Assembly (NCBI RefSeq): GCF_000215955.2
Contig: NZ_AFNV02000024.1
Span: 1 to 64,000, forward strand
DNA from: Salinisphaera shabanensis E1L3A
GTDB lineage: Bacteria > Pseudomonadota > Gammaproteobacteria > Nevskiales > Salinisphaeraceae
Length of the DNA: 64,000 nt
Direction: 5' to 3'
Positions 1-64,000 of the stretch are shown here, piece by piece. Below the pieces are notes generated by a model. It had not been told where the DNA came from and did no database searches. It saw only the letters and a list, made by a program, of their open reading frames with translations. Positions within the stretch are counted from its first letter, which is position 1; each line of letters starts with the position of its first letter. The position numbers and the translations under genes were made by a program.

Positions 1-83
1 CTTCGCCGCTTAAGTGAACGGCATTAGGCCGGAAGCCGGGCTTTTTAACTACGCCGCTATGGCGTTAATACAGCAACGTCCGC

Positions 84-749
84 TTACGAAGCGTTGCTGT
101 CGGTGCTACCGGGCGTAACCTCGGCGGCTGCCGACGGCGCCGGCGCGCTCGCTTTCTTGGTGGTGCGCTTGCGCGCGGTGGCAGTGCCGGATTTGGCATT
201 CGACGCGCTGGCCGTGCTCTTGCGAGTCGACGCGGTCTTACGCTTGGTGGCCGTCGTCTTGCTCGCGGCAGTCTTGCCGCTCGCGCTCGTCGTGGCCTTC
301 TTGGCGCTGGCTGTCTTGCGGCTGCTCGAAGCACTGCGCTTGCGCGTTGCAGACGCTTTCTTCGACGTATCGCCGGAGAGCTTGCCAATCACCGACTTGT
401 AGCCGCTGGTGACAACGTTGCTCAGCTCGTTCGTCGTCTGTACCAGCAGGTCTATGGTGTCCTTGTAGGCCGACACGATCTGATCGCGGCCATTGGGCAC
501 ATAGGCTTGCGGGTTGTTGGCGATCTTACGAACGCCGTCGGTACGCGCCTTGTCGAAGCTCGACTTGGCAGCGGCAAAAATGTTCTTGGCAGCACCGATC
601 TCGGTGTTGGCCAAGGTCTGACCGTTCTTGGTGACGACACCGACAGCCTTGCGCTGGGCGTCGAAATAGGCCTTGAACGCGTCCTGATAATTGCGACCGG
701 CGGTACCGACGCGATTACGGACATCCGAGACGATTTCCTGAATCTTCAT
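84..749 (-). CDS. Phasin-family protein with histone H1-like C-terminal tail (PhaF-like)
   Basis: The predicted protein has 221 residues. The first 120 or so form an amphipathic helical phasin-like region that would coat polyhydroxyalkanoate granules. The last 100 are almost only Lys, Arg, Ala, Ser and Thr, in repeats such as KKAT, KRKTAS and ARKRTTKK, as in histone H1 or AlgP tails. This two-part layout is that of Pseudomonas PhaF, which links granules to the nucleoid; a DNA-binding role here is inferred. The start at 749 is chosen over the in-frame ATG at 797 because a GAGAGGG ribosome site precedes it and the protein then begins MKIQEIVSD. It is divergent from lexA. No PHA synthase gene is nearby, so a granule role is not proven. 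Confidence 0.72.
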   Translation of the reverse strand: MKIQEIVSDVRNRVGTAGRNYQDAFKAYFDAQRKAVGVVTKNGQTLANTEIGAAKNIFAAAKSSFDKARTDGVRKIANNPQAYVPNGRDQIVSAYKDTIDLLVQTTNELSNVVTSGYKSVIGKLSGDTSKKASATRKRSASSSRKTASAKKATTSASGKTAASKTTATKRKTASTRKSTASASNAKSGTATARKRTTKKASAPAPSAAAEVTPGSTDSNAS

Positions 750-803
750 GGTTGGCCCTCTCACAATAAGTTCTTTTCGTTTGCTGCGTCGCAGCATACG
801 GAT

Positions 804-832
804 ACCTTAACGCGCGTGTTGCAGCGCGTCAA
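804..832 (-). promoter_or_regulatory. Candidate promoter of the phasin-like gene
   Basis: On the minus strand TTGACG (827-832) and TAAGGT (804-809) are 17 bases apart, upstream of the phasin start. The -35 is good and the -10 weak. A perfect 7-bp inverted repeat with a 1-base centre (TGCTGCG-T-CGCAGCA, 782-796) lies just downstream and could be an operator or a leader hairpin. Confidence 0.35.
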
Positions 833-874
833 ACATGGGCCATAGCACGAATTCATTGCGCATAACCAGTGCAA

Positions 875-890
875 CTGGATATCCTTACAC
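875..890 (+). promoter_or_regulatory. Possible LexA-binding (SOS) box upstream of lexA
   Basis: CTG-N10-CAC ends one base before the lexA start codon. The proteobacterial SOS consensus is CTG-N10-CAG, so five of six fixed bases match. Autoregulation of lexA is general, which favours a box here, but this one overlaps the ribosome-binding region and the match is imperfect. Confidence 0.3.
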
Positions 891-891
891 A

Positions 892-1530
892 ATGAACGAG
901 CTCACTGAAAAACAGCGCCGGGTATATGCCTTCATCCGCGACACGATCGCCGAACGGCATACGCCACCCACTCGCGCGGAGATCGCCGAGGCGCTGGGTT
1001 TTGCGTCGGCGAATGCAGCCCAGGCACATCTGCGCACGCTCGAGCGCAAGGGATTCATCGAACTCAACGCCCGATTGAGCCGCGGCATCCGCCTGACCGC
1101 CACCGACGATGCACCCGAGCCGAGCGATGTGGAAGCAGGTCACGCCTTGAATCTCGCCGTCATAGGGCGCGTTGCAGCCGGCGCGCCGCTGCTGGCCGTG
1201 GAGCACGTCGAACGCCATTGCGAGGTCGACCCGGCGCTCTTCGCGCGCACGCCCGATTACCTGCTGCGGGTCAGCGGCGACAGCATGACCGGCGTGGGTA
1301 TATTCGATGGCGATCTGCTGGCGGTCGCCCAGGCAAGCGAAGTACGTAACGGCCAGGTCGCCGTCTTCCGTGTCGAAGACGAAGTGACGGTAAAACGCTT
1401 TGCGCGTGACGGACACACCGCACGGCTGCAGGCCGAAAATCCGGACTACGACGACATCATCGTCGATACCCGGCGCGAATCCCTGGCCCTGGAAGGCATC
1501 GCCGTGGGCGTGATTCGCAACCTGCAGTAA
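892..1530 (+). CDS. lexA: LexA, SOS-response repressor and self-cleaving serine protease
   Basis: The 212-residue protein represses DNA-damage genes and cleaves itself when activated by RecA filaments. Residues 1-70 are the winged-helix DNA-binding domain (TPPTRAEIAEALGF, then SRGIRL). The Ala96-Gly97 scissile bond lies in RVAAGAPLL, and the catalytic dyad is Ser131 in SGDSM and Lys168 in VTVKRF, so the peptidase is intact. The start at 892 gives MNELTEKQRRVYAFI, which aligns with the E. coli LexA N-terminus; an in-frame ATG at 835 would add 19 unrelated residues. It is divergent from the phasin gene and convergent with the OmpA-like gene about 50 bp away. Confidence 0.97.
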   Translation: MNELTEKQRRVYAFIRDTIAERHTPPTRAEIAEALGFASANAAQAHLRTLERKGFIELNARLSRGIRLTATDDAPEPSDVEAGHALNLAVIGRVAAGAPLLAVEHVERHCEVDPALFARTPDYLLRVSGDSMTGVGIFDGDLLAVAQASEVRNGQVAVFRVEDEVTVKRFARDGHTARLQAENPDYDDIIVDTRRESLALEGIAVGVIRNLQ

Positions 1531-1580
1531 GTCTATGTTCGTACGGGCGCGCCGGCCGCGCACCCGCTAGCCGATGAAGG

Positions 1581-2579
1581 TTATGACCCCGACCGTGCGC
1601 GCCGTGCTTCGGGGCTGTCCGGGCCGGGGACGATTACAGCCTCGATGCGTCGATTGGCACGCCGCCCTTCAGCTGTATCGTTTGAAGCCACCGGGCGCGT
1701 GTCGCCAAAGCCGCGGGCACCGATGCGACGCGCCGGAATGCCGTTTTCGACCAGCTGCTGGGCAACGGTACGCGCCCGTGCTGCGGAAAGCGCGAGATTG
1801 AAGGCACGGACCTTGTCTTCGCGGGTGGGCGCCTGTTCTTCCAGCCCCGGATTGGCGGCCACGAATCGATCGATCGACTCGGACGATGGGCCCACGTTGT
1901 CGGTATGCCCGAAGATCGCCACGCCCACGGTTGGATGCGCCTTGAGCAGTTCGGCAAGCTGGCGCACCGTCGCCTGGGATTCGGCTTTTATGCGCGCGGT
2001 GCCGGTTTCGAAGGAGACATCGCCGAACTGATCGGGCACCACTTTCTGCCCGATCAGCTCGCGATCGGCCGCCGAAATCGGGCGCACCGCGCCAGCGGCT
2101 GCCGAGCCCGCGCTTTGTTCGGGCTCGCGTGCCTTGAGCTTGTCGTTGACAGCGATAAGGGTTTCGAGATTGATCTCGCGTATCGCGGTATAGCGCGCAA
2201 TTTCGGCCAATCGTTGCGCCCGATGCGCCTGTTCAGCCACCTCGGCAAGCTTGGCATTGTCCGGACGCCGTTTGTTGGCAAGCGACTGCCAGCCCTGTTC
2301 GGCCTCTTCCAGGGCGCTGCGCGCGCCTGCGAGCTCGTCCGAACCGTAGTTGTCGACGTCACGCTGTGCCTCGGCCGCAGCCACGGCATCGCGTGCATCT
2401 TCGAGCGGCTCGAATTGGGCCTCACCGTCTTGAACCCGCTTGATCTGGCTATGCCAGGCGGCATTCTGGGCGTTGATCCCGGTCAGCGCCGGGCTTGGCG
2501 GCACCACGTTGGTTTCGAACACCGAACAGCCGGCGATCAGGGGCGCCAGACCCAGCGCAATCATCCAGGACTTTTTCAT
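1581..2579 (-). CDS. OmpA-family outer-membrane lipoprotein
   Basis: This 332-residue protein has a lipoprotein signal (MKKSWMIALGL with lipobox LIAGC, Cys18). An Ala/Glu/Arg-rich, probably coiled-coil DUF4398-like segment covers roughly residues 45-150. A C-terminal OmpA/MotB peptidoglycan-binding domain covers about 190-320, with the motifs FGHTDNVG, ALSAARA and GFGDTRPVASN. It probably anchors the outer membrane to peptidoglycan. Its ATG overlaps the stop of the upstream DUF4398 gene by 4 bases, so the two are translationally coupled and likely work together. The precise physiological role is unknown. Confidence 0.85.
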   Translation of the reverse strand: MKKSWMIALGLAPLIAGCSVFETNVVPPSPALTGINAQNAAWHSQIKRVQDGEAQFEPLEDARDAVAAAEAQRDVDNYGSDELAGARSALEEAEQGWQSLANKRRPDNAKLAEVAEQAHRAQRLAEIARYTAIREINLETLIAVNDKLKAREPEQSAGSAAAGAVRPISAADRELIGQKVVPDQFGDVSFETGTARIKAESQATVRQLAELLKAHPTVGVAIFGHTDNVGPSSESIDRFVAANPGLEEQAPTREDKVRAFNLALSAARARTVAQQLVENGIPARRIGARGFGDTRPVASNDTAEGRRANRRIEAVIVPGPDSPEARRARSGS

Positions 2580-3004
2580 GGCGAGGCCTCCGTCTGCGCG
2601 GCACCCGAGCCATCGAGCTGACCCTGCAGTTCTGCAAGCTTGGTCTGTACAGCCTTTGCCTGGGTCTGGGTCAGCGCGGAGCGGGCATCAAGCTCGGCGG
2701 CTTCAACCAGCGCTTCCACGCGGGCCCGCTCGGTGTCGCTGAGCTCTCGATTGGCACGCGCTGCGCTATAGAGAATATCGCGTGCGGTGGCGATACGCCG
2801 GCGCGACGCATCGACGACACGCGGCGCAAAGGTATCGGCCTCGGCTGCGCGTGCCTTGGCCAGCGCCTGCTCGGCGGGCGCCAGTACGCTTTCATCGGGC
2901 GCGCTGGGCGATACCACCGTATTCGATGCGCACCCGGCGCTCGCGAGGATCAAAAGCCCGGCAGCCAGTGCGCGGATTAGAGGATTCGACGTACTCGCCG
3001 GCAT
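2576..3004 (-). CDS. DUF4398-type lipoprotein
   Basis: The 142-residue protein has a signal peptide with lipobox ASAGC (Cys24). A highly charged, Ala-rich helical region follows (AEQALAKARAAEAD, then EALVEAAELDARSALT), typical of DUF4398 proteins. These commonly sit directly before an OmpA-domain lipoprotein, as here with a 4-base overlap. The helical region resembles the matching segment of its neighbour, which suggests an ancestral duplication or a heteromeric pair. Function is not established; a periplasmic, outer-membrane-anchored spacer or scaffold is inferred. Confidence 0.75.
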   Translation of the reverse strand: MPASTSNPLIRALAAGLLILASAGCASNTVVSPSAPDESVLAPAEQALAKARAAEADTFAPRVVDASRRRIATARDILYSAARANRELSDTERARVEALVEAAELDARSALTQTQAKAVQTKLAELQGQLDGSGAAQTEASP

Positions 3005-3096
3005 GCGGCTTCTCCATTATCTTTGACGGTGCGCTCGACCCATTCAGCCCATCCGGCCAGAGCGGCAAGCCCGGGATTCTAACAGCGCTTTCGGTA

Positions 3097-3771
3097 TCAG
3101 CCACGTACAGCCGTACGGCGAGCCGCCTCGAGCGCACTCGGACGCCCAACATCGATCCAGGCGCCGCGATGATGCTCGCCGCTGGCCCTGCCCTGATCCA
3201 GCGCTTCGCGTATGACCGCAGAGAGCGCAAAGCGTTGCGTCTCGCGCGCGGCAAAACGGGCCGGATGGAATACACCGATGCCGGCATAGGTCAGGCGCGG
3301 CCCGCGATCGATCAGACGGCCATCGACCAGACCGAAGTCGCCGTGTTCGTGATGCGCCGGGTTATCGACCAGCACGCAGTGCACATCGGCATCGGCACGG
3401 TCGCGCAGTCGAGCATAGTCGTAATCGGTAAAGACATCGGCGCTGATCAGCGCAAACGGTGCATCACCGAGCAACGGCAAGGCACGCCGTACGCCACCGC
3501 CGGTATCCAGCTCGCCGGGCGTTTCGCGGCTGTAGTGCAACCGCAGCCCCCAGGCACTGCCATCACCCAGCGCGGTCACGATCTGTTCGCCGCGATAGGC
3601 GACGTTGATCACCACGTCTTCAAAGCCACCGGCGGCGAGTGCATTCAGATGATGGCCGATCAGCGAGGTCTGGCCGACTTCGATAAGCGGCTTCGGCATC
3701 TCGTCGGTGAGCGGGCGCAGGCGCTCGCCGCGACCGGCGGCAAGAATCATCGCTTTCATCGGCACGCTCAT
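3097..3771 (-). CDS. murU: N-acetylmuramate-1-phosphate uridylyltransferase MurU
   Basis: The 224-residue sugar-nucleotidyltransferase carries the Rossmann signature AAGRGERLRPLT, followed by MPKPLIEV with the catalytic lysine, and the sugar-site region GELDTGGGVRRALP. MurU makes UDP-MurNAc from MurNAc-1-phosphate in the peptidoglycan recycling route that bypasses de novo synthesis and confers intrinsic fosfomycin tolerance in pseudomonads. The function is inferred from family and from its position directly after amgK, with a 4-base ATGA overlap. Translation may begin at 3771 (coupled) or at 3759 (MKAMILAAG). A more general NDP-sugar transferase cannot be excluded from sequence alone. Confidence 0.88.
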   Translation of the reverse strand: MSVPMKAMILAAGRGERLRPLTDEMPKPLIEVGQTSLIGHHLNALAAGGFEDVVINVAYRGEQIVTALGDGSAWGLRLHYSRETPGELDTGGGVRRALPLLGDAPFALISADVFTDYDYARLRDRADADVHCVLVDNPAHHEHGDFGLVDGRLIDRGPRLTYAGIGVFHPARFAARETQRFALSAVIREALDQGRASGEHHRGAWIDVGRPSALEAARRTAVRG

Positions 3772-4757
3772 GGCGCAGATCGGGCCAGCAACGGCGCCAA
3801 CCCGGCCAGCGGCTCGTATTCGGCCACGACCGGTTCGAGATAACGCACGAATCGCGGCGTATCGGCCAGATAGCGCGGTTTGCCGTCGCGATGGGCGATG
3901 CGTGCAAAAATGCCCAAGACTTTCAGATGGCGTTGCGCGCCCATGAGCGCGAGATCGCGCTTGAATACATCGAAATCGTCGCCGACCGGAATACTGCGCT
4001 CGCGCGCGGCGTCCCAGTAATGCCGGACCCAGCCTTCGATTCGGTTGGCCGGCCAGCTGATGAAGGCATCACGAAACAGACTGGCGAGATCATAGGTCAC
4101 CGGCCCGTAGCGCGCGTCCTGGAAATCGAGGACGCCCGGCAGCGGGTGGCTGATCATGAGGTTGCGCGGCATGTAGTCGCGATGCACATACACCTGCGGC
4201 TGGGCGCAGATCTCGTCGAGCAGGAATATGAATGCCCGGTCGATATCGGCCTGCTCTGCCGCGGTCGGCGTATAGCGCAGATGGCGTGCGAGATACCAGT
4301 CGCGAAACAGCTCCAGCTCCGCTGCGAGCGTGGCACGATCATAGTCGGGTAGTACGCCGGGCGCGCTGGCCTGCTGCCAATCGATCAACGCGCCGCTGGC
4401 TGCGCCGAACAGGGCGTCGGCATTGTCGGCATCGAGCACGTCGAGAAAGGTACGCGTGCCCAGATCGGAAAGCAGCAGGAAGCCGCGTTCGTAGTCGCTC
4501 GCCAGAACGCGTGGCACGTTCAACCCGGCCTCGGCCATCAGTTCGGCGATACGCACGAACGCCGGGTTATCCTCGCGCTCGGGCGGCGCATCCATGGCGA
4601 TATAGCTGGCCGGCGCGGCGCCGTCGTGCACCTCGGCACGAAAATAACGACGAAAGCTGGCATCGGCAGAGGCCACGGTCCAGGTCGGCGTTGCGCCGAG
4701 TTGTTGCTCGACCCATGCTTCGAGCGCTGCGCGGCGGACATCGGTTACATGCGTCAT
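3768..4757 (-). CDS. amgK: N-acetylmuramate/N-acetylglucosamine kinase AmgK (aminoglycoside-phosphotransferase fold)
   Basis: The 329-residue APH-fold kinase has the catalytic loop VHRDYMPRNLMI (HxDxxxxN) and the metal-binding GVLDFQDARYG. It phosphorylates anomeric MurNAc and GlcNAc, feeding MurU. The start at 4757 (MTHVTDVRRAALEAW) is preceded by GGGAG about 9 bases upstream; the longer reading to 4886 runs into the lptD promoter region and has basic, non-homologous residues. The arrangement amgK-murU divergent from lptD is that of Pseudomonas. Confidence 0.88.
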   Translation of the reverse strand: MTHVTDVRRAALEAWVEQQLGATPTWTVASADASFRRYFRAEVHDGAAPASYIAMDAPPEREDNPAFVRIAELMAEAGLNVPRVLASDYERGFLLLSDLGTRTFLDVLDADNADALFGAASGALIDWQQASAPGVLPDYDRATLAAELELFRDWYLARHLRYTPTAAEQADIDRAFIFLLDEICAQPQVYVHRDYMPRNLMISHPLPGVLDFQDARYGPVTYDLASLFRDAFISWPANRIEGWVRHYWDAARERSIPVGDDFDVFKRDLALMGAQRHLKVLGIFARIAHRDGKPRYLADTPRFVRYLEPVVAEYEPLAGLAPLLARSAP

Positions 4758-4794
4758 GCCACGTGCTCCCGGCGCCGGCGCGCGCGTTGTTTTA

Positions 4795-4823
4795 TTGCGG
4801 GTATTCGACGGGGTGCGCATAAT
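4795..4823 (+). promoter_or_regulatory. Candidate promoter of lptD-surA-pdxA
   Basis: TTGCGG (4795-4800) and CATAAT (4818-4823) are 17 bases apart, about 105 bases before the lptD GTG. A 14-base palindrome, GTTCGC-TC-GCGAAC (4839-4852), follows in the leader and could be regulatory. Confidence 0.4.
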
Positions 4824-4927
4824 CGGGCGAACTTGGGGGTTCGCTCGCGAACACAACCGCTTTCTGCGGCGCTGCGCCGTGGCCACTGCCGCGCCTGCCG
4901 CCGTGTCAAAGGGTAAGACATCCCGCC

Positions 4928-7378
4928 GTGATTCGTATCGCTGTTCACTATTGTCGTTTCGGTGCTGGTCGTTTGGGTGCTGGCTGTTCGCAGAGCCACG
5001 CCGCCTTGTCGCGTGGGCGCTTTGCGCTACGCTTGCCGACGGTGACGCCGCTCGTGGTGAGCGTGTCCCTGGCCTGTGCGGGCGCGCTAGCGGCCAAGCC
5101 TAGCATTGCCGCCGAGATGGGGTGTGCCGTGAACACCCCGCCGATCGCCCTGCCCGAGCCGAGCGCGGATTCCACGCTCATCGCCGATCAGGCCAGCCTC
5201 CAGAACGAAGTCGCCGAAGCGACCGGCAATGTGCGACTCGAACGCAACGGCCAGGCGCTGGAAGCGCCGTTCGTACGCTACAACCGTAATAGCGGCCGCG
5301 CCGAGGCACGCGACGGGCTGCAATATTATCGCCCCGGGTTGTTCCTGACAGCCGATAACGGCGATGTACTGATCAACGACGAAACCGGCGAATTCAACCA
5401 GGCGAACTACTCGGTACTCACCAACGGCGGGCGTGGCCAGGCCGCGACCGTGAACGCACTCGGTGCAGGCCGCTTCGAGTTGACCGACGCGAATTACACC
5501 ACCTGCGACGGCGAAACCAAGGCCTGGCTACTGTCTGCCGATCGTATCGAGCTGGATCGTACCAGCGGTCGCGGCGAAGCCTTCGACACGGTCATGCGCT
5601 TCTATGGCGTACCGGTGTTCTACTCGCCCAATCTGAATTTCCCGATCGACGACAAACGCCATACCGGCGTGCTGCCGCCGACGTTCGGCAGCTCGAGCGA
5701 TTCCGGCTTCGAACTGGCCGTGCCCTACTACTTCAATCTGGCGCCCAACTACGACGCGACCATCGTCCCGCGTGTGCTCGCCAAGCGTGGCGTGCAGATC
5801 GGCGGGCAGTTCCGCTATCTGTACGAACACCATCGCGGCGAGTTCGACGGCGAGTATCTGCCCAGTGATAACGAATACGACGACGACCGCGCGCTGTTCC
5901 ACTTCGAGCATATCGGCCAGCTCAGCCCGAATGTCGGCATCGAGGCCAACTACAGCCGCGTGAGCGACGACGAATACTTCGACGACCTCAGCAACGGTCT
6001 GGCCGGCACATCCACCTCCCAACTGGAACAGGCCGTGCGCCTGACCGCAGTCGACACGGGCATCCGCTTTACCCTGCTCGCACAGGATTTCCAGACGCTC
6101 GACGATTACGACGACGACAACGACAATCTCGACCGCGCCTTCAGCAACGACCCGTACAAACGCATGCCCCAGGCACGCCTGGAAATGCTTACGCCCAGCG
6201 CGCCGTTCCGAGTGGGGCTGGATGCCGAATTCAGCAATTTCCGGCGCGACGACGATATCGACGCCTTTCGCACCGAAGCCCGCCCGCGCCTGTTGTGGGG
6301 CATGGATCGCGGCGGCTGGTATGCCAATAGCGAAGCATCCTATCGCCTGACCCGTTATGACCTGCGCGGCTTCGACGACGCCGAGAACTTTACCCGGGCC
6401 GATACCGGTGACGATGACGTGATCACCCGCGACATCCCGCAGTTCACGCTCGGCAGCGGCCTGCGTTTCGCGCGCACCTTCAACGACGGCTGGGTTCAGA
6501 CGCTGGAGCCGCGAGCGCAGTATCTCTATACCGGCTACGAGGATCAGTCAGATATTCCGATCTTCGATTCCGGCGTGGCGGATTTACACTTCGACCGCCT
6601 GTTTTCCGATAACCGCTTCGTCGGCTCGGACCGTATCGGCGATGCCAACCAGCTCACCCTCGGCGTGTCCTCGCGCTTCATCGAGCCGGAAAGCGGGCGT
6701 ACCGTAGCCAAGGTGGATTTCGGCCGGGTCACCGGTTTTCGCGACCTTCGCGTGAACATGCCGTCGAGCGGCGAAGTCGGCTACGGCGATCGCGGCTCGG
6801 ACTATGTCGCCGGCCTGGAACTGCGTCCGACCGAGCACATCACCGCGCGCACCACGCTTCAGTACGACCCCGACGATAGTCGCGTGAATCGTGCGGTCGC
6901 GACGGCGAGTTATCGCACCGACGCCGGCTACCAGTTCGATATCGGCTATCGCCGCTACCGCGATTATCGGCCGCTGCGCGAAGTCGCGCGTATCGACGAC
7001 GACAACACGCAGACCACACTGGTGCCGGGCGCCTACGAAGATCTGGAGCAGACAGCGGTCGGCCTGCGCGCACCCGTGACCGAAAATCTGGACGTGCTCG
7101 GGCGTTGGAACTACTCGCTCGAAGAGAGTCAAAACGTCGAGACGCTGGCCGGTTTCGAATACCGCCCCTCTTGCTGCTGGGCGGGGCGCGTAGCCTGGCG
7201 GCGCTATGTCGCAGACGACGACGGCAGCATGGATACCGCGATCATGTTTCAGTTCGTACTCAATGGCCTCGGCCAGTTCGGCGACACGGTGCAGTCATTC
7301 GTCGATGAAGACGTTTACGACGATGAAGACCGTGGCCGCAGCTCGAGCAGCTCTTTTGATACCATCCGCTTCCCATGA
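4928..7378 (+). CDS. lptD: LptD, LPS-assembly outer-membrane translocon
   Basis: The 816-residue protein inserts lipopolysaccharide into the outer leaflet together with LptE. An N-terminal export signal ends near AAKPSIAA. A periplasmic OstA/LptA-like beta-jellyroll follows (roughly residues 75-230), then a long C-terminal beta-barrel rich in alternating aromatic strands. The four cysteines of the LptD disulfide pattern are visible: MGCAV after the signal, TTCDGET at the jellyroll end, and the pair in PSCCWAG near the C terminus. The GTG start at 4928 follows AAAGGGTAAG. The gene overlaps surA by 4 bases. SurA is the chaperone for this barrel, so the operon pairs client and helper. Confidence 0.96.
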   Translation: MIRIAVHYCRFGAGRLGAGCSQSHAALSRGRFALRLPTVTPLVVSVSLACAGALAAKPSIAAEMGCAVNTPPIALPEPSADSTLIADQASLQNEVAEATGNVRLERNGQALEAPFVRYNRNSGRAEARDGLQYYRPGLFLTADNGDVLINDETGEFNQANYSVLTNGGRGQAATVNALGAGRFELTDANYTTCDGETKAWLLSADRIELDRTSGRGEAFDTVMRFYGVPVFYSPNLNFPIDDKRHTGVLPPTFGSSSDSGFELAVPYYFNLAPNYDATIVPRVLAKRGVQIGGQFRYLYEHHRGEFDGEYLPSDNEYDDDRALFHFEHIGQLSPNVGIEANYSRVSDDEYFDDLSNGLAGTSTSQLEQAVRLTAVDTGIRFTLLAQDFQTLDDYDDDNDNLDRAFSNDPYKRMPQARLEMLTPSAPFRVGLDAEFSNFRRDDDIDAFRTEARPRLLWGMDRGGWYANSEASYRLTRYDLRGFDDAENFTRADTGDDDVITRDIPQFTLGSGLRFARTFNDGWVQTLEPRAQYLYTGYEDQSDIPIFDSGVADLHFDRLFSDNRFVGSDRIGDANQLTLGVSSRFIEPESGRTVAKVDFGRVTGFRDLRVNMPSSGEVGYGDRGSDYVAGLELRPTEHITARTTLQYDPDDSRVNRAVATASYRTDAGYQFDIGYRRYRDYRPLREVARIDDDNTQTTLVPGAYEDLEQTAVGLRAPVTENLDVLGRWNYSLEESQNVETLAGFEYRPSCCWAGRVAWRRYVADDDGSMDTAIMFQFVLNGLGQFGDTVQSFVDEDVYDDEDRGRSSSSSFDTIRFP

Positions 7379-8796
7379 GATATCTCCTCGTAACGGGCCT
7401 AGCGCTCGCGATCACGCCATTGGCGTTCATCTCGCTGCCGGCAGCAGCTCAGAGCCTGGGTTTTCCCGACGATTACTCGCTGATGAGCCGGTCGTCCGAC
7501 CGCACCGACGCCGCGCCCGCTACGCCCAGCGCGCAGACGCTGGACGAGATCGTGGCCGTAGTCGGCGAAGGCGTCATTCTGGAAAGCGAACTTAATCAGG
7601 CGGTTGCACGAATTCGTGCACGCGCCGGTGGGCGCGCCGATCAAATGCCGCCGAATATCCTGCGTTCACAGGTACTCGACCAGCTCATCATGCAGCGCCT
7701 GCAGGTACAGCGCGCGCAGGAGCGTGGTGTCGAGATCAGCGAGCAGGAAATCGACGACGGCATCCGTCGTATCGCCCAGCAGAACAACATGAACATGCAG
7801 CAGTTCACGCGCGCGGTCGCCGCGGACAGCATGACCATGGACCAGCTGCGCGCGCAGATTCGTGAAGAACTCATGGTCAGCAAATTGCGGCGCCAGGAAG
7901 TGATGTCGAAAGTCGCAGTCAGCGACGAAGACGTCGATCGCTATCTGGAGAACCAGTCGTTGCGAAACGCGCAGGATCGCGAATATCGCATTCGCCATAT
8001 CCTTATGCCCATCGACCCGGGCGCGGATACGGCCACAATCGAAGCCACTCGCGATCAGCTTGAAGCGCTGCGTCAGCAGATCGTCGACGGCGATGCCGAC
8101 TTCGCCGACGTGGCAGCCGCGCATTCCAAGGGCGAAAACGCACTCGATGGCGGCGATATGGGCTGGATGGAAGGCGACTACCTCACCCGTACGTTCCGTG
8201 ATGTCGTACCGACCCTCGCGCCGGGCGAAACCAGCGAGGTATTTCGCGATGACCGGGGCTTTCACCTCGTCCAGGTCGAAGATGTCCGCGGCAACGACTC
8301 GCTGGCTAATCAGCCGAAAGTCATGGTCGAGGAAGTCCAGACCCGTCATATCCTGCTCAAGCCCAACGAAATCCGCGACAACGAACGCACCCGCGAACTC
8401 GCCCGCCAGATTCGTGAACGTCTTGAAGCCGGCGACGACTTCGCCGCCCTCGCGCGAGAATATTCCGACGATAGTGCGACCGCCAATCAGGGCGGTGACC
8501 TGGGTTGGGTACAGCCGCAGCAGCAGCGTCTAGACCCCGTCACCCGTCGTCAGCTTGAAGCGCTTGCCCCCGGCGAAGTCAGCCCGGTTTTCCAGGCAGC
8601 CGACGGCTACGAAATCCTCAAGGTGACGGATCGGCGCAAGCGCGACCAGACGCGCGAGGCCGCGCGCGAGCGCGTGCGGCGCACGCTCGGCGAGCAGAAG
8701 TCGGTCGAGGAAGGCGAGCTGTGGCTGCGCAAGCTGCGTGACGAAGCCTATGTCGACGTGCGCATGCCCGGTTATCAATCCACCGACGGTGGCTAG
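7375..8796 (+). CDS. surA: SurA, periplasmic chaperone and parvulin peptidyl-prolyl isomerase
   Basis: The 473-residue protein carries unfolded outer-membrane proteins to the BAM complex. It has a Sec signal (MRYLLVTGLALAITP, cleaved near PAAAQ), an N-terminal SurA chaperone region (LDEIVAVVGEGVILESELNQ), and two parvulin repeats starting at about residues 200 (RIRHILMPID) and 320 (TRHILLKPNE). Each repeat carries the GGDMGW or GGDLGW motif. The start codon overlaps the lptD stop as ATGA, giving translational coupling. Confidence 0.97.
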   Translation: MRYLLVTGLALAITPLAFISLPAAAQSLGFPDDYSLMSRSSDRTDAAPATPSAQTLDEIVAVVGEGVILESELNQAVARIRARAGGRADQMPPNILRSQVLDQLIMQRLQVQRAQERGVEISEQEIDDGIRRIAQQNNMNMQQFTRAVAADSMTMDQLRAQIREELMVSKLRRQEVMSKVAVSDEDVDRYLENQSLRNAQDREYRIRHILMPIDPGADTATIEATRDQLEALRQQIVDGDADFADVAAAHSKGENALDGGDMGWMEGDYLTRTFRDVVPTLAPGETSEVFRDDRGFHLVQVEDVRGNDSLANQPKVMVEEVQTRHILLKPNEIRDNERTRELARQIRERLEAGDDFAALAREYSDDSATANQGGDLGWVQPQQQRLDPVTRRQLEALAPGEVSPVFQAADGYEILKVTDRRKRDQTREAARERVRRTLGEQKSVEEGELWLRKLRDEAYVDVRMPGYQSTDGG

Positions 8797-8802
8797 GCGG
8801 AC

Positions 8803-9804
8803 TTGAGCACCACCGCCCGTCTTGCCTTCACGCCCGGAGAACCCGCGGGCATCGGCCCCGATCTGGCGGTTCGTATCGCACAGCGCGCACAAGCAGCCCA
8901 GCTGATCGCGGTCGCCGATCCCGATATGCTCAAAGCCCGTGCTGAATTGCTCGGGCTGCCGCTTACGCTCGAAACCATCGATTACGCCGCGCCGCCGCGT
9001 GCGCTGCCGGCCGGTACGCTGGGTATCGATCCGATACGGTGTGCCCATCCGGCGCGGCCTGGCGTACTCGATCGTGATAACGCCCGCTATGTGCTCGATA
9101 CGCTCGATCGCGCTGTCGATCTCTGCCGCGACGGGCAATGCGCGGGCCTTGTGACCGGGCCTGTGCACAAGGCCGTGATCAACGATGCCGGCATCGTGTT
9201 TTCCGGACATACCGGCTATCTCGCCGATCGATGCGCGAGTGACGCGCCCGTGATGATGCTGGCAACCGACGACGGCGCATTACGCGTCGCGCTCGCGAGC
9301 GTGCATATCCCGCTGGCGGCAGTACCGGCCGCGCTCACGCACGAATCGCTCACCCATACGTTGCGCGTAACCGACCACGCGCTACGCGAGCGCTTCGGTA
9401 TCGCCCGGCCACGACTGTTGGTCGCCGGTCTGAACCCGCATGCGGGCGAAAACGGCTATCTCGGGCGTGAGGAAATCGATGTCATCACCCCGGTCCTCGA
9501 GGCCGAACGAGCACGCGGACTCGATCTCGTCGGACCCTTGCCCGCCGATACACTATTTACGCCGCATCGTCTGGCCGGCGCCGACGCCGTGGTGGCGATG
9601 TATCACGATCAGGGCCTGCCAGTGATCAAGCACCTGGGGTTCGGGCGCACGGTCAATATCAGTCTTGGGCTACCCATTGTGCGCACCTCGGTCGACCACG
9701 GCACCGCGCTCGAGCTTGCCGGTGGCGACTCGGTCGATTACGGCAGCCTGCAGGCGGCCATCGACACGGCCCTACACATGACAGCGGCCGGGCGTACAAA
9801 CTAG
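8803..9804 (+). CDS. pdxA: 4-hydroxythreonine-4-phosphate dehydrogenase PdxA
   Basis: The 333-residue NAD-dependent enzyme oxidises 4-phosphohydroxy-L-threonine in the DXP-dependent pyridoxal phosphate pathway. Seen motifs are TPGEPAGIGPD at the N terminus, the metal and substrate region GLNPHAGENGYLG, and YHDQGLPVIKHLGFG. The start is a TTG at 8803, only 6 bases after the surA stop. It is chosen because the encoded N terminus aligns with E. coli PdxA; the AGGCGG ribosome site is unusually close (2 bases). It belongs to the lptD-surA-pdxA-rsmA operon. Confidence 0.95.
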   Translation: MSTTARLAFTPGEPAGIGPDLAVRIAQRAQAAQLIAVADPDMLKARAELLGLPLTLETIDYAAPPRALPAGTLGIDPIRCAHPARPGVLDRDNARYVLDTLDRAVDLCRDGQCAGLVTGPVHKAVINDAGIVFSGHTGYLADRCASDAPVMMLATDDGALRVALASVHIPLAAVPAALTHESLTHTLRVTDHALRERFGIARPRLLVAGLNPHAGENGYLGREEIDVITPVLEAERARGLDLVGPLPADTLFTPHRLAGADAVVAMYHDQGLPVIKHLGFGRTVNISLGLPIVRTSVDHGTALELAGGDSVDYGSLQAAIDTALHMTAAGRTN

Positions 9805-9902
9805 CGCCCTACACAGCGCTCGGGCTCGCCGGGCGCGCAATTCTTGGCCGGTGCTCGATGTGCCCCCGGCACAGCAGTCATCGCCCCCTTCGGAATTCGA
9901 TC

Positions 9903-10694
9903 ATGGCCCGTAAACGATTTGGACAACATTTTCTGCACGAGCGCGGCGTTATCGATCGTATCGTGAGCATGCTTGCGCCCGCCGCCGACGATGCGCTGGT
10001 CGAGATCGGCCCCGGCCAGGGCGCGCTGACCGAGCCCTTGCTCGAACGAGTAGATCGGCTGAGCGTGATCGAGATCGATCGCGATCTGATCGCCGAGCTC
10101 GAATCGCGTGCCGCACGCGATTCGCGGCTCGAGGTGATCGCCGGAGATGCACTGCGTATCGACTACGCGGCACTGGCTGAACGCCGCGGCCCGCTGCGGC
10201 TGGTTGGCAACCTGCCCTACAACATTTCGTCGCCGCTCTTGTTCGCCTTGCTGGGCAGCGCCGCGCCGATTATCGATATGCATTTCATGCTGCAGAAAGA
10301 AGTCGTCGATCGCATGACTGCCGAACCTGGCAGCCGCGACTACGGCCGCCTCACTGTATCCGTGGCGGCGCGCGCGCATGCACAGGCGTTGTTCGATGTC
10401 GCGCCGGGCGCGTTCAATCCGCCGCCCAAGGTGATGTCGTCGGTGGTGCGCGTTACGCCCCGCGCGCCGGATTTCGAGATCCACGACGGCCAACTCTTCG
10501 ACCAGCTGGTCACGGCCGCTTTCAGCCAGCGGCGCAAGACGCTACGCAACGCCCTCGGGCGCTTTCTCGACGCGCAGGCGATCGAGGCCTGCAATATCGA
10601 TCCCATGCTGCGACCCGAGCGCCTGGCGGCCGCCGATTTTGCACGTCTGGCCAATCGCGCCAGCAAGGAAAAGCGCGCTGGGTCCACGGATTGA
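9903..10694 (+). CDS. rsmA: 16S rRNA (adenine1518/1519-N6)-dimethyltransferase RsmA (KsgA)
   Basis: The 263-residue SAM-dependent methyltransferase dimethylates two adjacent adenines in the 3' hairpin of 16S rRNA, a late small-subunit check. Motifs are FGQHFL at the N terminus, the SAM loop EIGPGQGALT and the catalytic NLPYNISSPL. The start at 9903 gives MARKRFGQHFL; the in-frame ATG at 9858 would add 15 residues absent from the family. It ends 8 bases before the stop of the convergent EAL-like gene. Confidence 0.96.
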   Translation: MARKRFGQHFLHERGVIDRIVSMLAPAADDALVEIGPGQGALTEPLLERVDRLSVIEIDRDLIAELESRAARDSRLEVIAGDALRIDYAALAERRGPLRLVGNLPYNISSPLLFALLGSAAPIIDMHFMLQKEVVDRMTAEPGSRDYGRLTVSVAARAHAQALFDVAPGAFNPPPKVMSSVVRVTPRAPDFEIHDGQLFDQLVTAAFSQRRKTLRNALGRFLDAQAIEACNIDPMLRPERLAAADFARLANRASKEKRAGSTD

Positions 10695-10702
10695 GCCCGC
10701 TG

Positions 10703-12556
10703 CTAGATCGGATGCGTACTGCAACGCGTGAGTAGCCGCGCGAAAGCCCGCGGCGAGTACAGCGCCTTCTCATCGTCGCTGAACCAGAGCACGCGGTTGT
10801 GATTGATCAGACGCGCCAATGGTTCGGGATCGGCGACCGGGCCCAGCAGCACCGGGCACTTCAACTGTTCGATACGTGCGAACCACGCCTCGATATCGGG
10901 CCCGATTTGGGCCGCATCGATACAGGCGACATCGCAATCCGCCGGCACAGGCTTGTCATGATCGGCAAGCGTGAGCGCTCGCCGCACCGGCAGCGAACTG
11001 TGTGCGACGCGGCGCGAACGCGCGCTGATCAACCGTAGAATCAGATCGTTCGGATCCCGATCGGTACGCCGTAGCGCGTCACGCCAGACCGCCTCTGCAT
11101 CGGCGAATGCGAGCATCGCGCTCGGGATCGGCAACACGATGGGCACGGTATTGATTTCCAGCGTGCGCCAATTGCTGTGCAACAAAGAAAACCGCCGCGC
11201 GATCCATTGCGTGAACGCGCGCAGCGCGCCCTTCTGCTCGGCCAATCGGGTGAGCGTATCGGCGTCGACCAGCCGCGTTTCCGGCGTACGCCAGGCAAGC
11301 GCGGCACAGGCGCCGGCCAGGACTTCGCGATTCACATCGCGCCAGATCGGATAGAAACGTAAATCTAGCGTGGCATCGCCCAAGTGCGGCTCGGCGTCCA
11401 GTCGTGGCGCGTGCAGTTCCGCCTGGGCAGGCGTTACGACCGTACTCGCGCGCTCCGACGCCGTTGCCTGCGCATCGGGCATCGGCCGGGGCGAGCGTGC
11501 GGGCGCCTCTGGTTTCGGCGTAGTTTCCGGTGCAGTTCCGGGCGCCGCGGGCTCGTGCTGCGGGTTCAAGGCCTCACGCTGAGTGGGCTCTGGCTTTTGT
11601 GGCGCCGCAGTCGAAGGCTCGGCCTTTACTACGGCCGGCTCCGAGCTCGGCGTTGCTGGCTTTTGCTGGGAGGCTGGTGCAGACGCCGCAGGCGGCGTGC
11701 GCACTGCAGAGGGGGAAGCGGGCTGGGACTGGGATATCGACGCCGACGCGGGGCGATCCGGCGCGACCGCTTTTCCGGGCGGCGCGGATACTGACTCGCG
11801 CGCGGCGGCACTGCTGCGCACGGGGCGGATCGGCTCGAACTCGTCGCCACCGGCTTCCTTGGCCCGGCCTCGCGTGAAACGCGACAGTGGCGAACGCGGG
11901 CTGTCGGGCGCCTCTTGCGTCGCGGGCGATGGTCTGCGCACATGCGCCGATGCCACGGGCGCCTCGTTTCGCGACGATTCTTGACGTTGCGTCGCGCCGG
12001 CAACCAGAGCTCCGACCAGGCCAACGAGACCGGCCAGCAGCGTGGTCAGCCAGATGATCAGGCCGACCCCAGCGTGCCCGAACACCTTGAACCAGCCAAC
12101 ACCGAACTGTGCATGACCGACCACCGAGGTATTGCCGGGGCCGTCAAGCGTGCGAACTGTCTCTGCCGATTCCAGGCGATAGTCCCAACCGCGCAAGCTT
12201 CTCGCCGTGCCAGCGCCGAGAAAGCCGAAACGATTCGAAAATCGCCCCCGCGAAACGAGTGTTACGTGGTCGGCGTTACGCACGGTCACGTAGTTCAATC
12301 CCAGTTCTGGATCAGCCACCAACGACTGCGTTGCCTCGATCAATCTGTTGGGGACGCGGTCCTGGCGAATATGGCCAGCCGTCGCGGCCGTGATCGCGTC
12401 GCCGGCCTCAGCAAGCGCTTGCGTACGCGCAGCACTCACCAGCTGAATGGTTTTCAGCCCACCATAGCCAACCAGAACCAGACAGAGCGCCGCCAATATG
12501 AAGAGGGCGTAGCGGGGCGTTGTGCCGGCATCGTCACCTGCAGCAAACATATTCAC
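10703..12556 (-). CDS. Two-TM membrane protein with long Pro/Ala linker and degenerate EAL-like domain
   Basis: The 617-residue protein is not one I recognise by name. Visible parts are TM1 (about 16-38), a likely periplasmic region (40-160), TM2 (161-187), a low-complexity Pro/Ala/Ser/Glu linker (190-395) and a globular C-terminal domain (397-615). The last part follows the plan of an EAL phosphodiesterase: a FYPIW entry strand, AALAWRTP where EALLRWRHP is expected, then LEINTVP and a late SPRAFARLL. The catalytic Glu and other metal ligands seem to be lost (EAL reads AAL at 418-420). It might be an inactive c-di-GMP receptor of LapD type, or a structural relic. Start is GTG 12556 or ATG 12550. 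It splits rsmA from apaH. Confidence 0.6.
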   Translation of the reverse strand: MNMFAAGDDAGTTPRYALFILAALCLVLVGYGGLKTIQLVSAARTQALAEAGDAITAATAGHIRQDRVPNRLIEATQSLVADPELGLNYVTVRNADHVTLVSRGRFSNRFGFLGAGTARSLRGWDYRLESAETVRTLDGPGNTSVVGHAQFGVGWFKVFGHAGVGLIIWLTTLLAGLVGLVGALVAGATQRQESSRNEAPVASAHVRRPSPATQEAPDSPRSPLSRFTRGRAKEAGGDEFEPIRPVRSSAAARESVSAPPGKAVAPDRPASASISQSQPASPSAVRTPPAASAPASQQKPATPSSEPAVVKAEPSTAAPQKPEPTQREALNPQHEPAAPGTAPETTPKPEAPARSPRPMPDAQATASERASTVVTPAQAELHAPRLDAEPHLGDATLDLRFYPIWRDVNREVLAGACAALAWRTPETRLVDADTLTRLAEQKGALRAFTQWIARRFSLLHSNWRTLEINTVPIVLPIPSAMLAFADAEAVWRDALRRTDRDPNDLILRLISARSRRVAHSSLPVRRALTLADHDKPVPADCDVACIDAAQIGPDIEAWFARIEQLKCPVLLGPVADPEPLARLINHNRVLWFSDDEKALYSPRAFARLLTRCSTHPI

Positions 12557-13425
12557 CCGTTACTATCCGTTGCGGCGACTGCGGTAACCGCCGGCCGGTG
12601 AGTCGTGGTTGTTCGTGCACCATCGGTATTGGAATGACGTAACCCGCGGGAATAGCGATCATGATCGCGACCGGTCGCCCGTACACCCAGGGGCCGGAGG
12701 AGCGTAGCCAGCGCACCGATCAACCCCAGCTGTCGAGCGGGCACCTGCCCGGCGCCTGCGGGCACGACCTTGCAGCATGTATATCGTGTGTTCATGACCC
12801 TACCTATCAAGCGCACTGCTATCGCGCACCCACACCGCGCACCGGCGCATGAGCTCGCGGGCGACCCGACGATCTGCCCTGCCAGCGCACGCAATCGCTC
12901 CACGACATGGGCACCGGATGTGTCGCGCGCTCAGATATACGCACTTTGCGAGCGTCGCCCTTCTCAACAGTAGCAGAATGGAACTTTTTACGATTCAGTT
13001 CTTTACCTTCTATCAAGCGGATACAGGGTAGCCCGCTGCACAGCCGGCCGGCCAGTTGTGAGCGTTATGTGCAGCGCGCGCCACCGCCTGCATGACATCG
13101 CCGTGCCGGGCATATGATCAGAGATATCGGCACAAACCCGCTCGAGTTGACCGCTGAGGCCGAATTCACGCGTGCCGCACCCTCTGCGCCGGTGTGGTCA
13201 CCCCGCCCCTTTACTCGTCGTCGCGTCGCGACCAGCCACACGCGAATACGGTAAGCCAACGTATTGGCAGACTGACGGCGAACATGCCTCGTCTTCATTC
13301 TGCTGTGGCTAGAACCCGCCTCGATCCGATTTATGCGCGTCGGAAACGCATGCCAACTCGCCGCCGATGACCCGACGACAGCATCGTGGCTATACTGTGT
13401 GCTTTCTCCTTTTTTGCGGTGAATC
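12557..13425. other. Gene-poor gap before apaH
   Basis: About 870 bases hold no open frame that I can support. The short frames on either strand show no recognisable domain, are rich in Arg, Cys and Thr, and lack ribosome sites. What can be seen is a 14-base palindrome (12655-12668), an AT-richer patch near 12970-13020, a GCCGGCCGGC palindrome near 13040, and TATACT (13391-13396) that may be the -10 of apaH with no good -35. In many gammaproteobacteria apaG would be found between rsmA and apaH; I do not see it. Confidence 0.5.
12655..12668. promoter_or_regulatory. Perfect 14-base palindrome upstream of the EAL-like gene
   Basis: GCGATCATGATCGC lies about 100 bases before the start of the EAL-like membrane protein. 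It is fully self-complementary and could be the operator of a dimeric regulator. No regulator gene is adjacent, so its role is only suggested. Confidence 0.3.
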
Positions 13426-14265
13426 TTGGCGACTTTCTGTATCGGCGACATCCACGGTGCCCGATCCACACTCGACCGACTGCTCGACCGCCTCCACACC
13501 ATCGATGACCAGTGTCGCCTCTGGTTCGTGGGTGACCTCGTCAATCGCGGACCGGACTCGCTCGGCGTCCTGCGCCGCGTTCGAGACCTCGGCGAGCGTG
13601 CAGTGACCGTTCTCGGTAATCATGACCTGAGTCTGTTGGCTCTCGCTCAGCGAGACGACGCAGCCGCCACGGCCAAGAAGGGCCTGCGCGAAATATTCGA
13701 AGCGCCAGACGGCGATACGCTACTCGAATGGCTACGTCATCGCCCGCTAATGCATCGCGATGAATTGCTGGGCTGGACCATGGTGCATGCCGGCATTCCG
13801 CCCCAATGGACGATAGCCGAAGCGCAGGCCCGAGCCCGGGAACTGGAATCCACCCTACGCGGGCCCGCGCATGCCGAATTTCTTGCCGGGCTATACGGCA
13901 ATACGCCGACGCACTGGAATCCGGAGCTTGTCGGGCTTGCACGCCTGCGTTATATCGCCAACGCGCTAACGCGCCAACGCTTCATCGCGCCGGACGGCGG
14001 CCTGGACATGGACTACAAGAAGACGCTCGCCGACGCGCCCTCAGGTCTCGTGCCCTGGTTTGCCTGGCCGGAACGCGCGGCCGCTAACGAGCGCATTGTG
14101 TTCGGGCACTGGTCTGCGCTCGAGCGTGTCGCCTGGCCAGAGGACCGGGTATGGGGCATCGATACCGGCGCCGCCTGGGGTGGCCAGCTAACCGCCTTGC
14201 AACTGGACGGCGCCGCGCCGCGCCTCGTTCAAGTCGAGGCGGGCGCGTCCGAAACAAGTCGCTAG
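13426..14265 (+). CDS. apaH: Symmetrical diadenosine tetraphosphatase ApaH
   Basis: The 279-residue metallophosphatase hydrolyses Ap4A to two ADP and can decap Np4-RNA. The phosphoesterase signatures are GDIHGARSTLDRLL at the N terminus, FVGDLVNRGPDSL and LGNHDLSLL, all with intact metal ligands. The start is a TTG at 13426 (MATFCIGDIHG), with GGTGA just upstream at short spacing. It is convergent with the DUF481 gene, and the two stop codons overlap by 4 bases. The usual partner apaG is absent. Confidence 0.95.
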   Translation: MATFCIGDIHGARSTLDRLLDRLHTIDDQCRLWFVGDLVNRGPDSLGVLRRVRDLGERAVTVLGNHDLSLLALAQRDDAAATAKKGLREIFEAPDGDTLLEWLRHRPLMHRDELLGWTMVHAGIPPQWTIAEAQARARELESTLRGPAHAEFLAGLYGNTPTHWNPELVGLARLRYIANALTRQRFIAPDGGLDMDYKKTLADAPSGLVPWFAWPERAAANERIVFGHWSALERVAWPEDRVWGIDTGAAWGGQLTALQLDGAAPRLVQVEAGASETSR

Positions 14266-15353
14266 AAGTTACGCAAGACGCCGAAGTTATAGGTCGTATC
14301 GAGATCTTCCACGCCCGGCTCGGGATTGTTGTTGTACTTATGATCGAGCCCGGCGCGCAGGCGCCACACGTCGCTGTTGGCAATCGGCAATTCCACGCCC
14401 AGCGCCGATTCGAGAATGAAGTTCTCGCTCGGGCTGTTGGTCACTTCGGGATAAGCGGTGAACTCGTGAGTCAGCGTAAGCCACTCACCGACGAGCTGCG
14501 CATAGTCCCAACCGGCCGAAAAGATGAGCTCGCTGTTGTTGCCGCCGTCGGTGTATTTCTCATACTGATGGCCTATACCACCACGCACCTTGAAAGTTAG
14601 GCGATCGCGACGCGCGAGAAAATAGCCCGGGCCGATCAACGTGCGTGAACGCAGATCAATATCCTCGAACTCGTCTTTCTCCAGTTCCTGCTGCAAGAAC
14701 CAGAACAAACGCTGCGTCAAATCATCTTCGAAGCGCGCCTCGCCGAGATACTCTTCGGAGGTCGTTTCGTTGTCTTCTTCCTCCCGGTCTGCCGACGCCG
14801 ACAGCGACAACCGCGTGCCGCCAGTATTGCGTAACGCCGACACGCGGGTCAGCAACGAACTGGTATCGGTGTTGCCCGATTTACCGTTTAGCGCGACTTC
14901 TGCGCTGCCCGACCAGTAATCCCCATTTTCCGGCGGCAGACTGTCCGCATTGGGCAGTTCGTAGTCATCTTCGTCCTGCTGCGCATCGACAACCGCCGGC
15001 GCAATCTCTGCGATATCATCGAGCGTCAGGCTCTCATTACCTGCGTCATCGCCGATATCGATTCGCTGGGTGTGCGGCTGCGCGTCGTACGCAAACCGCG
15101 CCTCGGTCTGGCGACCGCTGCTCAACAGCACCTTCAACGTATCGTCGCTTGCCAGCCCCTCGATCTGGTTCCGACTGATCGTTAGCGAATCAGCAAACGC
15201 GGTATCCATCATTATGCTGTCTGCTGACAACGACACAATCTCGCCGTTGATCCGGCTGCCGTCTTCCAGATACACGGTGTCGGCAAATACCGCCGGCGCG
15301 ACGCAACACAACGCGGCGGCCCAGCCCCCGCGAACACCCAATTTCAAGCCCAT
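14262..15353 (-). CDS. DUF481-family outer-membrane beta-barrel protein
   Basis: The 363-residue exported protein has an N-terminal signal (LKLGVRGGWAAALCC, cleaved near VFA). A small beta domain follows (TVYLEDGSRINGEIV, about residues 25-100) and then an acidic spacer. The DUF481 barrel covers residues 145-363, with alternating strands such as WSGSAEVALNGKSGN and a terminal aromatic strand NFGVLRNF. Ligand and function are unknown for this family; salt or stress induction is reported for some members. The start at 15353 follows GGGGGAG by 6 bases. Confidence 0.82.
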   Translation of the reverse strand: MGLKLGVRGGWAAALCCVAPAVFADTVYLEDGSRINGEIVSLSADSIMMDTAFADSLTISRNQIEGLASDDTLKVLLSSGRQTEARFAYDAQPHTQRIDIGDDAGNESLTLDDIAEIAPAVVDAQQDEDDYELPNADSLPPENGDYWSGSAEVALNGKSGNTDTSSLLTRVSALRNTGGTRLSLSASADREEEDNETTSEEYLGEARFEDDLTQRLFWFLQQELEKDEFEDIDLRSRTLIGPGYFLARRDRLTFKVRGGIGHQYEKYTDGGNNSELIFSAGWDYAQLVGEWLTLTHEFTAYPEVTNSPSENFILESALGVELPIANSDVWRLRAGLDHKYNNNPEPGVEDLDTTYNFGVLRNF

Positions 15354-15409
15354 CCGAACTCCCCCAAAGGAACAAGCCACATTATTGCAGCGCGGCATAT
15401 TCTACCCAC

Positions 15410-15437
15410 AAAAAAGCCGGCCCGAGGGCCGGCTTTT
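15410..15437 (-). terminator. Intrinsic terminator of the alpha ribosomal operon
   Basis: GCCGGCC (15416-15422) pairs with GGCCGGC (15427-15433) around a CGAG loop. On the minus strand the stem is followed by six T (15410-15415) and preceded by AAAA, so it could act in both directions. It lies about 20 bases after the rplQ stop and ends the long ribosomal run. Confidence 0.85.
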
Positions 15438-15455
15438 CAACGCTTGATGGAAACC

Positions 15456-15857
15456 TCAGGCTGAGGCTTCAAGCGTCTCGTCTTCGTCGTCTTCGATGAC
15501 CGGTCGATCCACCAGTTCGACATACGCCATGGGCGCATTGTCGCCCGGACGGAAACCGCACTTGAGGATACGCAGATAGCCACCCGGACGCTGCGCATAG
15601 CGCTTGCCGAGTTCGCCGAAAAGTTTGCCGACTGCTTCCTTGTCCCGCAGACGCGCGAAGGCAAGACGACGATTGGCGACGCTATCGGTCTTGGCAAGCG
15701 TAATCAACGGCTCCGCAACGCGACGCAATTCTTTCGCTTTCGGCAGCGTGGTGCGAATCAGCTCGTGCTTGAACAGCGACGACGACATATTCTTCATCAT
15801 GGCCGCGCGATGGGAAGATTCGCGCCCCAGGTTAGTACCGCTCTTGCGATGACGCAT
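15456..15857 (-). CDS. rplQ: 50S ribosomal protein L17
   Basis: The 133-residue protein begins [17 protein letters not shown], the L17 hallmark that contacts 23S rRNA near the exit tunnel. The C-terminal 15 residues are an acidic tail ([12 protein letters not shown]), a common lineage-specific extension. It is the last gene of the alpha operon (rpsM-rpsK-rpsD-rpoA-rplQ), 34 bases after rpoA, and is followed by an intrinsic terminator. Confidence 0.97.
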
Positions 15858-15891
15858 AGCTTTGTCCTTAGTCTATATTCGCGAAAAAACG

Positions 15892-16878
15892 CTAGGCTTT
15901 TTCGAGTTCGGCCGGCGGCCAGTTCTCGACCGTCATACCGAGTTTGAGGCCGTGCTCCGCCAGAACTTCGCTGATTTCGGTCAGCGACTTCTTGCCGAGA
16001 TTCGGAGTGCGCATGAGCTCGGTTTCCGTGCGCTGGACCAGATCACCCACGTAATGGATGTCTTCTGCCTTGAGGCAGTTGGTCGAGCGAACCGTAAGCT
16101 CAAGATCCTCGATCGGCTTAAGCAACGTCGGATCGGTTTTGCCGGTTTCGCCCTTACGGGTCGACTCCTTGCGCGCCTCCAGATCCACGAACACCGAAAG
16201 CTGATCGTAGAGCGTGGCAGCCGCCGTACGGACCGCGTCTTCCGGCTCTACGCTGCCGTTCGTCTCGATATCGAGAACCAGTTTATCGAGGTCGGTACGC
16301 TGCTCGACGCGCGCACGTTCCACCGCATAGCTCACGCGACGGATCGGACTAAAGCTCGCGTCCAACCGCAAGGCGCCAATCTCGCTCGCGCCCGTGTCTT
16401 CTTCGCCCGGCTCCGACTTGCTCTGAGCGGGCTGATAACCACGACCACGCTCGACCTTCATGCTCATCCGCAGCTCGCCGCTGGTCAGATGCGCGATCAC
16501 AAGGTCCGGATTGACGATTTCGACGTCGTGATCCGTGCTGATGTCGCCTGCCGTAACCGGGCCTTCACCACTTTTATGGAGATGCAACTCGGCTTCGTCA
16601 CGCGAATGCATACGCACAGCCACGTTCTTGAGGTTAAGCAGAACGTCAATGACGTCCTCCTGCATACCCTCAACCGTCGTGTACTCGTGCAGCACGCCAT
16701 CGATCTTTACTTCGGTGATCGCTGCGCCCGGGATAGAGGACAACAGAATCCGCCGAATAGCGTTGCCGAGCGTATGGCCATAGCCACGCTCGAGCGGCTC
16801 AAGCGCGATCTTGGCGCGCCGCTCGTTTGCCCGCTCCACCTCGACCAGGCGCGGTTTCAGCAATTCACTGGACTGCAT
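15892..16878 (-). CDS. rpoA: RNA polymerase alpha subunit
   Basis: The 328-residue subunit nucleates polymerase assembly and reads UP elements. The N-terminal dimerisation domain (about 1-230) contains [18 protein letters not shown] flexible linker leads to the C-terminal DNA-binding domain (about 245-320) with [14 protein letters not shown] and LGKKSLTEI. Length matches E. coli (329). Its place after rpsD couples polymerase alpha output to S4-based feedback in gammaproteobacteria. Confidence 0.98.
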
Positions 16879-16914
16879 AATGCAAATACCTCTTGCTGTC
16901 TAAGACAGCGCCTA

Positions 16915-17538
16915 TTACTTCGAGTAAAGCTCGACTACCAGATTCTCGTTGATATCCGGCAACACCTGATCCCGATCCGGAACCGCTTTGAAGGTACCCT
17001 TGAGGCCCTTCTCGTCGACTTCGACCCACTCGCTTAGTCCGAGCTGGGACGCGACTTGGAGCGATTCGATGATGCGCGGCTGATGCTTCGCGCGATTACG
17101 GATGGCGACCGTATCGCCCACCTTCACTTCGTAGGACGGGATATTGACCGGGTAGTCGTTGACCGCAACCGCCTTGTGATTGACCAGCTGACGCGCTTCG
17201 GCGCGAGTGGAGGCAAAGCCCATGCGATAGACGACATTGTCGAGCCGCGTTTCCAGCTGCTGCAACAACACTACACCGGTCGCACCCTTGTTTTGCGCGG
17301 CCTTCTTGTAGTAGTTACGGAACTGCTTTTCCAGCACGCCGTACATATGCCGCAGCTTCTGCTTCTCGCGCAGCTGCAGGGCATAGTCCGACAGGCGCTG
17401 ACGGCGCTGGGTGCCCTGGGCGCCCGGCGGCGTATCGATCTTGCACTTGCCTTCAAGCGAGCGGCCGCGCCCTTTGAGGAACAGGTCGGTTCCTGCTCGG
17501 CGCGAAAGCTTGCATTTCGGTCCTGTGTACTTAGCCAT
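16915..17538 (-). CDS. rpsD: 30S ribosomal protein S4
   Basis: The 207-residue protein binds 16S rRNA early in assembly. The start [16 protein letters not shown] and the S4 RNA-binding domain ([17 protein letters not shown] onward) are clear. It has only two N-terminal cysteines, so it is the zinc-free form. In E. coli S4 represses translation of the alpha operon through an mRNA pseudoknot before rpsM; the same feedback is likely here. Confidence 0.98.
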
Positions 17539-17575
17539 TGTTCTCTACCTGTTCCGGTTCGATCGCCCGAGCGCG

Positions 17576-17980
17576 CTAGACGCGGCGCTTCTTGGGCGGA
17601 CGACAACCATTGTGCGGAATCGGGGTCACATCGATGATGCCGGTAACCTTGAAGCCAGCGCCGTTGAGTGAACGCACCGCCGCTTCGCGGCCCGGCCCAG
17701 GCCCTTTGACGCGCACCTCGAGATTTTTCACGCCGTACTGTGCCGCGCCTTCGCCTGCACGCTCAGCAGCGACCTGCGCTGCGAACGGCGTGCTCTTGCG
17801 CGAACCCTTGAAGCCACAGCTACCCGAAGTGCACCACGACAACACGTTGCCTTGACGGTCGGAGATCGTGATGATCGTGTTGTTGAAGGTGGCATACACG
17901 AACGCGATACCGTCCGTGACGTTGCGGCGTGCGCGCGCTTTGCGCGTACGAGATGCTGTGGAAGACGTGCCTGTCGCCAT
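17576..17980 (-). CDS. rpsK: 30S ribosomal protein S11
   Basis: The 134-residue platform protein is recognised by the blocks [33 protein letters not shown] and [18 protein letters not shown]. It has the reading SGSCGFKGS where SGGSGFRGS is more usual, a minor substitution. It lies between rpsM and rpsD with 33- and 37-base gaps. Confidence 0.98.
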
Positions 17981-18013
17981 AAAGCGTTACCTGTACTCTC
18001 GTGCGAGAACGAA

Positions 18014-18370
18014 CTAGCGGCGGATGGGCCGACGCGGGCCCTTACGCGTGCGCGAATTGGTTTTGGTACGCTGACCACGCACCGGAAGACCACGACGATG
18101 ACGCAGGCCGCGGTAGCAGCCCAAGTCCATCAGTCGCTTGATGTTCATGGAGATCTCGCGGCGAAGGTCGCCCTCGATCGTGTACTGCTGCACCTGTGCG
18201 CGCAGCGCCTCGACCTCACCTTCGGTGAGATCCTTGATCTTGGTGTCGGTCGCCACGTTCGAGGCTTCGCAGATTTCGCGAGCCCGCGTGAATCCGACGC
18301 CGTAAAGCGATGTCAACGCCACTACCGCATGCTTGTTGATCGGGAGGTTAACTCCAGCGATTCGCGCCAT
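18014..18370 (-). CDS. rpsM: 30S ribosomal protein S13
   Basis: The 118-residue head protein contacts P-site tRNA and bridges to the large subunit. Motifs are [10 protein letters not shown] at the start and [19 protein letters not shown] near the end. The start at 18370 is preceded by GGGAG 9 bases upstream; an in-frame ATG at 18397 would add 9 residues not found in S13. It is the first gene of the alpha operon, with a promoter about 85 bases upstream. Confidence 0.98.
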
Positions 18371-18453
18371 TCGATTGATCTCCCAGCTACCGGGCAATGG
18401 TTGTCGCCAGCGTCAGAGCGCTAAGCGAATATTCAACCGTGGAAAAGCCCGCC

Positions 18454-18482
18454 AATATAGCCTTTCTGTTCTGTGATTACAA
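18454..18482 (-). promoter_or_regulatory. Promoter of the alpha operon (rpsM-rpsK-rpsD-rpoA-rplQ)
   Basis: TTGTAA (18477-18482) and TATATT (18454-18459) are spaced by exactly 17 bases on the minus strand, in the rpmJ-rpsM gap. The transcript would have a leader of about 75 bases before rpsM, where S4 autoregulation acts in E. coli. I did not resolve the pseudoknot. Confidence 0.6.
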
Positions 18483-18492
18483 GGTTTTTCGA

Positions 18493-18609
18493 CTAACCCT
18501 GGCGCTGCTTATGGCGCGGGTCGGTCGAACAGATCACCATCACAGCGCCGTTACGCCGGATGACTTTGCAATTGCGGCAAATTTTCTTAACCGATGCTCT
18601 AACTTTCAT
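18493..18609 (-). CDS. rpmJ: 50S ribosomal protein L36
   Basis: This 38-residue protein is read directly from the sequence: it begins [15 protein letters not shown] and ends DPRHKQRQG. Cys11, Cys14, Cys27 and His33 form the zinc site, so this is the zinc-binding L36 type. A ribosome site (AGAGGTAGG) precedes the ATG. It is the last gene of the spc operon, between secY and rpsM, as in E. coli. Confidence 0.97.
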
Positions 18610-18684
18610 GTCCTACCTCTGACATCTCGCCGACCGTAATCAGCGGTCGGTGGTGTAATCGTTGTTGCGCTTGTGACCGACGGG

Positions 18685-20043
18685 CTAGCGGAGCATGCCC
18701 GCGCCGGCACCGCCACGGCCTTGTGATTTCAGGTTGTTTTTCTTCATCAACCCTTCGTACTGATGCGACATCAGATGCGCCTGCAGCTGCGCCATGAAGT
18801 CCATGACGACAACCACAATGATCAGCAGCGAGGTACCGCCGAAATAAAACGGCACGTTGTACTGAAGAATCAGCAACTCGGGAAGCAGACAAACCGCAGT
18901 CACATAAACAGCGCCGGCCACGGTCAACCGGGTCAGCACTGTATCGATATAGTTCGCCGTCTGAATACCAGGACGCACACCCGGAATGAACGCGCCGGAC
19001 TTCTTCAGGTTATCTGCCGTCTCACGCGAATCGAATACGAGCGCGGTATAGAAAAAGCAGAAGAAAATAATCATCAGCGAATAGAACAGCACATACAGAG
19101 GCTGTCCCGGCGCAATGGCATTCGATACCCAGTTCGCAACCGAACCACCTTCACCCAGAAACCGCACCACAGTGGCCGGGAATAGAATGATGCTCGACGC
19201 GAAAATCGGCGGAATCACACCGGCCATATTGAGCTTGAGCGGCAAGTGCTGCGTCTGCGCTGCGTACATCCGTCGCCCACGCTGACGTTGCGCGTGATGT
19301 ACGGGAATACGCCGCTGTGCGCGCTCCACGAACACCACGAACGCAAGCACCGCCATGGCACCGACGAACAACGCGATGACAAAGAAGACACTCAGCTCAC
19401 CAGTACGCACCAGGTCGAGCGTGCCGCCAATAGCCGACGGAAGCCCGGCGACGATGGCCGCGAAGATCAGCATCGAAATACCGTTCCCGATACCGCGTTC
19501 CGTAACCTGCTCGCCAAGCCACATCAGGAACATCGCGCCCGTCGTCAAACAGACGGCGGTTGTAAAGATAAACGCGAATTCACTCGTACCGCTTTGGGCG
19601 ATACCCTGATTCCATAGTGCGATGCCTGTCCCGATAGACTGGAACGACGCCAGGGCAACCGTTCCGTACCGGGTGTACTGCGTGATCTTGCGGCGCCCGG
19701 CTTCGCCTTCTTTCTTGAGGTCTTTCAGAGCCGGTACGGTCGCTGTCATCAACTGCATGATGATCGACGCCGAAATATACGGCATCACGCCCAGCGCGAA
19801 TATCGACAGACGCTTCAGCGCACCACCGGTAAACATCACGCCCACGTCGAGAATCGTACCCGCCTGTTGCTCGAACAGACGCGCCAGCTGCGCCGGATCG
19901 ATACCCGGCACCGGGATGAACGTGCCGATACGAAAAACGATCAGCGCACCCACCAAAAACAGCAGGCGCTGACGCACTTCCGTGAGGCTACCCGAGTTCG
20001 GGTTGAAGCCGCCGGGCGCTGCAGTGTTGGGCCGCTTCGCCAT
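18685..20043 (-). CDS. secY: SecY, channel subunit of the Sec translocon
   Basis: The 452-residue inner-membrane protein has ten hydrophobic segments and forms the protein-conducting channel with SecE and SecG. Recognisable blocks are [16 protein letters not shown] (TM1 and plug), [16 protein letters not shown] (TM2), [17 protein letters not shown] (cytosolic loop) and [16 protein letters not shown] (TM7 region). Length is close to E. coli (443). The rplO stop is 2 bases upstream. Confidence 0.98.
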
Positions 20044-20045
20044 GA

Positions 20046-20474
20046 TTACTCGGCTACGCTGCCGCCGGCCGCTTCGATCGCCTTGGCGGCACCAGCCGTC
20101 GCGGCGACGCCCTTCAAGTTGACCGCGACGGTGACTTCACCCGTCGCGATCACCTTAGCGCGACGCGCGTCGCGCGACACGATCCCAGCCGCTTTCAAAG
20201 CCGCGAGATCCACGTCGCCTTCGAGACGGTTCAAATTATCGAGACGGACTTCGGCCGGCGCATTCACCGGGCTGCGAAAGCCGCGCTTGGGTACGCGGCG
20301 CTGAAGCGGCATCTGACCGCCTTCGAAACCGACCTTGGTATAGCCGCCGCTACGCGCCTTCTGGCCCTTGTGACCGCGGCCCGCGGTCTTGCCGAGGTCC
20401 GAACCCGGACCGCGACCGACACGCTTGCGCTCTTTGCGCGCGCCGTCGTTTGGCTGAAGATCGTTGAGTTTCAT
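20046..20474 (-). CDS. rplO: 50S ribosomal protein L15
   Basis: The 142-residue protein starts [18 protein letters not shown] and continues with the Gly/Arg-rich [19 protein letters not shown] and [18 protein letters not shown], characteristic of L15. It binds 23S rRNA late in assembly. It is in the spc operon, 2 bases before secY and 1 base after rpmD. Confidence 0.98.
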
Positions 20475-20475
20475 C

Positions 20476-20661
20476 CTAGGACTCCTGGATCGCGAGCATG
20501 TCGACGATCTTGTTGATCATGCCCCGGTTTTCCGGCGTGTCCGCCACCGTCACCTGATGATGCATCCGACGCAGACCAAGACCACGCACGCAGGCGCGAT
20601 GACGCTTGACCCGACCGATCGGACTCTTGATGAGTTTGATCGTAATTTCTTTGTTGGCCAT
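20476..20661 (-). CDS. rpmD: 50S ribosomal protein L30
   Basis: The 61-residue protein begins [17 protein letters not shown] and contains the L30 signature [11 protein letters not shown]. The start at 20661 is chosen over an in-frame ATG at 20769, which lies inside rpsE, because it gives the normal L30 length and lies 13 bases after the rpsE stop. Confidence 0.97.
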
Positions 20662-20674
20662 CTCGCGCTCTCCG

Positions 20675-21184
20675 TTAAGCCGTGATTTCTTCGACCGACT
20701 TACCGCGCTTCGCCGCAATGAACTCGGGATCATGCATTTCGCGAAGCCCGTTGATCGTCGCGCGAACAAGGTTGATCGGATTACGCGAACCGTAGCTCTT
20801 GGCGAGGACGTTGCTCACGCCTGCGACCTCGAACACGGCGCGCATGCCGCCACCGGCGATCACACCCGTACCTTCCGAGGCCGGACGCATAATCACTTTG
20901 GTCGCGCCGTGGCGGCCGATGATGGCGTGCTGGAGCGTCGAGCCGTCCTTGATCTGGACACGGATCATGCTTTTGCGCGCGGCTTCCATCGCCTTGGCGA
21001 TCGCCAGCGGCACTTCGCGTGCCTTGCCATATCCGAAGCCCACACGGCCCTCGCCATCGCCGACGACCGTCAGTGCAGTAAAACCAAACTGACGACCACC
21101 CTTGACGACCTTGGCGACGCGATTGACGGTGATCAGCTTCTCGAGCAGATCGCCTTCGGTGCGTTGTTCGTTACGTGTTGCCAT
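20675..21184 (-). CDS. rpsE: 30S ribosomal protein S5
   Basis: The 169-residue protein contributes to decoding fidelity and mRNA helicase activity at the entry channel. The double-stranded RNA-binding-like domain ([20 protein letters not shown]) and the [23 protein letters not shown] block identify it. It belongs to the spc operon, between rplR and rpmD. Confidence 0.98.
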
Positions 21185-21198
21185 TGCGAAAAATCCCG

Positions 21199-21555
21199 TT
21201 AGAACTGCAGGCCGCTTTCACGCGCGGCATCGGCGAGCGCCTTGACTCGACCGTGATAGGCGAAACCCGAACGATCAAAGGCAACGGCGTCGACGCCAGC
21301 AGCCTTGGCACGGTCGGCGATAGTCCGGCCAATGACACGCGCAGCGTCACAGTTGCCGGTTTTGCCGCATTCTTCGCGCAGCGTCTTCTCGACGGTAGAC
21401 GCGCTCGCAACGGTGCGAGAGCCGTCGGGCGCGACGATCTGTGCGTATATATGCTGCGGCGTACGGTGTACGGACAAACGGTGCGCGCCGAGGTTGCGCA
21501 TGTGCATGCGGCCTCGACGGGCGCGGCGCAGTCGCGAAATCGTTTTCTTGTGCAT
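21199..21555 (-). CDS. rplR: 50S ribosomal protein L18
   Basis: The 118-residue 5S rRNA-binding protein begins [18 protein letters not shown] and ends with [19 protein letters not shown], both L18 blocks. It forms the 5S ribonucleoprotein with L5. It is 14 bases before rpsE. Confidence 0.98.
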
Positions 21556-21600
21556 GGCGTAATGAATCTGTTGTTGGCGGTAAATGAAACCAGCCGTTGA

Positions 21601-22131
21601 TTACTTCTTCTTCGCGTCCTTACGAACCACGCGCTCATCGGCGTAGCGTATGCCTTTGCCCTTGTAGGGCTCCGGCGGACGGAAGTGGCGGATTTCAGCA
21701 GCGGCTTGACCCACCACCTGCTTATCCGCGCCGGTAAGAACGATTTCCGTATTGCTGGGCGTGGCCACCGTGACGCCCTGGGGCATCTTATAGGCGACCG
21801 GGTGCGACAGGCCAAGCGACAGGTTGAGCGTATCGCCCTGCGCCTGTGCGCGATAACCCACGCCGACCAGCTCGAGCTTACGCTCGAACCCTTCGCTTAC
21901 ACCCTTGACCATGTTGGCCACCGTGGCTCGCACGGTGCCGGCCATGGCCATGTTGGGCTTGCGACCGGTCGGCTTGGCTGTGGCCTCGCCGTCGGCAACT
22001 TCTACATCGACGCCGTCCGGCAGACGGAAGACCAGCTCTCCGTTCTTGCCCTTGACCCGCACGTCGCGTGCAGCGACATTGCATTCCACGCCGCTGGGCA
22101 GGCTGACCGGGGCCTTAGCTACTCTGGACAT
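21601..22131 (-). CDS. rplF: 50S ribosomal protein L6
   Basis: The 176-residue protein lies at the factor-binding site. It is recognised by its [15 protein letters not shown] start, [10 protein letters not shown] in the middle and the C-terminal signature [14 protein letters not shown]. It sits between rpsH and rplR in the spc operon. Confidence 0.98.
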
Positions 22132-22163
22132 ATTCGAACTTCCTGTGCTTTGCTCGACGCGCC

Positions 22164-22559
22164 TTACGACACGTAGCAGAGAATCTCGCCGCCGTGACCC
22201 GCATCGCGCGCTGCGCGGTCGGTCATCACGCCTTGCGACGTGGACACGATCGAGATGCCGAGACCGCCAACTACCGAAGGCACATCTTTCTTGCCGCGGT
22301 AGATACGAAGACCCGGCTTCGACACGCGCTCGATATGCTCGATCACGCCATGTCCCTGGAAGTATTTAAGCTCGACGCGCAGGCGCGGCTTACCCTCCAG
22401 CTCAGTGGTCTCGAATCCGGAGATGTAGCCCTCTTCCTGCAGAACCTGGGCGATCGCCAGCTTCAACTTGGACGAGGGCATTTCGACGCTTTCCTTGTCT
22501 GCCGACTGCCCGTTACGAATACGGGTCAACATGTCGGCGATAGGGTCAGTCATACTCAT
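22164..22559 (-). CDS. rpsH: 30S ribosomal protein S8
   Basis: The 131-residue protein contains [16 protein letters not shown] at the start and the C-terminal signature [18 protein letters not shown]. It binds the 16S central domain. In E. coli S8 represses the spc operon by binding mRNA near rplE; the same control is plausible. Start may be 22559 or 22553. Confidence 0.98.
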
Positions 22560-22583
22560 GCGTACCGATACCTTTTCTGTGGC

Positions 22584-22889
22584 CTACCAGGAGGACATTA
22601 CGAGACCGGGCACTTCACCGCGCATTGCGGCTTCCCGCAATTTATTACGCGAGAGCCCGAACTTGCGGTAAACACCGCGCGGACGACCGGTCGCCTGACA
22701 GCGACGCGTTACCCGGGTGGGGCTGGCGTCACGCGGCAGAGCCTGCAGTTCCTGCGCGGCAGCGAAACGCTCTTCAGGCGTCGCCTCCGGGTCGTTGATA
22801 CGTTCCTTGATCGCAGCGCGCTTTTCGGCGTATTTCGCCACCAGCTTCATACGCTTACGATCGCGGGCGATCATGCTTTTCTTTGCCAT
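22584..22889 (-). CDS. rpsN: 30S ribosomal protein S14 (zinc-free form)
   Basis: The 101-residue protein starts [17 protein letters not shown] and ends [19 protein letters not shown], the long S14 type without the CxxC zinc motifs. The start at 22889 replaces a longer reading (to 22943) that overlaps rplE. It is 22 bases after rplE. Confidence 0.98.
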
Positions 22890-22911
22890 ACTTTGGGTCT
22901 CCGGAGCCGGC

Positions 22912-23484
22912 TTACTTGCGAAACGGGAAGTTAAACCCGTCAAGCAGGGCCCGCCCCTCTTCGTCGTTCTTTGCCGAGGTCGAGATCACGATATCCATAC
23001 CGCGCAGCGCATCGACCCGGTCGTAATCGATTTCCGGGAACACGATCTGTTCACGAATACCGAGGCTATAGTTGCCGCGACCGTCGAACGAACGCGGGTT
23101 CAGGCCGCGAAAATCGCGAATACGCGGCAGCGACACGTTCACGAGACGGTCCAGAAATTCGTACATCTGACGGCGACGCAGCGTGACCTTGCAGCCGATC
23201 GGCCAGCCTTCACGGATCTTGAAACCTGCGACCGACTTGCGGGCGCGGGTCATGACCGGCTTCTGACCGGCGATCTTGGCCATATCCGCAATCGCCGATT
23301 CGATCACCTTGCGATCGGACACCGCCTCGCCAACACCCATGTTAAGGGTGATCTTGGTCACGCGCGGCGCAGCCATCGGGCTGGTGAAGCCGAACTGCTC
23401 CATCAGCTTCGGGACGATCTGATCGGTGTACACCGATTTCAAGCGCGCCGGATGTTTACTCGTATTTTCCATGGCGTTTTCCAT
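22912..23484 (-). CDS. rplE: 50S ribosomal protein L5
   Basis: The 190-residue 5S rRNA-binding protein has [16 protein letters not shown] and the L5 block [15 protein letters not shown]. The ATG at 23484 has an AGGTGA ribosome site 6 bases upstream. A GTG at 23493 immediately after the rplX stop is in frame but would place the ribosome site inside the gene. Confidence 0.97.
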
Positions 23485-23493
23485 GTCATTCAC

Positions 23494-23823
23494 CTACGCG
23501 TCGACCACTTCGCCGGACGACTTGTAGATACGAACCTTGCGTCGGTCCGCACCTTCGCCCAGCCACTTGAAACCGACCCGCTCACCCTTCTGGGTGTCCG
23601 GGTTGTACAGCATCACGTTCGAGATATGCAGCGGCATCTCGCGTTCTTCAATGCCACCCTGGATGCCCTGATTGGGATCCGGGCGCACATGCTTTTTGGC
23701 GATGTTGATGCCGTCGATCACGATCTTGTCGCCCAGCACACGGTTGACCGTGCCGCGACGACCGCGATCCTTGCCACTAATGACGATCACTTCATCGCCA
23801 CTACGAATCTTTCTGGAGCTCAT
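23494..23823 (-). CDS. rplX: 50S ribosomal protein L24
   Basis: The 109-residue assembly initiator has the KOW motif ([20 protein letters not shown]) near its start and the conserved [16 protein letters not shown]. Its ATG overlaps the rplN stop as ATGA, so translation of the two is coupled. Confidence 0.98.
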
Positions 23824-24185
23824 AGAACCTCCGGCGCAAGCGAGATGATGCGCATGAACTTCTCACGCAGCTCGCGCGTGACCGGCCCGAAGATACGGGT
23901 GCCGATCGGCTCATTGTTGTTGTTGAGCAGCACGGCAGCGTTATTGTCGAAACGGATCAGCGACCCGTCGTTGCGACGAACACCGTGACGCGTACGCACC
24001 ACGACTGCATTCATCACTTCGCCTTTCTTGACGCGACCACGCGGGATCGCGTCCTTGACGCTGACCTTGATGATGTCGCCAACGCGCGCGTAACGACGAT
24101 GCGAGCCGCCCAGCACCTTGATGCACTGGACGCGGCGGGCGCCGCTGTTATCGGCTGCATTGAGTACCGATTCTGTCTGGATCAT
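23820..24185 (-). CDS. rplN: 50S ribosomal protein L14
   Basis: The 121-residue protein starts [18 protein letters not shown] and has the L14 block [19 protein letters not shown]. It bridges to 16S rRNA. It is the first gene of the spc set and follows rpsQ by only 9 bases, so the S10 and spc genes are probably read through. Confidence 0.98.
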
Positions 24186-24194
24186 GGCTGTCGT

Positions 24195-24503
24195 TTATCC
24201 TGCGGTATCGAATTCGCCGGCCTTCTCGACCACGCGCCGCAGCGACCACGCCTTGCGGCGCGACACCGGGCGGCCTTCTGCGATTTCCACGAAATCACCC
24301 ACCTGACAGGTGTTTTCGGGATCGTGCGCCTTCAAACGCGTGCTGCGACGCATGTACTTGCCGTACAGCGGATGCTGCGTGCGCCGCTCGATAAGCACCA
24401 CGATGGTCTTGTCCATCGCGTTACTCACGACCTTGCCGGCCAGTACGCGCTGACGCTTTTCCTGCTCGGCGGCGGTGTTATTGGTTTCGCTCGTTTCGCT
24501 CAT
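24195..24503 (-). CDS. rpsQ: 30S ribosomal protein S17
   Basis: The 102-residue protein has an OB-fold with [19 protein letters not shown] and the typical [19 protein letters not shown]. About 15 extra, acidic residues precede the fold ([17 protein letters not shown]), making it longer than the E. coli protein (84). It is in the S10 operon. Confidence 0.97.
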
Positions 24504-24516
24504 GGCTCAACTGTTC

Positions 24517-24705
24517 CTATTTGCCGGCTTCGCGCAGCACAGTCTTGATGCGCGCGATGTCACGACGAATGACGCCGAACTGATGGGTCTGCGCGAGCTG
24601 CCCCGTGGCCTGCTGCATGCGCAGATTGAACTGTTCGCGACGCAGCGACAGCAGCTCTTTCTCCAGTTCTTCGGCCGATTTCTCGCGCAATTCTTTCGCT
24701 TTCAT
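24517..24705 (-). CDS. rpmC: 50S ribosomal protein L29
   Basis: The 62-residue two-helix protein begins [18 protein letters not shown] and ends [15 protein letters not shown], as L29. It sits at the tunnel exit next to L23, where trigger factor docks. It is tightly placed between rplP and rpsQ. Confidence 0.97.
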
Positions 24706-24713
24706 CTTCGCCT

Positions 24714-25127
24714 CTACAGAATCTTGCGTTCGACAAAGGCCGTCTTCACCGGCAGCTTCGAGGCCGCCAGACGAAATGCCTCCTGGGCAACTTCGCGGCT
24801 GACGCCTTCCATTTCATAGAGCATGGAGCCGGGCTGCACCTTGGCGACCCAGAACTCGACGTTGCCCTTGCCCTTACCCATACGAACTTCGATGGGCTTC
24901 TTGGTGACCGGCTTGTCCGGGAACACACGGATCCAGGTCTTGCCGCCACGCTTGATATGACGCGTCATGGCACGACGAGCAGCCTCGATCTGACGCGCGG
25001 TCAGACGACCCCGCTCGACCGCCTTCAGGCCATACTCGCCAAAGCTGACCGCGTTACCACGCTGGGCCAGACCGCGGTTACGGCCTTTCTGGACCTTGCG
25101 GAATTTGACTCGTTTCGGTTGCAACAT
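24714..25127 (-). CDS. rplP: 50S ribosomal protein L16
   Basis: The 137-residue protein begins [17 protein letters not shown] and contains [20 protein letters not shown] and [19 protein letters not shown]. It contacts tRNA at the A and P sites. It is 6 bases after rpsC. Confidence 0.98.
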
Positions 25128-25133
25128 CGCTGT

Positions 25134-25814
25134 TTACCCCGCGGCCGCGCCGGTATCGGCGGGCTTTTCTTCGATCTTGGGATCGGTATCGAACACTTCG
25201 CCCTTGAAGATCCAGACCTTGACGCCGAGCACGCCGTACGTTGTCTTGGCTTCAGCCAGGCCGTAATCGATGTCGGCACGCAGCGTATGCAGCGGCACGC
25301 GACCGTCGCGATACCACTCGGTACGCGCGATTTCGGCACCATTCAAGCGACCGGCGACGTTGACACGAATACCACCGGCGCCGAGGCGCATCGCATTGCC
25401 GACCGCGCGTTTCATCGCGCGCCGGAACATGATGCGGCGCTCAAGCTGCTGGGCAATATTCTGGGCCACAAGCAGGGCATCAAGTTCCGGACGGCGAATC
25501 TCTTCGACCGACAGATGAACCGGCACGCCCATACGCTCGGAGACTTCCGCGCGCAGCTTATCGATATCCTCGCCCTTCTTGCCGATGACGATGCCCGGAC
25601 GCGCCGTATGAATCGTGATCCGGGCGCTACGCGCCGGACGATCGATCTGGATACGGCTGACCGAGGCATGCGCCAGCTTTTCGCGAATGAAATCACGGAT
25701 CTCGAGATCCGTATTCAACGCGTCGCGATAGCCGGCGTTCTCGGCATACCAGCGCGAGCTCCACTCGGACGTGATACCGAGACGGAAACCGACAGGATGT
25801 ACTTTATGACCCAT
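25134..25814 (-). CDS. rpsC: 30S ribosomal protein S3
   Basis: The 226-residue protein begins [15 protein letters not shown]. It has a KH domain with [16 protein letters not shown] and the C-terminal block [20 protein letters not shown]. It lines the mRNA entry tunnel. It is 12 bases after rplV. Confidence 0.98.
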
Positions 25815-25826
25815 ATCTTTATCCGA

Positions 25827-26159
25827 TTACTTGTCTGCGACGCGAATCGTCACGTGACTCGTACGCTTGAAAATCCGATCGGCACGACCACGAGCACGGG
25901 GCTTCATGCGCTTCATGGTCGGACCTTCGTCGACCATGATCGTCGCGACCTTGAGCTCGTCGATATCCGCGCCTTCATTGTGCTCGGCGTTGGCCACGGC
26001 CGACTCGAGCACCTTGCGCACGATATGTGCGGCCTTCCTGGAAGAGAACTGCAGCGTCTCCAAGGCGCGCTCGACCGGCATACCCCGAACCTCGTCGGCG
26101 ACGAGACGGGCTTTCTGCGGCGAGATACGCGCGAAACGAAGTTTGGCGAACGATTCCAT
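25827..26159 (-). CDS. rplV: 50S ribosomal protein L22
   Basis: The 110-residue tunnel protein starts with the family-typical [19 protein letters not shown] and ends with [19 protein letters not shown]. Its beta-hairpin forms part of the macrolide-sensitive exit-tunnel constriction. Confidence 0.98.
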
Positions 26160-26176
26160 ATTGATAAGTCCTCGCC

Positions 26177-26446
26177 TTAACCCTTGCGGTCGCCCAGATG
26201 GCCCTTGAAGGTGCGCGTCGGCGAAAACTCGCCGAGCTTGTGCCCGACCATGTTTTCCGACACGAACACCGGCACGTGCTGACGGCCGTTATGCACGGCG
26301 ATCGTCAGGCCGATCATGTCCGGCGTCACCATCGAGCGACGCGACCACGTCTTGATCGGACGCTTGGTGCTGCTGTTCGCGGCTGCTTCCACCTTGGCGG
26401 CGAGATGCAGATCGACGAACGGGCCTTTCTTGATTGAACGGGGCAT
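26177..26446 (-). CDS. rpsS: 30S ribosomal protein S19
   Basis: The 89-residue head protein begins [15 protein letters not shown] and carries [20 protein letters not shown] and [16 protein letters not shown], diagnostic of S19. It lies between rplB and rplV in the S10 operon. Confidence 0.98.
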
Positions 26447-26476
26447 AGCTATTCCTGTGCCTTTATAAAACGCGGC

Positions 26477-27313
26477 TTACCGCTTCTTACGCTTGACGCT
26501 GCGACGAACAATCATGCCGTCGGTGCGCTTGTTAGCACGCGTCTTGAAACCCTTGGTCTTCCAACCCCAGGGGCTGGTCGGATGCCGACCGCCACTGGTC
26601 CGGCCTTCACCACCACCATGGGGGTGATCGACCGGGTTCATCGCCACACCGCGAACGGTCGGGCGACGACCACGCCAACGCTTCGCGCCGGCCTTGCCGA
26701 GCTGACGCAGGCTATGCTCGTAATTGCCGACCTCGCCTACCGTCGCACGGCAGTTGATATGTACGCGCCGCGTTTCACCGGACTTCAGCCGGATCACCGC
26801 ATATTCGCCCGCACGCGCCGCAACCTGGATTGCAGCACCGGCACTACGGCCCAGCTGCGCACCCTTGCCGGGCCGCATTTCCACGCAATGCACGGTCGTG
26901 CCTACGGGAATACTGGCCAGCGGCAACGCGTTGCCGGGGCGAATCGGCGCCTGCGGACCGGACACGATCTTCGTGTCAACGGTCACACCGCGCGGCGCGA
27001 TGATGTAACGACGCTCGCCATCGGCATAGCAAAGCAAGGCGATATTGGCGCTACGATTCGGATCGTATTCAAGGCGCTCGACCTTGGCCGGCACACCATC
27101 CTTGTCCCGCTTGAAATCTACCAGGCGGTAATGCTGACGATGACCGCCGCCACGGTGACGCACCGTAATGCGACCGTTGTTGTTGCGACCACCCTGTTTG
27201 TGCTTCTTGACGACCAGCGAGGATTCCGGCTTGCCGTTATGCAGCGACGCATCCTTGACGCTGACGACGAAGCGGCGACCCGCAGATGTCGGCTTGGCTT
27301 TCTTGAGTGCCAT
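26477..27313 (-). CDS. rplB: 50S ribosomal protein L2
   Basis: The 278-residue protein is needed for subunit joining and peptidyl transfer. The conserved C-terminal region [19 protein letters not shown] includes the essential histidine, and the end [17 protein letters not shown] is usual. N-terminal blocks include [18 protein letters not shown]. Confidence 0.98.
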
Positions 27314-27346
27314 AGTTTCTTACCTTTTGGCGCTTGCTACGAGCGC

Positions 27347-27649
27347 TTACTGGGTGGCGCCGTCGAGGAAATCGATTTCCTCGCCCTGGGCCAACGTGAC
27401 GTAGGCCTTCTTCCAGCCACTACGCACACCCGGACGACCACGGAATCGCTTGAGCTTGGGCTTGACGTTAACCGTATTCACGCCCTCGACCTTGACGTCG
27501 AAAAGCGTGGCCACCGCCGTCTTGATCTCGGCCTTGCTCGCCGTATTCGCAACTTCGAAGACGACCTGATTGTTCGCGTCGGCCACCACGGTGCTCTTTT
27601 CAGAGATGTGGGGCGCGCGCAGAATCTGAAAGATGCGTTCCTGATTCAT
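27347..27649 (-). CDS. rplW: 50S ribosomal protein L23
   Basis: The 100-residue protein has the L23 core [12 protein letters not shown] and [21 protein letters not shown]. It forms the docking site for SRP and trigger factor. The ATG at 27649 overlaps the rplD stop (ATGA) and has AAGG upstream; a TTG at 27658 is in frame but less likely. Confidence 0.97.
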
Positions 27650-28254
27650 TGCAGCCAACCTTCGAGCGCGCGCAGCGCGTCTTCCGTAATGAGCACATTC
27701 TCGGCACCGACCAGCACGACCGGATCCAGCGCGTTCACGGCGACCACGTCCAGGCCGACAACGTTATTGGCCGAATAGCCAAGCTTGTCATCGACTTCGG
27801 AGACCACGATCAGGCCGCGCGCCTCGCAGTTCTGATCGGACAGCGCCTTGAGCAGACCCTTGGTGCTGCGCGCTTCCAGCGCGGGCGCCTCGATGACCGT
27901 CAAACGCTCCTGGCGCAGCAGCTCCGAGACGATCGCACTCATGCCGGCGCGATACATCTTGCGGTTGACCTTCTGCGCGTAATCGCGCGGGCTCGCCGCA
28001 AAGGTCACACCACCGCCGGTCCAGATCGGGCTGCGAATGGTGCCGGCACGGGCACGACCGGTACCCTTCTGGCGCCACGGCTTCTTGCCGCCGCCGCGCA
28101 CTTCGGCACGATTCTTCTGCGCCTTGGTGCCCGCACGAGCGCCAGCCAGATACGCCGTGACGATCTGATGAACCAGATCCTTGTTGAACGGACGAGCAAA
28201 GATCGCATCGGAAACCGAAACCGTCTTGCCGCCTGTTGCCAAATTGAGTTCCAT
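27646..28254 (-). CDS. rplD: 50S ribosomal protein L4
   Basis: The 202-residue tunnel protein has the tunnel loop [19 protein letters not shown] and the globular C-terminal domain ending RALEGWLQ. In E. coli L4 also represses the S10 operon by binding the leader. Here the leader candidate lies before rplC rather than before rpsJ. Confidence 0.98.
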
Positions 28255-28281
28255 GACTTATGCCTGTCGTAAAAGTCGGGC

Positions 28282-28989
28282 CTAGCCGGCCTTCTTGACC
28301 GCGGGGCTGATGACCACGTCACCACCCTTCGCGCCCGGAACGCCGCCCTGGATCAGAATCAGGTTGCGCTCCGCATCCACACGTACGACCCGCAGGTTCT
28401 GAACGGTGGTGCGCGCATTGCCCAACTGACCGGACATCTTCTTGCCCTTGAACACATGGCCGGGCGACTGGTTCTGGCCGATGGAACCCGGCGCACGGTG
28501 CGCCTTGGAGTTACCATGCGTCATGCGCTGCGAGCGGAAGTTATGGCGCTTGATGACGCCGCCATAACCTTTACCGATCGAGCGCCCAACCACGTCCACG
28601 ATCTGCCCTTCCGAGAACAGCGACACGGTCAGCTCGCCACCGACGGCCAACTCGACCTGTTCGGCTTCGGCCGGCTCTTCGCCTTCCTCGGTCGGCTGCG
28701 GAGCAGCAACCGGAACCGTCGGCCATTCGCCTTCGACCCGGAACTCCCACAAGCCGCGACCTGCTTCGACGCCGGCCTTCTTGAAGTGCCCGGCGGCGGC
28801 CTTGGTCACGCGACTTGCACGACGTTCGCCCGTGGTTACCTGAATCGCGCGATAGCCGTCACTGTCGCTGTCCTTCATCTGAACGACGCGATTGGGCTCG
28901 ACTTCGACGACCGTTACCGGAACGGACACGCCATTTTCGTCGAAAACGCGAGACATGCCGCGCTTGCGACCTACCAATCCAATAGCCAT
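28282..28989 (-). CDS. rplC: 50S ribosomal protein L3 with an acidic insertion
   Basis: The 235-residue protein has the L3 blocks [35 protein letters not shown] and [18 protein letters not shown]. It initiates 50S assembly. It is about 26 residues longer than E. coli L3 (209). The extra length is mainly a Pro/Glu-rich stretch at residues 91-115 ([17 protein letters not shown]) where E. coli has a short turn. It is the first gene after the S10 promoter candidate, 147 bases from rpsJ. Confidence 0.97.
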
Positions 28990-29059
28990 GTGTTAAGTAC
29001 CTTCTCGCTTATCGCCACTCGCTAGAGGGGGCGACAGTTCAAGTTTGGTTGCATCCAGT

Positions 29060-29090
29060 GAACGAAGCCCGCGTGCAGCGGGCTTCGTTC
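29060..29090 (-). promoter_or_regulatory. Leader hairpin upstream of rplC
   Basis: Two perfectly complementary 13-base arms (29060-29072 and 29078-29090, core GAAGCCCGC) enclose a 5-base loop. There is no T tract on either side, so it is not a standard terminator. It lies between the promoter candidate at 29104-29132 and rplC, where a regulatory leader for S10 control would be expected. Confidence 0.55.
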
Positions 29091-29103
29091 GCCAGGGCCG
29101 CGG

Positions 29104-29132
29104 ACTATACCAGACCGCAACCGTTTTGTCTC
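29104..29132 (-). promoter_or_regulatory. Candidate promoter of the S10 operon, in front of rplC
   Basis: GAGACA (29127-29132) and TATAGT (29104-29109) are 17 bases apart on the minus strand. The -10 is extended by TG one base upstream, and the discriminator CCGCGG is GC-rich, as for stringently controlled ribosomal promoters. The start point would be near 29097. Confidence 0.55.
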
Positions 29133-29136
29133 GTTC

Positions 29137-29451
29137 TTACTGCAATTTAATTTGGACGTCGACGCCCGCAGCAAGATCCAGCTTCATGAGCGCGTCCACG
29201 GTCTTCTCCGTGGGCTCCACGATATCCATCATCCGCTTGTGCGTGCGGATTTCGTACTGATCGCGCGCATCCTTGTTCACATGCGGCGAAATGAGGATCG
29301 TGTAGCGCTCCTTTCGCGTCGGCAGCGGGATCGGGCCGTGCACCTGCGCACCCGTGCGCTTGGCGGTTTCCACGATCTCACGCGCCGACTTGTCGATCAG
29401 GCGATGATCGAAAGCCTTGAGGCGAATACGAATGTTCTGACTTGCGGCCAT
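29137..29451 (-). CDS. rpsJ: 30S ribosomal protein S10 (NusE)
   Basis: The 104-residue protein has [17 protein letters not shown] and the S10 signature [17 protein letters not shown]. Besides its ribosomal role it acts as NusE, linking NusG and NusB in antitermination and transcription-translation coupling. It starts only 2 bases after the tufA stop, and 147 bases separate it from rplC. It therefore appears transcribed with the str operon rather than leading the S10 operon as in E. coli. Confidence 0.98.
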
Positions 29452-29453
29452 GT

Positions 29454-30644
<1,191 letters not shown>

Positions 30645-30656
30645 GGCGACTACCTC

Positions 30657-32771
30657 TTATGCCTTTTGCGACTGGTTGCGGGTGAGCCCTTCGATTACAT
30701 GCGAAGGTGCTTCCGAATATTTCTCGAACTGCATGGTATAGGTGGCACGACCCTGGCTCATGGAGCGCAGATCGGTCGAATAACCAAACATTTCCGACAG
30801 CGGCACTTCAGCAGACAGCTGCTTGCCGGTGGGAATGTCTTCCATACCCTTGACGGTGCCGCGACGGCGATTCAGATCGCCCATCACATCACCCATGTAT
30901 TCTTCGGGCGTGACGACTTCGACGTCCATCATCGGCTCAAGCAGAACCGGCGACGCCTTGCGCGCACCATCCTTGAACGCCATCGAGCCGGCTATCTTAA
31001 ACGCGGCCTCGCTGGAGTCAACATCATGGTAGGAACCGTCGTACAGCGTGACCTTAAGATCCACCATCGGATAACCGGCCACGACACCGTTGGTCATCGC
31101 CTCTTGGACGCCCTTGTCCACAGAGTTGATGTATTCCTTCGGCACCACACCACCCGTAATGGCGTTGACGAACTCGTAACCCTTGCCCGCCTCTTCTTGC
31201 GGCTCGAGCCGCAGATAGACGTGGCCGTACTGACCGCGACCGCCGGACTGACGAACGAACTTGCCTTCCTGCTCGACTTCCTTGCGGATCGTTTCGCGGT
31301 AGGCCACCTGCGGTGCACCGACGTTGGCTTCCACGCCGAATTCGCGCTTCATGCGATCGACGATGATTTCCAGATGCAGCTCGCCCATGCCCGAAATGAT
31401 GGTCTGCGCGGTTTCCTCGTCGGTACGCACCTGGAAGGACGGATCCTCCTGGGCCAGCTTCGACAGGGCCACGCCCATCTTTTCCTGATCGGCACGCGAT
31501 TTCGGCTCGACGGCCACCGCGATAACCGGGTCGGGGAACTCCATGCGCTCGAGAATGACCTGGGAGTCCGGCGCACACAGCGTATAACCCGTGGTGACAT
31601 TCTTCAGGCCAACCACAGCGGCAATATCACCCGCACGCACTTCCTTGATCTCCTCACGGGAGTTGGAGTGCATTTGCAGGATACGGCCGACGCGCTCTTT
31701 CTTGTTCTCGATCGGGTTGTAGACCGAGTCGCCGGAGGAGAGCACACCCGAGTAGACACGAATGAAGGCCAGCGAACCGACGAACGGGTCGGTCGCGATC
31801 TTGAATACGAGCGCCGAGAACGGCTCTTCGTCACTGGCGCGGCGCTCGATCTTGACTTCAGGATCGTTCGCGTCCTGGCCCTTGATCGGCGGCACTTCGG
31901 TCGGCGCCGGCAGGTAGTCGACGACCGCGTCGAGCATCGCCTGCACGCCCTTGTTCTTGAACGCGGTACCACACAGGCACAGGCAGATTTCGTTGTTGAT
32001 GGTGCGCGTGCGCAGACCGGCCTTGATGTCGTCGTTCGACAGCTCACCGTCTTCGAGGTACTTGTCCATCAACGCTTCGTTGGCTTCGGCGGCGGCCTCG
32101 ACCATCTCTTCGCGATACTTCTCTGCATCGGCCTTGAGATGGTCGGGGATTTCGCGCGCTTCGAACGTACGACCTGCGTCTTCTTCGTTCCAGTAGATCG
32201 CCTGCATGCGCAGCAGATCGACCACGCCTTCGAAATCGTCTTCCGCGCCGATCGGCAGCTGGATGGACACCGGATGGGTGGCCAGACGATCGCGCATCAT
32301 CTGCACGCAGCGATAGTAGTCCGCACCCAGCTTGTCCATCTTGTTGACGAACACCAGCCGCGGCACGTGGTACTTGTTGGCCTGGCGCCATACCGTTTCC
32401 GTCTGCGGCTCGACACCGGCGTTGGCATCGAGCACACATACCGCGCCGTCGAGCACACGCAGCGAACGCTCGACTTCGATGGTGAAGTCAACGTGACCGG
32501 GCGTGTCGATGATGTTGATACGGTACTGCTCGGGGAACTGCTGCTCCATGCCCTGCCAGAAACAGGTGGTCGCAGCCGAGGTGATGGTGATGCCGCGCTC
32601 CTGCTCCTGCGCCATCCAATCCATCACGGCCGCGCCGTCATGCACTTCGCCCATCTTGTGAGAGATGCCGGTGTAGTAGAGCACACGCTCGGTGGTCGTG
32701 GTCTTGCCGGCATCGATATGCGCCATGATGCCGATGTTGCGATAGCGCTCGAGAGGATGCTTGCGGGCCAT
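30657..32771 (-). CDS. fusA: Elongation factor G
   Basis: The 704-residue GTPase drives translocation and, with RRF, ribosome recycling. The P loop [15 protein letters not shown], the switch [18 protein letters not shown] and [11 protein letters not shown] are intact. The five-domain length equals that of E. coli EF-G. It follows rpsG by 48 bases in the str operon. Confidence 0.98.
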
Positions 32772-32819
32772 GAAAGTCTCTTGAATCTTGCGAAATGGAG
32801 CGCGCGAAAACCGCGCGTC

Positions 32820-33293
32820 TTACCAGCGGAAGTGCGAGAACGCCTTGTTGGCGTCGGCCATCCGGTGCGTGTCTTCGCGCTTTTTAACCGCGGCGCCACG
32901 ATGCTCGGAGGCATCCAGCAGCTCGCCAGCCAGACGCTGAGCCATGGAATGCTCGCCACGCTTGCGCGCTGCGTCGATCACCCAGCGCATGGCCAGCGTA
33001 GTACGACGCACGGCACGCACTTCGACCGGGACCTGATAGGTCGCACCACCGACACGGCGGGACTTGACCTCGACCGCCGGACGGATGTTGTCCAGCGCTT
33101 CCTCGAGAATCTCGAGGGGCTCGTCGGTGCCTTTCTTGGTACCGATCTGGGTCAGCGCGCCATAGACGATGGCCTCGGCCTTCGACTTTTTGCCATCTTC
33201 CATGATCATGTTCATGAACTTGGCCAGCAACTCGCTGTGATAGCGCGGATCGGGCAGAATTTCGCGACGCGGCGCGGATGCACGACGGGACAT
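32820..33293 (-). CDS. rpsG: 30S ribosomal protein S7
   Basis: The 157-residue protein begins [18 protein letters not shown] and has the S7 block [22 protein letters not shown]. It nucleates 30S head assembly. In E. coli S7 is the feedback repressor of the str operon, acting between rpsL and rpsG; here that gap is 40 bases, shorter than in E. coli. Confidence 0.98.
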
Positions 33294-33333
33294 AGTGAAC
33301 CTTTAGGTAATTCGGTGAACTAGTGCGTTCGGA

Positions 33334-33708
33334 CTAGGACTTCGGCTTCTTGGCGCCGTACTTGGAACGGCCCTGGCGGCGTGCCTCGACGCCCGAGGCG
33401 TCCAGTGCACCGCGCACCGTGTGATAACGCACACCGGGCAAATCCTTTACACGACCGCCACGAATGAGCACGACCGAGTGTTCCTGCAGGTTATGCCCTT
33501 CGCCGCCGATATAGCTGGCGACTTCGAAACCGTTGGTCAGACGAACACGTGCAACCTTACGCAGCGCGGAGTTCGGCTTCTTCGGCGTGGTGGTATAGAC
33601 ACGCGTGCACACACCACGGCGCTGCGGACAGCCCTGCAGCGCGGGCACGTCGTTCTTCTGGCGCTTGTCTTTGCGGCCCTTGCGGACCAGTTGGTTGACC
33701 GTAGACAC
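33334..33708 (-). CDS. rpsL: 30S ribosomal protein S12
   Basis: The 124-residue decoding-centre protein has [18 protein letters not shown] and [13 protein letters not shown]. Lysines in the streptomycin-relevant positions (PKKPNS and GGRVKDLPG) are the sensitive type. The start is a GTG at 33708, preceded by AGGGTGA. It is the first gene of the str operon. Confidence 0.98.
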
Positions 33709-33730
33709 GTCGTCACCCTACTCGATCGAT

Positions 33731-33769
33731 TAAAAATATTAAGGCAGCGCGACCCGACGTCGTGCTGCC
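33731..33769 (-). terminator. Hairpin plus T tract in the rpsL leader (attenuator or rpoBC terminator)
   Basis: On the minus strand an 11-base stem with one mismatch (33743-33753 with 33759-33769, loop of 5) is followed directly by a T-rich run containing TATTTTT (33731-33742). It is downstream of rpoC and also downstream of the promoter candidate at 33785-33813. It could end rpoBC transcripts and attenuate the str operon. Confidence 0.6.
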
Positions 33770-33784
33770 GTTAAAGGACGGCGG

Positions 33785-33813
33785 ATACTAATAGTGGCGC
33801 GCCGCGCTGTCAA
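33785..33813 (-). promoter_or_regulatory. Promoter of the str operon with overlapping palindrome
   Basis: TTGACA (33808-33813) and TAGTAT (33785-33790) are exactly 17 bases apart on the minus strand, followed by a GC-rich discriminator (CCGCCG) as in stringently regulated promoters. A 10-bp inverted repeat, TGGCGCGCCG (33795-33804) with CGGCGCGCCA (33817-33826), overlaps the spacer and -35. It could be an operator or the rpoC-proximal transcript hairpin. Confidence 0.62.
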
Positions 33814-33833
33814 GCACGGCGCGCCATATCACC

Positions 33834-38057
<4,224 letters not shown>

Positions 38058-38094
38058 GGGGTACTCCAGATCGTGAGGGGCGTGGACACAACGC

Positions 38095-38139
38095 GCGGCG
38101 GTGGGTTAATCCGCCGCTGGCGGCCGGGCTTGCCGGCCG
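38095..38139 (-). promoter_or_regulatory. Two adjacent hairpins in the rpoB-rpoC gap
   Basis: A 7-bp stem with a 9-base loop (GCGGCGG at 38095-38101 with CCGCCGC at 38111-38117) is next to a 7-bp stem with a 5-base loop (CGGCCGG at 38121-38127 with CCGGCCG at 38133-38139). No T tract follows, so RNA processing or stability elements are more likely than termination. Confidence 0.45.
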
Positions 38140-38154
38140 TCACCGCGTACCTCA

Positions 38155-42237
<4,083 letters not shown>

Positions 42238-42320
42238 GTCACTCAACCCTCTGGTTGGACTTGCTGCAAAACCGTGAGTATTTAGCAGCTGGTATCGCGC
42301 GCGTTCGGTCGGGGGCAACG

Positions 42321-42348
42321 GGAAAAGGCCGGCAGCGTCTCCGCTACC
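42321..42348 (-). terminator. Attenuator-like hairpin between rplL and rpoB
   Basis: On the minus strand a 7-bp stem with a GAGA tetraloop (42331-42348) is followed within 4 bases by TTTT (42323-42326). In E. coli a partial terminator in the same gap reduces rpoBC transcription relative to rplJL; this is the likely counterpart. The T tract is short, so termination should be partial. Confidence 0.55.
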
Positions 42349-42408
42349 AGCCAATGCCCAAGATGCGTCAAATTATCGTTTCGAACAATGCCTTTGACGC
42401 GTCCTGCC

Positions 42409-42786
<378 letters not shown>

Positions 42787-42833
42787 TATGTGCTCCTAAT
42801 ACGTTTGGGGCCGTTCGGCCCGTTTCAATTGAT

Positions 42834-43361
42834 TCAAGCAGCCTGCTTTTCGTCGCGGACTGCAGCCACGGTGCGGCTGAGCTTGGCAACCGGCTCGCGC
42901 GTGGTCCGCGCCAGCTTGTCGATGGGTGCTTTCATGACACGCATCAGCTGGGACAGAGCCTCATCACGGGTCGGCAGCTTGGCCAGACGGTCGAGCTGTT
43001 CACCAGGCAGCAACTGCCCGTTGAACGAAATCGCCGTCACCTTCAGGGCATCGTGATCCTTACGAAAATCACTAACGACACGAGCCGCCGAACCCGGATC
43101 TTCCAGGGAGAACCCCAGAATGACCGGACCGACAAACGCATCGGTCATGCATTCGTAATCGGTGCCCTTCAGGGCCAGCTTGGCCAGATTGTTCTTGACC
43201 ACCTTCAAATACGCACCACCCTCGCGGGCGTTCACGCGAAGTGCGTCCATCTGACCAGCGGTGAGACCGCGGTATTCCGCAAGCACTGCGGAATGCGCGC
43301 GATTCGCCACGTCGCTGACTTCTGCCACCATGGCCTGCTTGGCTTGAAAACTCATGGCCAT
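42834..43361 (-). CDS. rplJ: 50S ribosomal protein L10
   Basis: The 175-residue stalk base binds 23S rRNA and L7/L12 dimers. Recognised by VADVxN-type start region (AEVSDVANRAHSAVLAEYRG) and LRVNAREGGAYLKVVKNNL. ATG 43361 has AAGGAG 8 bases upstream; further in-frame ATGs lie at 43367 and 43355. The frame extends to 43481 but that part is leader RNA. Confidence 0.97.
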   Translation of the reverse strand: MAMSFQAKQAMVAEVSDVANRAHSAVLAEYRGLTAGQMDALRVNAREGGAYLKVVKNNLAKLALKGTDYECMTDAFVGPVILGFSLEDPGSAARVVSDFRKDHDALKVTAISFNGQLLPGEQLDRLAKLPTRDEALSQLMRVMKAPIDKLARTTREPVAKLSRTVAAVRDEKQAA

Positions 43362-43632
43362 AGTCATCACTCCTTGAGCAAACCGACGACACATGTCGCC
43401 GGATGATTGACCGGACATGCCCGAGGACATGCCCGTCGACGACTGCCGATTGGCGCCTGAGCGCCGCACGACACACGTCATCTGCGTAGGCTGGCGTCGT
43501 CGCCTTTAAGAACCGAGACCTTCGGCTCGCCTAACGGTCTTTGACGACGCAGCCATCCAAAGAGCGGGCTGCGCTACAAAGAACTCCTTCACCGACGACA
43601 CGACCAAAAAGGCCGCGCCGCCGAACATCCAC
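43362..43632 (-). promoter_or_regulatory. rplJ leader, probable L10(L12)4 autoregulatory RNA
   Basis: The 271-base gap between rplA and rplJ has no gene. On the minus strand it contains GCCTACGCAGATGACG (about 43476-43491), close to the conserved internal-loop sequence of the E. coli L10 leader, and several complementary segments around it. In gammaproteobacteria the L10-L12 complex binds here and represses rplJL translation. Confidence 0.6.
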
Positions 43633-44331
43633 TTATGCCGCGCTCGAACTCGTTGCGTCCACGGCAAGGCCGGGACCCATCGTCGTCGACAGCGACACTT
43701 TCTTGAAATACACGCCTTTCGCGTTCGCCGGCTTGGCCTTGCGAAGATCCGCAATCAGCGCTGCCAGGTTTTCCTTCAGCGCGGTGTTTTCGAAATCCAC
43801 CTTGCCGATCGCGCAGTGAATAATACCGGCCTTATCGGTGCGGTACTGCACCTGACCGGCCTTGGCGTTCTTCACCGCGGTTTCCACATCGGTGGTGACC
43901 GTGCCGGTCTTCGGGTTCGGCATCAGACCCTTCGGGCCCAGAATCTGACCCAGACGGCCCACGACCGGCATCGCATCCGGCGTCGCAACGACCATATCGA
44001 AGTTGATTTCGCCTGCCTGAACCTGCTCGGCCAAGTCATTGAACCCCACGATGTCGGCGCCCGCAGCCTTGGCTTTCTCGGCGTTCTCACCCTGGGTGAA
44101 CACGGCCACGCGCACACTCTTGCCGGTGCCGTTGGGCATGACAGTGGAGCCGCGCACGTTCTGGTCCGACTTGCGCGCATTCACACCGAGATTAACGGCC
44201 ACTTCGACCGACTCGGTGAACTTGGCACTGGACAGCTTCTTGAGCAGATCGAGGGCTTCATCTACCGGATAGACCTTAACCGGATCGACCTGGTCGCGGA
44301 TGGCAGCCTTGCGCTTGGAAATCTTAGCCAT
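43633..44331 (-). CDS. rplA: 50S ribosomal protein L1
   Basis: The 232-residue stalk protein begins [17 protein letters not shown] and has the L1 signature [20 protein letters not shown]. It ejects deacylated tRNA and represses rplKA translation in E. coli. It lies 3 bases after rplK. Confidence 0.98.
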
Positions 44332-44334
44332 GGC

Positions 44335-44763
44335 TTAACCCTCCACCTTGATGCCCATCGAACGGGCACTACCTGAAATGATGCGAACCGCGGCATCCAT
44401 ATCGGCAGCATTGAGGTCTGCCCATTTGGTTTGCGCAATCTCTTCGACCTGCGCACGGGTGACCGTACCCACCTTGTTGCGCAGCGGATCGGCCGCACCA
44501 CTGGTGATCTTGGCAGCCTTCTTCAACAGAATCGCAGCCGGCGGCGTCTTCTTGACGAACGAGAAACTGCGATCCGAGAACACCGTGATCACGACCGGAA
44601 TCGGCAGGCCCGGCTCGATATCCTGCGTCTCGGCATTGAACGCCTTGCAGAATTCCATGATGTTCACGCCGTGCTGGCCCAGCGCCGGACCCACGGGGGG
44701 ACTCGGATTGGCCTTGCCGGCCGGGATCTGCAGCTTGATATAGCCCGCAATCTTCTTGGCCAT
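44335..44763 (-). CDS. rplK: 50S ribosomal protein L11
   Basis: The 142-residue protein has [20 protein letters not shown] and the C-terminal RNA-binding end [19 protein letters not shown]. It forms the GTPase-associated centre and senses uncharged tRNA for RelA. It is the first gene of rplKAJL, 89 bases after nusG. Confidence 0.98.
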
Positions 44764-44814
44764 TGAACTACTCCTTCAGGTTCATGCGCCGCGGGCCTGA
44801 CCCGGGCTCCCTGT

Positions 44815-44843
44815 GACAAAGAATGCGACGCACCGTGCGTCGC
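44815..44843 (-). terminator. Hairpin with short T-rich tail between nusG and rplK
   Basis: An 8-bp perfect stem (44825-44832 with 44836-44843, loop of 3) begins 9 bases after the nusG stop. On the minus strand it is followed by ATTCTTTGTC. It probably gives partial termination that separates secE-nusG from rplKAJL. Confidence 0.55.
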
Positions 44844-44852
44844 GATGATAGA

Positions 44853-45386
44853 TCAGCTCTTTTCGACCTGATCGAATTCGAGATCGACCGGCGTCGAACG
44901 CCCGAAGATCGTCACCGCCACACGCAGACGGTTCTTTTCGTAATTGACTTCCTCGACCACGCCGTTGAAGTCCGCGAACGGGCCGTCGATGACACGCACC
45001 TCCTGACCCGGCTCGAAAACCGTCTTCGGACGCGGCTTCTCAACCGACTCTTCGACGCGGTTAAGAATCTGATCTGCTTCCGCGTCGGTGATCGGCGCAG
45101 GGCGATCGGCGGTACCGCCAATAAAGCCGAGCACGCGCGGAACACTCTTGACCAGATGCCATGTGTCGTCGTTCATTTCCATATGGACGAGCACATAACC
45201 CGGGAAAAACTTGCGCTCGGTCGTACGGCGCTGACCATCCTTGATCTCGACGACCTCTTCGGTCGGCACCAGGATGTCGCCGAAGTAATCCTCCATGCCG
45301 TGGCGCGCTGCGTACTCCTTGAGAGAGTCGCGCACTTTCTTCTCGTACTGCGAGAAAGCATGAACCACGTACCAATGCTTGGCCAT
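44853..45386 (-). CDS. nusG: Transcription elongation and antitermination factor NusG
   Basis: The 177-residue protein has the NGN domain starting [18 protein letters not shown] and a C-terminal KOW domain ([21 protein letters not shown]). It suppresses pausing, recruits Rho, and couples RNA polymerase to the ribosome through S10. The start at 45386 replaces a longer frame (45434) that overlaps secE. Confidence 0.98.
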
Positions 45387-45403
45387 AAGAATTCGCCTTG
45401 CGC

Positions 45404-45775
45404 CTAGCGGCCGGTCAGAAGTTGAACAGCCCAAGCGAGCACGATATCCAGCGCCCAGATGAACACGGCCAGAATAAGAACCACAACCACGACCATTAGC
45501 GTGGTTTGAACCGTTTCACGGCGCGTCGGCCACACCATGCGCCGCAGCTCGGTGCGCGACCCCTGGATATAGGCCCAGGCGGTTTTACCGATCGCGGTTT
45601 GCAGCGCAATAGCGATCGCAACCGCGGTGCCGCCCAACAAGCCGAGCACACGCACGAGATCGGTATGCGCCGTGAAATAGTAGTAGCCGACCATGCTCGC
45701 CAGCAGCACGCCTATAGCAAGCCATAGCAGCGCTGTATCGAGCAGGGAGCTCGTACGTTTTTCTTGGGTTGCCAT
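45404..45775 (-). CDS. secE: SecE, preprotein translocase subunit
   Basis: The 123-residue membrane protein has three hydrophobic segments, as in E. coli: about residues 14-34, 42-62 and 92-118. The conserved cytosolic block [19 protein letters not shown] lies before the last one. It clamps SecY. It is directly followed by nusG and preceded by tRNA-Trp. Confidence 0.97.
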
Positions 45776-45816
45776 CGACGACTCGACCGAAAGAAAAGAG
45801 GGAATGCCTGTTTACG

Positions 45817-45892
<76 letters not shown>

Positions 45893-46053
45893 ATGCGCGT
45901 AAACTCATTGCCCGCGAAAAAGACGGCGGATGTTATCACAGTTTCCAGTTTTGGCAACTGCCCCGCCGCGCTCGCGACCTGGAGACACGAAAGCGGCACT
46001 ACGAACGACCCGATGAATATGAGTCGCTCGCATGCCGCAATCGCGCTATTCAG

Positions 46054-47244
46054 CTATTCCGTAATCTTGGTCACGACGCCGGCACCCACGGTGCGGCCGC
46101 CTTCACGAATGGCGAAGCGCAGGCCTTCTTCCATCGCAATCGGGTGAATCAGTTCGACGTTCATCGTGACGTTGTCGCCCGGCATCACCATCTCGGTGTC
46201 CGCCGGCAGCTCACACGCGCCCGTGACGTCCGTCGTGCGAAAGTAGAACTGCGGGCGATAGCCCTTGAAGAACGGCGTGTGACGACCGCCTTCTTCTTTC
46301 TTCAGCACGTACACTTCGCATTCGAACTTGGTGTGCGGCGTGATCGAACCGGGCTTGGCCAGCACCTGGCCGCGCTCGATGTCTTCACGCTTGGTGCCAC
46401 GCAGCAGTACGCCGATGTTGTCGCCGGCCTGACCCTGGTCGAGCAGACGACGGAACATTTCAACGCCGGTGACGGTGGTCTTGGTGGTGGGATTGATACC
46501 CACAATCTCGATGTCGTCGCCGACATTGACGATGCCGCGCTCGACACGACCGGTGGCGACGGTGCCGCGACCGGAGATCGAGAAGACGTCTTCGACCGGC
46601 ATGAGGAAGGCGCCGTCCACGGCACGTTCCGGCTCGGGAATGAAGTCGTCCATGGCGCGCACGAGCTTGGCGATAGCTTCGATGCCGAATTCGCCTTCGT
46701 CGCCTTCCAGCGCTTTCAGCGCGGAGCCGACGATCACCGGGGTGTCGTCACCGGGGAAGTCGTAGGCGTCGAGCAGTTCGCGCACTTCCATTTCGACGAG
46801 CTCGAGCAGCTCTTCGTCGTCGACCATGTCGGCCTTGTTGAGGAACACGACGATGTGCGGCACGCCGACCTGACGCGACAGCAGGATGTGCTCACGCGTC
46901 TGCGGCATCGGGCCGTCAGCCGCGGAGACCACGAGGATCGCGCCGTCCATCTGGGCAGCACCAGTGATCATGTTCTTGACGTAGTCAGCATGACCCGGGC
47001 AGTCAACGTGGGCGTAGTGACGCGCTTCACTTTCGTATTCGACGTGCGAGGTCGAGATCGTGATACCACGCGCCTTTTCTTCCGGCGCCTTGTCGATCAT
47101 GTCAAATGCCGACAGCTGCGATCCGAACAAACGGTTCGATACCACCGTCAGCGCCGCCGTCAACGTGGTCTTGCCATGGTCCACGTGACCAATCGTGCCG
47201 ACGTTTACGTGCGGCTTGTTACGCTCGAATTTTGATTTGGACAT
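46054..47244 (-). CDS. tufB: Elongation factor Tu, copy B
   Basis: The 396-residue GTPase is identical to copy A except Phe186. The two genes are collinear at an offset of exactly 16600 bases. By my line-by-line comparison they differ at about 39 of 1191 positions, nearly all synonymous and clustered, with long identical tracts. It starts with ATG. It is preceded by the tRNA-Tyr, Gly and Thr genes with which it is probably co-transcribed, as in E. coli. Confidence 0.98.
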
Positions 47245-47268
47245 TGCTCGCCTTTCGTCGTTGTTGCC

Positions 47269-47283
47269 GTGAGTTCAACTCAC
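47269..47283. promoter_or_regulatory. Palindrome upstream of tufB
   Basis: GTGAGTT-C-AACTCAC is a perfect 7-bp inverted repeat with one central base, about 25 bases before the tufB start. In a tRNA-tufB transcript it would be a small hairpin next to the ribosome site, or it may mark an RNA-processing position. Confidence 0.35.
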
Positions 47284-47342
47284 CGTAGCCGCGACGCCAA
47301 AACGCATCGCGCGCCGACGACGCGACTGCATCGCCGGCAAAT

Positions 47343-47417
<75 letters not shown>

Positions 47418-47451
47418 CTTAGATTGTCATTGCCGCCATAGCGACAAGTTA

Positions 47452-47525
<74 letters not shown>

Positions 47526-47602
47526 GCTGCCAACCACCCGACTCTCGCCAATTCCGGCGCTGCCTGCAAGGGCGCTGCCCGATCCTGACGATTCAAACTT
47601 GT

Positions 47603-47785
47603 TCAAATGGTGGAGGGAGGAGGATTATTCGCGCCTTCGGCGCTCACCCTACGGGCCGGTCGCGTCACGCGACCGTTCTCGGCCGCTCCGCGCCCTCGTC
47701 GAACCGCTCGGTTCAAACCCTCCTCGGTCCGGCCTTTCTAATTGCCGCGACCACCAGTCGTTGTTTACTACGTCAATATGTCAAA
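47603..47785 (-). repeat. tRNA-Tyr-linked 178-bp repeat unit (rtT-like)
   Basis: A 24-base sequence at 47781-47804, consisting of the last 19 bases of tRNA-Tyr including CCA plus the 5 bases after it, recurs exactly at 47603-47626. The offset is 178 bases. The unit between holds compact hairpins (GGTCGCG-TCA-CGCGACC at 47658-47674; GCGCC-TTC-GGCGC at 47631-47643). E. coli tyrT is followed by a 178-bp repeat, each unit carrying the 19-base 3' end of tRNA-Tyr, which produces rtT RNA. The match in both period and tRNA segment is striking. Confidence 0.7.
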
Positions 47786-47870
47786 TGGTGGAGGGAGGAG
47801 GATTCGAACCTCCGAAGGCTGAGCCGACAGATTTACAGTCTGTTCCCTTTGACCGCTTGGGTATCCCTCC
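47786..47870 (-). tRNA. tRNA-Tyr (GTA anticodon)
   Basis: The 85-base class II tRNA has acceptor GGAGGGA with TCCCTCC, anticodon loop around ACTGTAAAT, a long variable arm, TTCGAATCC in the T loop and encoded CCA. It is the first gene of the tRNA-tufB operon. Its 3' end is duplicated 178 bases downstream. Confidence 0.97.
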
Positions 47871-47885
47871 ACAAACGAGCCGCGC

Positions 47886-47914
47886 ATTGTTCGCAATCGA
47901 AACCCGATTGTCAA
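47886..47914 (-). promoter_or_regulatory. Promoter of the tRNA-Tyr/Gly/Thr-tufB operon
   Basis: A perfect TTGACA (47909-47914) and AACAAT (47886-47891) are exactly 17 bases apart on the minus strand. GCGCGGC follows the -10, a GC-rich discriminator of the kind that makes stable-RNA promoters sensitive to ppGpp. Transcription would start about 10 bases before tRNA-Tyr. Confidence 0.7.
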
Positions 47915-48005
47915 CCGCTGGAAAGCGATCGTTTACAGTCGATGTGCACGTATGATGGGTGTGACACTCGAGTCAGCGATCAAACGGCGCGAGGAAAACG
48001 TGCAC

Positions 48006-48908
48006 ATGGATATAAAACAACTGCACTACTTGGTCGCGCTGGCCGAGGAACGACACTTCACGCGCGCCGCCGAGCGCTGTCATGTCACCCAGCCGACCCT
48101 GTCCGGACGCATCCGCCAGCTCGAACAGGAATTGGGGGTACCGGTCGTCGAGCGCGGCCAACGCTTTCACGACCTGACGCCGGAAGGCCGGCGCGTATTG
48201 CAGTGGGCACAAGCCATCCTGCGCGACTGCGCAGCCATGAACGAAGAACTGACGGTGCTCAAGGGCGGACTGGCGGGACGCCTGTCGCTTGGCGTGGTGC
48301 CGTCGGCATTGCCGATGGTCGTCGCGCTGACACAATCCATGCGCCGACGTTATCCCAAGGTGCAGTTCGCGATCTATTCGCGCACCTCCGACGAGCTACT
48401 GCGCGATATTCAGGACTTTCGTCTGGATGCCGGCATTACCTATCTCGATAACGAACCGGTCGAACATATGACCACGCTCGATCTTTATACCGAACGCTAT
48501 CGGCTGTTCGTGGCCCACGATCATCCGTGGACGAACCGGCGCAGCGTGACTTGGCGTGAAGCCGCGGACGAGCCGTTATGCCTGCTGACACCGAACATGC
48601 AGAACCGGCGCATCATCGACCAGATTTTCGCCCAGACCCGCAAGACGCCGACCGTACCGGTGGAAACCGACTCGATCGTGAACCTCTGGGCCCATATCAA
48701 GTTCGCTGGCTTGAGCGGCATCCTGCCGGAATATTTTGGCGAGCTTCTGGGCGCAGACACGTCGATCCGCTCGATTGCGCTCGACGATATCGACAGCACC
48801 CACCGTGTAGGTCTGGTCACGCTCGAACGCGACCCGTTGTCGCCCATGGTTTCGGCGTTATTCGAGACCTGCCGCGAGGGCGGCTTGTTTCCATTGGGCA
48901 CGAACTGA
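48006..48908 (+). CDS. LysR-family transcriptional regulator next to fds genes
   Basis: The 300-residue protein has an N-terminal winged helix (MDIKQLHYLVALAEERHFTR, then AAERCHVTQPTLSGRIRQLE) and a C-terminal effector-binding domain. The start at 48006 is preceded by GAGGAAAA. It is convergent with fdsD, 15 bases away, and a LysR gene is commonly linked to fds formate dehydrogenase operons, so regulation by formate or a redox signal is plausible but not shown. No OxyR-type cysteine pair is obvious. Confidence 0.85.
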   Translation: MDIKQLHYLVALAEERHFTRAAERCHVTQPTLSGRIRQLEQELGVPVVERGQRFHDLTPEGRRVLQWAQAILRDCAAMNEELTVLKGGLAGRLSLGVVPSALPMVVALTQSMRRRYPKVQFAIYSRTSDELLRDIQDFRLDAGITYLDNEPVEHMTTLDLYTERYRLFVAHDHPWTNRRSVTWREAADEPLCLLTPNMQNRRIIDQIFAQTRKTPTVPVETDSIVNLWAHIKFAGLSGILPEYFGELLGADTSIRSIALDDIDSTHRVGLVTLERDPLSPMVSALFETCREGGLFPLGTN

Positions 48909-48923
48909 CCCACAGGTTCGCTA

Positions 48924-49199
48924 TCAGGTCGCGCGACGGCCGATCTCTTGCTGGGCCGCAGGATCTCCCGATTCACCACCGGATGACGGCTCGTCGCGAA
49001 GCGAATCGACAGCGGTGTGTACGAGTTCGTGCAGGCCATTACCGCCGGCGGCCACGTATTCGATCAATTGCGTCCGAATACGCGGCTCCCAGAACTTGCG
49101 AATATGTCCGTGCACGCCCTCTTCTGCACGCGCCTGAGGGTAGACGCTGAAGTACTGGGCGATCTGATTTGCCTGTCGCACCATCTTGTCGTTTTCCAT
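48924..49199 (-). CDS. fdsD: Formate dehydrogenase delta subunit FdsD
   Basis: The 91-residue protein has the FdsD pattern MVRQANQIAQYFSVYP and HIRKFWEPRIRTQLIEY, followed by a Ser/Gly/Pro-rich tail. Delta subunits help assemble or stabilise the soluble FdsABG complex. It is the last gene of the operon, 31 bases after fdsA. The family usually also has fdsC (an FdhD-like sulfurtransferase) between A and D; here it is absent. Confidence 0.88.
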   Translation of the reverse strand: MENDKMVRQANQIAQYFSVYPQARAEEGVHGHIRKFWEPRIRTQLIEYVAAGGNGLHELVHTAVDSLRDEPSSGGESGDPAAQQEIGRRAT

Positions 49200-49230
49200 C
49201 GCTTATCTCCTCGGGCGCTCGGCCATTTCG

Positions 49231-52134
49231 CTACTCGGCCGGTTCCCATTCCTTGTCACCGGCATCGAAACCGGCGGCCACGGAATCCGGATCGCGCACC
49301 GACTGCTCGCTTTCGATCTGCTGCTGCTTTTCGCGCGTATCGATATAGCGGCGCTGCCATTCCGACATGGTGTTACACGGCCTGACTTCGACGGCCGTGA
49401 CCTTGTACTCGGGACACTCTGTCGCCCAATCGGAGAACTCGGTCGTCACCACGTTCGCGGCCGTTTCCGGGAAGTGGAAGGTGGTATAGACCACCCCGGG
49501 CGTCATGCGCTCGCTGACCTTGGCCCGCAGGGTGGTTTCGCCCATACGCGAGGCGACTGCCACCAGCGTACCGTCCTTGATGCCGCGCATTTCGGCATCG
49601 GACGGATGCACTTCGAGCCAGTCCTCGGCATGCCATAGCCGATTGGCGGTACGCCGGGTCTGCGCGCCTACGTTGTACTGCGACAGAATCCGGCCTGTAG
49701 TGAGCAGCAACGGGAACTTGCGGTTGGCCCGCTCTTCGGTGGGTACGAACGGGGTGAGCATGAACTTGCCCTTGCCGCGCACGAACGTGTCCACGTGCAT
49801 GACCGGCGTGCCTTCGGGGTTGTCGTCGTTGCAGGGCCACTGCACGCTGCCCAGCGCATCGATCTTGTCGAAGCTCACGCCCTTGAAGGTGGGCGTGGTA
49901 CGCGCGATCTCGTCCATGATTTCCGACGGATGGCTATAGTTCATCGGGTAGCCCAGCGCCTGGGCCAATAGCTGAGTAATCTCCCAGTCGGCATAGCCCG
50001 CGGGCGCGGTCTGGATCTTGCGCACGCGGTTGATGCGGCGCTCGGCGTTGGTGAAGGTGCCGTCCTTTTCCAAAAACGTCGAGCCGGGCAGGAACACATG
50101 CGCGTAACTGGCGGTTTCGTTCAGGAAGATGTCCTGAATGATCACGCACTCCATGGCTGCAAGACCGGCCGCGATATGCTTGATATTGGGGTCCGACTGA
50201 AGAATATCCTCGCCCTGCACATACAGGCCCTTGAAGGTGCCCGCCGTGGCAGCGTCGATCATGTTGGGGATACGCAGCCCCGGCTCCGAGCCGATGGTCA
50301 CACCCCATTCTTTTTCGAAGATGTCACGCACGTTCTGGTCTGAGACATGGCGATAACCCGGGAGCTCGTGCGGGAACGAACCCATGTCGCAGGAACCCTG
50401 CACATTGTTCTGCCCGCGCAACGGATTCACGCCCATGCCGGGACGGCCGATGTTGCCGGTGGCCATGGCGATATTGGCCATGCCCATGACCATGGTGGAG
50501 CCCTGGCTATGCTCGGTCACACCCAGGCCGTAATAGATCGCGCCATTACCGCCCGTGGCATACAGACGCGCGGCTTCGCGCACCATCGAAGCCGGCACAC
50601 CGGTGTATTGCTCGGTGTTTTCGGGGCTGTTCTCGTCGCGCAAAATGAACTCGCGCCAGCCATCGTATTCATCCATGTCGCAGCGCTCTTCCACGAACAC
50701 GCGATTTTCCAGCCCTTCGCTCAGGATCGTATGCGCCATCGAATTCACGAGTGCAACGTTCGTACCGGGCCTGAGCTGGAGATGATAGTCGGCCTGCACA
50801 TGCGGCGAACGCACCAGATCGATCGCCCGCGGGTCGCATACGATCAGACGCGCGCCCTGGCGTAGCCGACGCTTCATCTGCGAACCGAACACCGGATGGG
50901 CATCGGTGGGATTGGCACCGATAACGAGAATGACGTCGCATTTCTCGACGGAGACGAAATCCTGGGTGCCGGCCGAGGTGCCGAACGTCGAGTTGAGCCC
51001 GTAGCCGGTCGGCGAATGGCATACGCGTGCGCAGGTATCGACGTTATTGGTATTGAAGACCGCGCGCGCCAGCTTCTGAACCAGGAACGTCTCTTCGTTG
51101 GTACAACGCGACGAGGTGATCGCCCCAAGCGCGCCACTGCCATATTGCTCGCGGATACCGTTGATCTTGTCGACAGAAAACGCGATCGCTTCGTCCCAGC
51201 TGACTTCGCGCCAGGGGTCCGTGATCTTGTCGCGAACCATCGGCTTGGTGATGCGATCGGGGTGATTGGTATAACCCCAGGCGAAGCGCCCCTTCACGCA
51301 GGAATGACCCTGATTGGCCTTGCCCTGCTTAGCCGGCACCATGCGAACCACTTCGTCGCCCTTGAGCTCGGCGTTGAACGAACAACCCACGCCGCAATAG
51401 GCACAGGTGGTGGTGACCGAACGTTCCGGCATGCCCATTTCGACGACGTCTTTTTCGATGAGCGCTTCGGTGGGGCAGGCCTGAATACACGCGCCACAGG
51501 ACACGCATTCCGATGACAGGAAATTGTCGTCGTCCGTGCCGGCGCTGATCATCGACGCAAAGCCACGCCCGTCGACCGTCAACGCAAAGGTGCCCTGCAC
51601 CTCGTTACAGGCGCGCACGCAACGCGAGCAGACGATGCAACGCGAAGCATCGAAATCGAAATAGGGGTTGGAGCCGTCCACCGTGGCGAGCTGGTGGTTA
51701 CGGCCCTTGTTGTAGCGCACCTCGGTCACATCGAGCCTGTCGGCAAGTTCGAGCAACTCATCGTCACCGTGGCCTTCCGGCGTGAGGCTTTCACCCGGAT
51801 GATCCGACAGATACAGCTCGACCACGCCACGACGGATCTGGTTGAGCTTGTCGGTCTGAGTTGCGACCTGCATGCCTTCCGACACTTCGGTGGTACAGGA
51901 GGCCGGGTAGCCCTTGCGGCCTTCGATCTCGACCAGGCACAGCCGACAGGAACCAAACGGCTCCAGCATGTCGGACGCACACAGCTTGGGCACCTCGATG
52001 CCGGATTCGATCGCGGCGCGCATGACCGACGTGCCCTGCGGCACCGTCACCGACTGGCCGTCGATTTCGAGCGTGATCTGGGTATCGGATGAACGCCTGG
52101 GCGTGCCGTAGTTCACGGGGTTGAGAGATGCCAT
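49231..52134 (-). CDS. fdsA: NAD-dependent formate dehydrogenase, molybdopterin alpha subunit
   Basis: The 967-residue catalytic subunit oxidises formate to CO2. From the N terminus: a [2Fe-2S] domain (LCASDMLEPFGSCRLCLVE), an additional His/Cys cluster region, two [4Fe-4S] motifs (CIVCSRCVRACNEVQG and CVSCGACIQACPTEAL), the Mo-domain cluster CAYCGVGCSF, then the bis-MGD domain. The Mo ligand is cysteine in VCHSPTGYGL, not selenocysteine. The C-terminal cap (VHPSDAEMRGIKDGTLVAV) is normal. The soluble, oxygen-tolerant FdsABG type is indicated by partners fdsB and fdsG. Confidence 0.95.
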   Translation of the reverse strand: MASLNPVNYGTPRRSSDTQITLEIDGQSVTVPQGTSVMRAAIESGIEVPKLCASDMLEPFGSCRLCLVEIEGRKGYPASCTTEVSEGMQVATQTDKLNQIRRGVVELYLSDHPGESLTPEGHGDDELLELADRLDVTEVRYNKGRNHQLATVDGSNPYFDFDASRCIVCSRCVRACNEVQGTFALTVDGRGFASMISAGTDDDNFLSSECVSCGACIQACPTEALIEKDVVEMGMPERSVTTTCAYCGVGCSFNAELKGDEVVRMVPAKQGKANQGHSCVKGRFAWGYTNHPDRITKPMVRDKITDPWREVSWDEAIAFSVDKINGIREQYGSGALGAITSSRCTNEETFLVQKLARAVFNTNNVDTCARVCHSPTGYGLNSTFGTSAGTQDFVSVEKCDVILVIGANPTDAHPVFGSQMKRRLRQGARLIVCDPRAIDLVRSPHVQADYHLQLRPGTNVALVNSMAHTILSEGLENRVFVEERCDMDEYDGWREFILRDENSPENTEQYTGVPASMVREAARLYATGGNGAIYYGLGVTEHSQGSTMVMGMANIAMATGNIGRPGMGVNPLRGQNNVQGSCDMGSFPHELPGYRHVSDQNVRDIFEKEWGVTIGSEPGLRIPNMIDAATAGTFKGLYVQGEDILQSDPNIKHIAAGLAAMECVIIQDIFLNETASYAHVFLPGSTFLEKDGTFTNAERRINRVRKIQTAPAGYADWEITQLLAQALGYPMNYSHPSEIMDEIARTTPTFKGVSFDKIDALGSVQWPCNDDNPEGTPVMHVDTFVRGKGKFMLTPFVPTEERANRKFPLLLTTGRILSQYNVGAQTRRTANRLWHAEDWLEVHPSDAEMRGIKDGTLVAVASRMGETTLRAKVSERMTPGVVYTTFHFPETAANVVTTEFSDWATECPEYKVTAVEVRPCNTMSEWQRRYIDTREKQQQIESEQSVRDPDSVAAGFDAGDKEWEPAE

Positions 52135-52176
52135 GGCTACCTCCTCTCGTTTTGTTCTTGTGGCCAGCGCGGCGCG

Positions 52177-53724
52177 CTAGCTGAGAGCGGCCGCGTCTTC
52201 GCGAACGCCGAAATCTTCGGAAAAATGGTTGAGCGCCGACAGCACGGGGAATGGCGCCATCCCGCCGTGAGCACAGAGCGAGCCGTTAATCATGGTGTCG
52301 CAGAGCTCACGCAACAGCTCGATATTCGCCTCACGTTCGTCTTCGGCAATGATGCGATCGATAACTTCCTGCGCGCGCACCGAACCCACGCGACAGGGCG
52401 TGCACTTGCCACAGGATTCCAGATCGCAGAACTCCATCGCGAAGCGCGCCTGCTGGAGCATGTCGACCGTGTCGTCGAAGACCACCACGCCGCCGTGGCC
52501 GATCATTGCTTTCTTCTCGGCGAACTCCTCGTAAGCCAACGGGGTATCGAAATGCTCGGCAGGCACATAGGCACCCAGTGGCCCGCCGACCTGGGCAGTA
52601 CGCACCGGCCGTCCAGTCGCCGACCCGCCGCCCAATTCATTGATCATGTGATCGAGCGTCACGCCGAACGGCATCTCGTAGAGTCCGGGCCGGGCGACGT
52701 TGCCACACAACTGAATCGTGAGCGTGCCGCGCGATTTATTGATACCCAGATCGTGATAGTTCGGCGCGCCCTGGGCCATGATCGCCGGCACGCTGGCCAA
52801 CGTAATCACGTTATTGATGATCGTGGGTTTGCCCATGAAGCCCTGAACCGCAGGCAGCGGCGGCTTGAACCGTACCAGGCCGCGCTTGCCTTCAAGGCTT
52901 TCGAGCAGCGAGGTTTCCTCGCCACAGATATACGCACCGGCACCGATACGCAGCTCGATATCGAAGGCCTTGCCCGAACCGAGCACATCGTCGCCGAGCA
53001 TGCCTTCCGCCCGCGCGACATCGAGTGCGCGCCGTAGCACACGCTCGGCGTCGGGATATTCCGAACGCAAATAGATCAAACCGTGTTCGGCGCCGACCGC
53101 CACGCCGGCGATCGCCATACCTTCGAACAGGGTGAACGGATCACCCTCCATGAGCATGCGATCGGCATAGGTGCCGGAATCGCCCTCATCGGCATTGCAG
53201 ACCACGTACTTCGTGGCACCAGCCGTGTCGTGCACGGTCTGCCATTTGATACCGGTAGGAAAACCGGCCCCGCCGCGCCCGCGCAATCCGGATTCCTTCA
53301 CCGCATCGACGATCGCCTGGCCGCTGTTGTCGAGCGCCGCACGCAGGCCAGCGCTGCCGCCGTGAGCCACGAACGCGGTCCAATCCGTCGGCTCGATCAC
53401 ACCGCAGCGCGCGAACGTGAACCGTCGCTGGCCCTGGTCGCGCAGCAGTTGATCGATATCGCCCACGCAGCGCGGGTGCGACTGGTACTCATCGCCGGCA
53501 AGCAGCCGGGCCAACTCGGGCACATCGTCAGCCTCGATCGGACCAAAGCCAATACGCCGGCCTTCGCGCTCGATCTCGACCATCGGCTCCAGCCAATAAA
53601 AACCGCGCGAACCGGTCCGCACGATCTCTGCATCGGCCAATGCGCTCTGGTGCGCAAACGCTGCTGCGGTTTCGTTCGCGCCGATCGATACCGCGGCACT
53701 GTCGGCAGGAATAAAGAGCTTCAT
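52177..53724 (-). CDS. fdsB: NAD-dependent formate dehydrogenase, FMN/NAD beta subunit
   Basis: The 515-residue NuoF-like subunit passes electrons from the clusters to FMN and NAD. An N-terminal thioredoxin-like domain precedes the FMN/NAD region with RGRGGAGFPTGIKWQ and CNADEGDSGTYAD. The C-terminal [4Fe-4S] site is ESCGKCTPCRVGS. The start at 53724 overlaps the fdsG stop as ATGA. Confidence 0.95.
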   Translation of the reverse strand: MKLFIPADSAAVSIGANETAAAFAHQSALADAEIVRTGSRGFYWLEPMVEIEREGRRIGFGPIEADDVPELARLLAGDEYQSHPRCVGDIDQLLRDQGQRRFTFARCGVIEPTDWTAFVAHGGSAGLRAALDNSGQAIVDAVKESGLRGRGGAGFPTGIKWQTVHDTAGATKYVVCNADEGDSGTYADRMLMEGDPFTLFEGMAIAGVAVGAEHGLIYLRSEYPDAERVLRRALDVARAEGMLGDDVLGSGKAFDIELRIGAGAYICGEETSLLESLEGKRGLVRFKPPLPAVQGFMGKPTIINNVITLASVPAIMAQGAPNYHDLGINKSRGTLTIQLCGNVARPGLYEMPFGVTLDHMINELGGGSATGRPVRTAQVGGPLGAYVPAEHFDTPLAYEEFAEKKAMIGHGGVVVFDDTVDMLQQARFAMEFCDLESCGKCTPCRVGSVRAQEVIDRIIAEDEREANIELLRELCDTMINGSLCAHGGMAPFPVLSALNHFSEDFGVREDAAALS

Positions 53725-54188
53725 GACGCCGCTCCCGTGCCCGCCCGGGCAAACAGCGCGCTGACCCGCTGCGCGTTCATACGCCCGATGGTGCGTCCAT
53801 CGAGCTGGACCGACGGCGCACAGGCGCAGTTGCCCAGGCAATACACCGCCTCCAGCTGCACGTCCGCATGGTGGCTGTCAGCTGCCGCACTGGCTGCAGC
53901 CCACACATCACGTCCGCCCACCGACTGGCAGGCCTCGGCGCGACATACCTTGAGGCTATGGGTGCGCTGCGGTTCGCGATGGAAGTCGTGATAAAACGTT
54001 ACCACGCCGAATACTTCCGCCCGGGAGAGGTTCAGCGCATCGGCGATCTGCTGAATTGCATCGTCGGATATATGGCCGTAGTGCGCCTGTACATCGTGCA
54101 GAATCGGCAGCAGCGGACCCTCGCTTGCCTGGTGACGCGCGCAGATCGCAACCACATCGGGACCGGCCTTGCCGTTACTCCTCTCCAT
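53721..54188 (-). CDS. fdsG: NAD-dependent formate dehydrogenase, [2Fe-2S] gamma subunit
   Basis: The 155-residue NuoE-like subunit binds a [2Fe-2S] cluster with cysteines in VCRAEACQSVGG and YCLGNCACAPS. The start at 54188 is preceded by AAAGGTTGAGG; a longer frame to 54272 runs into the promoter. It is the first gene of fdsGBAD. Confidence 0.94.
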   Translation of the reverse strand: MERSNGKAGPDVVAICARHQASEGPLLPILHDVQAHYGHISDDAIQQIADALNLSRAEVFGVVTFYHDFHREPQRTHSLKVCRAEACQSVGGRDVWAAASAAADSHHADVQLEAVYCLGNCACAPSVQLDGRTIGRMNAQRVSALFARAGTGAAS

Positions 54189-54225
54189 CGCCTCAACCTT
54201 TGTTCTCGGTGTTTGCTTTTTATAC

Positions 54226-54283
54226 AAGCGCTTCGCGGAAGCGCTTTGAGTACCAGCAATACACCTCGCCAAGAAGGTGTCAA
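54226..54283 (-). promoter_or_regulatory. Promoter and operator region of the fds operon
   Basis: On the minus strand TTGACA (54278-54283) and TATTGC (54256-54261) are 16 bases apart. The spacer region contains the inverted repeat ACACCT-N8-AGGTGT (54261-54280). Downstream of the likely start, two copies of the self-complementary octamer AAGCGCTT, 5 bases apart (54226-54246), form a 9-bp hairpin or double operator. Such a layout suggests regulation by one or two dimeric factors, perhaps the adjacent LysR protein. The rest of the 54189-54557 gap holds the tandem repeat listed separately and no gene. Confidence 0.5.
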
Positions 54284-54485
54284 ATTGGCGCGGCCAATAA
54301 TGTTATTAGCGCACTCTATGGCGCACCGCAACGCATATGCCTGCTTCGGTGGCACGGCCGGCGACTCGGCATGGTCGACAAGGCTTCAAGGCGCAAGCCG
54401 TCAGAATAAGTGCGGATACGTGTCTGCCGAACGTTCCGATTTCGCAGTGCCTAGATAAGACGAAAGTCGATACACGACGAACGCT

Positions 54486-54509
54486 ACAGACATCGCGACA
54501 GACATCGCG
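54486..54509. repeat. Perfect 12-bp tandem duplication
   Basis: ACAGACATCGCG occurs twice head to tail, between tRNA-Thr(TGT) and the fds promoter. No function is evident. Confidence 0.6.
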
Positions 54510-54557
54510 CCCGCATAGAATCGCGGCGGCGCAAACCGGCAACAAGCGGGACGAGAA

Positions 54558-54633
54558 TGGAGCCGGCGACCGGGTTCGAACCGATGACCTGCTGTTTACA
54601 AAACAGCTGCTCTGCCAACTGAGCTACGCCGGC
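54558..54633 (-). tRNA. tRNA-Thr (TGT anticodon)
   Basis: The 76-base gene has acceptor GCCGGCG with CGCCGGC, anticodon loop around TTTTGTAAA, TTCGAACCC in the T loop and encoded CCA. It is the counterpart of E. coli thrU, which sits next to tyrU there. It follows coaX in the same direction. Confidence 0.97.
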
Positions 54634-54701
54634 TTGGGCGAACAGCGCCGGCGGAACCGCCACGCGCTGGCGCACATTCTGCCGCGTGAAACGCGACCTG
54701 G

Positions 54702-55430
54702 CTAGCCCGCGGGCAGCGACGATTGACGCTGGGCATGCACGGCGAGCCCTTCGAGCACGAGATGCGGGCGCAGTGTCCATCGTTGCGCCAGATACTCGGC
54801 CAGCTGCGGCGCGCCGCCGCCGGTCAGCAGCAGTCGATCGGGCGACAATTCGACCGCGGCATTGTCGAGCAGGCTGATCGCGCTACGCAGCGTGCCGGCC
54901 GCGATGGCAGCATCGGTGTTACGCGCGAGCCACAGCGGTGCGGCGCTCTCGCGCGCCGGGCGAAGCTGTGTCTGACGGCGCAACGCGCCCCGCATCGTCG
55001 CCACCCCTGGCGTAATCAAACCGCCCTGGTGACGCCCGTCGGCATCGACGAAGTCCAGCGTCAACGCCGTGCCCGCGTCTGCGACCAGAACCGATCCGCG
55101 GCCTGCCGTGCGCGCTGCGATACAAGCCATCCAGCGATCCACGCCCAGGCGCTCGGGCTGGTCGTAGGCATTGATTAGATCGCCGGAACGGCTGCTGCTG
55201 ACGGCCGCCTGCAGATTCGCGCCACCGCGCACCGCGAATTCACGCAGATGGGCCAGAGCTTCGGGCTGGGCGACACTCGAAACGTGAACCGCCTCGACCG
55301 AGGTGCGGGGCAACGCCTCAAGCCAATCCGCGTTACCGGCACGAACCACAACGCCTGTTTCGATAAGCGCGGTGCCCCGCGCCAACGCCCACTTGCAGCG
55401 CGTATTGCCGATATCCACAAGCAGGTTCAT
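54702..55430 (-). CDS. coaX: Type III pantothenate kinase
   Basis: The 242-residue ASKHA-fold kinase makes 4'-phosphopantothenate, the first step of CoA synthesis. The ATP-binding DIGNTRCKWALARG, LGVDRWMACIAA and DAGTALTLDFV motifs are intact. Type III enzymes resist CoA feedback, unlike the E. coli type I CoaA found near the same locus. The start overlaps the end of the birA frame as ATGA. Confidence 0.95.
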   Translation of the reverse strand: MNLLVDIGNTRCKWALARGTALIETGVVVRAGNADWLEALPRTSVEAVHVSSVAQPEALAHLREFAVRGGANLQAAVSSSRSGDLINAYDQPERLGVDRWMACIAARTAGRGSVLVADAGTALTLDFVDADGRHQGGLITPGVATMRGALRRQTQLRPARESAAPLWLARNTDAAIAAGTLRSAISLLDNAAVELSPDRLLLTGGGAPQLAEYLAQRWTLRPHLVLEGLAVHAQRQSSLPAG

Positions 55431-56388
55431 GACGCCAGCCGCAGACTCACGTCGCCGGAATAGACCGACTGCATACCGCTTTCGAATTCGACTTGCAGCG
55501 CACCGTCGGCCGCAATACCCCGTGCGATGCCAACCCGCTCACCGCGACTTTCGATCACACGAACCGGCTTGTCGCGTACGGCATCGAATGCCTGCCAACG
55601 CTCTCGAAAGGTCTCGAAGCCCTGCTGCTCGAAACCATCGACCGCCTGAATCAAGGCCTCGAGTACGGCCGCAGCCAGCTGATTGCGCCCGGGGGGGTGG
55701 GCAGGTGATCGATTAACCGCGTCCAGGGCTGGTCGATACTTTCGGCCTGGGCCCGATCCATGGATACATTCAGGCCCAGCCCCACGATCAAGCGGGCCCG
55801 CGCGCCCAGCTCGCCGCGGTGTTCGATGAGAATGCCGCCGAGCTTGTCGCCGTCGGCCCAGATATCGTTCGGCCATTTCAACGCCAGATCTTGCGCGCCT
55901 ATATCACGCAGCGCTTCGATCACGCATACGCCGACCGCCAGACTCAGCGCGCCCAGCGGCGCACGCGTACTCGACACATCCGCCGCCAGCGAGACATACA
56001 GATTGGCCCCGAACGGCGAGGCCCACGGACGCCGAGCACGCCCGCGCCCGGCTGATTGATATTCAGCCAGGCAGGCTGTCATCCCGGGCCCGCCCTGGCG
56101 GGCAAGCTCGGCGTTGGTCGAATCGATACGTTCGTGGACGCTCAACCCGTTCAGGCGCGCGCCCACCTCACCCAACGCGCTTCGAATCGTGTCTTCGTCG
56201 AGCAATTCGATCGGTGCAGCGAGCCGATAGCCGCGCCCGGCCACCGAATGCACGACCAGGCCCAACTCGCGCAATTCCGCGACCCGGCCCGAAATCGCCG
56301 CACGCGATACACCCAGTGCCTCGGCCAGAGCCGGGCCACGGTGCCAGGCGCCGTCGGCAAGCAGACCAACCAGCGTGACTTCACTCAA
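55427..56388 (-). pseudogene. birA: Biotin-protein ligase and biotin-operon repressor BirA, frameshifted
   Basis: The gene reads as an N-terminal HTH (SRAAISGRVAELRELGLVVH), a ligase domain (SAGRGRARRPWASPFGANLY, then LKWPNDIWADGDKLGGILIE) and VGLGLNVSMDR. At a run of seven C (55691-55697) the frame is lost; one extra C would continue it into GRNQLAAAVLEALIQ and the C-terminal SH3-like domain, which ends at 55427 overlapping coaX. As printed, the product ends soon after the tract and lacks the C-terminal domain. birA is normally essential, so a sequencing error or slippage is likelier than true loss. Start is TTG 56388, overlapping the plsY stop, or GTG 56400. Confidence 0.8.
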
Positions 56389-57011
56389 CGCCGGCGCCAC
56401 ATCACCCGCTCGAAGCGGTTCTCGCGCCCAGCGCGCAGCCGCTGGATGTTCTCGCGATGGGTATAGAAAATGAGCACGGTCATGGCGATCACGAACACCT
56501 TGGCGGCAACGCCGGCGCTGGGCGCGAACAGCGTCGCCAGGGCCACGCCGACCATGCCCAGCAGCGTGGCAAGCCCGACATAGCCACTGGCCACGAGCGT
56601 TGCGATCCATACCGCCAGGCCCAGCAACAACGCGCCGGGCAGTAGCGCCACAAGCACGCCAATGAGCGTAGCCGCGCCCTTGCCACCACGAAAGCCGAAA
56701 AATACGGGGTAAACATGGCCGATAACCGCGGCTGCACCACAGGCCAGCGCCATGCCAAACCCCAGTTCGCAGATCGCCGGCACGGCCAGCGCTGCGATAA
56801 TGCCCTTGAGCAGATCGAAGACCAGTACCGCCGCGCCGTAGCCGCGGCCGCCGGTGCGCAGCGCGTTGGTCGCACCGGCATTGCCGCTACCGCTTTGCCG
56901 CGGATCGGCTCGGCCAAAGGCTCGCGCGAGCAGCAGACTGCCCGACAACGAACCGATCAGATAAGCCAGGCCCAGTGCCACAACGCCCAGCAGTACGCTG
57001 CTCAAACTCAT
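56385..57011 (-). CDS. plsY: Glycerol-3-phosphate acyltransferase PlsY
   Basis: The 208-residue inner-membrane enzyme transfers acyl groups from acyl-phosphate to glycerol-3-phosphate, the first step of phospholipid synthesis. It shows several hydrophobic segments and the three active-site loops SGSGNAGATNALRTGG, FGFRGGKGAAT and YTHRENIQRLRAGRENR. It is 2 bases after the acyl-CoA synthetase-like gene and overlaps birA. Confidence 0.95.
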   Translation of the reverse strand: MSLSSVLLGVVALGLAYLIGSLSGSLLLARAFGRADPRQSGSGNAGATNALRTGGRGYGAAVLVFDLLKGIIAALAVPAICELGFGMALACGAAAVIGHVYPVFFGFRGGKGAATLIGVLVALLPGALLLGLAVWIATLVASGYVGLATLLGMVGVALATLFAPSAGVAAKVFVIAMTVLIFYTHRENIQRLRAGRENRFERVMWRRR

Positions 57012-57013
57012 CG

Positions 57014-58864
57014 CTACCCCAAATTCGTGTTCTGCGACACGTCCGCCTTCTCTCCCGGCGCACGCCGCCCATACAAACGCGCTATGTCACGAGCATAGCA
57101 GCGTGCCACGCGCCGGCGACGGGTCTTGTCGGTGGCGGTGATCAGATCGTTCGCCTGGCTCCAGCGATCGGTGGTGATTGCTACGCGCCGGATCTGGGCA
57201 TGGGCCGGATAGCCGGCCAGCAGTTCGCTGAAACGCGCGAGAAAGAAATTCTCCAGGCGCGAACTGGTGAGACTCGCCGGCGCGTTGGGGTCGAGGCCCA
57301 AGCGGCGGATGACCGGCACCAGCGTGTCGGCCGGACAGCTTACGATCGCGGCCAGCACCGGGCGTGCTTCACCGACCACCACCGCGCGCTCGACCAGATC
57401 GTCCAGGCGCAGCGCCTCTTCGAGCGGCTCGGGCGAGGCTTTCTCGCCCGTGGTCATAACGATGACCTCTTTCATGCGCCCGGTCAGATACAGCCGATTC
57501 TTGTCGAGCCGACTGACCTTGTCGCCGGTATGCAGCCAGCCGCCGGCCGAAATCGTGCGCGCGGTGGCCGCTTCATCCTGCCAGTAGCCGCGCATCACGC
57601 CGGCACCGCGTACCAGCAGTTCATTGTCGGGGCCGACCTTGGTCTCTACGCCCTCAAGCACGATTCCAACGCTGTCGATGGCGTTGTCGTGCAGCCGGTT
57701 CACGCTCACCACCGGGCCGGCTTCGGTGAGGCCGTAGCCCTGGAGCACCGGCACGCCCAGACCCACAAGCGTGCGCGCGACCGGGTACGGCAGCGCCGCC
57801 GCCCCGGACACGGCGTATTGCATATCCGCACCAAACAGACGCAGACAGCGCCGGGCCACGAAATAGCGCAAGAACGGCCACAGCAGATGCCGTGCGCGCC
57901 GGCGACTGCGCCCCTGCTCGCGTTCGAACACCGACTCGCCCAGCGTGATCGTGAAAGCCACCAGCCGGCGCACGAAACGCGGGCGCCGAAGCAGCCAGCG
58001 GTTGAGCTCGATATAGAAGCGCTCGTAAACACGCGGCACGCCGATCAGGGTAGTGATCGGCGCGCGCGCCAGCGTCAGCCCCAGAAAACGCGGGTGACGG
58101 CAGAACGTAATCACCCCGCCAGTCACCATTGCCCGATATGCGTTCACTACCCGTTCGTAGGAGTGCGGCAACGGCACATAGGACAGCGCATGCTCGTCTT
58201 CGATCGTCGGCAGCGCGTCGGCGCAAGCCTGGGCGTTGAACAACAGATTGGCGTGGGTCAGCATCGCCCCGCGCGCACGCCCGGTCGACCCCGATGTGTA
58301 GACCAGACTGGCCAGGGCATCAGCTGACACCGATACACCGGCGCGATGATCCTCTGCCGCGTTCGCCAGCGCCGCCTCAGCGCCGCGAATACGCCCTGCT
58401 TCGTCGACCTCCCCGTTGAATACGAGCGCGGTTTCCAGTTGCGGACAGGTATCGGCTTCGACAATACGTTCGACCCAGCGTGCCTTGACCGCCACCAGCA
58501 CGCGCGCGCCGCTGTCTTTGATCAGGTGCGCGTTGCTGGCCGGCGTATCCGCACAGAACAGGCCGACCGTGACCGCGCCCAGCGCCATCACGGCCTGATC
58601 GACACATAGCCACTCCGGGCTGTTGCGCAGCATGATCGCGACCCGATCGCCCGGTTGCACGCCCGCCTCGGCGAGCACGGCCTGCCAGCGCTGCACCCGT
58701 GCTGAAACCTGCGCCCAGGTCAGGCTGATCCATTCATGGCGACGTGGGCTATAGAATCGATACGCCAGCGCATCCGGGGTACGCGCCACACGCGCTGCGA
58801 ACAGATCGCAAAGGGTGGCCGCCTCGTCGCGGCCGATCCAGTGTTCAGGCCGGGGCGTTTGCAC
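57014..58864 (-). CDS. AMP-dependent long-chain acyl-CoA synthetase-like protein
   Basis: The roughly 616-residue ANL-superfamily enzyme has the adenylation motif YTSGSTGRARGAMLTHAN, the acyl-binding gate QGYGLTEAGPVVSVN, GWLHTGDKV and the C-terminal hinge LTGRMKEVIVMTTGEK. It likely activates a fatty acid through acyl-AMP. The position directly before plsY suggests a link to phospholipid acyl supply, though PlsY uses acyl-phosphate rather than acyl-CoA. The start is uncertain: GTG 58864 gives a 20-base overlap with the upstream peptidase gene, while ATG 58891 or 58909 would overlap it more. Confidence 0.85.
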   Translation of the reverse strand: MQTPRPEHWIGRDEAATLCDLFAARVARTPDALAYRFYSPRRHEWISLTWAQVSARVQRWQAVLAEAGVQPGDRVAIMLRNSPEWLCVDQAVMALGAVTVGLFCADTPASNAHLIKDSGARVLVAVKARWVERIVEADTCPQLETALVFNGEVDEAGRIRGAEAALANAAEDHRAGVSVSADALASLVYTSGSTGRARGAMLTHANLLFNAQACADALPTIEDEHALSYVPLPHSYERVVNAYRAMVTGGVITFCRHPRFLGLTLARAPITTLIGVPRVYERFYIELNRWLLRRPRFVRRLVAFTITLGESVFEREQGRSRRRARHLLWPFLRYFVARRCLRLFGADMQYAVSGAAALPYPVARTLVGLGVPVLQGYGLTEAGPVVSVNRLHDNAIDSVGIVLEGVETKVGPDNELLVRGAGVMRGYWQDEAATARTISAGGWLHTGDKVSRLDKNRLYLTGRMKEVIVMTTGEKASPEPLEEALRLDDLVERAVVVGEARPVLAAIVSCPADTLVPVIRRLGLDPNAPASLTSSRLENFFLARFSELLAGYPAHAQIRRVAITTDRWSQANDLITATDKTRRRRVARCYARDIARLYGRRAPGEKADVSQNTNLG

Positions 58865-60641
58865 GGTGCAACCAGTTCGCGCGCCGCGCATGGGCGGCCG
58901 GATCGGCATGGCTATCGATTCGCAGTTTCCATTCCCCGGCCGCTACGCCAGCCAGCGTGACTTCGCGTAGCAACAACTCGTCGCCGCGCAGCAGATGCAG
59001 ACGTACTACCGCCCCGGCCGGATAGCGGCGCAAACGCGTGGCAAGCGTCGTACCCACAACTTCAATGCCATCGATCGCAACCAGACGATCCTGGGGCGAC
59101 ACGCCAGCGGCCTGCGCCGGGCCATCGTCGAATATATGGGTGACCCGCGGTTGCGCATCGCTACCCGAGCGCAGACCCAGCCGCCCGTGCACGACGGCCG
59201 CGTCGTCGGTGGCCGGTGCAAATACCGCATCGATACCGAAATAGCGCAGCCAATCGGCCCAAGGCGCATCGATGGTGGTTTCGAGATGGTCTTCGACGAA
59301 TACCGACAGATCGAGGCCCGAGAGCTCGGCGGCCAGCGTGGCCAGCCCGTGTTCGGGCACCGGATCGTCGTCGCGGCCATTGCGCTGCCAGAGTTCGCGC
59401 ATGACGTCGTCGAGCGATAGCACACCGTCGGTTTCTACCCGCAGCTTCAGATCGAGGCCGAGCGCGAACTGGGCGCCCTTGCCGTAGTAGCTGATGACAG
59501 CGTTCGGCGTGTTTTCGTCGGGGCGATAGAACTTCAGCCAGGCGTCGAAGCTCGACTGGGCCAGGCTCTGACGATGCCGGCCCGGCGTACGGTCGATACG
59601 CGTGGCCAGCGTCGCCAGCCGGTCGAGATACCCCTGTTCCGAAATCAATCCGGCGCGTACCAGCCCCAGATCGTCGTAGTAGGACGTCACCCCTTCATAG
59701 GCCCACAGGTCGCGAAAATAGGCTTCCGACTGCAGATCGTTGGCCGCGACTGCGGCCGGCCGGATGCGCTTGACGTTCCACAGATGGAAATATTCGTGGC
59801 TGCACAGCCCGAGCAAGGTTTCGTAAGCGTTGCTGCGGGTGGCCTCGCCATTGGCGGGCGCAATACGCGCGGGCAACGCATCGCGCGCAACCTGCAACAC
59901 ACTGGATTCGCGATGTTCCAGCCCGCCGAAGCCGCTGGGCGTGACCTGGGCAAAGAACAGATACTCGCGTGCGGGCAGTTCGTCGAACACAGCGGCCTGG
60001 GCTTCACAGGCTGCCGTCAGGTCGGCGGCCAGACGCTGAGTATCGGCATCGTGGCTGCCCAGCAGCACGAAGGCATGAGACACACCGCGCACCTCGAAGC
60101 GCACGTATTCCACGGCCGCGCCCATGGCGACCGGCTGATCGATCAATGACCAATAGCTCTCGACCGCATATACGCCAAAGCCGCGGCTGTCGACCGCTTC
60201 GGCCGGCAGGGTCGTGACCACCTGCCAATTGTCGATGCTGGTCGGTGCTTCAAGGGTCACACGGCAGGGATCGTGCTCACGCCCGGCCGGACGCAGCGCC
60301 AGCGACGTGAAGTTAAAGAAGGCGCGCGTATCGTCGAGAAACGCGGCACGTACCGATTCGTCGCGCGCATAGAACTCGCAGGCAACGGTCAGCCGCGTAC
60401 CCGTGGGCGTACAGCGCCAGCGCTGGCGATCCAGCGATATGATTTCGATCGGTTCACCGTCGCTTTCGGCTGCAATTGAAAGCAGGTGCCGGGCAAAGTC
60501 ACGAATGACATAGCTGCCGGGAATCCAGCTCGGCAGCGCCAGCTCGACCGGCGCCCCCGCCTCGACTTCGGTCTGCAGCACGACCCGGAACCGATGAGCG
60601 CTCGCAGCGACCGGCGTTACGATGTAGTCCAGCGTTGGCAT
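58845..60641 (-). CDS. M61-family metallopeptidase with PDZ domain
   Basis: The 598-residue protein has the M61 zinc motif HEYFHLWNVKRIRP (HEXXH) with the downstream Glu in WAYEGVTSYYDD. A beta-rich N-terminal domain starts MPTLDYIVTP, and a C-terminal PDZ-like domain (RVTHIFDDGPAQAAGVSPQD, about 500-580) follows. M61 enzymes include glycyl aminopeptidase. No signal peptide is visible, so it is probably cytoplasmic. Substrate is unknown. Confidence 0.88.
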   Translation of the reverse strand: MPTLDYIVTPVAASAHRFRVVLQTEVEAGAPVELALPSWIPGSYVIRDFARHLLSIAAESDGEPIEIISLDRQRWRCTPTGTRLTVACEFYARDESVRAAFLDDTRAFFNFTSLALRPAGREHDPCRVTLEAPTSIDNWQVVTTLPAEAVDSRGFGVYAVESYWSLIDQPVAMGAAVEYVRFEVRGVSHAFVLLGSHDADTQRLAADLTAACEAQAAVFDELPAREYLFFAQVTPSGFGGLEHRESSVLQVARDALPARIAPANGEATRSNAYETLLGLCSHEYFHLWNVKRIRPAAVAANDLQSEAYFRDLWAYEGVTSYYDDLGLVRAGLISEQGYLDRLATLATRIDRTPGRHRQSLAQSSFDAWLKFYRPDENTPNAVISYYGKGAQFALGLDLKLRVETDGVLSLDDVMRELWQRNGRDDDPVPEHGLATLAAELSGLDLSVFVEDHLETTIDAPWADWLRYFGIDAVFAPATDDAAVVHGRLGLRSGSDAQPRVTHIFDDGPAQAAGVSPQDRLVAIDGIEVVGTTLATRLRRYPAGAVVRLHLLRGDELLLREVTLAGVAAGEWKLRIDSHADPAAHARRANWLHRANAPA

Positions 60642-60766
60642 GACGCCTCGCCTTTGGGTCAGGTCTTCGATTCGAAGGCGCGCAAGTGTACGCCCTCGCC
60701 GGGCTGCTGCCCATACAGTTCATATACAGCACATGACGTGCATGCCACCGTCATCAGATACAGAGG

Positions 60767-61198
60767 CTAGCTACGCCGCGAGCCGGCCACGAGGGCCACA
60801 CCACACATGATCAGGCCGGTGCCTGCCAACCGGCCGACGGTAATCGCCTCATCGAGTGCTGGCCAGAGCGCGGCGCCGAGATATACCAGCACATAGCTCA
60901 GGCTCATCATCGGAAAGGCGATGCTCAGATCCATGCGCGAGAGCACCTGTAGCCAGACCATGATGGCGATCGAATAAACGATCATCCCCAGCCAGACGAA
61001 ACCGATGCTCATCGGCGCGACGATGCCGCTCCAGACCAGATTGAAGAACGCCTGAGGCGATTCGATCGGCCCGAAGGCCAGCATGCCACGGCGCATGCAT
61101 AGCTGGCCTGCCGCCATCAATGAAACCGACAGCAGCAGCAAGCCGATGCTCACCCACGACTGCCGGCTGATACGCAGCATCGACGGATCAAGCCGCAT
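60767..61198 (-). CDS. Small four-helix DMT/EamA-type membrane protein, second of a pair
   Basis: The 143-residue protein has four hydrophobic segments (SIGLLLLSVSLMAAGQL; IGFVWLGMIVYSIAIMVW; SLSYVLVYLGAALW; GTGLIMCGVALVA), resembling a single EamA repeat or ArnF. Its start at 61198 overlaps the stop of its partner by 11 bases. The two half-size proteins probably form a heterodimer. Substrate unknown; lipid-carrier flippase or small-molecule efflux are options. Confidence 0.72.
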   Translation of the reverse strand: MRLDPSMLRISRQSWVSIGLLLLSVSLMAAGQLCMRRGMLAFGPIESPQAFFNLVWSGIVAPMSIGFVWLGMIVYSIAIMVWLQVLSRMDLSIAFPMMSLSYVLVYLGAALWPALDEAITVGRLAGTGLIMCGVALVAGSRRS

Positions 61199-61544
61199 AG
61201 GCGAGCACGCCGACACCGAGCACGATCAGGGCAACGCCACACCAGCGGCGCTTGCCCACCACTTCATCCATCGATACCGCCGAATAGGCGACGACCACCA
61301 CATAGCTCAACGCCAATACCGGGAACGCCAGACTTACATCGATATGCGACAACACCACGAGCCATAGGCAGGTGAGCACAACCTGGGTACTCATACCCGC
61401 GAGCACCAAAGGCTGGCGCAGCGGGCGCAGCCAGACATGACCGGCCCGCGCCTGGGCGGCCCGGGTCATACCGTGCTTGAGTAGAATCTGGGCGAGGCTC
61501 GCCAGCCCCACGGCGAGCACGAGAAATATCTGCGAAACGCTCAC
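61188..61544 (-). CDS. Small four-helix DMT/EamA-type membrane protein, first of a pair
   Basis: The 118-residue protein has four hydrophobic segments (QIFLVLAVGLASLAQILL; LVLAGMSTQVVLTCLWLVV; FPVLALSYVVVVAYSAV; CGVALIVLGVGVLAY) and the HIDVSLAFPVL block typical of SMR/ArnE-like halves. The GTG start at 61544 overlaps the HAD phosphatase stop (GTGA). Paired with the next gene it resembles ArnE/ArnF, but no arn genes are adjacent. Confidence 0.72.
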   Translation of the reverse strand: MSVSQIFLVLAVGLASLAQILLKHGMTRAAQARAGHVWLRPLRQPLVLAGMSTQVVLTCLWLVVLSHIDVSLAFPVLALSYVVVVAYSAVSMDEVVGKRRWCGVALIVLGVGVLAYAA

Positions 61545-62203
61545 CAGCGGGCGACTTCGAGCCCCAGACCGCCGACTTGATGGAACAAACGTTTGGAGGG
61601 ACACACGGCGACGCCGTTCTCGGCCCACGACAGCAGCGGCAGATCGGCATGCGAATCGGAGTAGGCGGTCACACCGCGACCATCCTCCGGCATCCCGTCC
61701 AGCGCCTTGATACGCCGCAGCTTCTCGTCATCGCGGCAGTTTTCGCCGTCCATGCCGACCAGTCGCCCACGTGCGCTCCACGCAGCGCGGGTGGCTAGCA
61801 CTTCGTTGATATGCAGCTTTTCCGCCAGACGGGCCACATAGATATCGAAACTCGCAGAGGCCAGAATCACCCGATCGCCTGCCTCCTGATGCTCGCGCAA
61901 CTGGGCAACGCCCTGTTCACGCATGGCGTCTTCGAGCAGTTCATCGACGAACCGATCCGCCCAGGCTTCAACGCGATCGCGCGGCTGACCGCCGACGAAC
62001 GAACGCAGCACCTGCGTTTTCACCCAGGTGCGATCCCCCCAACGCCAGAACCGCAACAAATTCCACGGCAACCGCCAGCTCACACCGACGCTGCGCCGCT
62101 TGCGTTGATAGCGCAGGTAGCCGATCACGAAAGGCAGGAACGTGTCGTAGCGGGTAAGAGTGACATCGAGATCGAACACGACGATGCGCTGCGACTGTGA
62201 CAA
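61541..62203 (-). CDS. HAD-superfamily phosphatase (SerB-like subclass IB)
   Basis: The roughly 220-residue hydrolase begins with HAD motif I, VVFDLDVTLT, where the common Gly is Val but both Asp and Thr remain. Motif II is ILASAS, and the late AYSDSHADLPLL is motif IV. The helical cap region (about 30-110) suits a small phosphorylated substrate. The start used is TTG 62203; ATG 62266 is in frame and would add 21 residues. It heads an overlapping three-gene unit with the two DMT proteins and is divergent from murB. Confidence 0.8.
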   Translation of the reverse strand: MSQSQRIVVFDLDVTLTRYDTFLPFVIGYLRYQRKRRSVGVSWRLPWNLLRFWRWGDRTWVKTQVLRSFVGGQPRDRVEAWADRFVDELLEDAMREQGVAQLREHQEAGDRVILASASFDIYVARLAEKLHINEVLATRAAWSARGRLVGMDGENCRDDEKLRRIKALDGMPEDGRGVTAYSDSHADLPLLSWAENGVAVCPSKRLFHQVGGLGLEVARW

Positions 62204-62341
62204 GACAGTTCTCTTCTTCGATTTGGTTTGTAGCCAGCTTACGTCAAACACGCCGGACATCGACATACCCGCGCCCGCGCGCCCTTGTATTTGCGTCGGC
62301 GTGCATCGACCATTGCTGCTTTGCGCCGTCCACCGTCTGCC

Positions 62342-63355
62342 ATGCGTAAACCCCGCAAGCCCACACCTGCGCAACAACGCGCCCTGGCCCAGCACCTGGG
62401 CGCTGCGCTTAAACGCAACGTGGCGCTGGCGCCGCGTACGAGCTTTCGTATCGGCGGGCCGGCCGCATTCTATGTCGAGGCAAAAACGCCCGAGGCGCTG
62501 GCGACCGCCGTGCGCGTTGCGCGGCGCTTCGATATCGATTACTTCCTGCTCGGGCGTGGCGCCAACATCCTCATGGGCGATCGCGGCTATCCCGGCCTGG
62601 TCATCGCAAATCAGGCCCAGGCGATCGATGTGTACGGCACCTGCGTGACCGCCGCCAGCGGCGCACTGGTCTATCCGGATCTGATCGATGCCGCCGTCGC
62701 GCACGGCCTGTCCGGCCTCGAGCACTATGTCGGCATTCCGTCGACCGTCGGCGGCGCGCTCTGGCAGAACCTGCATTTCCTGTCACCGGCGCCGGCGCGC
62801 GAACGCACCATGTTCATCGGCGAAGTGCTCGAATCCGCCGAGATTCTCACCGCAGACAACGAACGCCGACGCGTGGACGTGGATTATTTCGAGTTCGGCT
62901 ATGACCAGTCAGTGCTGCACTCACGCGACGATATCGTGCTCTCAGCCACCTTCGAACTCGAGCCCGCACCCGCAGAAACGCTCACCCGGATCATGCAGGA
63001 GAACCTGCGCTGGCGTGCAGAACGGCACCCACCGCTGGATAGCGAACCTTCGGCCGGCTCGATCTTTCGCAAGATCGAAGGCATCGGCGCCGGCCGACTC
63101 ATCGATGAATGCGGCCTCAAGGGACTGCGCTGCGGCGACGCCCAGATTTCGCCGCGTCATGCCAATATCATCGTCAACCACGGCCAAGCATCGGCGGCCG
63201 ATGTCTGTGCGTTAATCATGCATGCACAACGCTGTGTACAGGCAGAAACCGGCTACTGGCTAACCCCGGAGATATCGTTCGTTGGCGAGTTCGCCCCGGT
63301 AACGCGCCTGGCTGCCGACGCCCGTGCCTCGACAGCGCAGCCGGCCACGTCATAA
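62342..63355 (+). CDS. murB: UDP-N-acetylenolpyruvoylglucosamine reductase MurB
   Basis: The 337-residue flavoenzyme reduces enolpyruvyl-UDP-GlcNAc to UDP-MurNAc. Motifs are NVALAPRTSFRIGGPAAFYV and LGRGANILMGDRGYPGLVI (FAD), GIPSTVGGALWQN, PSAGSIFRKIEGIGAGRLID, and the late catalytic Glu in TPEISFVGEF. The FAD-binding VGIPSTVGGA and end are intact. With murU and amgK at the other end of the window the cell has both de novo and recycling routes to UDP-MurNAc. Start at 62342; upstream in-frame codons overlap the HAD promoter region. Confidence 0.95.
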   Translation: MRKPRKPTPAQQRALAQHLGAALKRNVALAPRTSFRIGGPAAFYVEAKTPEALATAVRVARRFDIDYFLLGRGANILMGDRGYPGLVIANQAQAIDVYGTCVTAASGALVYPDLIDAAVAHGLSGLEHYVGIPSTVGGALWQNLHFLSPAPARERTMFIGEVLESAEILTADNERRRVDVDYFEFGYDQSVLHSRDDIVLSATFELEPAPAETLTRIMQENLRWRAERHPPLDSEPSAGSIFRKIEGIGAGRLIDECGLKGLRCGDAQISPRHANIIVNHGQASAADVCALIMHAQRCVQAETGYWLTPEISFVGEFAPVTRLAADARASTAQPATS

Positions 63356-63357
63356 AA

Positions 63358-63377
63358 CTGTCATGTTCGCCTGACAG
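63358..63377. promoter_or_regulatory. CTGTCAT element upstream of pstS
   Basis: CTGTCA (63358-63363) and TGACAG (63372-63377) form an inverted repeat 3 bases after the murB stop and 50 bases before pstS. CTGTCAT is also the core of a PhoB half-site, but the second direct repeat expected in a Pho box is not evident. It may be a weak Pho box or a short hairpin. Confidence 0.3.
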
Positions 63378-63424
63378 CCTACGCTCGACGTGTCGGCTTT
63401 CGACCACCAATTCAGGACTATTCA

Positions 63425-64000
63425 ATGCTGACTTCGCTGTTTTCCAACCCGACCCGATCGTTCTTGACGATCGCGGTCACCGCTTTCGCCCTGACCGCCT
63501 GCGGCCAAGGCGAGCAACAGAACACCGATCAGGCCGGGCAAAGCTCGAACGGCAGCGATTCGCAGGCCCAGAACGCGGGCGAAAAATATAGCCGCGGCCA
63601 GATCCGTATCGTCGGCTCGTCGACGGTCTACCCGTTCTCGTCCTATGTGGCCGAAGAAATGGGCGCCACCACCGACCTGCGCACCCCGGTGGTGGAATCC
63701 ACCGGCTCGGGCGGCGGCTTCAAGCTGTTCTGCAGCGGCGTGAGCGAAGACACCCCGGACTTCACCAACGCCTCGCGGCCGATGAAGGCATCCGAGCTCA
63801 AGATGTGCCAGGACAACGGCGTCGACGATATAACCCAGATCATGGTCGGTTACGACGGTATCGTGATCGGCCAGAAAGCGGGCGAGCCCGCGCTCGATCT
63901 GTCACGCGAACAGCTCACCAAAGCAGTCGCTGCCCAGGTGCCGCAGGACGGCCAACTGGTCGACAACCCCTACGCCAAGTGGAGCGATATCGATCCGAGC
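63425..64000 (+). CDS. PstS-like phosphate ABC transporter substrate-binding lipoprotein (partial)
   Basis: The gene is cut by the window end after 192 codons. An AGGA site precedes the ATG. A signal with lipobox LTAC (Cys near residue 22) is followed by a Gln/Ser/Asn-rich linker. The phosphate-binding PstS fold then begins: IRIVGSSTVYPF (phosphate-contacting SSTV), ESTGSGGGFKLFCSG and NASRPMKASE. Lipid anchoring is somewhat unusual for gammaproteobacterial PstS. It should be followed by pstCAB outside the window. Confidence 0.88.
   Translation, partial: MLTSLFSNPTRSFLTIAVTAFALTACGQGEQQNTDQAGQSSNGSDSQAQNAGEKYSRGQIRIVGSSTVYPFSSYVAEEMGATTDLRTPVVESTGSGGGFKLFCSGVSEDTPDFTNASRPMKASELKMCQDNGVDDITQIMVGYDGIVIGQKAGEPALDLSREQLTKAVAAQVPQDGQLVDNPYAKWSDIDPS

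Follow-up and report, generated by a model that had tools for sequence, protein, structure and literature searches.

A degenerate EAL domain conserved apart from any detected GGDEF domain in a membrane protein encoded beside rsmA in Salinisphaera

In the window (the whole stretch of 64,000 nucleotides of Salinisphaera shabanensis E1L3A that was analysed), the minus-strand coding sequence at 10703..12556 encodes a membrane protein with a degenerate EAL domain. By sequence comparison and structure prediction, this domain has an EAL-type fold, has lost its catalytic and c-di-GMP-contacting residues, is under purifying selection, and is related to the dead EAL domain of an order-wide family of PAS-GGDEF-EAL proteins; it is fairly likely that the remnant serves as a membrane-tethered protein-binding module rather than as a c-di-GMP sensor. 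The coding sequence comprises 617 codons from a GTG start at 12556, and an in-frame ATG at 12550, two codons downstream, is the likely start of a product of 615 amino acids. The preliminary description of the window omitted the strand, but it was right that the gene is real: there are nine further Salinisphaera orthologues, so that 10 of the 14 Salinisphaera genomes searched carry the gene, and it is under purifying selection.

The gene is convergent to rsmA (ksgA; 9858..10694, plus strand), which is its syntenic anchor, and divergent from apaH (13426..14265, plus strand). Of the insertion between rsmA and apaH that had been described, the adjacency to rsmA holds and is old in the order, but a fixed apaH neighbourhood does not hold, as the distance from the gene to apaH is approximately 1-3 kb in several species, approximately 9 kb in G004 and G008, and approximately 11-15 kb in several genera outside Salinisphaera. 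In two Salinisphaera genomes that do not have the gene, G001 (L101:4194-5810) and G013 (L102:3874-5472), a plus-strand hydrophobic protein of approximately 535 amino acids with the appearance of multiple transmembrane segments is encoded between rsmA and apaH; the one in G001 has no Pfam match.

Hydropathy and the full-length AlphaFold2 model agree on the layout that had been proposed, namely a transmembrane helix, a periplasmic domain, a second transmembrane helix, a long Pro/Ala-rich linker and a C-terminal domain (all coordinates that follow are on the minus strand). The N-terminal part and the C-terminal domain are predicted with confidence, and the linker has a pLDDT of approximately 30-40 over residues ~195-388. 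The first transmembrane helix (residues ~16-36; 12449..12511) and the second (residues ~158-187; 11996..12085) are each seen in hydropathy and as a helix in the model. Between them lies an alpha/beta domain that resembles a sensor (residues ~37-157; 12086..12448; helix-helix-b-b-helix-b-b), with a pLDDT mostly of 80-90 and with homology that is recognized at the level of profiles. This periplasmic domain has no Pfam match at E<=10, and the fold search with the full-length model is uninformative about it, as the chains listed all contain EAL domains. A search of 369 genomes of the class with the periplasmic-domain profile, in which sensitivity was limited by the few candidates scored per genome, returned three weak matches outside Salinisphaera (E 7e-6 to 9e-5), to proteins with the look of a chemoreceptor, of a histidine kinase and of a further sensor.

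The linker (residues ~197-390; 11387..11968), assigned from pLDDT and composition, occupies the place where relatives have PAS and GGDEF domains. Pro accounts for 19% of its approximately 195 residues, Ala for 20% and large hydrophobics for 10%, and its identity between the window and the orthologues is 24-40%. The absence of HAMP and GGDEF domains that had been noted is borne out, the EAL domain being the sole domain detected and a disordered linker being found instead. The suggestion that the linker could let the cytosolic domain reach machinery from afar was overstated, as approximately 195 disordered residues average roughly 10-15 nm by a polymer-scaling estimate. The orthologue alignment reveals one conserved motif within the linker, SR..RR......[DE]F[EA]PI (residues 221-243; 11828..11896), of which F[EA][PV]I is present in all nine full-length orthologues, mostly with SR..RR before it; shuffling gives p of 0.0002-0.005 for each, values that are flattering because the motif was picked after the alignment had been viewed.

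The C-terminal domain consists of the first half of an EAL barrel (residues ~391-507; 11036..11386), which by identity and omega (dN/dS) is better conserved than any other part of the protein, and a second half (residues ~508-617; 10706..11035), which by alignment and the AlphaFold2 model is shortened, with the region of the DDFG loop deleted, and is under weaker constraint. The Pfam EAL model (PF00563) matches residues 396-509 with E=7e-6 and 26 bits, below the curated threshold of 31.3, and the profile of the domain has no match at E<=1 among the sequences of solved structures. Alignment by hhalign to EAL domains of the same genome scores 96.3%. The proposal of a degenerate EAL-like domain, against which a predicted non-EAL fold would have counted, is upheld by structure: AlphaFold2, given an alignment of nine Salinisphaera orthologues from which ordinary EAL sequences were kept out, produced an EAL-type barrel (pLDDT 84, pTM 0.84), whose best PDB matches by Foldseek and VIA-align are EAL domains (3n3t, E 7e-9; 4rnf, Z 19.0 over 225 residues, rmsd 3.5), with LapD (3pjt, Z 16.3), FimX (3hv8, Z 16.1) and STM1697 (5hxg, Z 15.3) also among the matches.

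The ancestry of the protein is indicated by the same rsmA-convergent position in a sister genus, where G015 encodes a TM-periplasmic-TM-PAS-PAS-GGDEF-EAL protein with an intact GGDEF motif (86 bits) and an EAL domain that is nearly gone (19 bits). When 85 genomes of the order were scanned for proteins of this type and for rsmA and the positions were compared, a PAS-GGDEF-EAL gene convergent to rsmA was found in at least 17 genomes outside Salinisphaera including G015 (at least 16 besides it), with a spacing from rsmA of approximately 11 bp to 2.7 kb. Among 22 family members picked from the best matches, partly for nearness to rsmA (so that the share of them in synteny should not be taken as a frequency), every one retains [GA]GDEF but no longer has the Arg of ExLxR, and the Glu is missing from 21; their EAL domains score 18-133 bits, compared to 293 bits for an unrelated EAL domain in the same set. 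The N-terminal part of the Salinisphaera protein aligns with those of the family at 98.4-98.8% by hhalign (98.4%, E 5.8e-15, for f2), and the C-terminal part at 96.7-97.4% over 224 columns, compared to 142 columns with ordinary EAL domains. The f4 members (G019, G026) have an N-terminus without a clear relation to that of Salinisphaera, and G023 apparently does not have it. A P-[LI] C-terminus is common to many family members, Salinisphaera included.

Neither PAS nor GGDEF was detected in the Salinisphaera orthologues scanned, the disordered linker occupying their place. Most simply, these findings would mean that the ancestral protein was of the sensor-PAS-GGDEF-dead EAL type, that PAS and GGDEF were lost in Salinisphaera, and that in one sub-clade the protein eroded before the gene was lost; the direction of change, that is, loss in Salinisphaera, depends on parsimony and on a two-gene tree of modest support. 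On this reading, the EAL domain had degenerated before Salinisphaera lost the GGDEF domain. The [GA]GDEF motifs of the relatives are intact, from which cyclase activity does not follow. Dead EAL domains and cyclases with dead EAL domains are already known, and the new point is the ancestry by loss of GGDEF; within the limited open-access literature searched, neither the family nor a dead EAL domain retained after being bereft of its GGDEF domain is described. The family loci L148-L166, L033, L105 and L107, with intact [GA]GDEF and dead EAL, are apparently undescribed.

Within Salinisphaera, which is a clade with support of 82 in the tree of RsmA plus PdxA, the first half of the barrel is the part that selection has held most strongly. 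When the gene in the window is compared to those of the two nearest species, omega comes to approximately 0.03-0.05 for the first half and 0.09-0.36 for the second half of the barrel, 0.19-0.39 for the N-terminal part and approximately 0.5 for the linker; the first half remains at 0.03-0.17 in most pairs, all of these values being rough because dS approaches saturation in the majority of pairs. First-half identity is 96% to G003 and 91% to G008 (RsmA, 88% and 79%; PdxA, 87% and 82%), and across six lineages it is 68-96%, near or above that of RsmA and PdxA, so the strongly constrained first half implies that the dead barrel is functional in those lineages. In G005 and G007 the barrel is shortened and no longer detected by Pfam, and first-half identity is approximately 35-45%; beside these two in the tree, nested inside Salinisphaera, are G001 and G013, in which the gene is absent. 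The function is therefore dispensable in some lineages.

What the barrel does must be considered in light of what it has lost. Compared to ordinary EAL domains from its own genome, the ExLxR-W site has become CAALA-W (residues 417-422; 11291..11308), with the Glu and Arg gone in all orthologues; the replacement of the catalytic Glu had been recognized correctly, but the site had been read as AAL at 418-420, and the Glu aligns with C417, one residue earlier. Elsewhere, the N of NxS is Pro, the E of ExTE (ExxE) is Arg, the K of KxD is Cys, the E of AEG(xE) is Gly and the Q of QG is Ser, and the DDFG stretch is either missing or cannot be aligned. The sole letter kept among the catalytic, metal and c-di-GMP positions scored is the isolated D of KID (KxD), and the catalytic/metal residue set of active EAL phosphodiesterases is not present. 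A receptor like LapD or FimX, in which an inactive EAL domain binds c-di-GMP and relays the signal, would share with this protein its membrane location, periplasmic domain and inactive EAL domain; the fold matches include the EAL structures of both LapD and FimX (Z 15-16), and c-di-GMP enzymes are plentiful in the genome, where 40 GGDEF and 17 EAL matches exceed the cut-off. The residues argue against it. At the centre of the LapD site is R450, just after KVL (PMC3032553), and with CAALA in place of ExLxR the Arg that LapD keeps and uses at the ligand site is also lost, the position of this c-di-GMP-contacting residue being Ala in six of eight Salinisphaera rows, Val or Leu in G007 and G005, and never Arg. 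LapD also has a HAMP and a degenerate GGDEF domain, neither found here, and acts with LapG (PF06035), for which a search of ten Salinisphaera genomes gave no match in any of them. The receptor reading that had been put forward by analogy with LapD, with conservation of the ligand contacts as its check, is very unlikely because the contacts are essentially gone, bar the isolated Asp, and LapG is missing; as a candidate, it was rejected on these two grounds.

EAL folds that have neither c-di-GMP residues nor a GGDEF domain are found in YdiV (RflP) and STM1697, which work by protein binding; in YdiV, 8 of 10 conserved residues are gone, and the protein binds FlhD and not c-di-GMP (PMC3510510). 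The Salinisphaera protein could by analogy be an anti-FlhD4C2 factor whose dead EAL domain sequesters FlhD at the membrane, in keeping with the comparable residue loss of YdiV (PMC3510510), with the fold match to STM1697 (Z 15.3, from a complex with FlhD), with the existence of an FlhD-binding dead EAL domain in enterobacteria, and with the distribution of FlhD and FlhC, which 8 of 14 Salinisphaera genomes encode and the other relatives searched do not. This reading is very unlikely: the gene occurs without FlhDC in G008, G011 and G012, and in G001 FlhDC occurs without the gene; YdiV contacts FlhD chiefly by alpha8 (residues 176-192), a helix of the second half, and that half is poorly conserved here; and YdiV and STM1697 are soluble, with no transmembrane helix or linker, whereas the Salinisphaera protein is anchored by transmembrane helices. 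FlhD as the sole target was rejected because of the mismatch in distribution between the gene and FlhDC. The flhDC genes themselves (G000:C30:4718-5716 and in other Salinisphaera genomes) are patchy in the genus, which suggests acquisition and loss. That the protein is instead a decaying relic with a functionless EAL domain would be consistent with the succession of GGDEF loss, barrel shortening in G005 and G007, and absence of the gene from the sister clade of G001 and G013, but this reading is quite unlikely, as the reading frames of the orthologues are intact and the first half has low omega in most pairs and identity at the level of RsmA and PdxA; it fits at most the clade of G005, G007, G001 and G013. 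A scaffold for the envelope or division, with an EAL barrel recruited outside c-di-GMP signalling, is unlikely as well, if less so. ZipA consists of a transmembrane segment, a Pro-rich linker and a globular cytosolic domain, and the Salinisphaera protein has the same layout in outline, a short conserved linker motif and none of the c-di-GMP features, but its neighbours lptD-surA-pdxA-rsmA are on the opposite strand.

The preferred reading, a membrane-tethered protein-binding module, has its closest counterpart in DgcE of Escherichia coli, a MASE1-PAS3-GGDEF protein whose degenerate EAL domain retains essentially none of the c-di-GMP, metal and catalytic residues, has an inhibitory effect and works against the formation of oligomers (PMC6510439). 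An EAL domain of this sort acts by contacts inside its own protein or with other proteins. Both proteins are anchored in the membrane with a dead C-terminal EAL domain, and the architecture of DgcE matches that of the order-wide rsmA-convergent family; DgcE has MASE1, PAS and an active GGDEF domain, whereas the Salinisphaera protein has a disordered linker where PAS and GGDEF were lost. The ancestor would have been a membrane-bound sensor-PAS-PAS-GGDEF-EAL protein of DgcE-like architecture with its EAL domain already dead, and replacement of PAS and GGDEF by the Pro/Ala-rich linker would have produced a periplasmic sensor-like domain flexibly tethered to a ligand-blind EAL barrel. By analogy, the most likely role of the barrel, and chiefly of its first half, is to bind another protein while tethered to the inner membrane; it would capture in trans, near the membrane, a partner of the kind formerly contacted in cis. 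The candidate partner, by inheritance only, is plausibly a diguanylate cyclase or another PAS/GGDEF protein, and the F[EA][PV]I motif of the linker may be a second docking site. Signals would not pass easily along a flexible linker, so the periplasmic domain more likely sets the location or oligomeric state of the protein. It is possible, though doubtful, that a dead EAL domain freed from GGDEF and tethered in this way has become a c-di-GMP-independent regulator in trans under constraint of housekeeping level, with the first half as a new binding surface and co-docking through F[EA][PV]I. CsrD, a membrane protein with a degenerate EAL domain that acts outside c-di-GMP turnover, is similar in these respects but has HAMP-like and degenerate GGDEF domains; the NCBIfam model of CsrD matches one relative weakly and does not match the Salinisphaera protein. 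Dead EAL domains joined to GGDEF are common, and Salinisphaera offers a natural domain dissection: with the GGDEF domain gone and the dead EAL domain conserved like RsmA, a stand-alone role of a dead EAL domain can be tested without a cyclase in cis.

At the locus of the EAL-like gene no regulatory RNA or tRNA was found, nothing is conserved between the gene and apaH except the start of apaH, and a scan for promoters and terminators performed no better than on shuffled sequences. The orthologue of G006 (UBA6602; L042:2753-4875), which was excluded from the alignments, spans a stretch of N that makes it appear in two frames; this reflects a gap in the assembly rather than a broken gene. Elsewhere in the window, an Rfam match to RtT RNA (47608-47739, 52.5 bits) lies inside a minus-strand cluster of Tyr, Gly and Thr tRNAs.
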